Shown: positions 1 to 64,000 of the stretch, one piece after another
Layout: every line of letters begins with the position of its first letter
Numbering within the stretch: the first letter of the stretch is position 1
DNA from: Telopea speciosissima
Taxonomy: Eukaryota; Streptophyta; Magnoliopsida; Proteales; Proteaceae
Direction of reading: 5' to 3'
DNA: 64,000 nucleotides
Assembly (NCBI RefSeq): GCF_018873765.1
Contig: NC_057925.1
Coordinates: 57,114,970 to 57,178,969 of the forward strand
Position numbers and translations under genes: made by a program
Notes under the pieces: generated by a model
Told to the model about the DNA's origin: nothing
Seen by the model: the letters and a program-made list of their open reading frames with translations, nothing else
Databases searched by the model: none

Positions 1-867
1 TTCTTAGTCCACCCACAAAGATCCCAATATTCATTTTCAGAATAGAACTCATATGGCAATCCCAACTCTTGAGGAATTCCTCTTCTCTGGTTCCACTTGC
101 TGTGTAACTTAGTTATGCATACCTTCACAGTGTTCCTAAAAATCTATTTCAAGGGGAACTGTGGACAGCAGCAAGAAAGTGGTGGGGACTATATCGACAA
201 TTGGTGAAACAGAGGAAAAGCACTGGCGCATCATGGGAAAGGCATGGACATAGACCAAATGGGATCCCCATTCAAAGCACTTAAACAACAATTTGAACAC
301 AACTCTCATTGATATTTTCTTATTTCTTTTTTTTTCCCTCTCATTTTTCATCTGGATAATCAATACATATTAGGAGGAACCAACTGGACTTACCCAGAAA
401 TAGGAACCGTGAACATACGAAATATAGGAAATCCACAATAAAGAAATCTAGGCAAACAGCAACAGATAGCAATGGGAGGAAAACCCAAAGGTAGAGCAAC
501 GCGGAGATGAAGGACGAACATACATACTGTAATACTGACCACCCCCACTCCCCAAAAAATAAAATAATACTGATCCAAAAATAGGGCATTTGAAATTGCT
601 TTCGATGACAGAGCACTCAGTAGTCATTACATTAACAATTGAATAAAAAACCAAAAAACAGAAAAGAAAAGAAAGAAACAGAGAATATATAGAATTTAAG
701 GCATACATAAACATGTAATGGGGAAAGAGAAGCAGAACAAGTTAAAACTATCAGCACATCATTATCAATAGACCAAATGCATCTGAATGATGTAATTTAA
801 ATTCAAGCACAAAAAGAAGGAATCAGTACTGGTTGAGAAGAGTTAAGAAGCAAGGAACGCCAAGAAC
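1..867. other. Probable intron of the uL18c gene; no clear gene
   Basis: AT-rich sequence downstream of the uL18c exon. The minus-strand frames are rich in Phe, Leu, Tyr and Cys and look like intron translation. At the extreme left, a minus-strand frame from about 113 to 1 follows an acceptor-like TTACACAG and has balanced codon content (reads KWNQRRGIPQELG...). I do not recognise it. Confidence 0.35.
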
Positions 868-1035
868 CTTCTTTCTAATACGAGAGTGTCGAGCGACCCT
901 GTTGTCTCCCCTGGTTCTAGCCTTGGCTACAATTAGCGGTGACGGAAGGGTTTGCGGTGCGACCAACTTGGATGGCAGAAAAAATTGTTGCGAAGACGCA
1001 AAAGCGCTGTGAAGGAAGGATAGAGAGTGAGACAT
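868..1035 (-). CDS. RPL18: Chloroplast 50S ribosomal protein uL18 (L18), first exon only
   Basis: The minus-strand frame starts at the ATG at 1035-1033. A TTG two codons upstream extends the frame but is not a plant start. Residues 1-38 are rich in Ser, Phe, Leu and Ala with few acids, as in a chloroplast transit peptide. They are followed by AKARTRGDNRVARHSRIRKK, which matches what I know of the start of mature plastid uL18, a protein that binds 5S rRNA in the 50S subunit. The exon should end at 868 with a GT donor at 867-866 in phase 0, giving 56 codons. The expected next exon (EGT...RPRL...) is not visible in 1-867, so the rest is either beyond the window edge behind a long intron or missing. 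An alternating TA run at about 1151-1160 could be the TATA region. Family call is fairly sure; gene integrity is unknown. Confidence 0.62.
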
Positions 1036-1499
1036 GTCCAATGGCTTATGGGTTCCCTCTTTTCAGTTCCCTGATGCCTGAGCTCTCGCGTCCCCGATTC
1101 CTGGAACCTCGACTGTCCAAACTCCAAAATCGTCACCTAATCTTGTAGCATATATATATACTCCCTTATCTTTTCTGTGTCGCAGTCGAGGATCACCACG
1201 ACATCGCAATCTTTCCATGAATGCCCTTGGTATTTCACTTTCCCCCTCCTAAAAAATTGTTTCCCCCCTTTCGAGGTCCTTCCAGCGCATCCTTTCGTTT
1301 CCTCTTGGGTTTTTTTTTTTTTTTTTGGTAAAATTCGTTTCCTCTTTGGTTATATGTTAATAAAACAGGTTGGATATATTTACCATAAAAAAAACAGGTT
1401 GGATATAGGATTTCAATAAACATACAAGTTTTTCCATTAGATCCGCAACTAGACCGCACATCAACTTAAGTTTTTTTGAGAATAGATAAGGCCCAACAT
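1036..1499. other. Upstream region of uL18c; no gene seen
   Basis: Holds the presumed minus-strand promoter (TATATATATA near 1151-1160). A T-rich run at 1311-1326, followed by GGTAAAATTCG, resembles a reversed poly(A) tail of a retroposon. No convincing reading frame. Confidence 0.3.
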
Positions 1500-1925
1500 T
1501 AGGGCTGTAAATGGATAATTAAAAATCTGAATTCAATCCGCATCCATAAATCCATTTAGAAAAAAATCCAAATATTTTAATAATAAAAAATTAAATAAAT
1601 AATGATCTTGAAGGTTTTTACAGATTCAATAAGTTCTAGAATATGAGAAAAAGAAAATCATAATCTAAGGGTTTTTGAAGATTCAACAGGTTCTAGAATA
1701 TGTAGAAAAAAGAATCATGACCTAGATATGGATCGAGAGTGCATTGTATCCGATAGAGGGAGGAAGGTCCGAGTTACACAAGGCAGAGATGTAAACAGAT
1801 TATAAAAAATTTGAATTTGTTTCGCATCCGAATCTGTTAGAGGTATTCGTATTCGACCAGAGAATATTCGGATCCAATCACATCTGATCTGTATCCGAGC
1901 CAAATCAGATCCGTTTACAGGCCTA
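1500..1925. mobile_element. hAT-like MITE, 426 bp, TAGGG-TGTAAA family
   Basis: Left terminus TAGGGCTGTAAATG and right terminus CGTTTACAGGCCTA are inverted. Flanking 8-bp direct repeats CCCAACAT (1492-1499) and TCCAACAT (1926-1933) match at 7 of 8 positions. The subterminal sequence carries the ATCCG/CGGAT words shared with copies at 25905, 36446 and 63181. There is no coding capacity. 8-bp duplications and a TAGGG terminus point to the hAT superfamily. Confidence 0.72.
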
Positions 1926-1967
1926 TCCAACATCATGCCAGAGTAAAATTTGGTGTTAACTTAGGGG

Positions 1968-2148
1968 ATCTATGTGCTTCCTGGGCTGATCTAATAACTT
2001 CCATTGGTATCCAATTTCTACAGTTGAAAGTGAGATCATTGCGAGCTACCCACAATGACCAGACTGGCTTCCTTTATTTGTTGGTCATTGAACCGTAGAA
2101 ATTGGACACCAATGGAAGTTATTTGATCAGCCCAGAAAGCACATAGAG
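1968..2148. mobile_element. Foldback MITE, about 180 bp
   Basis: The left arm begins ATCTATGTGCTTCCTGGGCT. The right arm ends in its inverted complement AGCCCAGAAAGCACATAGAG. The arms pair over roughly 55 bp and enclose about 70 bp. No coding capacity; superfamily not determined. Confidence 0.6.
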
Positions 2149-2239
2149 AGTTCCTCCTCGCAACCGTTGCCCCCAAGATCCCCCCCCCCCCCACCCCCAA
2201 GTTAACACAGGCAATCCTTGCACCACTCGTTGGCTCCCA

Positions 2240-2657
2240 CCTCCAACGAATTTTGTTAAATTGAACTGTGAAGCCTCCCTGAGCAAAGATTCAGCAGTTG
2301 ATGGTCTTGGGTATGTTATGTGTAACCATCTGGGTGAATGTAAACTTGCATTCTCGGAACCAACTGAATTTATGTCCATCTTGGTGGGGGAAGCTGCTTC
2401 GGTCAGGTCAGGTTTGCTTATGTGCATTGGAGAATGTTTTGACAAAGTCCAAGTAAATCTAGATTATCTCATCAATTTAATTACCAACCCCTTGAAGCCA
2501 GTTTCCGCTGATCGTAGTGCCTATCATCAATGATATTCGTTTTTTAGCTTCTGCGTTTTTAGAATGCTCTTTCAGTCACATTTCTAGGGAGTCCAATGTT
2601 GTTGCAAACTCACTAGCCCGAAAGGCCCTGTTGAGTTCATGGAAGACAAAGTGACAG
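2240..2657 (+). pseudogene. LINE-type RNase H domain fragment
   Basis: Translation gives a plant-type RNase H signature: KLNCEASLSKDSAVDGLGYV with the first catalytic acidic residue replaced (plants usually have NCDG), then a glutamate in the GEAASVRSGL segment. After a frame break comes the typical terminal block FSHISRESNVVANSLARKAL. This domain is common at the end of L1-type LINE polyproteins and in derived host copies. The frame is broken by a stop near 2533, so this is debris. A poly(C) run lies just upstream, at about 2181-2194. Confidence 0.6.
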
Positions 2658-2744
2658 ATTTCCACTCCTTGGCTCCAAGATCTTTGTAATTTGGATGCTT
2701 TGGCTTCCCCACGATCAAATTCTAAAGGAATATATCTTTTACCA

Positions 2745-3230
2745 AAAAACAAATTTGGAGTTTTGATATTTTCCTAAGCTTAAAGTCCTCCTTTGGCGTT
2801 GTTGCTCTAAGGCGATTAACGTTAATCAACTGTTGTTTAGGCGTAAACTTTCCCCAACCCCTGACTACCTTTGTCAAAACTATCACGAGACAGTTTTGCA
2901 TGCCCTTATGGAGTGCCCCTTTGCGACCTACTGTTGGAGGGCTTTGCATCTTTAGATCGATGTTTCTGACTTTTCAGGTTCTACCTTTATGGAATAGATT
3001 TTATTCCTTCAGCATCGGTTTTCTACTGTTCCAGATATAAGGGACACCACGCTACTATGAGTCTCCCTCCTTTGGGTAATCTAGAAAGCTTGAAATCATT
3101 CAGTGTTATAACTTGGGTCTCATCTTCAAAAGCTAACCATTAAGGAGAGGGTGCCCAAGTACCTATTAACCCACCCACATCCCCTTTCATATCCAATGTG
3201 TGACTATTTTTTCTACCTTATACATGGATA
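2745..3230 (+). pseudogene. LINE zf-RVT (reverse-transcriptase zinc-binding) fragment
   Basis: The plus-strand frame from about 2770 reads PKLKVLLWRCCSKAINVNQL then LLFRRKLSP, a Cys-bearing loop, and HETVLHALMECPFATYCWRA. This is the zinc-binding region that follows reverse transcriptase in plant L1-type LINEs. Stops follow from 2953 on, with scattered LINE-like words to about 3200. In intact LINEs this domain precedes RNase H; here it follows, so two separate fragments or a rearrangement are present. Confidence 0.6.
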
Positions 3231-4198
3231 TCCCAACATCCTTGGGGATTTTGATGTTATGGCAGTTGAATGTCTCTAAGTTAACTCTTCTTTCACCAGC
3301 CCATCTTCTCGCATCTTGGATTGTATTGTAACTCGGCCTCCTATTCTAGGGCTTGAGTACAACAGTGCATAGAACTAAACAAATAATGTTGAAAAACATA
3401 AACAAATGATTCAGACACAAGAATAAATATCTCTGAACCTCCCAACCAGTAATTCAAAATAGCAGCAATATCAGGAGCAGCTAGAAGAGCAAGTGCTAAG
3501 GAAGGTCAGTAGATCGATTCCTATCACATGTGTGAGTGTGTGTATATACTATATAGTGTGCCCCCCCCCCCCCCTCCCTATCATTCCCCCCTAACCCTCT
3601 AGCGTGCGTGCGTGTAAAGTCCCCTTGAGCAATCTCTTTGATAGGTTAGCAAAAAAAAAAAAACAACATGACATTAAAAAAAAAAAGTGAAATTTATGAA
3701 ACATCCCTTGAAAATGAGCCTATACTCAGATCACCCCCAGTATTAGAATCCTATACTCAAATTAGATCCTACCATTAATTAACTGATGAAGTAAGCTAGT
3801 TAGATTTTTTGAAAATCCTAAACTACCCTTGAGAAGAGTATAATTACTATTTTATCTTTAGATCTAAAAACCCAACATTTACTCTCTTTTTATCTTAATT
3901 AAAATAAGGAATCGGTCCTTCTTCCCCAAATTGCTAAACCGAATGGGAAAAAAGAAACCATCTTCTGCTCTCCAATAAAGAGAAAATGTATTGTAATAGA
4001 CTTTAATGGTGGTACATCCAAGAAGAAGAACCCAGAAAACAAATCAGGGAAAACTAATAGTTTTCCTTCCATTTGCTTTCAACTTTTATTGGTGCTTTCT
4101 GAGGCGGATTTTGATCCTCCTCTTGTTCTTCCGCTCTTGTTCGGTTTCTTTGCTTCTTCTTTTTTTCTTGTTCGTTGTTCCAATTCTCTTCTTAAGCA

Positions 4199-4423
4199 AT
4201 GGCATCTGCAGATGTTGAGTTCCGTTGCTTCGTTGGTGGCCTTGCATGGGTGACCGATGACCAGGCCTTAGAGAGGACTTTCAGTCAATACGGCGACATT
4301 ATTGAAACAAAGATCATCAGCGATCGTGAGACTGGGAGATCCAGAGGTTTTGGTTTCGTGACTTTCCGCGATGAGCAATCGATGAGGAATGCTATTGAAG
4401 GGATGAACGGACAGGATCTTGAT
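4199..4423 (+). pseudogene. Captured glycine-rich RNA-binding protein (GRP7/8-type) exon 1
   Basis: Starts at ATG 4199 and encodes 75 residues of a single RRM. RNP2 reads CFVGGLAW (residues 10-17) and RNP1 reads RGFGFVTF, and the fragment ends NGQDLD, the position where exon 1 ends in plant GRP genes. The region upstream of the ATG is pyrimidine-rich like a real 5' UTR, so the capture seems to include leader sequence. After 4423 the similarity stops and the frame runs on into unrelated sequence to 4555. The rest of the RRM and the glycine-rich tail are missing. It lies inside a Pack-MULE, so the parent gene is elsewhere. The frame is undamaged, so capture may be recent or the transcript tolerated. 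Confidence 0.78.
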
Positions 4424-4429
4424 ATGATT

Positions 4430-4699
4430 ATTACCATTGGAACCATGCCCACCTCTCTGTTTCTCGTCTTTCCCTCCCAAAATGGATTCCACCAAGTGAT
4501 CAGCTTTGGGAACTTCCTTTCTACCTGGCTCTATCTTCTTAAGTTGCACTCTTGAATCTTTTACCTTCTCATCCACCGAAAAATTTTCTTTAATGTCACT
4601 GAAGCTATTTCTTTGGAAGGCAACAGATGACAAAGAAAACAAAAACGTAGAGCAAACAAGCACGAAACAGAGACCCAATAACCCGACTATGATCGATCT
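4430..4699 (-). pseudogene. Second captured gene fragment with signal-peptide-like N-terminus
   Basis: The minus-strand frame from about 4699 opens with RSIIVGLLGLCFVLVCSTFL, a hydrophobic segment like a signal peptide or membrane anchor. It is followed by a hydrophilic, Lys-rich, low-complexity stretch (EKVKDSRVQLKKIEPGRKEV). The codon just before is TTG rather than ATG, with a TGA two codons further upstream, so the original start may be lost. It lies opposite in direction to the RRM fragment and meets it near 4430. Family not recognised. Confidence 0.35.
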
Positions 4700-4998
4700 C
4701 AAAGCTCATGTCTTGTCTTCTCTCGCTCCACCAATGAACAAGTAAAGCTTCAGATGGAGAGAACGAAGCTTCAGGGCGAAGTAGAGGCAGTGGGCTATTT
4801 TAGGTTGAAGATGAAGGAAAGGGTACTATTGTAAATTTAATTCTAATGATTTAATACAAAGGTAAAATAGTCATTTTACATCAATAATTAACAACAGATT
4901 AACACCGTTAATGTAGAGGGGGTGATCTAAGTATTTTCAAATATGAGGGGATGATCTGAGTATCGACCCATTTTCAGGAGGTGTTTCGTAAATTTCCC

Positions 4999-6387
4999 AA
5001 AAAAACACACAAATTGTTACCAACACTTTTACACTACAACAAATCAAGCAAAGGGAAGAGTATAAGGGATGTCCCTTATGACACAAAGAACTCCGAGGAC
5101 CGTGACCAAGGATGCGGCGTGATGTGGGTAAACGCATTGCCAGGGTAGACCGAGTTAGTTTGGCGTAGTTCGTACCAGGGTTGTGTGACAGCAGCAATAG
5201 TGAGGCAAAGGATGTGTTTTTTTTTTTACCTATGCCGCCATAAGGTATTGGGAGGGGGCGGGTTTGGGATTCGTTGATGGGGCGTGTGAGGGAGGTTGGA
5301 GTAATCGAGAGAGATGGGGGTGGAAGCAGGGAGAAATGGGGTTAGGAGAGAGAGATGGGGAGTAGAAGCATGGTAAGGGTCAAGAGGTGAGGGAGGAAGC
5401 AAGGAGGATCGAAGGTAGGCTGTGACTACTGATAAGATTGGAAAGATGAAAGGCCGAGAGCAATGGGGGTCTGAAGGGCTCCACGCAACCTCAAGGACAG
5501 GTCTTAAGGTGAATCGGGTGTTGGAAAGAGATAAATAGGGGTGGACAAAATGGGAAGAGAGGGCAGAGAGGGAGTTGGTGAAGGGGGAACATGTTGGAGG
5601 GGGTAAATGGCAGCTAGGTACTCAAGGGACGGGAGAGAGAGCTGAGAGAGTACAAGTGGGGAGGAGGAGAAAGAGAATCGCGAGGTGGGGGCAGAGAGAG
5701 TTGGGGGGACAGGAGAAGAGGTGGAGAGTGGCTCATGGGAGATAGAGATGTCACGAAAGAAGGCGGAGAGAGAATCGAAGGGTTGTTTTTTTCCCCTTAA
5801 CATTGCCCTCTCAAGAGGAGGTCTTGGTAATGGGGGAGGAGTCAGAGGTGGGGAGTCTAACCTGGGCTGAGCAAGGGTTTCAGGATGGGGAAAGTGAGGA
5901 AGAGAGAGTTGAAGGTGTGAGATCTCCAACCCGAGAGAGAGCGAGGTTATCAGTAGCATCAGTAGCTTCTAATAATGCCTTGTTAAATGCACGCTAAACT
6001 GTCAACTGTCAAAGAATTCTAGAGTCCTTAGACCTGATGTCTTACCATAAACTCACTGTGATAAGGTTGTTTGGACTCTGAAAGTCATCCATGAAATGCA
6101 AGCTATCTTAATTTGTCACATCACACTGGGAAACAAACAATACAAGACGAAATGGGATCTTTTGCACAAAAATTAAAAGCTAGTTTGTGTTAGCTTTTTC
6201 CAGAATTGTGCAGTTTTAGAGGTTTCATTAGGAACAATGTTGGATCAATACAAATAAAGTTATATCCCAGGGATCCAGGGAGAGCCCTCTGCTTTCATAC
6301 AGTAAAAAGGGAATCAAACTCCCTGGTCACACAATCAGATTACCCCAGCCTCAAGTGTCCGTTGATACTTGAACACAAAAAGGTGAA
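4999..6387. other. Purine-rich intergenic tract; no gene seen
   Basis: From about 5220 to 5950 the plus strand is strongly G/A-rich (GGGAG, GAGAGA, GGTGG words). Any frame here is low-complexity Pro/Ser or Gly/Glu translation. The remainder, to 6387, would be the 3' flank and 3' UTR of the BUD31 gene. No transposon ends recognised. Confidence 0.4.
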
Positions 6388-9300
6388 TCAGTCTCCACTT
6401 GCACAACCCCCACAACCACAGTGCACACATTCTATGACTTTCTCTTCCCTCAGATGTTTAGGAACTCTGCACACGCAGGTGGTGTTGAAGTTGTGATCCC
6501 GTGGCTGTATGCATCGTAGGCAGCAAAGGCGTTCATATCCTGACTGTAATTGGAAAAACAAAAAAAGACAAAGTAAACCCAGTCAGCCTATGCTACCCTT
6601 AAAAAAATCTTACAACCCCACTGGATAGAAGCTAAAATAAAATGATGTAAACTCGCCAATTAGATTTATCCTATGGATGGTTCATGGATGCAACTTCATT
6701 ATATCTAAACACGTTTATTTTTAGGTGACAAGCACATATGGGCATTAATCTACCTTTTATGTGGGGGAATATGCAACTAGATAGTAGATACCCAAGATAA
6801 GTAGGCAGATTTGTAGATGATTTTGAGACAATAGATAGAACCAAAAAGAAAAATAAATAAATAAAAAAATCTGTAAATGAAAATGTGAGATGTGAAATGA
6901 AATTTGCTGAGCAACAGAATCCAAAAAATTGAAAAACCTCTACAACAACAACAACAAACTCAGCACCATCCCAACTTAATAGAGTCTGCTACATGGATCC
7001 AAACAGAACAAAGTAGGGAAAACAGAGTTATTAAAAAAAAAAATGAAAGATAGTAAGAGGAAGTAGACACAGGCCAGCTCGGCAAGAGAAACTCAGCTAA
7101 ATGGGATTCTGCAACATGAATCCTTGCTCTCCAATAAGCTCTGTCCGAGGTCATACTTGGTACAAGACCTAGGCCATTCATGTCCTCCCTCACCATTTCC
7201 CCTATGGTCATTTAGGTCTACCCCTAACTCTTTTAGCTCCTTCAATCGGAATCATATCACTTCTCCTGACTGGGGCATCCCTAGGTCTCTGTTGAATATG
7301 GCCATACCACCTCAAACTTGAAAAACCTCTACTTCTTTAAATGTTGACTTAATTGGATGTTTAGTTTTTTCAATAATTTGAACCTGTGGTTTGCTGAACT
7401 TCCCAATAGAAGACCTAAATGTTGCTCGTCTCGTTCTTTCAGCTTTCATGTACAATGTCAGAGATTCTTGTCTTCATAAAACATTCTTGTCAATTCTAGC
7501 CCTGCCAGCCCTGCTGGTGGCATTCTCCTCAACCATGAGATTACATGGCAAGACTCAAAATTAAGAACGTGCAAGTAAGGCACAAAACACTGGGTGTTTT
7601 CAAAACCTTGGACCAACGCAAGGTCACTTATGGGTGGTAGACCAACCCTAGCCCAGCTGATTGTTTTTTATCCCCAATGTATAATTATGTATGTTAAAGG
7701 TGAATAAAAAGCACCAGCTGGGATTTGAGCTAATGTACGATGAGTAACCAGGCTTGGTCCAGCCAACCCTTACCAGGCCGCCTGCATAAAAAGCACAAGC
7801 TGGGATTTGAACTCATGAACAATGAGAAACCAGGCTTGGTCCAGCCCACCTGCGGTGCTGGGAAGAACTAACCCTAACCCAGCCCACCTGGACTCAGCCA
7901 ACCCTTACCCGGCCTGCCCAAATTTCTTTATCCCAAAATGCACAAGTAATTTGGTTATTGATCAGGAAGAAAAAAACATCAGGTGGAAATCAAACAAGAT
8001 TACAATGAGTAGAAGTTCTATAGGAGAATCCAATTTCATGTGTAGAGCAGTATAACTTTGTATATATACAAAGTTATTAGCATTAATTGCATGTAAATCG
8101 GGCTCAGGCCTGGCCAGGATAATCCAATTCCATGTGTAGCCAGTAACTTTATATACATATAACATTATTCGTATTAATTATGTAAATCATGATCAGGCCT
8201 GGCCAGTCTGAGTCCGAGACCTCAAGCCCTAACCCAGCCAAGCTGAAGGTCAAGCTGGGATTTTCCAACCATAGAAAAGTCCAACCCAAGCCCGGAAATT
8301 TTCATGGACCTGCACTCAGGTTTTTGGGCCCAACATGCACCCCTAGATGAAAGATTATTGATCAATAACAGAAAAACAATGTAAATGTTTGCCAGGCTCA
8401 TAATAAGATGATTGAGACAATGGAATTTGAGACTGCTAATCTATTGACCACTACTTTCATCAGCAGTTTTCACATTCAAAGTCCCTAGTTGAGAATTCAG
8501 CAAATGAGTTCGTGGTCGGCAGTTCAGTTTCCCTAGCTGTGTGACCTTAGCCATAAAATTTTCTTGCAATAGCCATTTCAGTTTTGTGACAAAAATTAAA
8601 TCTGCAGATAGTTTTCTCATTCCATTCAAAACCATTTTACCCGTCTAACTCTTCATTGAATATGTAAACGTATAGTTATGATAAGCAAAAAAATATATAT
8701 AAATCCAAATCAAGCAAGACACATCAAAACTCAAGCACATGTACTAAAATTAAGCTTCTGCCCGACTATCTAAGCCTACAAAAACACATGAATTTAAGTG
8801 TTTTTTTTTTGTAGTTCAAAAACTAATCATGTTCCTCTGCGCTTCAAATTTGCACAATGATCTTCAAATCCTATTGCAACTATCATTTTTCCAGTCCTGT
8901 TCAGCAACTATCATTTTGCACAATGATCATCAAATCCTATTGCAACTATCATTTTTTCAGTCCTGTTCCTGTTCACCAGAACTAAAAACCTATTTGTCTA
9001 ACTTTGGCTTCTGAATCATTTTGGGAACATGATCATTATAGCCCATCACCTTCCTAACAGTCCTCGAAATAATTCTATTTCTCTTCACAAGTCCTTCCCA
9101 TGCTGATTACCAGCCTCAATTACACAGTTTCTCCATCTCTTTAACTTCTGGAAATAGAGTACTCTTCTTCAAGTGTCCTATCGCCCTTCAAACAGCTGGC
9201 TCTGTTTTTGTATTCGCTCATCTCCTCCCTTCTGTTTACCCTATCCACCCAAACAGCACAACCACCACCACGAATAATAATAAATATAACTCATACTTCA

Positions 9301-11977
9301 ATTACACCAAATGCCCAACTCTCTGTAGCAAAACAGTTCATGTCTACCTCAGTAGTTTCAAGGCCCTAAACCTCCCATCTATGTTTACAGTGCCCTTCCA
9401 TTTCCCATCCTCATCATACGCAGATCAAGCACATCACCCTCTACCTTTCATGCAAAGTATCCCAACCTTCTAGTAGAATAACAAAATGATCCTTATCCCC
9501 CTTTGGGAAGTCCAATAACAGACTATATTCCCCCTGTATTATGCTTCAGCATCATTGACACTACATTTCTTCCCATGCTTTGCAACTTTCTTATTGGGTT
9601 ATTAGAGTGCAATTGCTCTAAGGGGGGAAAAAAACAGCTATCCGATAGCAAAGTTATCAAGCAGACACAGTTAATTCGCTTCCTCCTCCTTGACAATCTT
9701 CACAAAGTGAGACATAGCCACTAAGAACTAATGAATCTCAAACTTTTTGTTCCCTATGGATAAGATTCCTCTCAGCTATCAAACAATCCATCAGTGAATG
9801 ATTGCAACTAACTAAACGTGGCTATCCATCCCCCCCCCCCCCCAAAAAAAACAAAGGAATATCAAAGCACATTATTGATAGGTCATGTAAAGTGGGACTG
9901 TATCCCGTTAGCATGGTACTAAATCTCGTTTCGTTTCGGTGTTTCGGTGATGAATATAAATCTAAATAGAGCACCGAATTACAGTTAATTTACAATTTCG
10001 TGAACATTGCATATTTTCAAATAGGTCAAATGGCATAGCATAAAATAGGTCAAAGTTTCGCTCTGGGCCATATCCATTCACCATGGGCTTTGATCTTGGA
10101 ATAACCTGTTTAGAATTTAGCGTTTGGGTCATAGTTGTCAAGGCTTCACCTAGGTGTTCAGGCTCTTTCTTGGATCCAAGGCGGTAGCACGCCTTGTTGA
10201 CATTCACCAGTTTACGTTGATTTATGTTATTGCTTTGTTTTTTTCTATTATGAATACGCTTATATTATATCCTATGCTTTGTTTATTATATGTTGGTTTT
10301 CTCATATTAAGTAATTACTAAAGTAAATATATCATATTGCATTTATATGGCTTCTATATTGCATATAAACATATTTATATAAAATTATCAATGCTATATT
10401 ACATATTCAAATATTGCACGCCTAGGGTGCTCAGGTGAGCGCCTTGTTGCCTAGGCACCCCTCCAATGCCTTGGGCCGCCTAGTTGCTGTGACAACTAAG
10501 GTCTGAGTTCAGTTATTCAGATCTTATTTAGATAGCATCATGAAGCTCATGCGTTATTTATGTTGTATACATGGATCTTTTACAATCAAGTACATACATC
10601 CAAACCAAATCCATATTTGGGATTCACTTGGATTTCTGGTTAGCTATGGATGCAAGTAAGATTCATACCTGCCAGTGAAAAATCCAATCTAGATTCAGAT
10701 CCATACAAACCAACTCATTTGATGCCTACACTTAGTTAAGAAGTCATGTACCTACAAAACTGGTGTGGTATTTGAAGGCCAAGATTTCCAAATCATTCTA
10801 GACCGCTTTCTTCCGATCACTTTTGGATGATTCAAATCGTTAATTAAGGTAACACAAGACCTCTCAGGCTCAAAACAAGACCCCAAACATTATAATAAGG
10901 CATCCATTCATCATCAATGCGCATAACTCCAGGAAAACAACATGAGGTGTCTAGAAAGTGGCAAAATAAAATTTCTGAAACTCAACACTATAGAGAGGGT
11001 ATGCCTGTTCATGGATAACTGAGAGGGTGCACACTAATACAAAGATCTATGCCAATGGTATCTAAAATTTTACACGAGGATAATTGAGACCATGTCCTAT
11101 CTATCCAAATGGCATTATCCTACCACGTGCGACAATAAGGTGGGCCATAAAGGAATTCCTTCCAATGTATATCATAGGACGGGGACTTTTTAGATGCAGT
11201 CAACTTTTCTGGTGGGTTTTGGCTGGGCAAGGAGGGGTATCCGTTGGTTGGTTGGACTGGGGAGCTGCTGCCTAGTGACATGCCTTGCCTTCATTTTTCC
11301 TCGTTTTATTATACTTTTCTGTTCTTCTTGCCTCTGTTTTCTTGTCCTACTAATTCTTATTGCAAATGAAACTGCACCGCCCCCCCCCCCCTGTCCCACC
11401 TCCCTCCAAAAAAAAAATAACCTCAGTAACCAACCAATATGTAATGCCTTGAACTCCCATAATGGATTCGAAGTAATTGCTCAGATAATAGGGGACATGG
11501 AACAGAAATGACAACAGCAAGTATGATATGCAGTGGTAAGGACAACAAATCACCACCCAAAAAAACATTACAAGAAAAAGATGCGAGGACAAACCTTCTT
11601 CCATTTTGCAATTAGATTGCGGTCAGCATAGCCTTGATCCAAACAGAACTCATAAAGTTCCTTAGATATTTCCTTCCTTCGGTAGTAAAGATCATAGATG
11701 TAGCGGCTCTTCTGATGTGCAATTTTGAAAATTGGCCACAATCCTTCACACTTTCTCTTACCATCATGTGGATCATTTTCGGCTGTCAAGCAAGTACAAA
11801 ATCACACAGTTGTAAGTACTTGGAGGTTCATAAACTGCAGTAAATAATGCCATTATAATGAGAAACAAATGGAAGAGACGAACCTTCTCTCATTTTACCC
11901 TCAAGCTCACGAAGAGTAGGCTCAATCAACTCCCATCCATTTGGATATTTGACACGGCTTGTCTTTACCTTCGGCAT
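6388..11977 (-). CDS. BUD31: BUD31 / G10 pre-mRNA splicing factor, complete, three coding exons
   Basis: Coding exons on the minus strand are 11977-11884 (31 codons + 1 nt), 11782-11595 (188 nt) and 6543-6388 (156 nt with TGA). Phases fit (1, then 0) and give 145 residues, the family's usual length. Exon 1 starts [20 protein letters not shown]. Exon 2 holds [20 protein letters not shown] and the [20 protein letters not shown] helix. Exon 3 holds the zinc-binding C-terminus with [20 protein letters not shown] and [10 protein letters not shown]. All splice sites are GT-AG. BUD31 is a core spliceosome component (a zinc-finger protein of the NTC-related group), acting in the nucleus. Intron 1 is about 100 bp; intron 2 is about 5.05 kb (6544-11594) and contains LINE and tandem-repeat insertions. 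The leader is probably spliced, with the promoter near 14.2-14.4 kb. Very secure call. Confidence 0.95.
6940..7330 (-). mobile_element. RTE-type LINE 3' end inside BUD31 intron 2
   Basis: On the minus strand the translation contains [20 protein letters not shown] then [12 protein letters not shown], the typical tail of plant RTE-clade LINE polyproteins. It is followed, after a short insertion, by a repeat of that tail ([13 protein letters not shown]). The element ends in a (TTG)n run seen as ACAACAACAACAA at 6944-6957, the usual RTE terminus. Upstream frame is broken by stops. It is a dead fragment. Confidence 0.65.
7690..8210. repeat. Imperfect tandem duplications within BUD31 intron 2
   Basis: The segment with AAGCACCAGCTGGGATTTGA recurs about 100 bp later (AAGCACAAGCTGGGATTTGA), both followed by CCAGGCTTGGTCCAGCC. 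A second pair is GGCTCAGGCCTGGCCAG and GATCAGGCCTGGCCAG, with matching GTGTAG/TATATACA flanks about 110 bp apart. Words such as AGCCCACCTG and AACCCTTACC recur. Non-coding. Confidence 0.5.
8849..8972. repeat. Two-copy tandem repeat, unit about 60 bp
   Basis: TTGCACAATGATCTTCAAAT through CCAGTCCTGTTC recurs immediately as TTGCACAATGATCATCAAAT through CAGTCCTGTTCC. Intronic. Confidence 0.55.
10132..10498. mobile_element. Foldback-ended repeat with TAGTTGTCA termini, in BUD31 intron 2
   Basis: Left end TAGTTGTCAAGGC and right end TGTGACAACTA are inverted. Near both ends lie CCTAGG, AGGCG and GCGCC words, and the middle is very AT-rich. No clear target duplication. A related partial copy starts at 12424. 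Confidence 0.5.
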
Positions 11978-12423
11978 TCTTTTACCTGCACTCTCAGCAA
12001 AGGAATATTACAGGTAAGATTTAACAGATATGAGTCTGACCAAGTAACTCCTTCAATCAAACCTCACTCATTTACTAAAGGTCTAAGATCTAGAGAAACA
12101 TGGCTTGTAGAGTTGAACCAATAGGATAAAAGGAGTATGAAAACTTTATCACCACACTGGAATCATTTTTAACTCTAATGGAAAAAATGCTCCGTGCCAA
12201 GGACTATTTGATATGCTCCAACAATTGTTTGGGCTACAAAATGAACAAGAATATAGACAAACACCTGCACGTATCTTAGGGTTGCAAGGCATTGAGAAAA
12301 AGACGGGTTGAAGGATGGATGAGGGAGAAGCGAGTCCAAGGATTTGATAAATCATTACATACACCAATGCCTCACGGGAGAATGCAGTCAATGCATTGCT
12401 CTCAGATGGACATAACCATAGTT

Positions 12424-12530
12424 GTCAAGGCGTTAGGTGATCCAAAGCGTTTGAGGTCCTTCCTAAGCGCTTAGGCGGCCACTAGGTGACGCCAAGGTGA
12501 CCAAAGCGTTTCAGTATTAGCACTCTAGTC
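12424..12530. mobile_element. Partial copy of the GTTGTCAAGGCG repeat
   Basis: ATAGTTGTCAAGGCGTTAGG, then AAGCGCTTAGGCGGCCACTA and GACGCCAAGGTG, matches the end of the repeat at 10132 without a second terminus. It lies upstream of the BUD31 coding region, probably in a leader intron. Confidence 0.4.
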
Positions 12531-14400
12531 CAAGTCAAGATCATCCAAACACTCTTTCAATTATTGATTTTTAGTATGAGTAATTTACACCTAAAATTTT
12601 AGTGACTCAGCTAGGTATGATCTAGAATTTGATTTATAATACCCATTGCACAAAAAAACTACTATTGAAAATGCAAGGTTTCCCTCTCTGCAACACCAAA
12701 ACTTAACAATGGAGACAAAGAACTCTCTTGAAGCTTTCTTGATTTCTCAATTGATCGAATCCCCTTTCTCAGGATATCAGTACTTAAAAATAACTGCAAA
12801 TCACTCACATGAGCATGTGGCCTAAGTGGAATCAGATTTATCAACACAACCCAAGGCCATGCCTCTATCCCACCCCTTCCCTCCCCAAAACACCCAATGT
12901 ACAGTTTAGACTTATCAGTACTGGGTTCTGTATGACTATTGTCAAAAATCTGGCAAAAACTGTTTGTTCTCATCCTCTTTAATAATATAGTTCTTCTTGG
13001 TTTCATCAAAAAAAAAAAACACCCAATGCAGCCTATACCTTTGTTAGCAAATCAACCTAAGACAAGAAAGACCCCCTGGTAACCAAGGCAGCTGATTTCT
13101 GTAGGTATTGTGTTGGGTGAACCTAACTATGTTCAAGTTTAGTAGGAATGAAACAACCCACTCAACAACTAGAAAACAGAGAAGATAGGTCACATTACCT
13201 ATATTAATATGGTGTGGTTCAGATTTTAGGATGGAATCTAGAATCACAATGAAGTTCTGAAACCACAGTAGTAACCTGGATCAATTGGGTGGAACGAGGA
13301 AGACTCAGAAGTTTAACAGATTCCATAAGTTTAATGTAGTTTCCAGAAATTGGATTATTCTGGATTTACCAAACACAACCCCGAGGTTGTATTTATGAGT
13401 AAACACTTTCAGAAATTAAAAAGGATAACGAATGGTGAACTAGAAGGCTGAAACAAGAGCTGTAACTTCTCAAAGATTAAGAAAACTGGGCAGGGACTTC
13501 AACAACAGTATAGTCCCACCCTGGTGACTTTCTCAAACCTAAAAATATTATGTTTCCTGTAACTCTAGTTGGTGCAATAGGCCTGCAACTGAATATTTCA
13601 AGTAACAGAGCAGTTGTTTGAACTTGTAATATATGAAAGATTAACCTCAGGCTTAAGACCAGAAATCAATAGATATTATTTTAACTATGAAGTTCGAATG
13701 GAAACCAAGCAACATGGAAGAAGATAACAAAAAAATGCACAAAGGTAAACACCAACATCGACTCACTTTTTGGAGATTGCAGGTATACACTAAACTTGGT
13801 TCACTGCTGATCCAACTTTCTCTCTAGTTTTTCCTGCAAAATCAAATCCCATCAGTTCAAGTTAGAAAAAAAAATTGCAAGAAAAAATCATAAGACATTG
13901 CAAGGAATCGTATGGTATTTTTTGGGTTTTTAGGGTTCCCCCGCAACCCTGCGATCTTCTATTTTTGATGCAGAGAGAAAGTGAGATAGAATCAGAAAGT
14001 TTGGCTGGGTTTTCTTCTTCGTTTCTTTTCTTGGGTTTTGGATTTTCCAGTTTCAACAGAGTGTTTTTTTGGAAATTTCAGGCAGGGGTTTTCAGAGAGA
14101 AATAAAGAAAGAACGCAGGGGAGGGGCTATTTCTTTTAGGGATTTTTTTTTCTTTTCCAGAGAGAAATAAAGAAATAACGCAGGTTTTGGATTTCTTTTT
14201 CTTTTCCATGGAAGAAACCCTATTCAGGGTTTAGAGATTCTGCTAGAGATAGAGGGGAGAGAGAGAGAGAGAGAGAGAGAGAGTCACCTTCGTTGTTGTC
14301 AAGTCCAGTTGCAGAGGGGGTCGTGCCAGAAGAGGAAAGCTGATGTAGCAGAAGGTTGTGCGGAGCTCGTGGAAGAGAGAATGGCGTGAGAGGAGAGACA
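12531..14400. other. Probable spliced leader and promoter region of BUD31
   Basis: No conserved frame. A T/A-rich end at about 12965-13020 (AATAATATAGTTCTTCTTGG, then poly(A)) resembles an L1-type LINE 3' tail on the plus strand. From 13.9 to 14.4 kb the sequence turns into CT/GA-rich leader-like DNA with a (GA)n run at 14252-14281, as is common at plant transcription starts. I infer the BUD31 start lies there; no transcript evidence. Confidence 0.35.
14252..14281. repeat. (GA)n microsatellite
   Basis: About 15 uninterrupted GA units, read as CT on the BUD31 sense strand near its presumed leader. Other dinucleotide runs: 18031-18057 (GA), 24389-24421 (CT), 29640-29660 (CT), 34798-34820 (GA). 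Confidence 0.8.
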
Positions 14401-14739
14401 CTCATGAAGAGAGAATGGCTATCGGGAATAGCTTTTTATTGTTCTTCCTTTTGATCTTCCATTTGGGCGGAAGAATCGAACAAGCTCCAAATTGGTGTTT
14501 CTCAATTCCTGACCGTCATCATTTTTCAACCGGTCCAGTGTGTGAGAACAAAAGATTGGACCATGTGCCAAACGTGTTTTCATTCTATATGCACTCTCGT
14601 AGAACAAATGAACACCAGAAGTATTCTCCGGGAACGTTACCCACCATGCCCTAATTTGCCTCGTAAGTTGCATTCTTTGGTGTGTAGAGGTTTTTGTGTT
14701 TTGTATATTCATTAATAAATCTTACAATTTTTTTTCGGT

Positions 14740-14873
14740 ATAGAGAGCGCTACCTGGTTGTTGCGTGCAGCTCCTACACCTAGACACAGGGTTGCACGAA
14801 ATAACTACCACAACGATCATTTTGTGCAGTCTTGTGTCTAGGTTGGAGCCGCATGTGACCAAGTAGCGCTCTT
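14740..14873. mobile_element. Foldback MITE, about 135 bp, AGAGCGCTAC ends
   Basis: The left arm GAGAGCGCTACCTGGTTG continues to CTCCTACACCTAGACACAGG. The right arm carries the inverse (CTTGTGTCTAGGTTGGAGCC ... AAGTAGCGCTCTTTT). Arms of about 45 bp, loop about 40 bp. Confidence 0.6.
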
Positions 14874-15237
14874 TTCCACCCCTCTTTTTATACAAATTTC
14901 ATGATAAAAGATAGGTTATATTATGGTCAAATGTTGGATGGAACAAAAGTTCCTTTCAAATATCATTAATACCCCTTAAGTCAATCACAAAGTCTACCCC
15001 CAAATTTTATTTAGGCTCTATTTCTTTCAACGTAAAATATTTTACTTGAAAATTTTTATTGCAAAAATTTTCACACATTGGAAAATAACACTTATTTGGA
15101 GCCAATTGGTTACCATGTATAAATTCACTTATTAACATATATTACAGGTCCGTAATATGTATGGTTTTTTTCTATTACCACATATTTCTTTGAAAGTTAA
15201 CACAGACTAATAATATGTTACATTATTGAAACAAGCC

Positions 15238-15425
15238 ATCCAGATTCTCTACGGTGCGGGCTACCCCAATGTCTATGCTACGTAGATACAGAATCGTGTA
15301 TAATGACCACCTTACCCCTACTCGAATGCCTTGCTCAGGTAGGGGTAAGGCAATCATTGCACATGGCCCTATGTCTGCGCAGCACGTGGTCATTGGGGCA
15401 GCACGCTGTAAACGATCTGGATTGT
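15238..15425. mobile_element. Foldback MITE upstream of ankyrin copy 1
   Basis: The left arm CATCCAGATTCTCTACGGTG...CCCCAATG and right arm CATTGGGGCAGCACGCTG...GATCTGGATTG are inverted and imperfect. The centre contains CCTTACCCC/GGGGTAAGG pairs. About 190 bp, non-coding. Confidence 0.5.
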
Positions 15426-17073
15426 GAAAAAACAGAGTAAAATACAAAAAATTGTACCCCCACCCCCCTCTCTCTCTCTCTCTTTGCACTTTAAAATCTT
15501 TTCTATTTACCTTGGCTGTAGAGGTAATGAGGAGGAGGAGCACAATTTACACATGGTGTGTGCCTTTTTACGGAGCTATTGTTGATGGTAATTGGAAGCT
15601 AGAAAAGGATGAGAAGCTAGAATTGATTAAAAACAACATGAATAATCTTCTGATCATGGTCGCTGCGCGGGCAGGCTACAAAGTTGTGGTGAATTATCTT
15701 TACCCGATCACCCTACACCAATTAACAGAAGCCCATCAAAAGAAAGAAGCAGACCACAACAGTACTGGTGAACGTGAAAAAGTTAAAATTCTTATTGGAC
15801 TAATTTTTAGATGTCCGGGTGGGGTGAGGTCGTCATTTCCACCCTCCCTATGAGAGGAACCTACGAACTTAACCGGCAGGAACCTGAGAGGAGAAAATTT
15901 TCTAATTTTTAGTGAGATGTATGATAAGTAATGATCAATAGACTCCAAAATTCATCTTTCGAGTTTTAAAGTAACCACTTGAAAGAAAGTTGGCTTTTGT
16001 TATGTGCCTAATGGAGCTCACTCTAGAGTATGGGCATTAGATTGGGCTAGGATAGTATAGGATATGTATAAGTCTTGATTTAATGCGTTCCATTAGCTAT
16101 GGTGTTTTTTGGTGAATCCATCAAGTACATAACACTATCTCACTCAAAAAATTTATTTATTTATCTTTTGTAGGAATGTTTTTGATCATCTACAAAAATA
16201 CCCACGATTAGTCATTACCGTGGATAATATGAATTGGACACTACAAGTACTCTCAATGAGGCGTACTACATTTAAAAGTTCATTATCAACGAAAAATGTT
16301 GGGAACTTGGGATATTATTTCATCTACTCATGTAAGTGTTAGGGTTAGGGTTTTAAGGTACATTTCATATATGGCTGAAGGTAAATCAAAAAATAATAAG
16401 CATCATCATCAAGTTTCTTTACAAGAACTCGATCCTATAATCAAATTTGGAATGGTACACCATACTATGAAAGACATGTCATCAAATTTGGAATGACATA
16501 AAGACTAGCACAATACCATTGAAACATATCAGACATTTTCCATATTCCTTTGTGGAATAACAAAGTAAGGAGACTTCACATGAAAATTTGCTACCCCATC
16601 AAGTTTGGAATGGTTTCACAAACCCCCATACTTAGTAACCTAACTAAGTTATCTGAAACATAAACTGTCCCGAATGCTTACCAAGGCTAGATGAGATTCG
16701 AATAATTCAAAATAATATCGGGTTAGGTTAAGACCTGACTAAATGGTCTTTAACCCCATCTCCCCTGTAGTTTTGAATGTTCGATCCCATACCTTTTGCC
16801 ATGTGGGGACTAGACATCTTAGGCAACTTCACCGTAGCACCGGGAAACAAAAAATACCTGATCCAGTAAGTATTCTTTGTTATCGATCCCTTCTTTGGAC
16901 TCTACTGATCTAATCCAACCAAAGGGAACAACCGGAGCAGGGTTCCTACAAGCTTGTTGGGAAAATTTTAATTTCTATACATGATTATAGTCCATGCTTG
17001 CTTGATCGATGTAGCCAATCAGTCAGTTTACTGTTATAAACCAAAATTTTGGGGAATTTTGGGATTTTTAAAT

Positions 17074-18027
17074 GGGAAAATTACCAGATTAGGCAACATT
17101 GGGTTTTGATTTACAGATTTAACCACTCAATGTTTAGTTTAACGGAACTAGACAGATCCAGTCTGAGTATTACAAAAATAACCAAAATAGTACCCACCCT
17201 CACTGGCATATATTTATTTGACATTTTTATCCCTTTCCTCTTCCTCCCCTCGATCACACCATGACCGGCGGCCTCGCTCCTTCCCTTCGCTGTGAGCTCG
17301 CAACCCACTCTCTTCAAACCTCATTTCCTTCTCACCACTCTCTTCCCTGATTCCCTCCCATCGTCTATGCAATTAGAAGCATACAAGAATCTACCCCCTA
17401 ATTTGTCAAAATCAGAACTCCACCGCTGCTCCGGAATCCCCAACGATGGGGTGGGAACCTGAGGCCACCGACTGGTGGATAGTCCCCTGTTTTCATTCAA
17501 CTGGACAACAATATTTACCGTCTGAATATGGGGTTTGCGGGCAGACGAACTTGCCGTCTCCTTCTCCTGATAAAAATCTAGCAGGCAACACCTCTCTTCT
17601 CCTCGGACGACTTGCTATCTCCTTCTAACCTGCGGATTTGAAGAATAAGAAGAGTAAACTTAAAAAAGAAATGCAAACCCAGTAATGACTTGGACACCAG
17701 CGTCGTCTGAGGATGATGGCAGGGCGGCCGCTGCTCCCGAATCCGATATGCTCAACCACTTGTAAGCTTGTAGCGATTTCTCTGCCTACATTAATGACAT
17801 TTTCAGAGTCGCAGAGGATAATTTGCATTCCATCACCACCAGAAAATCTCGAACCAGCCGCAAAAACATTAGTTCTCCCATCTCGCATTTCTTTCCCGCT
17901 CCAAATTAGAGATCCAACGACAAACAATTCAGAACTGTCATCTATTATTCCTGCATAGAAACTATTGAAAACTCAAAAATCAGATCATGGGATCAATCTA
18001 ATTAGCCGCTTAGCTGTTCTTTCCATT

Positions 18028-18060
<33 letters not shown>

Positions 18061-18399
18061 CTCACCGACTCACGGATGTGGATCGTCTAGCAGAAATTGC
18101 TGCAGGGTTTTGGTGCGAGAAAAGCACTAGAAGAGGAGTTTCATTCAACAATAAAAATTAAATTTAGAAGTATGTGGGGGCGAGGGCAGGAGAGGGATGG
18201 GGCGTTGCAGAGTTGCGCGAGGTGATTTCAGGGAAGAGTGATCGTAGGAGGATGTGGAGGGTAGTTTGGGGGGTAAAAATGGTAAAATATATTTTGATGG
18301 AGTGAAGGTTACTATTTTGGCTAATTTTATAAATCCAAACAATGACTCGCTAGTTTAGTAAGAAAAAACTCAAATGTTGATAATGATGTAATTTTTCCT
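17074..18399. mobile_element. Mutator-like element with long TIRs and captured DNA, 1.33 kb
   Basis: The left end GGGAAAATTACCAGATTAGG and right end, ATGATGTAATTTTTCCT, are inverted over roughly 100 bp with mismatches. Flanking 9-bp repeats TTTTTAAAT at 17065-17073 and 18400-18408 are identical, as expected for Mutator. It sits in the intron between pseudogene exons at 16.3 and 19.1 kb. The interior is GC-richer, with a (GA)n run at 18031-18057. A minus-strand open frame (about 17930-17640) reads FVVGSLIWSGKEMRDGRTNV and continues to SSGRPAIIL; it may be a captured exon of a gene I do not recognise. Ends are related to the MITE at 29863. Confidence 0.75.
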
Positions 18400-19264
18400 T
18401 TTTTAAATAGTTTGTTTGGAGAGGTTATATCCAGGCAGGCCCTGGTTTTGCCACATGATCATAGGTTAAAAGATGGTGCATGCTGTATATCAAGTTTCAA
18501 TCCAGTTGGAGTTGGACAAGCAGCAAAACGAAATGTTGAAACTTAATAAATAAATATAAAAATAAAAACAAATCATATATAGTACAGTTGCCAAACTTTT
18601 TGGGATGCATGGACATGATAAATAAAAGGGTCTTTAATTAAATTGAAAATTTAACATATGATTAATCCAAACCATCCCTTAGATATCCATCTAACAAATA
18701 AGAATTACCACATCATTCTTCCATGTGGCAAAAATAGATGGGTTGCCAAGATAACCTCTCTAACTAAACTAGTCTGATCAAAGTTTGCTATTAGTTCACT
18801 TTCTAATTATTTATATTCCAAATGCGAAATTCCCCCAATTTGTATTAATATAGTTGGAGCAGTGCTAGATGTCCACGTCAATGGCAAAAATGCTTGTTTG
18901 AGCAAAAATCCCCCCCCTCCCCCCCTCTCTCTCTCATCAAGTTAACATCTCCACAAGTAAGGGTTCTATATGTGTCTATCTCTCTACTTGTAATTAAAGT
19001 TTATCTTCTATATATTCTTGTAAAGCCAACTAGGGTTCTCTCTATTGTGTAAGTGTATAATCTCTCGTTTCATTTCGATGCACGCAGGAAATATGATGAT
19101 GATGTGTAGGCTATATTGCACAAGAAGTACAAATTGCATTATTTTTGAGTTTTGTAAGGGTCTATGGTTTCATTTCCGTTGGCTATTTCAAAATGCATTT
19201 ATTAAATTAGGTGAGAAAATTGATGAGAATTGAATCACCCCTACCTATGATCATCACCTATCAT

Positions 19265-19468
19265 AATCATGGTTCGTGATCTCAGTATCGGTTGGATCGG
19301 ATCGGCCTACATGGATCGGGATCGCTCAAACTTGGGCAACTATGGCACTTTTGTCTCTATTTTTTTTATAAAAAAATATTTTTTTACATTTTTCAGCTGG
19401 ATTGGATCGGTATGATCCGGCCAAAATCAGCCAATCCGATCCGATACCTTTCAAACTATGATCATAAT
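19265..19468. mobile_element. Foldback repeat with CATGGTT / AACTATG ends and GATCGG words
   Basis: Left end ATCATGGTTCGTGATCTCAG then TATCGGTTGGATCGG; right end CCGATCCGATACC then TTTCAAACTATGATCAT. Related to the MITEs at 40528 and 56007. Located just after a pseudogene exon, in its intron. Confidence 0.5.
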
Positions 19469-21137
19469 AGTGTTACTTATTAATGCATCCTTATAATTAA
19501 AGTTCATCATCATCATGCATGAAAGTTAACTCTATAGCCCATCTACATACATGTATCAATTGGAAGTCGTGCCTGGTTGCAAGAACATCTATGAAGAGAA
19601 GTTGAAGCATTATGAAGCTTCTGGGCTACTAAAAGAACTATGGAGGCTAATATTAGAACTTGGTGATTATGATCTTGATCATGCTAAGTTTATGCTGGCT
19701 TCAGCAATGTTTAGAGCAACAGAGCATGGGATTATTGAATTTATTGAAGAGGCTATCAACAACTATCCTCAGCTTCTATTGATCTTGGAATCATATGAAA
19801 GCAAAACAGTATTTCATCACGCAATCATCAATCGCCAAGAAAAGATTTTCGGGCTTATTCATCATCTAGACCCATCAACGAGGAATCATCTTGCATAGAT
19901 AGATGATGAATAAGGAAACTACATGTCACATTTAGTTGCAAAAAAAGCACCTATTGAGAAGCTCAATCAAGTTCCTTGTGCAGCTCTCCAAATGCAACGT
20001 GAGTTACTATGGTTTAAGGTTGATCATCTTTCCTTGTTCCTTAATTTCCAACATGCAGAAAGCTTTTTTTTTTTTTTTCTTTTAATGGAGAAAGTTTTCC
20101 TTGATACACCCATAGACGATGGTTCACCCACTATCCTAGGACTCACAAACCCCTAAGTTGCAATTTTAGTCATCATGTGTGTGTCCGTTATAAATTTTGT
20201 ACTTTTTTTTTCTTCATTTTAGGAAGTGACAAGTGTTATGATTTCCAACTATGACTCATATCGAAACAACGGCGAGCAAACACCTAAAATATTATTCATG
20301 GAGGAGCATAAAGAGCTACTTAAAGAAGGAGCAGCATGGATGAGGAATACATCAATACAATGAATGGTGGTAGCAACACTAATCACCATGATTATGTTTG
20401 CAACAGTGTTTACCGTACCTAGTGCCAATAAGGAGAGTAGTAGTGATAATACGGGAGGAGAAGAACCCAATTACATACAACGCAGGTTTCCTATAATTTT
20501 TATCATATCAAATATATTAGCATTTTGCTCTTCGGTCGCTTCAATGTTGATGTTTCTAGCCATTATTATTTCACGATATGCAGAAGAAGACTTCTTCTCA
20601 ACTTTGCCTCGGATGTTGATATTGGGCCTCTTATTTCTCTTCGTTTCTATAGTGGGGATGATGATAGACTTTGTGGCAGCCATTTTATTTATGCTTTGCT
20701 TCGATATTTGTCTGTGGGTCTCCTTTCCAATTGTTTTTCTAGCACGTATCCCAATCACTATTTATGCTTTGGTGGAACTTCCCCTATTCTTTCAATTGTT
20801 GTTTACCACATCCTCGTCAAATATATTTGGGAAAGGAAATTAAATATGCATGCATGAATGGGTAGTAATAGTATTGTATCATTGTGTGTTGTAGAGAGAG
20901 TATTATTCAAAAGAAGTGCAATGTATTATCAAGTATAAAGTGTATTTTATTTGTCATACACATTTGAGTTTAATGTCTAGCATTAATTTATATACATCAT
21001 TAGTGGAATTTTAAATTGCTAAGAATATGAGTGATCGATTTAAATGTTTACTGCAATAATTTCTATCCGCTCTTTATTTTTTCTTGGTGGAAAAAAATTG
21101 AAGATATGCTTTTAGTAAGACCCTAAGGGGGGGACCT

Positions 21138-21300
21138 TGCTCTCCTCCTTCAGTGGCTGGAGCTGGAGGATCCAACCCAGCAAAAACGTAGGGGGCGAGG
21201 TTGATCATTTTACATGGGGCCACCTGTGAAAGAACCCAAACACCCCTTGTTTTACTGGGCTGGATCCTCCAGCTCCCACCATGGCTGGAGGAGAGCCAAC
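21138..21300. mobile_element. Foldback MITE, about 160 bp, in ankyrin copy 1 3' flank
   Basis: CTCTCCTCCTTCAGTGGCTG ... GGAGGATCCAACCCAG and its inverse CTGGGCTGGATCCTCC ... CCATGGCTGGAGGAGAG enclose about 70 bp. It is absent from the equivalent place in the copy 2 flank (after AGTAAGGCCCTAAGG at about 33495), so it inserted after duplication. Confidence 0.6.
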
Positions 21301-21573
21301 TGGGTGCATGTGATTGCGCAGGCTCCTTTTTTCCGACTAGTTCGACTAAAATGATATGATTTTTCCAATTGCCATACAAAGCCCATAATTATTGACTTAT
21401 TGATTTAAGTTTACATTAAATATATACCTGTATGGGAGTGCTTTGATAGGATCACATCCATTGGATCTATGAGAAATGATCTTGAGTTGGTCTATCACTT
21501 TCAGGATCACTTCATGTGTCATTGCATTATCTTTTTGACTCGAGGGAAGTCATGTTACTGGAGATAATCTATA

Positions 21574-21720
21574 CTTAGGCTATGTTTGGTGTGTATTCTT
21601 AAAATAGATTTTGGGTCTAGAATGCATTTTCAAACCTGAAGTCTTTTAGATTTTCTCACTTCAAAATGCATTTTAGATCTAGAATCTATTTAAAAAATGT
21701 ATAACAAACATAGCCTAAAT
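21574..21720. mobile_element. MITE with TTAGGCTATGTTTG ends
   Basis: Inverted ends TTAGGCTATGTTTGG / ACAAACATAGCCTAA with internal TCTAGAATGCATTTT pairing. Equivalent copies lie at 33634-33780 and, inverted, at about 59800-59955, so the insertion predates the segmental duplications. A further partial copy ends near 53570. Confidence 0.55.
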
Positions 21721-23729
21721 TAAAGATGGAACCGAAAAGAGAGAGAGAGAGAGTGTGTGCTCTTTACTGTTCTTGTCAATCAATGAGGTGGAAAGTTTTT
21801 TTTGTTTGTTTTTTCTTACTTTTTGGTTCTTCCCTGTCGTTTCTTTTGTCGCTATCTCAAATCTCCTTTCTCTATCTTTTTCTTTCCGTGTTTTGTTTTT
21901 TTTAAACCTTTCTAGTTTGTTCTTCTCATCTCTTTTGGGTCCTGATCGTATTTTTCCGTCCGGTAAAAGGCCATTGCCCGGAATTTCTCAATACCGCTTT
22001 CTATCGAATGTTACTTGATCGGCTTCCAAATGATCCTTTTTTTTCACTGTTGTCATTGAAATTTCTTTGAAAATCAAGGCTGTGTTTGATATGCATTTTT
22101 CGAACACATTCTAAATGCTTATAAAGACTCATTTAAGTTTACAATTCTACATGGTTTGGCTTTCAAATCTCAATGCCGATTACTCTCTCGTAGCTATCTA
22201 CTGTTTTATCTTCTCTAGCATTATCTTTTAAGCGTTGTTAATTAAAGGACTTTATTAATCATTGATCGTTTTTTCTCTGGGTGGTGGGATCCATTCCAAC
22301 ACATCTTGGGAACTCATTAATTTTGAGTCCGGCTCAGCTCCTCGTACGAGGAGGGAGAGGATTCTCCTTGCACGCTCATGGGTCAATACGTGATGTTCTA
22401 TGACGACTGTGTAATTCGACATCATGCAGTATGATTTATGGGAAAATGTTTGCACTGCGGATGCAGGGGGCATCCAGGCCCCTAAACATATGGGGGTGGG
22501 CGAAATGACGGTCCCACCTCTGTTGAATGATCCAAATGACTGTCCTGTATTGTCCCATGATTTTGGGCGTAGTGTGCACCGTGTGCTCTCGAGTATAGAA
22601 CATCGTCTCATTTTTTTTTTCTCAAATTGAACAATCTACAAAAATTGACTAGCATAAACAATGTACTAAAATTCTAAGGAAGGGGTTCTCTGTTCGAGAG
22701 CGTGCCTCTGGGCACAAGGATTTACAAAATGACCATTGCACCCTTCCTAATCGATTCCCACACACTCTCATTAATCGGGGTATTGGTGTTGAGCCATGCT
22801 CCCTTTCCCTTTTTTTTTTTTTTTTTGATAAATCCAAAAATTCTATTATGGAATCACATGAAAATAGAACCTTTAAAAAAAAAAAAAAAACTCAAATATA
22901 ATTATAGGTATTGGTATTAGTAGCCATATTGATCACCGTTGATATCAATATGTGTATCGAGGCCGTATCGACCTATATGAGGGATAAATTAAAAAAAGAA
23001 TCATTATTTAGCCCGTAGTTACATATTATGTGTATCAATATTGTATCCGATACCAATACGTACATGTCACTTGATACACTGATACAATAACGTTGCCTTA
23101 AGTAAGTGTCTAATTAAATTCATCATCTTCAAAAACAAATAGGGGTACATGAAGAGAAACTTCACTGGACTCATGGTGTCTTGATAAAATATAGACTCGA
23201 CAAGAGGAAAATGTCTCAAATACAAGCAGATGATTGGATTGAAACCGTATCTTTGTAAATTCTGAATTTATTTTGAGCTTTTTTTAATAATAAATAATTC
23301 AAAACAAATAATAATTTTTGATCAAATAATGAGAATAGTTAGAATACCTTTTTATTATATTGTGTTTTTTGCAAATCTTTTTACTTATGTAAGGTAATGA
23401 TTTTGTAAACTGCTTATAAATATTTGTAAGGGAGAAAAAACATTAATCCGTTGCGTAGCTCAGCATGTACTTATGTCCACACATAAATATACGTGAAATG
23501 ACCAGCACACCCCCTAAAAAGACAAAAGAGACCAAGGGTGCATGAACCAAAAAAAAATTTGCTATTACACTTGTAGCAAAAATGTTCCTACTGCAAGGAT
23601 GGTAACCAAAGAAATGAGATCTTAAATATTTTAAAAAATATTTAAACTTAGGAGGGTATTAATGAACCCAAATGGAAAGTAAATTATTCCATTTCGTAGT
23701 ATAACAGAAAACTTTCCATGATTCTATCA

Positions 23730-24043
23730 GAGCACAAGTACAAGCCATGTCACGCGATCGAGTGCGATTCAGATGATTGTGGGCGAGTGGAGGATACCTT
23801 GGTACTGCCGTGAGGTTTTTTTATGAGATCCACGTGTTGCGTGATAGCTTCCGAAGCTGCTGTTTTGCGCACCATGTGCGTGAGCTGGACTTCTTTGCTC
23901 AGCCCAGGAACTCCACTTTAGTGGGGACAGCCTCCCAGGGGCACTCTCGATGTTAGTCCGGGATGATGCCCTTGGGCGTCGGTTCCCTAGCCTGTAATCC
24001 TTTATTCATTTTTATATAATAAAATCTCCTTTATCCAAAAAAA
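23730..24043 (+). mobile_element. L1-type LINE 3' end fragment
   Basis: GC-rich text ending CCTAGCCTGTAATCC, then TTTATTCATTTTTATATAAT, AAAATCTCC and an A-rich tail. This is the usual form of plant L1 3' ends. No open frame. Confidence 0.45.
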
Positions 24044-24385
24044 GAAATATATTTTTAGGGATAAAGTCTTTTGCATTAAAGATGCACCTTGTCCAAACAC
24101 ATTGGGATGGACAGAATGACATTCCCGTTCCCTAATGACCCAAATCTCGCCTTTATTCCACCCCATGTATTGCGCTTAAATACGTAGACGAAATTTTCCT
24201 ACTACACTTGCAACAAGAATGTTCTCAGATACATTCCTGGACAAAGAACGTGGCACATGTATTTAAGAACCAATTTGCTGCGGGTCCGGTGGGTTAGATT
24301 TACATGTCGTTTTGAGTTGTATGCTTGTAGAATTTTTATCAAGTCATTAATGATTTATCAGGTCAACTGTAGTCAAGAGAGAAGA

Positions 24386-24388
<3 letters not shown>

Positions 24389-24421
<33 letters not shown>
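24389..24421. repeat. (CT)n microsatellite in the presumed leader of the ankyrin gene
   Basis: About 16 CT units, some 200 bp upstream of the possible start ATG at 24621. Pyrimidine-rich leader sequence is common at plant transcription starts. Confidence 0.75.
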
Positions 24422-24425
<4 letters not shown>

Positions 24426-24620
24426 TTTCTTTCCATACACTTACTTTCCCTACGCTGTCCCACACTCAAAAGTGTCTTTCAAAACTGTCTTCCACTATCT
24501 TAACTTCTTTTAAGATTGCTTGTTTTCTGCTAAATCTCGATCTACCTTCAGTACTCATTCTTGCGATCGCCGGCACGTTAGAGAAGGAGGAGAAGGAGAG
24601 CAGTGCACCATCGCCGAGGT

Positions 24621-27600
24621 ATGGCAGGTGATAGACAAAATGACAGAATCCATGAAACCATCGGTACGTAGGAGTTGGTTTCTTTTTAGCTTTCTCATCT
24701 CTCCCTTACTTCTTTTTTTTACTTCTAAACTTATTACTTGAAGAATTAATATATGATTTAATTGGTTTCTTTATTCATATATTTTATAGGTATGGAAGGA
24801 CCACCGAAGGAAATTAATGTCTCATCAGTTACAAACGAAGTGCTAACAACCGATGATGAAGACAATATTCCTATTCTGACAGAAGAAAACTATATGAGTT
24901 GGAAAGAAAAGATGGAAAATTTGTTGAAAAAGAAAGGACTTTGGGATTATGTGGTTGGAGCAAAACGTGAACCTGAAAATACTTTCAGCCAAGAATATGA
25001 GGATTGGTTGCAGATAAAGAAAGAAATTGTATCATTATTCAGAAGAAAGTGTGGATCTGAGACACTACAAGATATTGAAAAGCTAGACATCACTGTACTT
25101 ATTTGGAGCCAATTGGTTAACATGTATGAGTCCACTCATCCAACAAAAGCCACAGGTAACTCTAATGCCTCTCTTTCTCTCTCTCTCTGTGGTATGTTCC
25201 AAAGGGTTTATAAAAATCGTGATCGGGGAATCTTCACGTACGTGAACGACTCACAGGAGAGAGTGCCCAAGATCTTATAAGTCTCCATACAAATTACTCA
25301 CATCTCACATTTGATGTGGGATTATTATTTTCGTCTTTCGCTTGAAATCCGCAAAAAAAAAAATTTCATTTTTTTCCCTTTTGTCAAAACAAATAAATAG
25401 GCCTATGTTATTGATGGCATGAGACAAAAGACCAGATACAACTCAAGGACTCATCTCCTTAAGTCCTAACTTGACTTTTACCCAAAAAAAAAAAGTCCTA
25501 ACTTGACCCAAATAAGGATGGGGACGAAAAGAAAATCGTCAACTACTTGAGAAGTATCTATTGGATCGGGCTCCTTTCTAGCAGGCATCCAACGTCTAGG
25601 CTGGTTAGATGTGTGCTGGCACACAGCCTGTGCATCCAGCCATTGGATTACTTACTGGGCACTACCGGGGTGTTGGGCTTGCTGGAGAAGAGCCGGATCC
25701 GATATATATTAGGGGCAGTTTTTAAATGGCTAACCCTGACTAATTACATGCGTCTGCCATTATGGTTGAGGTTAAGGAAAATAGCATCCCCCCCCCCTTT
25801 TTATTTTCCTTACCTTCTTATGTTTTGTCTGAGCTTAATTGTGTCATTTATTCCTCTCTTTCACCTAATTTGTCTTTTAAGTGAGTAACTTCTTGGCCCT
25901 TAGGTAGGGGTGTAAATGAATAGTTGAAATTTATTTCCGTATCTGTGTCCTTATCTGTTTAGCACTATTCGAATCCGTCGAAAAGTTAAACGGATGCGGA
26001 TACGGATAGGCTATAGCTATCCGAAAAGCTATATTTACATGTAAATGAATAACATATCCGATCCGTATCCGTGTCCATATTTGTTTAGCACTATCCGAAT
26101 ACGTCCGAAAACTAATCAGATGCGGATGTAGCACTATCCGAGCCGAATTCAATCCGTTTACATCCCTACCCTTAGGGGTTTCTGTACTTTCCATCCTCAT
26201 TAATAAAGGTCGCATGATACCTGTGCCCAGATATAGGACCTTGCAAAATTATCGTTCAGCCAACAGGGGACTTAAAATTCCTACTCTATCAAATGCTTTT
26301 ACACACCGTTGTTATTGGCCCCCTGTGTTAGTGCAGGCGTTACATGACTAGACATCGATCTCTTGCCCTGTATCTCTCCCTTCCCCTACAAACACACAAA
26401 AAAACAAAAGGAGCAAAACTTGAATATCTTTAGATCAATATTAATTCAAGACTACAATTACTATATTTTCTTGTTCATTTTAGTTCATCAAGAATATATA
26501 ATTGCTTTCTTTATACATAGGTATGGAAGGAGCGATGGAAACTAATGTCTTGTCAGTGACAGAAGCTCCTAATAATCCTATTTCTATGAAAAGTGAAGAG
26601 GCATCATCATCATCATCATTACAGGAGGAAAACATTACTACTTTGCCAATTTCTGTGGAAAGTGAAGTGCTAATGGACGTCGACATTCCTATTCTGACAG
26701 AAGAAAACTATTCAAGTTGGAAAGAAAATATGGAAAGAATCTTGAAGAAGAAAGGACTTTGGGATTATGTGGTTGGAGCAAAACATGAACCTGAAAATCC
26801 TTCCAGCAAAGAATATGCGAATTGGTTGAAGATAGACGAAAAAATTCAAATAATATTCAGTAAAAAGTGTGGAGCTAGGACACTGCCATATATTGCGTTG
26901 CAACACAGTTCACTTATTTGGAGGCAATTGGTTACCATGTATGAGTTCACTTACCCAGCAAACACAGGTAAAGTAATATGGTTTCTATCAATTATTTTGT
27001 TAGGTATCTGAGATCAAACCCTTTAGCCTAATCGTTATCCCCTCCAATTCGCTGCCTGCTCTAATTCCTTTAATTCCACACATAGGGGGGGGGAATGACC
27101 ACTCTACCCCCTGCCCGAACACACTGCCCAAGGTGGGATCCACTCCCCCTATTAAAGGAATTGGGAGCGGGCAGCAAATTGGAGGTGATAATTATTTCCC
27201 TTTAACCTATCTCATATTAGGTTCGCCCAATCTAACGTCCATAAACTAGAATGAGCCCAGTAGGCATATAACAGATCACCATGCTTCCGCAGTCGTCATC
27301 CTCGGCGGCTCTCGATCACTCTAGGAAACTTTTCCTCTGGTGGTAGGTAGCCTGGCCCTTTCTAAGCAGTTCCACTCTGCTCCAAGGTTTTTGTCTGGCC
27401 AACTGGTAGCTCTTTCTTGACGGCTTTCACTCAACTACTCCAGGTAGCCCTTTCCGTGACTCGAACCCGTGACGTGGTGCCCAGTTGATCTGATACCAAA
27501 TGTTAAGTACTTGACCGATACGCCAAAGACTCCAGAGCTGATGGAATGCGTTAAATCAAGCCTTTTAACCTATCTCAGACTAGGCTGGCCCAATCTAGCG

Positions 27601-30600
27601 TCCATACACTACAGTGAACCCCATTAGGCACATTACATAATATTCTTCGAAATTTATCAGTCCTTTAACTATAATCCATTGGCTAGTTGTAGGAAAAATG
27701 AAGAGGAAGAGCACAAATTACACATGGAGTTTGCCTTTTTACAAAGCTATTGTTGATGGTAATTGGAAGAGTGTCTCTGAGTTCCTCTCAAAAAATGAGG
27801 GAGTTCTTGCAGTCAGGCTCACATCATCAGGAGAACTCCCTCTTCATGTGGCAGTTCAAAATGGAAAGGTTAAAATTGCAAAGGAAATGCTAAAAAATAT
27901 GTCGGTAGAGGTTCTATCAAGACAAGAAAAAGATGGCAAAACAATCCTCCATATTGCTTCTGTAAGTGGGAACAAAGAGATCGTAAGGGCCATCGTTCAA
28001 AAGGATGCAAAACTAGTGATGATCAAAAGCCAATACTACAAAAATTGCATCCCAATCATCTACGCTGCCGCTGCAGGCAAAAAAGATGTGGTCAATTATC
28101 TTTACCCGATTACCATACACCAAGATGCAAAGAATCACAAGGAAGAAGACCACCACAATACTGGCGATGATGAACGTGAAACAACTAGAGCTGAAATTCT
28201 TGTTTCTCTAATTTTTGGTGATTTCTATGGTAAGTGAGTGATTAGGATCTAGATCCTTTATTTCTGAGCTGCCCCTACTTCTGAGTCTTCTATGCACCCC
28301 ACACATAGCAAGGCGGAAAAGACCGCCTTGCCCCTGCTCAGGCAAGGTGCTCGGGTAGGGGCAAGACGGTCTTTTCGCAACCTTGCTGTGTCTGGGGCGC
28401 ACAGATCCAGCTCGGGATAATTATTTATCCCTTATTTATATGTATTCATTTATTTTTATTTTTTTGTAGGGCAAGCTCTTCATCTACTAAGGACATACCC
28501 AAATTTAGTCTTGATCTACAATACTGGAGGGCTGACAGCCATTGGAGCACTCGCAATGAAGCCTACTGCATTTCAAAGTTCATTACCCAGTAAAAGAAGT
28601 GTTGGGACCTTGTTATATTACTTAATTTACTCATGTAAGTATTTTCTATCATCGATCCCTTCTTTTAGCTCCTTTAATTGCCTGTACTGTACCAAACAAA
28701 AAATTTGAGGAGTGGGATTCTTAAACTGGTCCTCCATCTGAAGGGGTTATCTAGAGTTCTAGACAGGCCTTTGTTTTGCCACATGGTGGGTTAGATTGGG
28801 GGTGGGGGGAGGGGGTCACCCAGATCCTCTCCAGTTCACCAGCCCCTACAGAACACATCTGACGGCTAGGAGCATCCAGGCACGCACGCATAGTGCCTTC
28901 AGCTGTCAGATGCTCGTTGGAGAGGATTTCTTTCCTAGATGGGGACTGTAATTTTGTGGATGGGTTCGGGAGTGTGGCCTACGCTAGCACTCCTATGTAT
29001 CTATCTGTCTCTCCTTAAAATAAAGATGCAAATCTGTCTTTTAGAGATAGACTCATGGGAGTTCGGACGTTGGTCACACTCAGCTCCCGGACAAAGTTCT
29101 TTTTTCCTTAGCATTTCCAGAAGAGAGAGGATAGTGAGAAAAGAGACCCCAACATTTGGGGAGGAAGAAGGAAGAAGAAGGAATCTCTTCACCCACTAGT
29201 TGTTATGAAAAGGTAAAATGGACATTTCATCTACACTTCTAAGGCCATGTCATCAGTTAACGTGCGATGGCTAACGGTCAGTTAGTTTAGTAGAGTTTTG
29301 AAACTACAGGGGTGCATTCGTTCACTTTTTGAAATCTTGGATTGATATCTATTTAATGCAAAGTACAGGATGTACACATCATTTTCCCCTTTTTATTTTT
29401 TTTAATCTCATAGATCTAAACAATTTCTTTTTTTAAAACATACTATGGGGACGAATCTCTTATATAGGGTACACTTTCTAATTAATCATATATTTTCAAA
29501 TGCAAAATTCCCTCTATATGTATTAATATATTTGGAGCAGTGCTAGATGTCCATGTGGATGCCAAAAATGCTTGTTATTGGTGCGAAAGAAGAGACTTGG
29601 AAAATTCCTTCGATGCCAACGGACACAGCACTCAAGGTTCTCTCTCTCTCTCTCTCTCTTCAGATTATGGATGCAGGAGATGGCCAAAATAAGCCTGCGT
29701 TAGGGCCTGAAACATGTAAACCCAATCCACACTACCAAAAAACATCTGCTTGTCATCCTTTCCAACAGAAGGCCTCAAATGAGCTTAAACTCAATTTGAA
29801 TTTCCTTACAATATTTGGAATTATTAATTTCCTAGGGTAGGAAACATGGATCCTTAATTTTAGGGAAAATTACATGATTAGTTACTTTTGGGTTTTTATT
29901 TATAAAACTGTCCACCCTATGTTTGAGTTAACAAAAATAGACAAAAACACTTTTAGTTTTACAAAATTAGACAAAACAGTGACTCTCCTTCCTTCCTTGG
30001 CAGTTCCCCTCTAAAAAAATCTCTTTTTTCCTCTGTTACTTGGGGTAGCAGAGAATGGCGGTAGATAGGACAAAGGTAGGGTTGCAGGGAATGGAGGATG
30101 CCTGAGCGAGAAGGCAATGACAGGGGTAAAAATGTCTAAAAAAGTAGGTGTGGGAGGGAGAGACACTATTTTGTCTAGTTTTGTAAACCTTAACTTGTTT
30201 TTGTCTATTTTTGTTAACTCAAACATAGGGTGGACAGTTTTGTAAATGAAAACACAAAAGTAGTTAATCATGTAATTTTCCCTTAATTTTATTCCCTCCA
30301 GATCCCTGCCCGGCACAGTTCCCCAATGCCCCTGACAAGGGGGGGTGCAATGACCACCCTATCCCTTTTCGAACACTTTGTCCGAATGGGGACCAACCCC
30401 CCTTATTAGAGGCATTGGGGAACTGAGCCAGCAAGGGAACTTGAGGAGATAATTTTCCAAGAAACATACAACTAGTCTTAAGTGGTTACTTTTGGGAAAA
30501 GCTAATTGTGGAACTTATACTAAAGCCCTACAAGGGTTTGTGAACCCTAAGATGGGTTGGTGAACGAACCTTCACTGGGCAGTGAAGAAAAACTTTCTCC

Positions 30601-31450
30601 AATAATATATACTAGCTAATAGGCTTTCCTAGCTAGTAATATCCCAATAATAACTTCACCAAAAAAATATATATATATCCCAATAATAACACATTTCATT
30701 ATGATGATGCAGGGAATATGATGATGTGTGGGCCATATTGCACAAGAAGTACAAAATGCATTTTTTTTCAGTTTTGTAAGGATCTATGGTTACGCTTCCG
30801 CAGGCTATTTCAGAATACACTTATTGAACTAGGTAAGAATTAATTGGTAAGAATCATGTTAGTGATGTGGCCATGTGGCTTCATCCCTATCCACAAAATA
30901 ATAGAGATAACTTGCTCTATATATTGTTTTCCAAAAGACTCTAAAATATAAAATGGATTAGGAGATAGAAAATAAGAAGAGAAGTCAAGAGCAATCACAG
31001 AGGAGCCCTTAAATTGCAAGGGTCTTTTGGAAGACAGTAGAGCCATGATAATAGAGCTATCGAAGTACCCAAATTGCATTTTTTTTTTTTTAAAGTTTTG
31101 TACGGGTCTATGGTTACGCTTCCGCAGGCTATTTCAGAGTGCACTTATTGAATTAGGTGAGAACATGGTTTTTGTGCACGGTATTGGAGCAGTTATCAAC
31201 AACACAAAAAACCAATACGATACTGGCCTGGTCGACTGTATCGGACAAAATTACCCTTTGATTTCCTTAAAAAATGAGTTTTCGGACCATTTTACCTCTT
31301 GTTCGTATCATGTTACCGATACGGTATCGGTGACTAGCAAAACTGGTACATATTGTCCGATACAAGCAATACGATACCGATACGTAGAACCATGGGTGAG
31401 AATTAATTGATGAGAATCATACCCCTCCCCCCCCCCCCCACACACACACA

Positions 31451-31487
<37 letters not shown>

Positions 31488-33026
31488 TAGCATATTAGAA
31501 TCACTCACTGCATCCTTATAAAGCTCATCATCATCATGAAACGTAACTCTTGCCTGGCTACATGTATACACTGGACGATATGATAGTGCCTGGTTGCAAG
31601 CAAATCTATGAAGAGAAGATGAAGCATTATGGTGCTTTTGAGCTACTAAAAGAAGCATGGAGGATAGTATCAGAAATTGATGACCTTGAGCCTGTGAAAA
31701 AAGAACTGGTTTTAGCAATGTTTCGAGCAACCGTGCATGGGATTGTTGAGTTTATTGAAGAGTGTATCAACAACTGTCCTCAGCTTCTATCACAATTGCG
31801 AATGACATCCGATCTTAGCCCAAATGAAGAAGGCCAAACAATATTTCATGCCGCAATCTGCTGCCGCCAAGAAAAGATTTTCCGGCTTATCCATCATCTA
31901 GGTCCAATGAAGGATGATTTTGTCTGGTTGAATGATAAATTGGGAAACTATATGCCACATCTAGCTGCTAAAAAAGCACCTATTGAGAGGCTCAATCAAG
32001 TTCCTGGTGCAGCTCTCCAAATGCAACGTGAGCTACTTTGGTATAAGGTACATATATATACCTCATTTTAATTCCTTCCTTCCTTAATTGCTTCTTCAAT
32101 TCCATGCATGCAAAGATTTTTCCTATTTTGGAATGTTGAGGAAACACCCTTATCCCCTAATTAACTTGCTTAGAATTTATGGGAAAATTATCTCTTGTGA
32201 TTCCCACCCAGTATAGTTATCTAGTGCCTCTAATAAGAGGGGGGTAGATCCCTATGAGAGGAATTGCAGGAACTGTACCTAGTATGGAACCGCAGGGGAT
32301 AAAGATCCGAATTTATGTGAGAGCAATTCTATGTCATCGTGAGTATATATTAATTTTAATACTTCCTCTTTAATTTTGTCTTCATTTTAGGAAGTGGAAA
32401 GCATTATGCCCCCTTTCTATGACTTATATCTAAACAAAAAAAATGAAAGACCAAGAATATTATTCACGAGGGAGCATGAAGTGCTAGTAAATGATGGAGC
32501 ATCATGGATGAAGGATACCGCAACACAATGCATGGTGGTAGCAACTTTAATAACTACGATTATGTTTGCAGCAGTGTTTACTGTACCAGGTCATGCAGGA
32601 GGAGGAGGAGGAGGAGGAGGAGGAGGAGAACCCAATAATTACATACAAGGCAAGTTTTCTATAGTTTTCGTCATATCAAATATATTAGCACTTTGCTCTT
32701 CGGTCGCTTCAATGTTGATGTTTCTAGCCATTATAACTTCACGATATGCGGAAGAAGACTTCTTGTCGACTTTGCCTCGGATGTTGATGCTGGGCCTTTT
32801 ATTTCTCTTCTTCTCTATAGTGGGGATGATGATAGCCTTTGTGGCAGCTATTTTATCTATGCTTCATCACGATGTTCGTCTATGGGCCTCCTTTCCAATT
32901 GTCTTTCTTGCAAGTATTCCAGTCACTATATATGCTTTGGTGGAACTTCCCTTATTCATACAACTAATGTTTAACACATCCTCGTCAGATGTATTCGGGA
33001 AGAGAAAATTAAAGAAGCATGCATGA
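24621..33026 (+). CDS. Gag-like (DUF4219-type) + ankyrin + PGG transmembrane protein, ACD6/ITN1-like, copy 2, intact
   Basis: Seven or eight coding exons with compatible phases: 24621-24663; A1 24790-25155 and/or A2 26521-26967; B 27693-28229; C 28470-28634; D 30713-30832; E 31587-32047; F 32391-33026 (TGA). Starting at ATG 26523 in A2, the sum is 2364 nt, 787 residues, without a stop. Residues about 55-150 read IPILTEENYSSWKENMERIL, KKGLWDYV, as in the N-terminal domain of Copia gag. Exon B holds ankyrin repeats (ELPLHVAVQNGKVKIAKEML; GKTILHIASVSGNKEIVRAI). Exon F holds the PGG-type region: CMVVATLITTIMFAAVFTVP, a run of ten glycines, then three more hydrophobic helices. Ankyrin-PGG proteins are plasma- or endomembrane proteins in immunity and salt/ABA signalling. 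The start is uncertain: 24621 gives MAGDRQNDRIHETIG joined in frame to A1 or A2. Either or both gag-like exons may be used. Confidence 0.8.
25905..26168. mobile_element. hAT-like MITE, 264 bp, with perfect 8-bp TSD
   Basis: TAGGGGTGTAAATG ... CGTTTACATCCCTA ends flanked by identical CCCTTAGG at 25897-25904 and 26169-26176. The interior is made of alternating CGGATACGGATAGG and CTATCCGAA words, so each half is itself partly self-complementary. It lies in the intron between the two gag-like exons. Confidence 0.85.
26998..27637 (-). mobile_element. TRIM-like miniature LTR retrotransposon (minus orientation) with nested MITE
   Basis: Terminal direct repeats: left 26998-27273 (plus-strand TGTTAGGTATC ... 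GGCATATAACA) and right 27501-27637 (TGTTAAGTACTT ... GGCACATTACA). They share TTTAACCTATCTCA and CCCAATCTA-CGTCCATA. Next to the right repeat the minus strand reads TTTGGTATCAGATC, a primer-binding site for initiator tRNA-Met (canonical TGGTATCAGAGC). The internal part is only about 227 bp and has no coding. The left repeat is longer because a MITE (about 27032-27200) is inserted. No target duplication recognised. It lies in the intron before exon B. Confidence 0.55.
27032..27200. mobile_element. Foldback MITE nested in the TRIM repeat
   Basis: The left arm TTATCCCCTCCAATTCGCTG ... CTAATTCCTTTAAT pairs with the right arm ATTAAAGGAATTGGGAGCGG ... AAATTGGAGGTGATAA. A related arm set occurs at about 30290-30465 (CCCCAATGCC / GGCATTGGGGAACTG) and, more diverged, at 32180-32310. 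Confidence 0.6.
28252..28418. mobile_element. Foldback MITE in intron B-C of the ankyrin gene
   Basis: Arms CATAGCAAGGCGGAAAAGAC/CGCCTTGCCCC and GGGGCAAGACGGTCTTTTCG/CAACCTTGCTGTG, with outer pairing GAGCTG.../...CCAGCTCGG. About 165 bp, non-coding. Confidence 0.55.
29863..30282. mobile_element. Mutator-like MITE, 420 bp, 9-bp TSD
   Basis: Ends GGGAAAATTACATGATTA and TAATCATGTAATTTTCCC are perfect inverses. Pairing extends inward about 130 bp (AAACTGTCCACCCTATGTTT / its complement). Flanks TTAATTTTA at 29854-29862 and 30283-30291 are identical 9-mers. No coding. Lies in intron C-D; same terminal family as the 17074-18399 element. Confidence 0.85.
30290..30465. mobile_element. Foldback MITE adjacent to the Mutator-like MITE
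   Basis: Arms with ATCCCTGCCCGGCACAGTTC / CCCCAATGCC and GGCATTGGGGAACTGAGCC / AGGGAACTTGAGGAG. It begins at the right TSD of the neighbouring element. About 175 bp. Confidence 0.5.
31050..31156 (+). pseudogene. Partial duplicate of ankyrin-gene exon D
   Basis: TTTTGTACGGGTCTATGGTT through GAATTAG with a GT donor at 31157 repeats the second half of exon D (TTTTGTAAGGATCTATGGTT ... GAACTAG). Translation KFCTGLWLRFRRLFQSALIE is open. It lacks the first half and the original acceptor. The AG at 31094-31095 would give a 61-nt exon entering in phase 0, which does not match the phase leaving exon C. Probably not used, or used only with exon skipping. Confidence 0.55.
31431..31488. repeat. C-run, (CA)n and (ATC)n compound microsatellite
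   Basis: A run of C, then CACACACACA, then about twelve ATC units, in the intron just before exon E. Confidence 0.85.
32598..32630 (+). repeat. Coding GGA microsatellite (polyglycine) in the PGG-protein loop
   Basis: About ten GGA/GGG codons encode a glycine run directly after the VFTVPGHAG end of the first membrane helix. Pseudogene copy 1 has a Ser/Asn-rich loop (ANKESSSDNTGGEEP) at the same place. The run is likely length-variable. Confidence 0.8.
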
Positions 33027-36000
33027 ATGAGTGTATTAGTACTTTACTATTGGTGTGTTTTTGTGAGAACAAAAGAAATTTTCTTATTGTCACTTTTCAT
33101 AGTGTCAAATAATTGGTAATCTTTTTCATCCAATAAAATTACTATAGAATGTACAAATTTTTTTTGTTGACACCTTTATACAGGCTATAAAGTGTCTTGT
33201 TTGTTATAAACCTTTGTGTTGATTGATTGAAATTAATTTATGGAAAATTTTGTCTATCTATTGCCACTTCCCCATGGGAAAAGACCACCCCACCCCTCCC
33301 ATTGGTCAAGCGTGGCCAACCCTCTCCCTTAATTTATATACATCATTAGTGGTATTTTAAAATGCTAAGAATAGAAATGATTTTTGTGTTTACTGATATA
33401 ATTCCTCTACCATTAGAGACTCTATGTGATATTTCTATTTTTATTTTTCGTTGGCAGGGAAAAAATAAGATGTGCTTTTAGTAAGGCCCTAAGGGTTGAG
33501 TGTGATCGCATTGATTGGATCTATGGAAGACGATCTGGAGTAGGTCTGTCACTTTTAGGCTCACTTCATATGCTATTGCATTAGCTTAGTCGACATGAGG
33601 GAAGTCATTTTCTTGGAGATAACCTATACTTAGGTTGCGTTTAGTATGCATTCTTGGAATAAGTTCTGGGTCTAGAACATATTCTGAACCCTAATTACTC
33701 TCTATTTTCTCGTTATTTCGTGATAGATTCTGGAGCCAGATCTAATCTATTCCAAGAATACATTTCAAACACGGCCTAAATTAGAGATGAGGAGACCATA
33801 ACCCAAAAGAGAGAGCGAGACTTATTGGACTGATTATCGTGTGGTCGGGTTTGTATCTCAGCCATAAGAGATGATATGTAATAAGTAGTAATTGAATCAA
33901 ATAGACTATTTATGAGTTAGGACCAGAAATGGGGGGGGGGGTTTCTTGCTCTCTTATGTACTCAACATACTCCTTCGTAGAAAAAATTTTGTGGAATAAT
34001 TCACTTCCCCTTTGGATTCATAAATACCCTCCTAGATTTTAGTATTTTATAAAATACCTTTTAAGATCCCATTTCCTTGGCTACCAGCCTTGCAGCAAAA
34101 ACATTCCTACTACTAGTGTAGCAACAAAGTTTCATCCCTCTATCGTCCCTACAATGATCTCTATTTCCTTACCATCATATGCACCCTATTGATGAAACCG
34201 ATTCACTTTTTTTTTTTTTGGTAGAAGATGAAACCGATTCACGAGATTCCCTCAAAACCCTCTCCCTATTTTCACAAATTCCTATGATCCTATCTATCAT
34301 ATTTGCTTTACAAAAAAAAAAAAAAAAAAAAATCTATCATATTTGCAAATTTATTATTATATTAGTTCTAACCTTAAACCATCATATGGTATCTTGCCTA
34401 AGGTGGGGAAAAAAAATCAAACATTACGCCTAGAGAGACGCAATAACTTATCACCTGATTTATATCATCACGAATGACAAATGAATGGTCCCAATCCAAC
34501 CGTTGGATGCCCTCTTGGATACTCCCTGGGCATTGGGCTCCCTTCGTTAGAGAGGATATCGATGCTCTAACAGACCTTTCTCTTTCCATAGTTCTTTGAT
34601 GGGGAGATTTTCATTCATGACCGTATAAGGAGTAACAGGATACGATGTGTCAAAATAGAAGAGGTTTGGTCATTTCAACCTCGACGTGTCATATAGCAAA
34701 GTCCGTGCATGAAACTTTTTGCCTACTTTTCTTTAGGTAAAAAGTTTTATGCATGGTCATGTATGCATATAATTGTGCCTTCAACTGTTGTTTGGAAGAG
34801 AGAGAGAGAGAGAGAGAGAGGGGTGTTATGACATTTCTACCCTCACCCCATTCAACAATTGACAGACATGACCTTACACAGCCATGTATAAAACCTTCCC
34901 CCTTTTCTTTATGACAAACTTTAAGAGTATATTTTACTTCAACCTAATCTAGATCTTCTTCCTCTCTTCTAGCTATCTCTTCTTTTTCTACTTCAGATTT
35001 ACCTTTATTTGATTAATAAGTATTCATTTATTAAAAGGCAAAGGTATGAGAGAGAATAATTGTTCTGTTGGGGTAAGTCAGCCATTTTGAAGGTCAATAT
35101 TGTCAATCCCATTTATTAATTTGATATATAATCTTAGGGAAAATGTTGTATACAAGGGGGGCGCAGGCTGTGCCCATATGATCCACCTTGTATTAACGAG
35201 GATTATTGCCACATGTAAGAGTGGCTTTGTGTTGAGAAATTTTTTTGACTTTATCTATGCCTTATTTGATTATATAATATTAACATTTGATTAATTAACA
35301 TAGCTTTAATCAGTACTTTTAGCATAGGAAAAGAATCATATTATGAGGATTTGATTCGGTGATCATATTTATTAGTTATATATAAGAATTCGTTTGTTTG
35401 CCGGACAAAAGTGGGATAGACAAAAAGGGGGGGGGGGGGAGTGTACTATTTCCCTACAAAATACCATGGATGTGTGTGTGTTTGAATATATGGGGTGGAA
35501 AACTTCTAAACAAGCTCATTAAATGCATTATTCTTATATGATGAGCCAACACCCTCTTTTTCCTACCTCATTCATTTTCAAATTGGTAAAACTTTGACAC
35601 TATTAATGAAAAAGTTACTTTTGAGTTTATTTCTCTCATCTTCGTATTTCCTTTTTTTTTTCCATAGAATCCCACCCCATGTCAATTTCCTCTCTCTCCC
35701 ACTAAATCCCACTCCTACTACATAATGAATATTCCATTATTTCGTTTCCTTTTCTTTCTTTGTTAATCCAATCCACAACATATGGGACCTATCCTCATAA
35801 GTTTTTCACCCATTTTTATCTGGCAAACAAACGGGGCCTAAGAGACCTAACTTCCAAGGTAATGGGGATGGATTATTAGGAAACTTGGATGAGCTATACC
35901 AAAAGTTTAAAAAGCTTTTTGAATAGAAAATTCTGATCATGTGGAAATGAGTTACATGGTCCCCACAATTTAATTTCAAATAATTAATAGAAAATCTCCA

Positions 36001-36101
36001 CGTGATTGTCAGTGTATGAACATTTTGCCCATAAAATCAAAGAAAAAAAATCAATAAAATGCTCATGAGAGTTGTATTGACGAAAATACCTTCACTGCTA
36101 T
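33027..36101. other. Ankyrin-gene 3' flank, repeated elsewhere in the window; no gene
   Basis: 33.09-34.61 kb is repeated, inverted, at 59.16-60.48 kb. 35.15-36.0 kb is repeated, direct and shortened, at 44.11-44.48 kb. 35.88-36.10 kb recurs inverted at 58.89-59.11 kb. It contains the TTAGGTTGCGTTTAG MITE (33634-33780), a (GA)n run at 34798-34820 and several homopolymer runs. No coding frame of note. Confidence 0.55.
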
Positions 36102-36445
36102 AGGATTTTTATCGTCTCCTGTTCTGACACCATTCTGTTCGTCCGGTTCCCTTAGCCGATGAACGCCACATGGTTCCTTTCAAAACTTTGAGCAGATTCA
36201 GAAGTAAGTGATCCATTTAATCTGTACATAGTCTGTGACCTTGTTCTTGAATTTCAGGGGTAGCCGCATCATATATTCTCTTCAAATGTTCATTGGTTAG
36301 GGGTAGTTGCATCTTTATAACGATCATAGCATAAGTGTTGGCAAGGGAAAATGCTTCATTACCACCCACATAAGTTCTTTTTTTTTTTATTTCATTCTGT
36401 TACATGTAACATTCAAACAAAAAAGGCACATAGACTTGATGTAGA

Positions 36446-36703
36446 TAGGGATGTAAACGGATCGGATTCGGCTCGGATAGTGCTATATGCGCATCCGCAT
36501 CCAATTAGCTTTCGGACGGATTCAGATAGTGCTAAACGGATACAGATCGAATATTTTATCCGTTTACATGTAAATATAGCTTTTCGGATAGCTATAGCCT
36601 ATCCGTATCCGTATCCGTTTAGCTTTCAGACGGATTCGAATAGTGCTAAACAGATACGGACATGGATAAGGAAACGGATTTTGGCTATTCATTTACATCC
36701 CTA
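36446..36703. mobile_element. hAT-like MITE, 258 bp
   Basis: Ends TAGGGATGTAAACGG and CATTTACATCCCTA are inverted. 8-bp flanks GATGTAGA (36438-36445) and GATGTAGT (36704-36711) match at 7 of 8. Interior CGGATACGGA / ATCCGTATCC words as in the copy at 25905. Confidence 0.8.
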
Positions 36704-39170
36704 GATGTAGTTCAACAAGGACTCGTGGAAACAACCACAATTGCAGCAAAAGGCTACAACTCAACTCCAATTCAATAAAGAACACAACTACTCAACTATT
36801 TAGCTTAGTCAGCTGTGTTGCCCTTCATATAGGCCATAATGCTTTGAAAAAAATAGAAACCCCTTAAGTTACGAATTCCTAACCAAATGTTCACTCCTCT
36901 TTGAACAAAATAGAAACCTTGTAGACCTTCTAGACAGTCTTACTAACTCATACCAAGGCCAAATTTTGAAAGAAAATTCATTAATTAATCAGTATGAGTC
37001 TCAATGGAGTCTAACCATTATCTCCTGGTAAAAAAACCGGTTGCTCTACCTTTTTGAGCTAAAGACTCACCTAAATCAATTAAAATCATTTTAGTTTAAT
37101 CCAATATAAAAAAAAATTAAATTAAATTACACTAACCTCACCTTAGATATATACCTCTAGCTGAATTGAAAGATTAAATTTTCAAAACAGAATCTGAGTT
37201 AGTGATGCTTACAACTGGAACATTCATCCTCATCACTGTAAAGAACAACATCCTTAGGAAGTGATGCTTTATCAATGAAGTGTAAAGATGCCTTGGTGGC
37301 AACTGCTCTAACTTCTGCCCATTTAGAAAAAGAGTGACATAGACTCCCAAACTTTATTGCAGCTAATAAAATTTGAGACTTTCTAGGAATTGCACTATTC
37401 TACATTGGATCCCTTTTTGAACTAACAATTGGTTCCACATGGGCCATAACCTATCCAGAAACATTCTCAGAGAGTTAAAGATAAAGCAAAGTCAGATACT
37501 AGTATACTACAACACAAGAAGGTAGTTAGAAAGCCTTGAATACAATAAACATATTGTACTATCCTGTTCTGTTCACAAGCAAATGGGTATCACAATGGAA
37601 AAACAAGAAAAGTCACAAAAAGCAATGGAAAATCCAGAATTTTTAATTGCTATGCTTTGTGGTGTACTTGGTTCTGTTCATCTGCTTATTATTTCTGCTT
37701 TTCTATATTTTTAAAACACTGTAGAGCTGTGGATTCAAAGAAGATGAAATGCAGTTAGGCAATGGTTACTCATTGCTGATCTCATTTCTGCAATCTTTCT
37801 TACAATCTGTAATTGCTTTACAAGCCATCCACCACCTTCTCCAATCCCAGAGGCAAAGAGAATACCAGTTCATGTTCTTTTTCTCTCAAACCTAAATGGT
37901 TTATTCACCATTGAAACATTTAAGAATGTTGTTACAGTAGGCACTCTACAAATTTAGCTGCAGTAGCTGCAATAGGCACATTACAACTTCAGCTGCAGTA
38001 GGCACTTAACTACAGCCCCAGCCCGAATGTTTCAGTGGTGAATAAAGTTGTTAAGTGCCATCTGCAGCTACAGCCCCAACCCCAGATGCAACTAATGGTA
38101 ATGCTTGATAAAATGGCAACCAGTCTCATTTAAGAAACTCTTACATAATAAACTTCAAAGAAACAGAGTATATATATATTCAATCAAGCATAACACATGT
38201 GCCTACTGCAGCTATAGCCCCAGCCCCAAATGTTAAGCCAAAGTGTTTATGCCAGAATTAGCTCACCATAACAAATTTACACCACATAACAATCCCAAAC
38301 ATAGATCTACTTATAAAATATCATGGGCATACTTAATAAAGGAAGGCATATAAACAGTGATTTATCGGACCAGAAGCTTTCCATTCCCCTAATTGCAGGC
38401 TTCATTTACATGAGTTTAGTGATGGAAAGGTCTCTAGATTCACCATAAGACCACTAATGGAGAAGTTCCTCATCATTTCATTACAATGGGTGATCAGCAA
38501 CCTAGATAGTAACTCTAGCAGCTGGAAATAAGAACTCAAGATTTTGCTTCTCCAGATTCATCAGACAAAGAGCAGACAAGGTGGAAGAAGAGAAGCTAAG
38601 GGTGTCTACTGTGTTAGAAATGAGAATTTTCTTGTGAGGGGAGTAGTCAGAATCGACTGGAATCAATCTGAACCCTCAAACCATGTTCTTAGCAGTCTAC
38701 ATTTAAAGTTCTGGTTCAAGTGAAAATCAAGAATGAATGGCCAGTCAGAATCTCCTCAAACCATGTTCTTAGCAGTCTACATTTTTAACAGAAATAGGAA
38801 AATTTAACCAATGTTAAAGCTCTTATTCAGTTACATGGAAAATTCTTTTTATTTAAACTGGATCCAAAATATAAAATATAGAAACTTGTCACAAAGTTTT
38901 TGAGTACCAATCACATCAGAAAATTCTAGTTGGACAGGAAATGGCTTTCTAATTAGGGCTTATTAGGAAAATCGAACATATAGGGTTAAAGAGATAACAT
39001 ACAGAAATAGGGAGCCATAACCAGTCGAAGCAGGAACAATTGACAAAGAAATATACAGAAATAGGGAGGCATGAACATACTGTACCAGAACATTTTTTCA
39101 TAAACAGATCAAAGAAGATGTTGAGCATGAACATACTGCTCAGCAAAAAATTGCATTTAACATTTTTTTT
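36704..39170. other. Non-coding interior of the long-TIR element
   Basis: AT-rich, no convincing frame. A foldback lies at about 37898-38047 (TTTATTCACCATTGAAACAT against ATGTTTCAGTGGTGAATAAA). Around it GCTGCAGTAGGCAC / CTACAGCCCCAGCCC words are repeated several times between 37.94 and 38.23 kb. TGTTCTTAGCAGTCTACATT occurs twice, at about 38681 and 38764. Confidence 0.4.
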
Positions 39171-39700
39171 TCCTAGAACAGAATCTAGTCTTAAAACCCC
39201 TTTCGAGAGAGGAACGATAGACCGTGAGAGGTCTTGGATCGTAGGTTTCAGACTACACAAAGAGAGAGAGTTGAGAAAAAAAATCACACCGTGGTTTGGA
39301 GTTCGAGAGGAACTCAGAGGTTGCAGCAGGAGGCTTCGCGTGCGAGAGGAACGACAGAGACACCCCTGGTTCGCCTCGCCGTCGCAGATCTCTCTGGTTT
39401 GATCGTAGGTTGCAGAAGACAGAAACGGTACACCGTCGTTCGCCTTCGCGTGAGGTTGCAGAAACCCCTGGGAATTGCACTAAGCCGCCTACGCCAGAGA
39501 GCGCAGACGACGATCAAAGGCCTTCGCCGGAAGATGCAGAGCAAAGCGTGGTGGTCGCCGGAGTTTCTTCTTCGTTTTTGGTAGGAGTGAAAAGTGAAAA
39601 GTGAAAAGAGGAGAGAGGAAAGAGAGAGACAGACGAGCAGGAAACAGAGGAGAGGGGGAGAGGGGAGAGGGGAGAGGGGAGAGAGTTACTGCATTTCACG
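39171..39700. other. GC-rich, leader-like stretch with overlapping open frames
   Basis: Frames are open on both strands (for example plus 39296-39604), all rich in Arg, Ser, Pro and Thr, and none resembles a known domain. The stretch ends in GA/GGAGA repeats. It could be a captured 5' region of a host gene inside the transposon. I do not call a gene. Confidence 0.3.
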
Positions 39701-39951
39701 GAACCCGATGAATTATGCTCCTTTCAAATTCTGTCGTTAGATTTGAATATACCACGTGGCGTTCATCGGTTAAGAGAATCGGACGATCAGGATGATGTTA
39801 GAACAGGAGACGATAAAAATCCGTCCGAGCGTCCGGTTCAATGGTCAATTTCCACTCATAGGGAGACGGAAATAACCTGTTAACCTCCCTCGGACTATGT
39901 GTATTGTATCCGACAAAATGATGTCAGGAGAAGATAAAAATCACACTGGCA

Positions 39952-41344
39952 TATCCGTAGGTTGATGGGGTTCTTAATGGTTCAATGTTGTTTTTCTGTT
40001 TTCCATACAGTGGTTCAGTTCCACTCATACTCGTAGAGATCGAAAATGATACTTTAACTTTCTGTTTTAACTCAACGTCCGAGGGAGAATAAAATGTCAT
40101 TTTCACTTTCAATGGAATTGAATTACTACTGTACCGACAAAGAACAAGACCAAAAAAAAATACAAAACCCTTCGTACCGGACAGGAAACAGGACAGGAGA
40201 CAAAAAAATCAATTGGTGTCTTCTGCGGTTTCCGGGGAGAGAGAACCAAGCCCATATTCACGTGTCGCTGTGACTCTGGTGACTTTGTGATCGATTTTCA
40301 AACTATATCCACGTCTTTTTTCCTTCTTTCGTTTGAGTGCATACGCACCGGAATTCAGTTATCACTTACTTTATAATAAAGTCGTGAGCCTCGTGGAAGA
40401 ACCTGCAATAAAATATGGGTCCATAGTTAAGCACAATACACGGCTACATCCAGCTAAGGAACCTGCAATAAAAAAAGAGTGTCCTATGATTTGTATACAG
40501 GATGATCACTTTGGTCAGTGAGGAGCATGGTTTGAGGAATCAGTATTAAATCGGATTATTCATACTGTTATGCATGAAGATTGATATCGATTCCTTAAAT
40601 CGGTATAGAAAAGTACAAAAATGTTAAAAAAAAAAAAAACAATTTTTTGAAGAATACAAGATTTTCAATCCAAACCAATATATGGATCGATGTAGATTAG
40701 TATCGATATCAACCAACACCAATACCAATACCGATACCGATTACTAAAATCGTGATGAGGAGAGGGAATGTGTTATAGAAAAACAATGCCCATAAATGGG
40801 GATTTTGCAAGAAAAAAAAAAACGAAAAAGAAGAGAAGATAAAAACGCAAACACACAACACCAAGAATTTATGTGATTCCTCCCCAAGAAGGTAAGTTAC
40901 ATCTACGGTCGGCGATAGAAACTAGTTTCATTACTTCTCTGAAGAACAATTACAAATCCTTAAATCTCACATTATCCTCAAAACGAGATAAGTACACTTT
41001 ATAAAAAAAATCCTAACCCAAAAAAATACAAAAATGCCCTCAGGAGCCCAAAAAACCCACCCAGTCTGGTTTAGACTAGAATTAAATATATGTCAAAAAA
41101 ACATATCGATTTGAAGGTCTCGACGATCTCTACAGGGGTCGGCTCTACTGTATGCACTTTTACACATTTCGAGCATATTACGAAGTTGAAACGGTCCTCC
41201 AAAGAACCCCACTGTACTTTCTGGACTGAGATCAAGCTTCACTAATAACAATGTGAAAGAATATCTACTATTGGCATTGGATAAATCATTTTTCCTTAAA
41301 TGTATGATGTTGAAATTTTCTTTTTCTTTTTTAAATAAAAAAAA
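39952..41344. other. Duplicated segment, no gene
   Basis: 40.20-40.44 kb recurs at 44.49-44.70 kb (direct) and at 58.67-58.86 kb (inverted). 40.47-41.28 kb recurs, direct, at 55.95-57.31 kb, where a solo LTR interrupts it. Contains the small MITE at 40528. No coding frame. Confidence 0.55.
40528..40751. mobile_element. MITE with CATGGTTT / AAACCATG-type ends, about 225 bp
   Basis: Left CATGGTTTGAGGAATCAGTA; right CCGATTACTAAAATCGTG, intact as ACTAAAACCATG in the copy at 56007-56229. Flanks GTGAGGAG and ATGAGGAG match at 7 of 8, in keeping with a hAT-type 8-bp duplication. Interior is made of TCGGTATC/GATACCGA words. Other copies: 58360-58556 (inverted, truncated) and 61745 (interrupted). Confidence 0.6.
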
Positions 41345-42890
41345 AAAAGCCTCTCTATTTAATGTTAACTCAAATTGTTAACATTAACTTTACAAAAATT
41401 AATTATTAGTTTTTTCAACAAAAATATTAGATTTGAATATAAAAAATACGAAAAAGAAATCGCATAACACCATTGTATGGATTCGTTCGCACGCCCCTCG
41501 CAAAATTGTTGACCACTTGACCCCCACACTCTCTCTCCTCCATTAAAAAGCCCTTCTATATTTTTCAATAGAACATTCAAAAAAGATAAAGCCTCTCTAT
41601 TTGATGATTCGAAACTTGGAATGCCTATTGGTGCAAAAATAAACACGGCCTTAGAGGAAACCCACTCTTATAAAAATATAAGGTAAGAGACCACTTGCTT
41701 GGTCGTGTAGCCCCCCTACCAATGCAAGGGGCAATGTATGCATACACAAGTGTATTAACATTGATAGGATTTCATTTTATTCTAGTAGGGGTTGGACAAT
41801 AATTTCACATGCTCTTGTGTTTGAGAAAAGGAATCACGCAACCAAACAACATTCTTTTTCCAAAAAATGTAATAGCACTAAGAAATTTATTTGAAAATTC
41901 CATTACCACATTTAATAAGATTCTACCTCAATTATAATTTTTCAATCACAATTTGGTGCTTAGGTAGACCTCACCATCCCTTATCTCTTTATAAAAATTC
42001 AATTCAAATCAAACCTTAATTATTGAAATTATAAGAAATTAGATCAATTACAGAAAATGTAGAAAATTTTTCAATACAATATAAACCATATGGTTGAATT
42101 GAATCTTCAAAGTTGATGTACCCTTAAAAATTTATTGTCCAAGTCAAAATAATTAAAGAAAAGAAAAGCACCCCACGTTTAAAAATTGAACAAATTAAGG
42201 AAATAGAAACAAAACCCAAATCCCTAAGCCAACTAAAACAACCCACCTGCAGAAAACGAAAACGACGGACATCAAATACTAGCAAAATGAACAAAACCCA
42301 GTCCTTCAAATCCATCAGATCAGTGGAAATCAACGAAGAAAAAATTGGAAACTACAGAACGCAAGTCAACGAACATAAGATGAAACAGAGCTCGAACGTA
42401 CAGGGGAAGTAAAGCTTGTTGCGGGGATCAAGACGGCGTCTACGGCGAATAGGAAGCAAAGATCTAGCGACTGATGAAGAATTCATCAAGAATTCTGATT
42501 GGAACCATCGATCTAGCTTGAAGAATGCTGATTGGAACCATCGATGTGCTGCTGGTGAAGAATTCATCAAGAATTCTCTGAATCGTTTAGGTTTAGGGTT
42601 TCAGTGGGAAGATGAGGGCAATTTGATCATTTTACTTTTTAATTTTTGTTGGTTTTTATTACAAGGGCATTTTGATCATTATGTTCTCTAAAACTAACGT
42701 CTAACGTCCCAAATTAACGGACAAGATCAAAATGCTACAATTTGTTTAAAATAAAAGGGAATTTACAATTAGAAAAATTGTAGAGGTACATTTGGATAAA
42801 TGCGCATTTTCAGGCGGGCATTTGACAAAAATCCTTAAAAAAAAAAGACAAATAAACGAATCGATACACAACGATCCATGGTCAATACCG
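41345..42890. other. Duplicated upstream region of bHLH copy 1
   Basis: 41.35-42.12 kb matches 60.95-61.63 kb directly. 42.13-42.85 kb is not shared with the second copy. It carries AAGGGCATTTTGATCATT-type words, a short direct repeat (GAAGAATTCATCAAGAATTC twice, 42476 and 42557) and the end of an unrecognised insertion. No gene seen. Confidence 0.45.
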
Positions 42891-43017
42891 ATATGGATTA
42901 CTAAAACCTGATATAGAGTGTTGGCTCATGGCTGAGCCTCACATAGCTTCCTTGTGTGGTATTTACAGTGAAGAATTTTCTTTCCAAAGACAGGTTTTCT
43001 TTTTATGTTTTCTGTAC

Positions 43018-43026
43018 TATATAAAT
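43018..43026 (+). promoter_or_regulatory. TATA box of bHLH copy 1
   Basis: TATATAAAT lies 105 bp upstream of the ATG at 43131. The same sequence is kept at 62388-62396 in the second copy, 133 bp before its ATG. Confidence 0.55.
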
Positions 43027-43130
43027 GGAGAGAAACAAGAGAAAATAAATAGAGGAATTTTTATCATAAAGATCATAAATAGAGGAACCTCAATCTTTGT
43101 TTCTCCGCTCTGTAGAGGCAAACCGACACC

Positions 43131-43976
43131 ATGGCAAACGAATGGGACGGAGAAGGATCAATCAAATACAGAAAGTCCGGCTACACAACCACCGCTCTCG
43201 GCGCCATCGACGCACGAGAGCGCCACAAGTTGGCCGAACGCGAGCGGCGCAAATCAATGCAAGAGCTCTTCCTCTCCCTCCACGCTCTCCTCCGACACTC
43301 CAAATCAGTCCGAAAGGAACAATCAGCAATCCTTGAAGAGATCATCAAGTACATACCTTTGGCTGTCGCTCGTCTCCGATCGCTCCAAAATAAGAAAGAC
43401 TCGCCTTCCTCTACTTCCTCCAAGGTATCGAAGTCCCCGGCGCCGCCTGTCCTGGCATCGAACCGTCACTCTGCTTCCTCTGACTCGTCGGAATTCGACA
43501 TCCGAGTCGCGGCTGAGACTTCGTCGTTTGTGTCGATTCGGATTAGAGGAGACCGAGTTAATGTGTCATTGACTCATACGAATCCCAAGGGGACTTCACA
43601 GGTTCTCCCACTCTCCGTCATAATAGATGAGCTTGAAGCTCATCACCTTGAGATTGTTCGTTCTACGCATTGCCGTGATGGGAGCAAGACACTCCATCAC
43701 ACCGATTGCAAGGTCTGCATTGATTGATTTATTTATTTTTTAAAATTTTTTTATCTGTGATTTAAATCTCTTTCGACCAATATATTTGGTACCCATTAAT
43801 TAATTTTTGGTTTGCTGAACTGGTTTAGTTTCATTTTATTGTTTTGGTTGCAGATTGGTGATGGGTTGGATAGATCTCCTCCTCTGTTAAAAGCTAGATT
43901 AGAGCAACTAGCCGGCAAACTTCTTTGCTTGAGGAAATCTTCTTCGTTGAAGAGAAATTTTGACCACCTGGACTGA
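43131..43976 (+). CDS. bHLH transcription factor, copy 1, complete, two exons
   Basis: Exons 43131-43712 (194 codons, donor GT at 43713) and 43854-43976 (TGA), phase 0, give 234 residues. The start is the ATG in ACCATGGCAA. Residues 27-88 are the bHLH: basic part ARERHKLAERERRKSMQELF with the E-box-contact set H32, E36, R40, then helix 2 AILEEIIKYIPLAVARLRSL. Residues about 120-180 resemble the ACT-like C-terminal fold of the bHLH36/118/126-type plant proteins (VSIRIRGDRVNVSL ... VLPLSVIIDELEAH). Nuclear, DNA-binding, probably dimeric. The end of helix 1 reads HALLRHS; most relatives and copy 2 have LLPH, so a conserved proline is lost here. Exon 2 encodes a Leu-rich tail. Subgroup assignment is tentative. 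Confidence 0.85.
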
Positions 43977-43998
43977 TTAACTGACCGATCAACTGCTT

Positions 43999-44058
43999 CA
44001 CCAATCCCCGTACCTCTCGCATGGTAAGCGAACGCTCTACCATCGGAGCTACATCCCT
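43999..44058 (-). pseudogene. tRNA-Ala-derived fragment (5' two-thirds)
   Basis: The minus strand from 44058 reads GGGATGTAGCTCCGATGGTA, AGAGCGTTCGCTTACCATGC, GAGAGGTACGGGG. This corresponds to the acceptor strand, D arm, anticodon arm and half the T arm of plant tRNA-Ala. The anticodon region reads ACC where tRNA-Ala has AGC. The 3' T arm and acceptor strand are missing. It ends about 23 bp after the bHLH stop codon, so it is probably part of that gene's 3' UTR in antisense. Not functional as a tRNA. Confidence 0.6.
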
Positions 44059-45326
44059 TTATCTTTTGTTAGTATTTTTATATTATAATTATTTCTAATT
44101 ATCATTTATGATGTAACTGCGTCCATATGATTCACCTTGTATTAACGAGGATTATTACTACATATAAGAGAGTGGATTTGGGTTGAGAAACTTTTTTAAC
44201 TTTATCTATGCCTTATTTGATTATATAATATTAATATTTAATTAATTAACATAGTTTTAATTAGTACTTTTAGCTTAGAAAAAGAGTCATATTATGAGGA
44301 TTTGATTTGGTGATCATATTTATTAGTTATATATAGAAACCCAACTTCCAAGCTTTTTGAATAGAAAATTCTTTGTTCTTTTTTTTTTAAAGGTAAGATT
44401 TGAATAGAAATGAAAATAAGTTATATGGTCCCCATAATCTAATATTAAATAATTAATAAAAAATCTCCACGTGATTGTCAGTGTACCAACGTGTTTCTGC
44501 GGAGAGAGAGAGAAACCAAACCCATATTCCCCGTGTCTCAGTGACTGTCGCGACTTTGTTAGCGATTTTCAAATTATTTCCATGTTTTATTTTCCTTCTT
44601 TAATTTGTGTGCCCACGTGACGGAATTCAATTATTATGTACCTTATAATAACGTCGTGGTCCTCGTGGAAGAACCTGCAATAAAATATGGGTCCATAGTT
44701 AAGCCTTCCACACGGGATTTTTCTCATCTATAAATTCTTGTAAGTACCCTTTTAGAATTAGAATCGTAACATATAATATTATTTAATTTAACGGTCACAA
44801 TTTAAATACGAGGATTTAATTCAACCCTAACACTAGGTTTTCCAACCCCTACCCTAACCCTGGTTAATCAATTCATACCCTTACCTTAACCCTGGTTAAC
44901 TATACCAAGGACAATTCACTATCCATCACCCCTAATTTTGGTTAGGACTCATCCCCTTACTCTCCCGTTCGTCTCCTCCATCGTATTCTATTCCTCTGAA
45001 AAAACCCCCAAAAATGCAAGCTCTGAAGTTCTTCTCCTCTCCTCCCTCTCTCTCTCTCTTTCTATCTCTCTCTGCCGAAGTAGATTTCGGAGACGACAAC
45101 TCTCTATTGGCGACAACCTCTCGCTCCGGATTAATCCAAAGCAAAAGAGCTGATCGGAACTTGTCGAGGGTTTTTTAGTGGCAGAAAGCCTTGCTACTTC
45201 AACTCTGGTGTGATGGTGATGGATCTCGACATATGGAGACCGAGAAACTATGGGAAGAAGATTGAGGGTTGGATGCTATTGTAAAAACGCAGGAGGATTT
45301 GCGAGTTAGGTTTTGCTTCCTCCATT
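44059..45326. other. Duplicated and simple-sequence intergenic DNA; no clear gene
   Basis: 44.11-44.48 kb copies 35.15-36.0 kb. 44.49-44.70 kb copies 40.20-40.44 kb. At 44.82-44.90 kb AACCCTAA/CCCTGGTTAA words are repeated. A short frame from ATG 45014 (54 codons) and CT-rich leader-like text follow. I recognise no domain. Confidence 0.4.
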
Positions 45327-46359
45327 TAGGGGTGTCAACTACAAATCCGCACCGACAGAGCCGACCGAGCCCAACCTATCAAAAATCGAATCTGACACGA
45401 CCGATTAAGAAATGAGTCTGGCTTCGGGCCGACCAATTAATAATTGGCCGTTCCCAGTGCAGAGTTGGAGACCGACGGTCGCCCGACCGACTTGTTCAAA
45501 ACCTATTTTAAATAATTTTGTAATGATTAAACCCTGAACAATCACGTGATATATTAAATATATTAATTGATTCATCTAACAAAGTCACAATTCACAAAAA
45601 TATTAAAGTATGAAACATTAAAATTTGTTCCCTCAGAAGCCCCAATGCCCCATTTCGTTCTTATCTCCACCAAAAGCACATACCCCAATATCTTTTTTCC
45701 CCAAATAGCTCTGGACCTCTGGTTGCCCTTTGGAAGCTTTGTTCCTCTCGGAAGCTCGGTGTCTACAAAGTTGTTTGAAGAAAGATTAGATGGAGGCTCT
45801 GTCGATCCAGTGTTGAAACGTTCTAATCTCAGATGTACATGGGTTCAACAGTTCACTCCGTTCTTGACTTAGGTTCTAGGTTTAGAGTCTGCTCTGTTTA
45901 CAGCAACCGTTGCGAACTACAAACCCTTCCAGGCGTGGGAATGGCGGCCAACCTCTGTGCAAGTTAGCTCATGGATGCTCTGTTGAAAACCAAATTCGTA
46001 GACCAGATTGGATCGATTCGGCCTTTCTAGTTTCCAATCTATTTTGTGTTCTCTGATATTGGATGGCTTCTTGCTTTGTTTTCTGTACTATTAATTGATG
46101 ACCAGAACGTTAATCTATGTGAGACTGGGAGATCCAGAGGCGTTGGCTTCATGACTTTCTGCGATGAACAATCCATGAGGGATGCCATTAAACTGATCGA
46201 TTATGGCCCGATCACCGACCGACCGAAAGCTATCGTGTCCATGTCTGACTTCTCAAGGCCCAATCACATAAACATTCGATAACGGTGCAAGGTTTTAAAA
46301 TGATGGTGCACGATTAAGTCTGATCGAAACCGACCGTCACCAACCAGTTGACACCCCTA
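45327..46359. mobile_element. hAT-like element carrying a host-gene fragment, 1.03 kb
   Basis: Ends TAGGGGTGTCAACT and AGTTGACACCCCTA are perfect inverses. 8-bp flanks CCTCCATT (45319-45326) and CTTCCATT (46360-46367) match at 7 of 8. Subterminal CCGACCGAGCC words resemble the element at 57.4-58.35 kb. The interior contains an RRM fragment and CT-rich text. No transposase. Confidence 0.7.
46100..46200 (+). pseudogene. Captured glycine-rich RNA-binding protein fragment
   Basis: Reads ETGRSRGVGFMTFCDEQSMR then DAIK. This covers RNP1 and the following helix of the same RRM as at 4199, with changes in RNP1 (RGVGFMTF instead of RGFGFVTF) and a Cys after the RNP1 motif. Lies inside the hAT-like element and has no RNP2. 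Confidence 0.68.
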
Positions 46360-46569
46360 CTTCCATTCTTATTAAATTTTGTAAGGGTATTATGATAATA
46401 TCCTGTCATAACTTGTGTTATGGCTTAGACTGTGAGGGGCAATCTAGTAATTAGTCCATATGACCTAAACCCTAGTTATACCTATAAATACTAGCTGAAG
46501 ACAGTGCAGTTTGGATATTCCAAACTTGATACACAGGGTGTAATGCTTTAAGCAGCCAATATTTAAATC

Positions 46570-47050
46570 TGTTGGAATTTTTCAAAATATTGATGTGGAC
46601 TTTTAGTCCCACATCGGCTATGAAAGGAAAGCTCATTGGGTTTATATGTGTTAGTATAGGTAGTTATTATTATCACATGTAATGCTAGAAGAGATTGTAC
46701 GGTGCACTTGCGAGCGAGGACGGTACCCGTCCGAGCGCGTATGCCTGCGCGTGAACGTGCGCGTGCGTGAGGCGCAATGTGGCGCTTTGATGGCGCACTT
46801 TGCACTTCGCACGTGCGCATCATCGCAGTATGTCGCCTTAATCTTTTCGGGATCGACGGTGTCTGATCAAAGGGTGCTTAGGATCGATCCGACCTTTGGA
46901 TCGGTGGCTGAGCCTGATTTATCTTGGGAGGCAGGTTTGCTGCAACCCTTTGCAGGATTAGGAGGGTGCAAATACTGTCTTAAGGACAGAACGATTTCGT
47001 TCGACTCAGGCCTTCTTTCTGTCCTCTCCTTTTTGTTCAGATTTCTAACA
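46570..47050 (+). repeat. Left LTR of the Copia element (481 bp)
   Basis: Begins TGTTGG, ends CTAACA. It lacks about 250 bp found in the right LTR (about 51875-52125), including its TATA box. The junction is at CTGA microhomology, so this is a deletion in the left copy, which has probably lost its promoter. Confidence 0.9.
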
Positions 47051-47068
47051 ATCTTAAGACAGTATTTG
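46969..47068 (+). other. 16-bp inverted repeat spanning the LTR/primer-site junction
   Basis: CAAATACTGTCTTAAG at 46969-46984 (within the LTR) and its exact complement CTTAAGACAGTATTTG at 47053-47068 (two bases after the LTR end), spaced by 68 nt. The pair would extend by one G-U at each end in RNA. The second arm sits exactly where the primer-binding site should be. Confidence 0.85.
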
Positions 47069-47072
47069 TTCA

Positions 47073-50000
47073 ATGGAGGAGACTGCAATCATAAAGATAC
47101 CTTGGAATGAGATAAGCAAACTTGAGAAGTTTGATGGGTCATTTTTCAAACGTTGGAAAGGGAAGATGTATTTCTTCCTCACTGCTTTGAAACTTGCTCA
47201 TGTCCCGAACGAAGAGAAGCCGAGACCGACACCGATAGACACCACCGCTGAAGCTTCAAGTGGAGAGACACCGTGCGCATCTACGCGCTAGTGGGAGCAA
47301 GACGACTTCATGTGCAAGGGCTACATCCTCAATGGGTTATCAAACACACTTTATGATGTGTATGAGCCCAAATTTGCGAGCACGTCGAGAGAACTATGGG
47401 AGGATCTCGACAAAAAGTACAAAATTGAGGATGCTGGCAACAAGAAGTTTCTTATAAGTAAGTTGTTTGATTACAGGATGGTAGGAGATAAGTCTATTAT
47501 TTCACAAACCTATGAGTTGCAAGGTCTCATGAATCAAATCATCTCTGAGGGGCATTCTCTTGACGAATCTTTCCAAGTGTCATATATTATTTCAAAGTTA
47601 CCTTTTGCTTGGAAAGATTGTCGGAAAGAGTTGAAACAGAAGAAGGATGCAATGAATATGCAAGAGTTGATTAAGTATATCCAAGTTGAAGAGAATTCTC
47701 GCAAACTGGATAAACTTGAATTAGAGAAAAAATCTCCAAAGGCTCATGTCATAGAAAATGCATCTTCTAAGGGCAAGAAGAGAAAGTATGATGGGAAAGG
47801 CACTGTTTCTGAGAAGAAAAAGGGTACATTTATTAACCCCAAAGCGGCTTGCTGGAAATGCGAAAAAGCCGGTCATTTCAAGAAACAGTGCAGAGTTTAT
47901 ATCAAGGAGAAGCAACAAAAGGACCAAGCCAACATGGTTGACAATGATGACTGGGCTGCTATGATATCTGAGGTATATGCAGTGGGTGATGATGAGGAAT
48001 GGTGGATCGATTCCGGTGCAACCAAACATGTTGCCAAGAACAAAAATTTGTTCAAAGTTTATGACCCTATAGCAGATGGACAAGATCTCTTTATGGGAAA
48101 TTCTTCAACTGCTAAGGTCATAGGTAAAGGCACAGTGGTTCTGAATCTCACATCTGGGAAAAAGCTTACTTTGAATGATGTACTTCATGTTCCTAATATT
48201 AGGAAGAACTTAATGTCTGTAAGCTTGCTTGACAAACATGGATTTAAAATCCTGTTTGAGTCAGGGAACATCATAGTGTCCAAAGGGGGAGTTTATGTTG
48301 GGAAAGGATATGCATCGAACGGGATGTATAAATTTAATATGATTAATGAAAACTCATCTTCTGCTTACATTGTTTCTACTTTTGATACATGGCATTCTAG
48401 ACTTGGGCATGTTAATTATAAGTGCATGAGAAATATGGTTAAATTAGGTTTATTACCAGAATGCACATCTTCTAGTCATGACAAATGTTCGTATGCATCA
48501 AGTCTAAAATTGCTAGGAAATCTTTTAAGAAAGTAGAAAGGAATACACAACTCTTAGAATTAGTACATTCGATTTGTGTGAGTTAGAAGGTATTCTAACT
48601 AGAGGTGGTAAAAGATATTTCATCACATTTATAGATGATGCTCAAAATACACATATGTATATCTGTTAAGGACTAAAGATGAGGCTTTGGAGAAATTCAA
48701 AATCTACAAAGCCAAGTGAAAAACCAATTGGATCGTAAGATTAAAATCTTACGAACCGATAGGGAAGGGAATACTTCTCCACCGATGATTTTTGTGAACT
48801 TTATGGAATTATCCATCAAACAACGGCACCCTATAGTCCTCAACAGAATGGAGTAGCAGAAAGAAAAAATAGGACTCTAACAGAAATGGTGAATACACTT
48901 TTACTTACTTCTGACTTACCAAAGAATTTATGGGGGGAAGCATTAATGACTGCTTGTCATATAGTTAACCGTATACCCCATAAAAAGACTAGTATCACTC
49001 CCTATGAATATTGGATGAAGAGAAAACCTTCTCTTGGATATTTCAAAGTATGGGGATGTAGAGCATTGGTAAGATTAACTGATCCTAAAAGACCTAAATT
49101 AGGTGAAAAGGCAATTGAATATATTTTCATTGGCTATGCCCAACATAGCAAGGCCTATAGATTTCTAACGATGGAATCTACAGAAACCGTTAGCCAAAAT
49201 ATAATTTTGGAATCTAGAGATGCTGAGTTCTTTGAGGATTCATTCTCTAGGAAACGGAAGAATGAAAATACAAACAAGGAGGATCAAGATATTTGTTCAA
49301 TCAAATTCTGAGAATAATAAGAGTGTTGAACTTAGAAGAAGTAAAAGAGTTAGAGTGGAAAAATCCTTTGGTCCAGATTTCTATCAATTCTTGGTAGAAG
49401 GAAACAGAAATGAAGTTACATATTCTTGTGTGTATAATGTTGAACATGATCCATTGACTTTTCGAGAAGCCATGAATTCTCAGGATTCTGCTTTTTGGCA
49501 AGAAGCTATAAATGATGAAATGGATTCTCTCATGGGTAATAAAACATGGGTTTTAACAGATTTACCTCTTGGATTTAAATCTATTGATTGTAAGTGGATT
49601 TTTAAGCAAAAGCTTAAAGCTGATGGAACCATTGATAAGTTTAAAGCTAGGCTTGTAGCAAAGGGCTTTAAGTAAAAAGAAGGCATTGATTATTTCGATA
49701 CATATGCTCCTGTTGCTAGAATTAGTACAGTTAGATTGTTAATTGCTTTAGCATTGATTAATAAACTTGTTATACACCAAATGGATGTTAAAACTGCTTT
49801 TCTAAATGGAGATTTAGAAGAAGAAGTTTACATGGAACAACCTGAAGGGTTTGTTTTGAAAGGCCAGGAAAGTAAGGTTTGTAAACTGGTCAAATCTTTA
49901 TATGGTCTAAAACAAGCTCCTAAGCAATGGCATGATAAATTTGACCAAAAGGTTGTAGCAAATGGATTTAGAATAAATGAATCTGATAAATGTGTTTATT

Positions 50001-50992
50001 CTAAATTCAAGAATGGACATGGTGTTATAATATGTTTATATGTTGATGATATGTTAATCTTTGGTACTAATACAAGCACTGTTTTGGAGACAAAGGCTTT
50101 CCTATCTTCGTGTTTTGATATGAAAGATATGGGTGAAGCAAATATAATTTTGGGAATCAAAATTGTTAGATCCTCTGATTGTATTTCTTTAACACAGTCT
50201 CATTACATAAAGAAAATATTAAAGAAATTCAATCATGAGGACTGTAAACCAGTTGCTACCCCATATGATCATTCTATTAGATTACTTTCTAATGAATGAA
50301 ATTGTATTTCTCAATTGGAATACGCTAGTATCATTGGCAGCTTAATGTATGCCATGCAGTGCACTCGTCCTGATATAGCTTTTGCAGTTGGTGTTTTGAG
50401 TAGGTTTACTCATAACCCTGGACAAATTCATTGGAATGCAGTTTCTAGAGTACTTAAGTACTTAAAGGGCACAATGAATTATGCATTAAGTTATAAAGAT
50501 TTTCGCGCAGTACTAGAAGGATACACAGATGCTAATTGGATCACAGGATCCGATGAATCAAAGTCCACAAGTGGTTGGATATTTACCTTGGGTGGAGGAT
50601 CAATTTCTTGGGGATCCAAGAAACAGATGTAATTTCACATTCCACTATGGAGTCCAATTTATCGCTTAGCAATGACAAGAAGAAAGCGAGAATGGCTTAG
50701 GGACCTCTTAACAGAGATTCCTCTCGTGGCCTAAGCCAATACCGCTATATCAATATTTTGTGATAATGAAGCAACATTATCAAGGGCTTATAATAAAGTC
50801 TACAATGGAAAGTCAAGGCATATCAGTTTAAGACATAGCTATGTAAGAGAACAACTCATCAAAGGAGTTGTGACTATTACTTATGTAAAGTCAAAGGAAA
50901 ATTTGGCTGATCCCTTTACAAAAGGCCTGGGTAGGGATGTGGTATGGAAGACTTCCAGGGAGATGGGTTTAAAGCTTTTAAATGAGAGGTAA
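47073..50992 (+). pseudogene. Copia gag-pol polyprotein, inactivated
   Basis: Starts at ATG 47073. In order: gag (W-K-x-K-M motif, UBN2-like region); zinc knuckle CWKCEKAGHFKKQC near 47850; protease WWIDSGATKHV near 48000; the GAG-pre-integrase WHSRLGHVNYKCM near 48390; integrase core remnants about 48540-49000; RT with DVKTAFLNGDLEEEVYMEQP and the catalytic YVDDM at about 50039; RNase H to the TAA at 50990. Lesions: in-frame TAG at 47289, frameshifts around 48500-48880, breaks near 49311, TAA at 49673, TGA near 50297, TAA at 50630 and a further stop in RNase H. It cannot make its proteins. Confidence 0.92.
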
Positions 50993-51549
50993 CCTGCAAG
51001 TGGAAACCAACTAGACACTAGACCAACATCTAGTCAACTAGTTCAATGGAAAAACACTTGTAGTAATAACCGATTATGCACTCAACTAGTAGAGATAAGA
51101 TCTCTTGACATCTCAAGGTAGTGCATGTTTGTATGGAGAAACCGATAGAGGGTAGGATCAGTCCTTCAATGAGTCTATGCCTTATAGGAAATGCAAGTCA
51201 TACAATTGCATTTTATTAGATTCACCTATATAAGTGCAGGAAGTGGGGCCGCTTCTGCGAGATTCAAAGCTTGTCTCTAAGACACTTATGAAAACCTAAG
51301 ATGAAAGCACAAGGCCATAAATGTGCGGGTGTTATTGAAACTATGTTCAAGTAAGTCATACGTCTAGTATATTAGATTTGTCGCTATAAAATTCTAAGTT
51401 CAAGACTACGGCTACTTCGTTTTTGACAAGTACTAATGTATTTTGACAACATAAAGGTTCAAGTCGAAAGACACCTTTATGTAAGTATGATTTAGAAGTA
51501 CAGAGAGTTTATTGACTGAGGCTCAATTATTTTAAAAATTGGGAGAAAT

Positions 51550-52254
51550 TGTTGGAATTTTTCAAAATATTGATGTGGACTTTTAGTCCCACATCGGCTA
51601 TGAAAGGAAAGCTCATTGGGTTTATATGTGTTAGTAGTAAGTAGTTATTATTATCACATGTAATGCTAGAAGAGATTGTACGGTGCACTTGCGAGCGAGG
51701 ACGGTACCCGTCCGAGCGCGTATGCGTGCGCATGCGTGAGGGGCAATGTGGCGCTTTGATGGCGCACTTTGCACTTCGCACGTCGCAGTATGTCGTCTTA
51801 ATCTTTTTGGGATCGACGGTGTCTGATCAAAGGGTGCTTAGGATCGATCCGACCGTTGGATCGGTGGCTGATCAAAGAGGGAGTGCAACCCTTGGTTTAA
51901 CATTGACCCCAAGAGTTGCAGCCCACACGAACAACCAAGGGAGCCCAGCCCAATAGTCATGACCTGTCAGGTCAAGCCATATGAGCCAATGGGTGTGACC
52001 CATCCGAACAGGCCTTGTGGGCCTATAAATGGGCCACGAATTCTCTCATCCAGATGATCAAAAAAAATCTCTCGATAGCTTCATAGTGTTCTTGTCCCCG
52101 CAACCAGATACATCCTACTGATTTATCTTGGGAGACAGGTTTGCTACAACCCTTTGCAGGATTAGGAGGGTGCAAATACTATCTTAAGGACAGAACGATT
52201 TCGTTCGACTCAGGCCTTCTTTCTGTCCTCTCCTTTTTGTTCAGATTTCTAACA
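51550..52254 (+). repeat. Right LTR of the Copia element (705 bp)
   Basis: Longer, apparently ancestral form. TATA-like CCTATAAATGGG at about 52022 places a start near 52050. The arm corresponding to 46969-46984 is at 52173-52188, with one change (CAAATACTATCTTAAG). The repeat carries CpG-rich GCGTGCGCATGCGTG text near 51725. Confidence 0.9.
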
Positions 52255-52259
52255 AAATC

Positions 52260-55200
52260 CTAAACCCTAACAATCTTAAAGTATTAAATTCTCCCTCCTT
52301 GATCGTGCATTACCTTTTTCCAAATCTTAATTCTGATTTATGTAATTGGTTTTGGAGAAGAATGATCCTTGATTTTTCGATCATGCGTACCTATTTGTGG
52401 AATTCAGATTCACGGTTAGGCTTCACCGTTCGTCTTCACGTTTTGGGTTTGCTCGTGTGATCGACAAAAGAATTCTGCGGGTATTTTTTTTTGTCAACAA
52501 CTTGATTTGATTGTTTGATTCAAAGAAAACATAAGAAAAACGAAAGTCTCGTGCGTCACGGTTCTGTTCTTTGAAGAGATTGGTTTTGGTGCATTCATAG
52601 CATTTCCTTTTGATTAAAGAAAGTTGATTGTTTGATTAAGCAATTAAATAAAAGGACAAAACGATTCTGCAGCGACTCCTTATGTTGTGAGAAAACTCTT
52701 CTCAACAGGCTTTTGGCTAATTAAAAACACAAAAGAAGTCTGCAATCAGCTTTTGGCTTTTGCCTCTATTCACAAGAGTGAAAAAAAAACCGTTGTTGAT
52801 TTGATTGATTATATAAAAATAGAGAAAGGAAGTTTGCATTGGCAGAGAAAACTTTAAGCTTTTGTTTGAAGGATAAAAAGTTACAAGGACTATGCTTTTG
52901 ATTTTTGACAAAAAAAAAAAAAAAAAAAAAGAAGACAGAGAAGAAGATAGGAAAAAATCTTTTATCAATCTTTTGTCAAAGTCTTTTGACGTCTACACCT
53001 GCGTCAGCATCGATACCAGTACTTGTACCAGCCAGCACAAGCATGCACACCGTGAGCACGACACCATTGCACCAATTCATCGTTCCTTCGTCGCTTAATT
53101 TCAGGATTCTTCATCTCAGATGTGATTATTACTTGGAGTATTTAATTTTTATTTGAATTTTTTTCTTAAGCATATACACAAATCACATAATAATGGAGAA
53201 AACATGTTGTTCCAATCAAGGTTTTAAAACTTGGGTTTTGACAAGGTTTCGATCAGCCAAAAATCTAGTTTGTCTCGATTTTGATCATATCTCGATCAAA
53301 ACCTGAGATTTTTTCCCAATAATGGGGAAACCAAGGTTTTGACCCTAAAACAAAACTTTTTAGGTCTAATTTTTTGGAGGTTGCATATTATTCATATTTT
53401 AAACATAATTACATTCACCAAAAAATCACTGAAAATGATACTTGTGGTTATTGACCCAAGTTAATAACTCACTCGTTGATACGATGCATTTTAGATTGAT
53501 TTTATATCAATCTTATAATACAAAATCGACATAGAATGCATTTCAAGAATATATAACAAACATAGCCTATATGTACAGACGGTCATGTTGACTTGATGTC
53601 TCCTTAGACTAATAACTTGATAAATGAGGAGATGATGTCATACATAATATTCAAATCCCAATTAAATATCTTCTGCATACCATTAGATCAAGGACACCCA
53701 AATTGAGAACCAATTTTCTTTTCCAACCGTAAAACCCTAAAACAAATGAAGAAATAATAACTTAACACAACAGAACAGTTTCTTGTTCCGTTTTCTGATA
53801 AAATAACGATGTGCACTATGGTATATATAAAACAATATGATGATACTCTTGAAATGGAAGCAGAGAGATACTAGATATCATAAGCCACAAAAGTATATTA
53901 GTAGGGGTAACATGGTCAATTCACTATTGTTGACTTATATCACCACATCTATGTAGAACCGAACCCTCAAGAAACTTTCTAGGTTTTATTAATGGGGCCA
54001 AAAAAGGAGAAAGAAAGAGAAGTCACAGGTTTGTCTTGAAAACACCATCTTTTTTAATTTTTCTCATAATGGGGTCAAAAAAAGAACAAATTTCTGACTG
54101 CAGCGTTGCTGTACGCATCATGCGGTGCAGCAGTATCTATGTGTGCACAGTGGAGTATGTTATGCACACATGGTCGTTGCTGCACCGCACAATGCGCACA
54201 CCCACACTACAGTTAGAGCAACGGATAAAAATTCCTTATGAAGTCTGATGATGAGCTCTTCTTCTTCTATGGAAATGTTGCCTCTCTTGATATCTAGTCT
54301 CAGGTAGTTCAACCATGAACCATTGTAGCCTGCAACTCCTCCCACATCGCTTCAAACCTACAAAACCATGACAATAAGCTTCATATATACATGTAGTGAT
54401 GAAGATTAAAGAGGTGCAATAGAACAGAACAGAACAGAGAATAGAGAAATTAAACTTGCTTTTTGAGGGAGATTTCTCAATTTCCCTTCTCCATGAGTGT
54501 TAATGTAGGTAGTAAGTATTCGATCCTCGCGAACTGACCATGCTCCAAAACATAGGATTGAAGAAGAAGAAGCAAAAATACAGAATAGGAGAAGAAGATG
54601 AGGCTGACGTTGGTTTGAATGGGAAAAAGAAAGATAACAAAGTGTATTATGGTTTTGTGGTCTAAAGTAAAGATGCTTGGTCTGTGTATTGCTAAAACCA
54701 AGGAAAAAGCATATAAATTGGCCCTGGTTTTGATCGTTTCGAACAAAACCGTTAGTTTCGGTCGAAAGCTAACCGAAATGGTCGAAATCAGGTCGAGTTA
54801 CAGGATTTTTAAAAGTTCCACTTCACCTCGTCTAGGAACCTGTCGAACCAAAGACAACTCAACGGTTTCGACAGGTTTCGATCGAGTTTACGACACATTC
54901 CTACAAGACTCGAGTGGGATTGGTGAAAGAGACACCACTGCTCACGGAGACAAAGTAGAGACAGCCATCGTCCTAGTCAGCGGCGACACTGGTTTCTCAT
55001 GGCTCCCAACGTTTCAGGTGACCCCGACGTTTTGTGTGCAGAAATCCAAGGACTCCACTGCATCGACGTGGGATGTAGAGAATGACCCTTTAGCACCATT
55101 GCCTACCCAAACGGATCAAATTTTGGGTAGTTCCACCAGTCATTAGCAACACTTCTTACGTGAACAGCAGTTGTGGTTACAACACCAAAACAAAATCATA

Positions 55201-55440
55201 GCCAAGCATGCAAATGTAGTTTGATTGAATCCCACACCATTCAAACAAAATTAAGGATAAAGAAAACATTTATTAAATTTTTAAGCAAATATTAAGCTCG
55301 CAGGGCGAAAATTGAAGTACAATCTTGAAGAGATCCTTGGGAAAGAGGACTCTCACAATAGAGTGGGCAAAACACTTACAGAGTAGAAAAAAAGTTGTTG
55401 CCATACTTGTAATTTAGCCTGATCCTGATTGTCACTGATC
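52260..55440. other. Intergenic region; repeats, no recognised gene
   Basis: AT-rich. Poly(A) run at 52907-52930. A repeat with GATTTTGATCATATCTCGAT-type words lies at 53.2-53.45 kb. A MITE end is at about 53575 (AACAAACATAGCC). A short foldback spans about 54100-54225 (GTTGCTGTACGCATCATGCG / TTGCTGCACCGCACAATGCG). An open frame at 54619-55146 has no domain I recognise and mixed composition, so I do not call it. Confidence 0.4.
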
Positions 55441-55490
55441 TAATACTGCCTATTCACACTTACAGAGTAGAAAAAAAGTTGTTGCTACGA
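55376..55490. repeat. Two-copy tandem repeat, spacing 81 bp
   Basis: CTTACAGAGTAGAAAAAAAG, continuing TTGTTGC, occurs at 55376 and again at 55457. The second copy abuts the phospholipase fragment. Confidence 0.6.
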
Positions 55491-55695
55491 ATTCGGCGTC
55501 GTCGGTAAAGCAGATGGATTGGGAACCTGGGGTTTTAGTAGAAACAGGGTTACATTCCTTGACTGTGACCCCATTAATTATTGTGTTTGCAGATTTCTTC
55601 ATCCATCCGAGCATGTGATCGAAGGATCGGTTCTCCATGATGAGGACTACAATGGTTTTGATGGGTTGTTGAGCGGCAGAAGCAGAAGTGGAAAT
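55490..55695 (-). pseudogene. Non-specific phospholipase C (NPC) exon-1 fragment
   Basis: The minus-strand translation reads [20 protein letters not shown], then [16 protein letters not shown], then [20 protein letters not shown]. The [13 protein letters not shown] block is the N-terminal signature of the plant NPC / bacterial phosphoesterase family, enzymes that hydrolyse phospholipids or glycerophosphodiesters. Only this first block is present. Upstream it runs into poly(G/C), and downstream the expected DPDPGHS motif is absent. A Mutator-type terminus lies about 250 bp away (55948), so this is probably captured DNA. Confidence 0.72.
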
Positions 55696-55759
55696 GGGGG
55701 GGCGGGAGGGGGGGGGGGAACGAGTTGCAGGGTTCAGATTTGGGATTTTTCCCCAATTT

Positions 55760-55948
55760 GAAACCCTAAATTGCCAAGGGCAATTTTGTCAGTTTACATT
55801 GTATTTTTAACGTTGTTAGTCATGAACTGACGGAATAGGTGTATTTGTTAACGTTTATAAATCTCAAGGGGATACGTAGAATTATCCAAAACTGGAGGAT
55901 TAAATTATACTTTTGTTAAACCTCAGGGGTGGTATGTGTAAATTACCC
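55760..55948. mobile_element. Right end of a Mutator-like (Pack-MULE?) element
   Basis: The terminal text CCTCAGGGGTGGTATGTGTA + AATTACCC matches the family ends at 61982 and 63499 (GGGTAAATTAYASRTCAYCCCCTG reversed). Internal TTAACGTTGTTAGTC and GGCAATTTTGTCA words are typical. The matching left end was not found. The element stops exactly where the duplicated segment (from about 40.47 kb) resumes, at 55949. Confidence 0.5.
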
Positions 55949-57310
55949 TAAAAAAAGAGTGTCTTATGATTTGGATACAGGGGGATCAACTTGGTCAGTG
56001 AGGAGCATGGTTTGAGGAATCAGTATCGAATCGGATTATTTATATCATTATGCATGAAGATTGATACCGATTCTTCAAATCGGTACGAAAAAGTATTAAA
56101 ATGTTAAAAAAAAATTCAATTTTTTGAAGAATACAGGGGTAAATCTATTCAATCCAAACCAATATGGACCGATCCAAATTAGTATTGATATCAACCAACA
56201 CCAATACCAATACCGATTACTAAAACCATGATGAGGAGAGGGAATGTGTGTTTGAAAAAAAATGCCCTAAAATGGGGATTTTGCAGAAAAAAAAAAAAAA
56301 ACAACAAAGAAGAGAAAATAAACACACAAACACACAACACCAAGGATTTACATGGTGTTAGATAGATTGTAATAGGAAGAGAGATTAAAAAAATATTATA
56401 TTATTTGGATAAAGTGTTTTAGTCCCACATCGGAAAATTACAAGAGTTATAAATGGTATTTATTATATTACCATCTTTACCTTTTGAGTTAAACCGAAAA
56501 AGGGAGACATTCTACGGTGTATATGCGAAGACGGCGTAGTCATCCAAGCACGCACGCTTACGCGCGGCGTGGGCAGTGGGCTGTAGAGGCGTTAGTAATA
56601 ATGCAAGCGATCTGATCTAGTACGTTGATTTTTGGACGTGATTAGATTCGTCGGATTAGAAAATCCTACGAATGACAATCGATCTAATGGTTTAAATACA
56701 AAATAAACAGATATGTCTATTCAGAAGAGGTGCTTCACTTCTATAAAATAGAAGTGCAGTGCTCAAACGAAATATCTCTCTCTCTTGCAATCAGTGTCTC
56801 TCAAAGAAATTCTGTGTTTCGTTTTTATTGCTTTGTTGAGTCCTAAAGGTGAATTTTGTCGTGTGGCGGCAAATATCTTGTCGATTTGGGTTTTTCCAAC
56901 ACATGAATCATCCCCAAGAAGGTAAGTTACATCCACGGCCGGCGATAAAAACTAGTTTCACTACTTCTCTGAAGAACAATTGCAAATCCTCAAGTCTCAC
57001 CTTACCCTCACAACGAGATAAGAACACTTTATAAAGAAACCCTAATCCAAAAAAGTACAGAAATGCCCTCAAGAGCCTAAAAAATCCACTCAATCTGGTC
57101 CAGACTAGAATTAAACATATGTCGAAAAACATATCGATTCGAAGGTCTCGACGATCTGTATAGAGGTTGGCTCTAATGTATGCACTTTTAGACGTTTCGA
57201 GCACATTTTGAAGCCGAAACAGTCCTCCGAAGAACCCCACTATACTTTGTGGATTGAGATCAAGCTTCACCAATAACAATGTGAAAGAATATCTATTATT
57301 GACATTCATT
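55949..57310. other. Direct duplicate of 40.47-41.28 kb, interrupted by a solo LTR
   Basis: AAAAAAAGAGTGTCYTATGA starts both copies, and CAAGCTTCACYAATAACAAT near the end is shared. Contains the MITE copy 56007-56229. No gene. Confidence 0.7.
56356..56901 (+). mobile_element. Solo LTR (Copia-type), 546 bp
   Basis: TGTTAGATAGATTG ... GTTTTTCCAACA. The paralogous empty site at 40.87 kb reads straight through (GAATTTATGTGATTCCTCCC). Flanks are CATGG/CATGA (or ACATG exact if the boundary is shifted by one). Contains TTTTAGTCCCACATCGG as in the Copia LTR at 46.6 kb, and TATA-like TTCTATAAAATAGAAG near 56740. No internal region remains. Confidence 0.82.
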
Positions 57311-57397
57311 ATTAATTTTTTCAAACAAAACATTAGATTTGAATATAAAAAATAGGAAAAAGGAATCGCATGACACCATTATATGGATTCCCACGCA

Positions 57398-58352
57398 CGC
57401 CTAGCTCGGCAGGCCCGATCGAGCCCGCCCGGTTAAAGCCCGACCCGGACCGGATAGATTCTTAAACGTGTCGGGCTTAAGCCCGACACGTTTAATAATA
57501 GGGCGGTCCCGGTGTGGGGTCCTAACCCGTTGGGCGCCTGACCGGACCGACCGTTTTAAAGCCCGACCTAGCTCGCCCAGCAACAACCCGACCTAGCCCG
57601 ACCCTGTAAGCAAACCACCCTCCATTAATCCATTTAGCCCACCTGATAACCCTCTCTCTTTTCCTATTTAACTCCTTAAAATGATTAGCCCATTAAGCCC
57701 AAATTAATGGGCAATTCAATTGATGGGTTTCCTTAACTCAGAAAAATGTTTATATTCTTCTCCATTAAGCTTCTCATTTCATAGAATTAGAACCAGACAT
57801 ATACAAAAAGGGCTGGGGGTGTTCTTGCTCCAAAGAGAAAACAAATAGCAGAACGAACCAAGTACCGTCAATGATGATTGAGCTGATAAGCATAAGCACT
57901 TCATAAATTTGAGTTAATTATAATTACAAAAAAAAACAAATCAGTAAATAAAAACTAATAAACATAAGTTCTTCCTTTTTTTTTGTAGAAACTAATAAAC
58001 ATAAGTTCAGGAAAAGATTATGGTTTGAAAAATTGGGTTTGAATTTGGGTCTTGAATGTGTTTTGGTGGAAATCCATTTCTTTTCTCTTTATTTTTTCAA
58101 GTAGGAATTTAATTCTGTAAAGGCCCGATTAAGACCCGGGTAAGGCCCGATGAAGAGTTAAACATGCCCACAATTCGGTTAAGACCCAATTAAAGTTCGA
58201 TTTTAGTACCCGATTAAAGACCTAAACCGACCGAACCTCGATCGAGCCCGACATGACCCGGACCGAATACTTAAATGGTCGGACACGATGTCGCCTGCAC
58301 AATTGGTGAGGCCAGATTAGGCCCGACCGAGCCCGACCGATTGACACCCCTA
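57398..58352. mobile_element. hAT-like repeat with GCCCGACC-rich ends, left end truncated
   Basis: The right end CCGACCGATTGACACCCCTA matches the end of the element at 45327-46359. Both subterminal regions are packed with GCCCGACC / CCCGGACCG words. The left end lacks the expected TAGGGGTGTCAA. Interior AT-rich, no coding. It interrupts a copy of the 40.5 kb MITE (resumes at 58353). Confidence 0.5.
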
Positions 58353-60480
58353 GTTGGTTGATATCGATACTGATCTGGATCGATCCATATTGGTTTGGAT
58401 TGAACAGATTTACCCGTGTATTCTTCAAAAAATCAATTTTTTTTTACATTTTAATATTTTTTTTGTATAAATTTAAGGAATCGGTATCAATCTTCATGCA
58501 TAGCGATATGAATAATCCGATTCGATACTGATTCTTCAAACCATACTCGTCACTGACCATGTTGGTCACCCTGTATACAAATCATAAGACACTCTTTTTT
58601 TATTGCAGGTTCCTTAACTGGATGTAGCCGTGTAGAGGGCTTAATTATGGACCCTTATTTTATTGCAGGTTCTTCCACGAGGACCACAACCTTATTATAA
58701 AGTACATAATAATTGAATTCCGTCACGTGTGCACTCAAACCAAAGAAGGAAAAAAAAACGTGGAAATGAAATAGTTTAAAAATCGCTCACAAGAGTTACA
58801 GCGACACGGGGATATGGGCTTGGTTCTCTCTCTCTCCGCGGAAACCGCAGAGGACGCCAATCATGAACTAACCACCAAACACTGGACATGGTAGTGAGGG
58901 TATTTTCGTCAATACAATACAAGTCTCATGAGCATTTTATTGATTTTTTTTTCTTTGATTTTATGGGCAAAACGTTCATATATTGACAACCACGTGGAGA
59001 TTTTCTATTAATTATTTAATATTAGATTGTGGGGACCATGCAACTCATTTCCACATGATCAGAATTTTCTATTGAAAAAGCTTTTTAACTTTTGATACAA
59101 CTCATCCAAGTTTCCTAATAATCCATACCCCATTACTTTGGAAGTAATGAAAACCTCCCCCATCAAAGAACTATGGAAAGAGAAAGGTCTCTTAGAGCAT
59201 CGATCTCCTCTCTAGTTAGGGAGCTCAGTGGCCAGGGAGTGCCCAAGAAGGCATCAACGGTTGGACTGGAACCATTCATTTGTCATTTGTGATAATATAT
59301 AATAGTAAATTTGCAAATATGATAGATAGGATCATAGGAATTTGTGAAATAGCTCATGTGGAAAGTTGTGGAGGACACCACATATTGAAAATAGGGAGAG
59401 GGTTTCGAGGGAATCTCGTGAATCGATTTCATTTTCTACCAAAAAAAAAAAAAGTGAATCGATTTCATCAATAGGGGTCCATATGATGGTCAGGAAATAG
59501 AGAGATCATTGTAGGGACGAAATTTTGCTGCTACACTCTCACAGCCAAGGAAATGGGATCTTAAAGGTTCCTTGGCTGCCAGCCTTGTAGCAGCAAATTT
59601 TTTTCCACGAGGGAGTATGTAGAGTATATGAGAGAGCATGAAAACCCCCATTTCTGGTCTTAACTCTTAAATGGGTTATTTGATTTAGTTACTACTTATT
59701 ACACATCACCTCTTACGACTGAGATACAAACCCGACCACATGATAATCAGTCCAATAAGTCTCCCTCTCTATTTTCGGTTATGGCCTCCTCATATCTAAT
59801 TTAGGCCGTGTTTGATATGCATTCTTGGAATAGATTCGATCTGGCTCCAAAATCTATCACGAAATAACGAGAAAATAGGGAGTAATTAGGATTCAGAATG
59901 TGTTCTAGACCCAGAATTTATTCTAAGACTGCATACTAAACGCAACCTAAGTATAGGTTATCTCCAAGAAAACGACTTCCCTCATGTCAACAGAGCTAAT
60001 GCAATGGCATATATGAAGTGAGCCTGAAAGTGACAGACCAACTCCGGATCATCTTCCATAGATCCAATCAATGCGATCACACTCAACCCTTAGGGCCTTA
60101 CTAAAGGCACATCTTATTTTTCCCCCGCCAAGGAAAAATAAAAATAAAAATATCACATGGAGTCTCTAATGGTAGAGCAGTTATATCAATAAACACAAAA
60201 ATCACTTCTATTCTTAGCATTTTAAAATACCACTAATGATGTATATAAATTAAGGGAGAGGGTTGGCCACGCCGTCTGCTTCAAGTAAGCAAGTGGCCTT
60301 GCCCAATGGGAGGGGTGGCGTGGGGTGGTCTTTTCCCATGGGAAGGGGAAATAGATAGACACAATTTTCGATAAATTAATTTCAATCAATCAACTCAAAG
60401 GTTTATAACAAACCAGACACTTTATAGCCTATATAAAGGTGTTAATAAAAAAAATTGTACATTCTATAGTAATTTTATTG
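58353..60480. other. Inverted duplicate of parts of 33.1-40.7 kb; no gene
   Basis: 58.36-58.86 kb matches 40.20-40.70 kb inverted. 58.89-59.11 kb matches 35.88-36.10 kb inverted. 59.16-60.48 kb matches 33.09-34.61 kb inverted, including the old MITE at 59.80-59.96 kb. The gene itself (ankyrin copy 2) is not included. Confidence 0.65.
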
Positions 60481-60950
60481 GATGAAAAAAGATTACCAAT
60501 TTTATTACATGCTGTTTTAGGATGTTTTCATATGCATACATGCATATCATGTGTCATAACCATGCATAAAGCTCATTTTTGCCCTTAGGAGCATTTTGGT
60601 AATTTTACCAAATACGGGCCCAATGTACCATCCAGTAGCCTTATTTGGTATTTTAGTAATTTTAGGATGTTTAATGACATATCAAATGCCTGAAATTACT
60701 TGAAAGTGCATGTTCTTGCATTTTTACCATTTTGCCCCTTAAGGGCATTTTGATCATTTTGTGACCGAATCATATTTAGGGCCCTGGAAAGATTTATGTC
60801 ACTTTATTTGCATGTTTTAACTTTCATAAGCATGTTTTAAGTATAAGCTTGTATTTTCATGCATATTTATATTTTTGCCCTCACAGGGGCATTTTAGTCA
60901 TTTTTACCACCTTGCATTTCTATAGGATTTTATGTGTTTCTGTTGATTAC
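60481..60950. other. Unshared insertion with GCATTTT-GTCATTTT words
   Basis: Text such as AGGGCATTTTGATCATTTTG and GGGGCATTTTAGTCATTTTT is repeated. It is absent from both duplicate partners, so it is an insertion. Transposon family not determined, no coding. Confidence 0.4.
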
Positions 60951-61981
60951 AAACCTCTCCATTTAATGTTAACTCAAATTGTGAACATTAACTTTACAAA
61001 AATTACTTATTAATTTTTTGAATCAAAATATTATATTTTAATTTATAAAATAGGAAAAAGGAATCGCATGACACCATTATATGGATTCTTTCCCACAGCC
61101 CTCACAAAATTGTTGACCCCACACTCTCTCTCCTCCATTAAAAAGCCCATCTACTCATTTCAATAGAACATTGAAAAAAGAAAAAACCTCTCTATTTGAT
61201 GGTTCGAAACTTGAAATGCCCATTGGTGCAAAAATAAACACGGCCTTTGAAGAAACCCGGTGTATTAACATTGATAGGATTTCCTTTTATTCCAGGAAGG
61301 GTTGGGCAATAATTTCACATGCTCTTGTGTTTGAACAAAGGAACCAAGCAACATTCTATTTTTGAAAAATTTAATAGCACTAAGGAATTTATTTGAAAAC
61401 AATTCCATTACCACATTTACTAAGATCCTAAGTCAATTATACTTTTTCAATCACAATTTGGTGCTTAGGTAGACTTCACCATCCCTTATCCCTTTATAAA
61501 AATTCAATTCAAATCAAACCTTAACTATTGAAATTATAAGAAATTAAATCTATTACAGAAAATGTAGAAAATTTTTCAATACAATATGAACCATATGGTT
61601 GATTTGAATCTTCAAACTTTATGTACTCTTAAAATTTTTATTTTTTTTTGGTTCAGGGTAACCTTAAAATGACTTTTTCCATCCAATGGTTTTTCTTTTC
61701 CACATGGATTAAACCAAGTAGGACATTACTCCAAACGCTATAGAGCATGGTTTGAGGTTTTAGTATCGAATCGGCCGATTACATGTAACTGTGTCTTTGG
61801 TGTACAGTTCAAGCCATAGACCCAGTGTGGAAAGAAAATTCTTCACTGTATACACCACACAAGGAAGCTATGTGAGGCTCAGGCTCAGCCAAGAGCCAAC
61901 ACTCTATAGCAGGTTTTAGTAATCCATATCGGTATCAACCGCGGATCAATGTGTATCGATTCGTTTTTTTGTTCTTTTTTA
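60951..61981. other. Duplicate of the upstream region of bHLH copy 1, with a local inversion
   Basis: 60.95-61.63 kb matches 41.35-42.12 kb directly. 61.83-61.97 kb matches 42.86-43.00 kb in inverted orientation, within a split copy of the CATGGTTT MITE. No gene. Confidence 0.6.
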
Positions 61982-62366
61982 GGTAAATTACACGTCATCC
62001 CCTGGTTTTCAAACGAAACTCAGATCACCCCCTGATTTTTGTAAAAACTCAAATCACCCTCTGATTTAGACCCAAATATAACAAATTAGTCCTTACTGTT
62101 AGTTTTATGTTGTTAAGTGATGATGTCAGCCAGTTAAATAAATTGAAATCCCTAAACTACCCTTGACCAATGTTGAAGATGAAAGAAGGGTAGTATTGTA
62201 AATTTAATTCTAATGTTTTAGTACAATGGTAAAATAGTCATTTCACACAAATAACTAACAGCAAACTAACACCGTTACTGTAGAAGAGGTTGATTTTTGT
62301 TTTTTCAAAAACCAGGAGGTGACCTGAGGTTCATTTAAAAATCAGGGGGTGATGTGTAATTTATCC
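61982..62366. mobile_element. Mutator-like MITE, 385 bp
   Basis: Inverted ends GGTAAATTACACGTCATCCC and, reversed, GGATAAATTACACATCACCC. Shares CCTAAACTACCCTTGA and TTGTAAATTTAATTCTAATG with the Pack-MULE at 3687 and the MITE at 63499. Flanks are T-rich, so the duplication cannot be defined. Lies about 20 bp before the bHLH copy 2 TATA box and is absent from copy 1. Confidence 0.75.
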
Positions 62367-62387
62367 ATTTTTTTTTGTTCTCTATAT

Positions 62388-62396
62388 TATATAAAT
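62388..62396 (+). promoter_or_regulatory. TATA box of bHLH copy 2
   Basis: TATATAAAT, 133 bp before the ATG, equivalent to 43018-43026 in copy 1. The MITE ending at 62366 sits directly upstream and separates it from the older upstream sequence. Confidence 0.55.
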
Positions 62397-62528
62397 GAAT
62401 GGGATTGGTCCAATTGGACAAAGAGAGAAAGAAGGGAAAATAAATAGAGGAACCTCAATCTCTGTTTCTCCGCTCTGTAGAGGCAAACTGAACTCTCTGA
62501 CTCTGTGAGCAAAGGACAATCCGAAACC

Positions 62529-63130
62529 ATGGCAATCGAGTGGAACGAATGGGACGTAGAAGAATCATTCAAATACAGCAAGTCCGGCGACACAACCACC
62601 GCTCTCGGCGCCATCGACGCACGAGAGCGCCACAAGTTGGCCGAGCGCGAGCGGCGCAAATCAATGCAAGACCTTTTCCTCTCCCTCCACGCTCTCCTCC
62701 CACACGCCAAATCAGTCCGAAAGGAACAATCAGCAATCCTTGAAGAGATCATCAAGTACATACCTTTGGCTGTCGCTCGTCTACGATCGCTCCAAAATAA
62801 GAAAGACTCGCCTTCCTCTACTTTCCCTAAGGTATCGAAGTCGCCGGCGCCGCCTGTCCAGGCATTGGACCGTCGCTCTGCTTCCTCTGACTCGTCGGAA
62901 TTCGACATCCAAGTAGCGGCTGAGGCGTCGTCGTGTGTGTCGATTCGGATTAGAGGAGACGGAGTTAATGTGTCATTGACTCATACGAATCCCAAGGGAA
63001 CTTCACAGGTTCTCCCACTCTCCGTCATAATAGATGAGCTTGAAGCTCATCACCTTGAGATTGTTCGTTCTACACATTGCCGTGATGGGAGCAAGACACT
63101 CCATGACACCGATTGCAAGGTCTGCATTGA

Positions 63131-63161
<31 letters not shown>

Positions 63162-64000
63162 TTTTATCTATGATTTAAATTAGGGGTGTAAATGAATAGC
63201 CGAAATCCGTTTCTGTATCATTGTCGGTATCCGTTTAGCACTATCAGAATCCGTCCGAAAGCTAAACGGATGCGGATATGGATAGGCTATAGCTATCCGA
63301 AAAGTTATATTTACATGTAAACGGATAGAATATCCGATCCGTATCCGTGTCTGTATCCGTTTAGCACTATCCGAATCTGTCCGATAGCTAATCGGATGCA
63401 GATGTGAATATAGCACTATCCGAACCGAATCCGATCCGTTTACAACCCTAATTTAAATCTCTTTCGACCAATATATTTGGTACCCATTATTTAATTTTGG
63501 ATAAATTATAGATCACCCCCTGGTTTTCAATTGAAATTCAGATCACCCCCTGATCTTTGAAAAAATTCAAACCAGTCCTTAGTTTAGACTCCAAAATGAC
63601 AAATTAGTCCCCAACGTTAGTTTAATGCTGTTAAGTGATGATATCAGCCAGTTAAATAAATTTAAATTCCTAAACTACCCTTGACAAATGTTGAAGATGA
63701 AGGAATGGCAGTATTGTAAATTTAATTCTAATGTTTTAGTATAAGGGTAAAATAGTCCTTTCACACCAATAACTAACAGCAGACTAACACCGTTACTGTA
63801 GGGGACATTTGAGTTTTTTCAAAAACCAGGGGATGATCTGAGTTTCGATTAAAAACCAGGGGATGATCTATAATTTACCCTTTAATCTTTGGTTTGCTGA
63901 ACTGGGTTAGTTTCATTTTATTGTTTTGGTTGCAGATTTGTGATGGGTTGGATAGATCTCCTTCTCTGTTAAAAGCTAGATTAGAGCAATTAGCCGGCAA
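62529..64000 (+). CDS. bHLH transcription factor, copy 2, 3' end beyond the window
   Basis: Exon 1 is 62529-63119 (197 codons, donor GT at 63120). Exon 2 starts at 63936 after TTGGTTGCAG and is open to the window end. The start is ATG in ACCATGGCAA; an upstream GTG in frame is not used. The bHLH matches copy 1 almost residue for residue (ARERHKLAERERRKSMQDLF) and keeps LLPHAKS where copy 1 has LLRHSKS. The C-terminal domain reads VLPLSVIIDELEAHHLEIVR. Most differences lie at the N-terminus and in the Ser/Pro linker. The intron is about 816 bp, against 141 bp in copy 1, because of a T-run and two MITE insertions. Expected full length about 237 residues if exon 2 ends as in copy 1. Confidence 0.85.
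63181..63450. mobile_element. hAT-like MITE in bHLH copy 2 intron, 270 bp, exact 8-bp TSD
   Basis: TAGGGGTGTAAATG ... CGTTTACAACCCTA, flanked by ATTTAAAT at 63173-63180 and 63451-63458. The equivalent site in copy 1 (about 43760) has a single ATTTAAAT and no insertion. Confidence 0.92.
63499..63880. mobile_element. Mutator-like MITE in bHLH copy 2 intron, 382 bp, 9-bp TSD
   Basis: Ends GGATAAATTATAGATCACCC and, reversed, GGGTAAATTATAGATCATCC. Flanks TTTAATTTT (63490-63498) and TTTAATCTT (63881-63889) match at 8 of 9. Copy 1 has one ATTAATTTT at this place (about 43796), so it is the empty site. Confidence 0.9.

Follow-up and report, generated by a model that had tools for sequence, protein, structure and literature searches.

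A doubled gag-like exon in a predicted ankyrin-PGG gene of Telopea speciosissima

Gene model and gag-like exons

The 64-kb stretch of Telopea speciosissima DNA analysed here (the window) carries a complete predicted gene of nine exons with a natural stop codon, which could encode a protein of up to 956 aa (Table 1). Exons E1, A1, A2 and B and their AG/GT borders lie where the preliminary description had placed them, and E1 begins at an ATG. Its claim that either A exon, or both, could be included without breaking the frame held in the full model, in which skipping, A1, A2 and A1+A2 all read through to the natural stop (predicted products of 685, 807, 834 and 956 aa, with no internal stops under the splice and frame model). 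The symmetric phase 1 that it had stressed does keep the A exons in frame but is not special to them, since all seven introns from E1 through D are phase 1. Furthermore, A1 and A2 each have their own ATG near the acceptor, so that phase-1 entry is relevant only when E1 is where translation begins or when A2 is preceded by A1, and E1 may be a leader rather than coding sequence. In the 956 aa model, whose exon joins are predicted, an Ank_2 match (3.5e-17) lies downstream of the gag-like part and PGG (2.8e-21, residues 783-900) follows the ankyrin repeats; the match of exon D to Ank_2 was weak and under the cut-off (E 0.038). PGG matches numbered 135 in this genome versus 0 in 14 control genomes.

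Table 1. Features of the predicted gene and of the neighbouring pseudogene (positions in the window)
Feature	Start	End	Strand	Description and basis
Gag-like exon remnant of neighbouring pseudogene G8	15077	15149	+	DNA best E 8e-14; protein profile 1.2e-5
G8 pseudogene	15494	20834	+	B, C, D and PGG exons with gaps and stops; tblastn and integrity table
E1	24621	24663	+	First exon, 43 nt, 14 codons + 1 nt, starts at ATG; splice and frame check
A1	24790	25155	+	366 nt, gag-like exon copy 1, own ATG at 24792; Pfam matches
A2	26521	26967	+	447 nt, gag-like exon copy 2, own ATG at 26523; Pfam matches
B	27693	28229	+	537 nt, ankyrin exon; Ank_2 8.3e-15 in E1-A1-B product; splice and frame
C	28470	28634	+	Phase 1-1 exon; tblastn across array; splice and frame
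M1	29541	29636	+	Short phase 1-1 exon; block conserved in paralogs; splice and frame
M2	30713	30832	+	Short phase 1-1 exon; block conserved in paralogs; splice and frame
Partial second M2 copy	31062	31163	+	84% DNA identity (blastn); outside gene model
D	31587	32047	+	Ankyrin-like repeats, divergent; exit phase 0; array conservation, splice and frame
P	32391	33026	+	PGG transmembrane exon through stop codon; PGG 1.7e-22; frame

The relation of the A exons to gag and DUF4219 domains, proposed earlier from the letters of the sequence, was borne out by profile searches. A1 matched DUF4219 (E 5e-8), Retrotran_gag_2 (1.5e-7) and Retrotran_gag_3 (2.6e-6), all above the Pfam cut-offs, and A2 matched DUF4219 (7.6e-9) and Retrotran_gag_3 (7.9e-7) above cut-off. 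The DUF4219 scores were 32.9 bits for A1 and 35.5 for A2 (cut-off 27), and the Retrotran_gag_2 scores were 31.5 bits for A1, above the cut-off of 27, and 23.7 for A2, beneath it, with positions 1-80 of the 172 in the model alone aligned. The two exons are 61% identical to each other. Structure prediction gave no support for a capsid fold in the gag-like domain, since the model was poor (pLDDT 59.7); a PDB structure search with it gave six matches, the best at E 2.5 and none under E 0.001, and a PDB sequence search gave a single match at E 0.9. By its profile matches, a gag-type domain is joined to the predicted ankyrin-PGG gene.

The window also holds a Copia element, which the preliminary description had called intact and likened to the A exons in domain type. 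Its LTR pieces are 93-100% alike; the element itself is broken, with an in-frame TAG at 47289 in gag, the next stop of the same frame at 48534 and later pieces in other frames. A profile made from 20 A exons gave no significant match to the gag of this Copia (E 0.4), and the proposed tie, like descent of the A exons from this element, is not supported.

The tandem array and the history of the doubling

The gene with A1 and A2 (G9) belongs to a tandem array of nine ankyrin-PGG genes or gene remnants. The gag-like remnant reported at 15.1 kb was recovered by both DNA and profile searches and, as had been argued from it, the fusion is older than the tandem array according to these comparisons. 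A counterpart of E1 was found in one other gene only across the two clusters, G7, as an 81% DNA match 1.1 kb upstream of A. Of the 12 genes in the two clusters, 5 have a pair of A exons or traces of a pair: both copies are open in G9 and G6, one of the two is dead in G4 and G7, and H3 (contig C9) has, next to an open second copy, a first copy that is degraded but still 96% identical to G6a across 120 bases. The idea of a host gene that captured a gag domain and then doubled the exon thus stands for the domain, the ankyrin-PGG fusion and the doubling; capture at this locus does not, the fusion being a published plant family.

Trees of the A exons group G6b with H3 (100/100), and one doubling predates a gene duplication, because the G6/H3 pair carried the double through it. 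A1 is sister to the first A exon of G7 (G7a; 97/94). A fresh duplication of A1 into A2 was not favoured (A1 and A2 together, p-AU 0.032, a weak value among the twelve clades submitted), and a single ancestral first-copy type was rejected (G9a, G7a, G4a and G6a as a group, p 0.011). From the latter result the G6/H3 doubling looks separate, a pattern that gene conversion could mimic. The trees thus favour two or more origins of the doubling within the array, and on these sequence comparisons the doubling is old.

Drift and selection in the A exons

Drift and selection were analysed in 16 A copies chosen as open, a set from which the broken G4a and G7b, the G8 remnant, the H3 upstream fragment, the open and distant copies of C1 and C6 and the broken C4 copy were excluded. 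Compared with these 16 open core copies, neutral drift left a mean of about 1 in 16 open and a maximum of 6 (three starting points, 2000 simulations each). The probability of staying open under neutrality was 0.019 for A2 on its own branch; for A1 alone an open frame is not surprising (0.53 on the A1 branch alone and 0.08 once the stem is included).

In the site models, the core set gave an average omega of 0.97 (M0), and M8 was preferred over M8a (2dlnL 22.1, p 2.6e-6) with a positive class of 33% of codons at omega 2.1. This fast class took up about a third of codons overall and 23-47% in subsets. Null simulations of the A set exceeded 3.84 in 2 of 24 cases for M8a/M8 (largest value 4.24) and 5.99 in 5 of 24 cases for M1a/M2a, one of which reached 48; because the M1a/M2a fit was unreliable in this way, our conclusions rest on M8a/M8. 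The signal was also present (p 1.6e-4) in the eight A copies from the six genes whose main exons are open, and was weaker when the G6 and H3 copies were removed (M8a/M8 p 0.0023; M1a/M2a 0.059). Additionally, exons B, C, D and PGG gave a selection signal, stronger than that of A in B and D, with null simulations run for the A set; the copies used for these exons were those without stops or large gaps (7 rows each for B, C and D, and 8 for PGG), whereas pairwise medians for B and C also took in copies from broken genes. These data suggest that the A exons are probably under diversifying selection, common to the ankyrin and PGG exons, in tests of a kind that recombination among paralogs can inflate.

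Proposed reading, alternatives and known systems

We give a probability of about 0.6 to the explanation that, taken as a whole, seems best: an old, doubled gag-like module on a diversifying, ACD6-like immune membrane protein. The N-terminus would correspond to the front of an old gag domain of the copia type, held in one exon with its own start codon, and could act as a cytosolic binding or self-assembly module ahead of the ankyrin repeats. The immune role of the predicted ankyrin-PGG protein is suggested by analogy. The gag-like domain and the remainder of the protein would diversify together, since both touch something that changes, which might be a pathogen, a self partner or a mobile element. 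The doubling would have been tolerated because the flanking introns are phase 1, and it may have provided two diverged N-terminal modules, used one at a time from their own ATGs or in series, two modes that we rate about equal. A bolder version, which we regard as improbable, is that the doubled domain is a diversifying recognition surface of the integrated decoy or Fv1-like kind, binding retroelement or pararetrovirus coat proteins or effectors, and that repeated doubling in the array supplies alternative N-terminal detectors.

The strongest competitor, somewhat short of an even chance, is that A1 and A2 are spliced serially and constitutively, giving tandem gag-like domains in one protein and no choice of modules. 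The canonical splice sites and the 956 aa product free of internal stops fit this, as do the two bases between acceptor and ATG, required for serial reading and found in all five second copies read (G4b, G6b, G7b, G9b and H3). This spacer is non-discriminating, however, because 4 of 6 single-copy genes have it as well, and G4 combines a dead first copy with other main exons that are open. A little less plausible is unequal crossing-over between neighbours, which would have joined the E1-A1 front of one gene to the A2-to-PGG part of another and left one copy redundant and in the course of being lost. In favour of such an event, A1 and E1 both point to G7, yet the gene bodies of G7 and G9 were rejected as sisters (p-AU 0.00026) and G7 pairs with G2 (100/99); the dead or fragmentary copies in G4, G7 and H3 would be those being lost. 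It agrees poorly with the two open copies of G9 and of G6 and with the passage of the G6/H3 pair, still double, through gene duplication, and a double state in the ancestor, followed by loss in G2, fits too, as A2 grouped with G7b and G2 was not rejected (p 0.30).

Two further explanations are much less probable than these. That the gag likeness is mere resemblance, with a third source for both Copia and the plant gene or with Copia having taken the domain from the host, is unlikely: it draws on the non-significant match to the window's Copia, on the alignment of the front of the gag model alone and on the paralog exons G6a (24.2 bits) and G6b (16.6 bits), which fall under the DUF4219 cut-off and all Pfam gag cut-offs, but the C1 copy reaches 6.5e-12 with the curated Retrotran_gag_2 model, which also matches A1. 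Least probable of all, and clearly disfavoured, is that the A exons escape selection altogether, as remnants without function that are in decay. An average omega near 1 would be expected of such remnants, and broken-body genes (G5, G7, H1, H2 and H3) also retain an open A exon, so that a gene cannot be taken to work just because its A exon is open; the drift simulations, the roughly 31% of codons at omega 0.26 (M2a) and the retention of at least one open A in every one of the six genes whose main exons are open speak against decay. In the preferred reading, the locus is a real, old and probably adaptively evolving form of a known fusion.

Mouse Fv1 is a gag-derived restriction factor, a host gene with a gag-derived domain under diversifying selection. 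The Telopea locus appears to share these features and differs in being copia-type, in keeping the front part only and in its fusion to a predicted ankyrin membrane protein. Dscam, with alternative tandem exons duplicated in matching phase, offers a likeness in its phase-matched duplicated exons, whereas here there are two copies only. No published account came up in a literature search that combined plant exon duplication with ankyrin and phase 1.

Ankyrin-DUF4219 fusions (IPR036770 + IPR025314) have been counted in 362 proteins, all from Streptophyta and probably of single origin, in an account whose section 5 assigns them no function (PMC12062965). As in those fusions, the retroelement-associated DUF4219 stands here with ankyrin repeats, and to the account of section 5 this locus adds the exon doubling, the tandem array and the codon selection tests. 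PGG-ankyrins include ACD6 and IGN1 (PMC6508770), and the ANK-TM gene Lr14a confers race-specific rust resistance (PMC7878491). For the response of aspen to a fungal pathogen, by contrast, PGG-ankyrins are reported as the sole family of the set considered that was not over-represented. The locus resembles this family (ACD6, IGN1, Lr14a) in placing a C-terminal transmembrane part, here PGG, after its ankyrin repeats; Lr14a consists of ankyrins and TM helices, whereas in the present gene the doubled gag-like domain comes first. Being kept open, apparently adaptive along with the rest and doubled, the gag-like part lends itself to tests of whether it works within an immune-type membrane protein. 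For probing its role, the array offers a natural series within one genome: single genes, doubled ones and doubles of which one copy is dead.

Gene model and domains of the window gene

The ankyrin-DUF4219 fusion is listed in PMC12062965 as one of the top five that involve a retroelement or virus domain, with 362 proteins, in Streptophyta only, and probably a single origin; the fusion as such is thus already published and not new here. What is new is the recurrent doubling and apparent adaptive evolution of the gag-like exon (A) in an immune-type array. The PGG-ankyrins include ACD6 and IGN1 and were an exception among the families studied in the aspen response to a fungal pathogen (PMC6508770), and the ANK-TM gene Lr14a confers race-specific rust resistance (PMC7878491).

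The preliminary description had reported two copies of this exon, A1 and A2 (also G9a and G9b), in the window gene, an observation that is real and was well read from raw sequence: its positions for E1, A1, A2 and B were confirmed, with AG/GT borders present. As it had proposed, the frame is kept when the A exons are skipped, used singly (A1 or A2) or spliced in series (A1+A2), and in the complete gene model each of these four options yields a predicted product free of internal stops (685, 807, 834 and 956 aa, respectively). The seven introns between E1 and D are each in phase 1, and the one phase 0 intron separates D from P. The symmetric phase noted for A is therefore present but not special to it, since B, C, M1 and M2 have the same; it permits exon doubling and does not single out A.

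Exons of the predicted ankyrin-PGG gene in window coordinates
Exon	Position	Remark
E1	24621-24663	AG/GT borders as placed in the preliminary description
A1	24790-25155	gag-like exon, first copy; AG/GT borders
A2	26521-26967	gag-like exon, second copy; AG/GT borders
B	27693-28229	AG/GT borders
C	28470-28634	placed by following paralogs downstream
M1	29541-29636	placed by following paralogs downstream
M2	30713-30832	placed by following paralogs downstream
D	31587-32047	placed by following paralogs downstream
P	32391-33026	placed by following paralogs downstream

About 0.3 kb downstream of exon M2, part of it is present again (31062-31163, 84% DNA identity), a second exon duplication within the gene; no second M2 copy was found in the other genes searched. 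The A1-A2 intron contains a 66-base direct repeat (25936-26127; 126 bases start-to-start, 83% identity), possibly of transposable-element origin.

Both A exons matched the DUF4219 profile (A1, 5e-8; A2, 7.6e-9), and the remainder of the predicted protein consists of ankyrin and PGG domains. As to the claimed relation to gag, A1 and A2 match copia gag models, but A2 falls below the gag_2 cut-off, and of the 172 positions in the gag_2 model only the front part, 1-80, is matched. Furthermore, the two A exons of G6, another gene of the array, scored under every gag cut-off, so that likeness to gag fades within the array. Structure prediction yielded a poor model (pLDDT 59.7) without a fold match. 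The gag-like domain would be N-terminal, sharing a side with the ankyrin repeats, and might serve a membrane immune protein as its module for binding or self-assembly.

Copy state and history of the A exon

Nine genes or remnants (G1-G9, with the window gene as G9 and the window pseudogene as G8) lie on contig C10 at 57.016-57.148 Mb, and a second cluster (H0-H3) on C9, where H0 showed the PGG exon alone within the stretch fetched. Two A exons or traces thereof occur in five of the 12 genes G1-G9 and H1-H3: both copies are open in G6 and G9, the first is broken in G4 and the second in G7, and the first is a fragment in H3. A single A exon is present in G1, G2, G3, G5, H1 and H2, and G8 has it reduced to a remnant. 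Coverage and a stop check over exons B, C, D and P gave open bodies in six genes (G1, G2, G3, G4, G6 and G9), each of which has at least one open A exon; among the short exons, M1 and M2 matched weakly in G1 and M1 was searched for and not found in G6. The broken-body genes G5, G7, H1, H2 and H3 likewise retain an open A exon, one in each of the three H genes (C9 39.592-39.682 Mb, stretches L020-L028). The first gag-like exon of G7 has its beginning, acceptor-like TATAG and ATG included, repeated three times in tandem (L018:35-215), which offers several candidate 3' splice sites or starts.

An ATG lies two bases after the acceptor in 10 of the 12 open A copies aligned, the exceptions being G3 (four bases after) and G2 (acceptor lost), which suggests that the family start codon is probably within A and that the upstream exon is mostly leader. 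With the start there, A1 and A2 could be alternative first coding exons; inclusion of both in series could also occur. Within the two clusters, E1 was detected in G7 and G9 only.

In a tree built from 22 A exons over 352 columns, with nine of 19 inner branches unresolved, A1 was sister to the first copy of G7 (97/94), and G6b grouped with H3 (100/100), with G6a joining them (99/98). Forcing both copies of a gene together was rejected for G9 (p-AU 0.032), G7 (p-AU 0.028) and G6 alone (p-AU 0.0006), the latter because H3 is nested among the G6 copies; with twelve clades posed in all over the A-exon and gene-body trees, one needing no test, the values near 0.03 are weak. In H3 a fragment lies 0.8 kb upstream of the open copy; it shares 96% identity with G6a along 120 bases and also includes the exon's 3' end, so this doubling predates the G6/H3 gene duplication. 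Additionally, grouping G6a with the other first copies was rejected (p 0.011), suggesting that, barring gene conversion, doubling happened two or more times.

The gene-body tree (B, D and PGG concatenated, 12 rows) paired G7 with G2 (100/99) and rejected G7 + G9 (p 0.00026), in disagreement with the A exon, which pairs G9a with G7a. Either the A pair is older than the split of G2, G7 and G9 and the front copy was then lost in G2, in line with a grouping of G9b, G7b and G2 that was not rejected (p 0.30), or front ends were swapped between genes by unequal crossing-over.

Tests for selection on the A exon and its neighbours

The suggested dN/dS comparison of A1 with A2, run by pairwise NG86, gave omega 1.9 for cores and 1.27 for whole exons. 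The NG86 median over 91 A core pairs was 0.95, with a wide spread of single pairs (e.g. G5-H1 0.35, G9b-G4b 0.46), and median omega by exon was 1.03 for A, 0.91 for B, 1.37 for C, 0.66 for D and 0.43 for PGG, the B and C sets taking in copies from broken genes. Codon models that assume no recombination (own script), run on an A set of 16 rows and 94 codons, gave omega 0.97 under M0 and favoured M8 over M8a (2dlnL 22.1), M8 placing 33% of the codons in a class with omega 2.1; the maximum in 24 null simulations, for this set only, was 4.24. The signal was also found in the eight A copies from the six open-body genes (p 1.6e-4), without G6 (p 0.0026), without all G6 and H3 copies (p 0.0023) and in the exon halves analysed apart (6e-6 and 0.0019). 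B (1e-12), C (2.8e-6), D (1.4e-12) and PGG (4.5e-8) gave the same signal, so the whole protein looks to be diversifying, with A one part rather than the centre.

Neutral drift on the same tree left a mean of about one of 16 copies open (maximum six; 2000 runs for each of three starts), the 16 rows having been selected as open and the broken G4a, G7b, G8 remnant and H3 fragment lying outside the set; the open A frames are therefore not due to luck. The case is thinner on single exons than on the set, P(open) being 0.019 for A2 and, for A1, 0.53 when its own branch alone is counted and 0.08 when the stem is added.

The window Copia copy and A-like matches in the genome

Both LTRs are retained in the window's Copia copy (46570-52255, about 46.6-52.3 kb); their pieces are 93-100% alike, an identity that suggests a fairly recent insertion. 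The copy had been called intact, but its coding region is broken: a TAG at 47289 interrupts the gag frame, whose next stop is at 48534, and later pieces are in other frames. Nor did the A exons, said to share its domain type, show a significant link to it: a profile of 20 A exons scored its gag start at E 0.4.

A genome-wide protein search gave at least 67 matches, counts being lower bounds because 150 of 889 candidates were scored, and the top 18 of these, located on C8, C9 and C10, are of the array type. Other A-like copies, on contigs C1, C4 and C6, are followed downstream by PGG exons within roughly 4 to 16 kb, an arrangement shared by the copies on C8 and C9. The weaker matches have mostly 21-33% identity, and some of them, with open frames as long as 554 aa around them, are probably Copia gags.

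Lastly, two very similar open frames 19 kb apart in the window (43116-43727 and 62481-63158) carry the motif DARERHKLAERERRKSM, which we take to be bHLH-like, and are apparently another duplicate.
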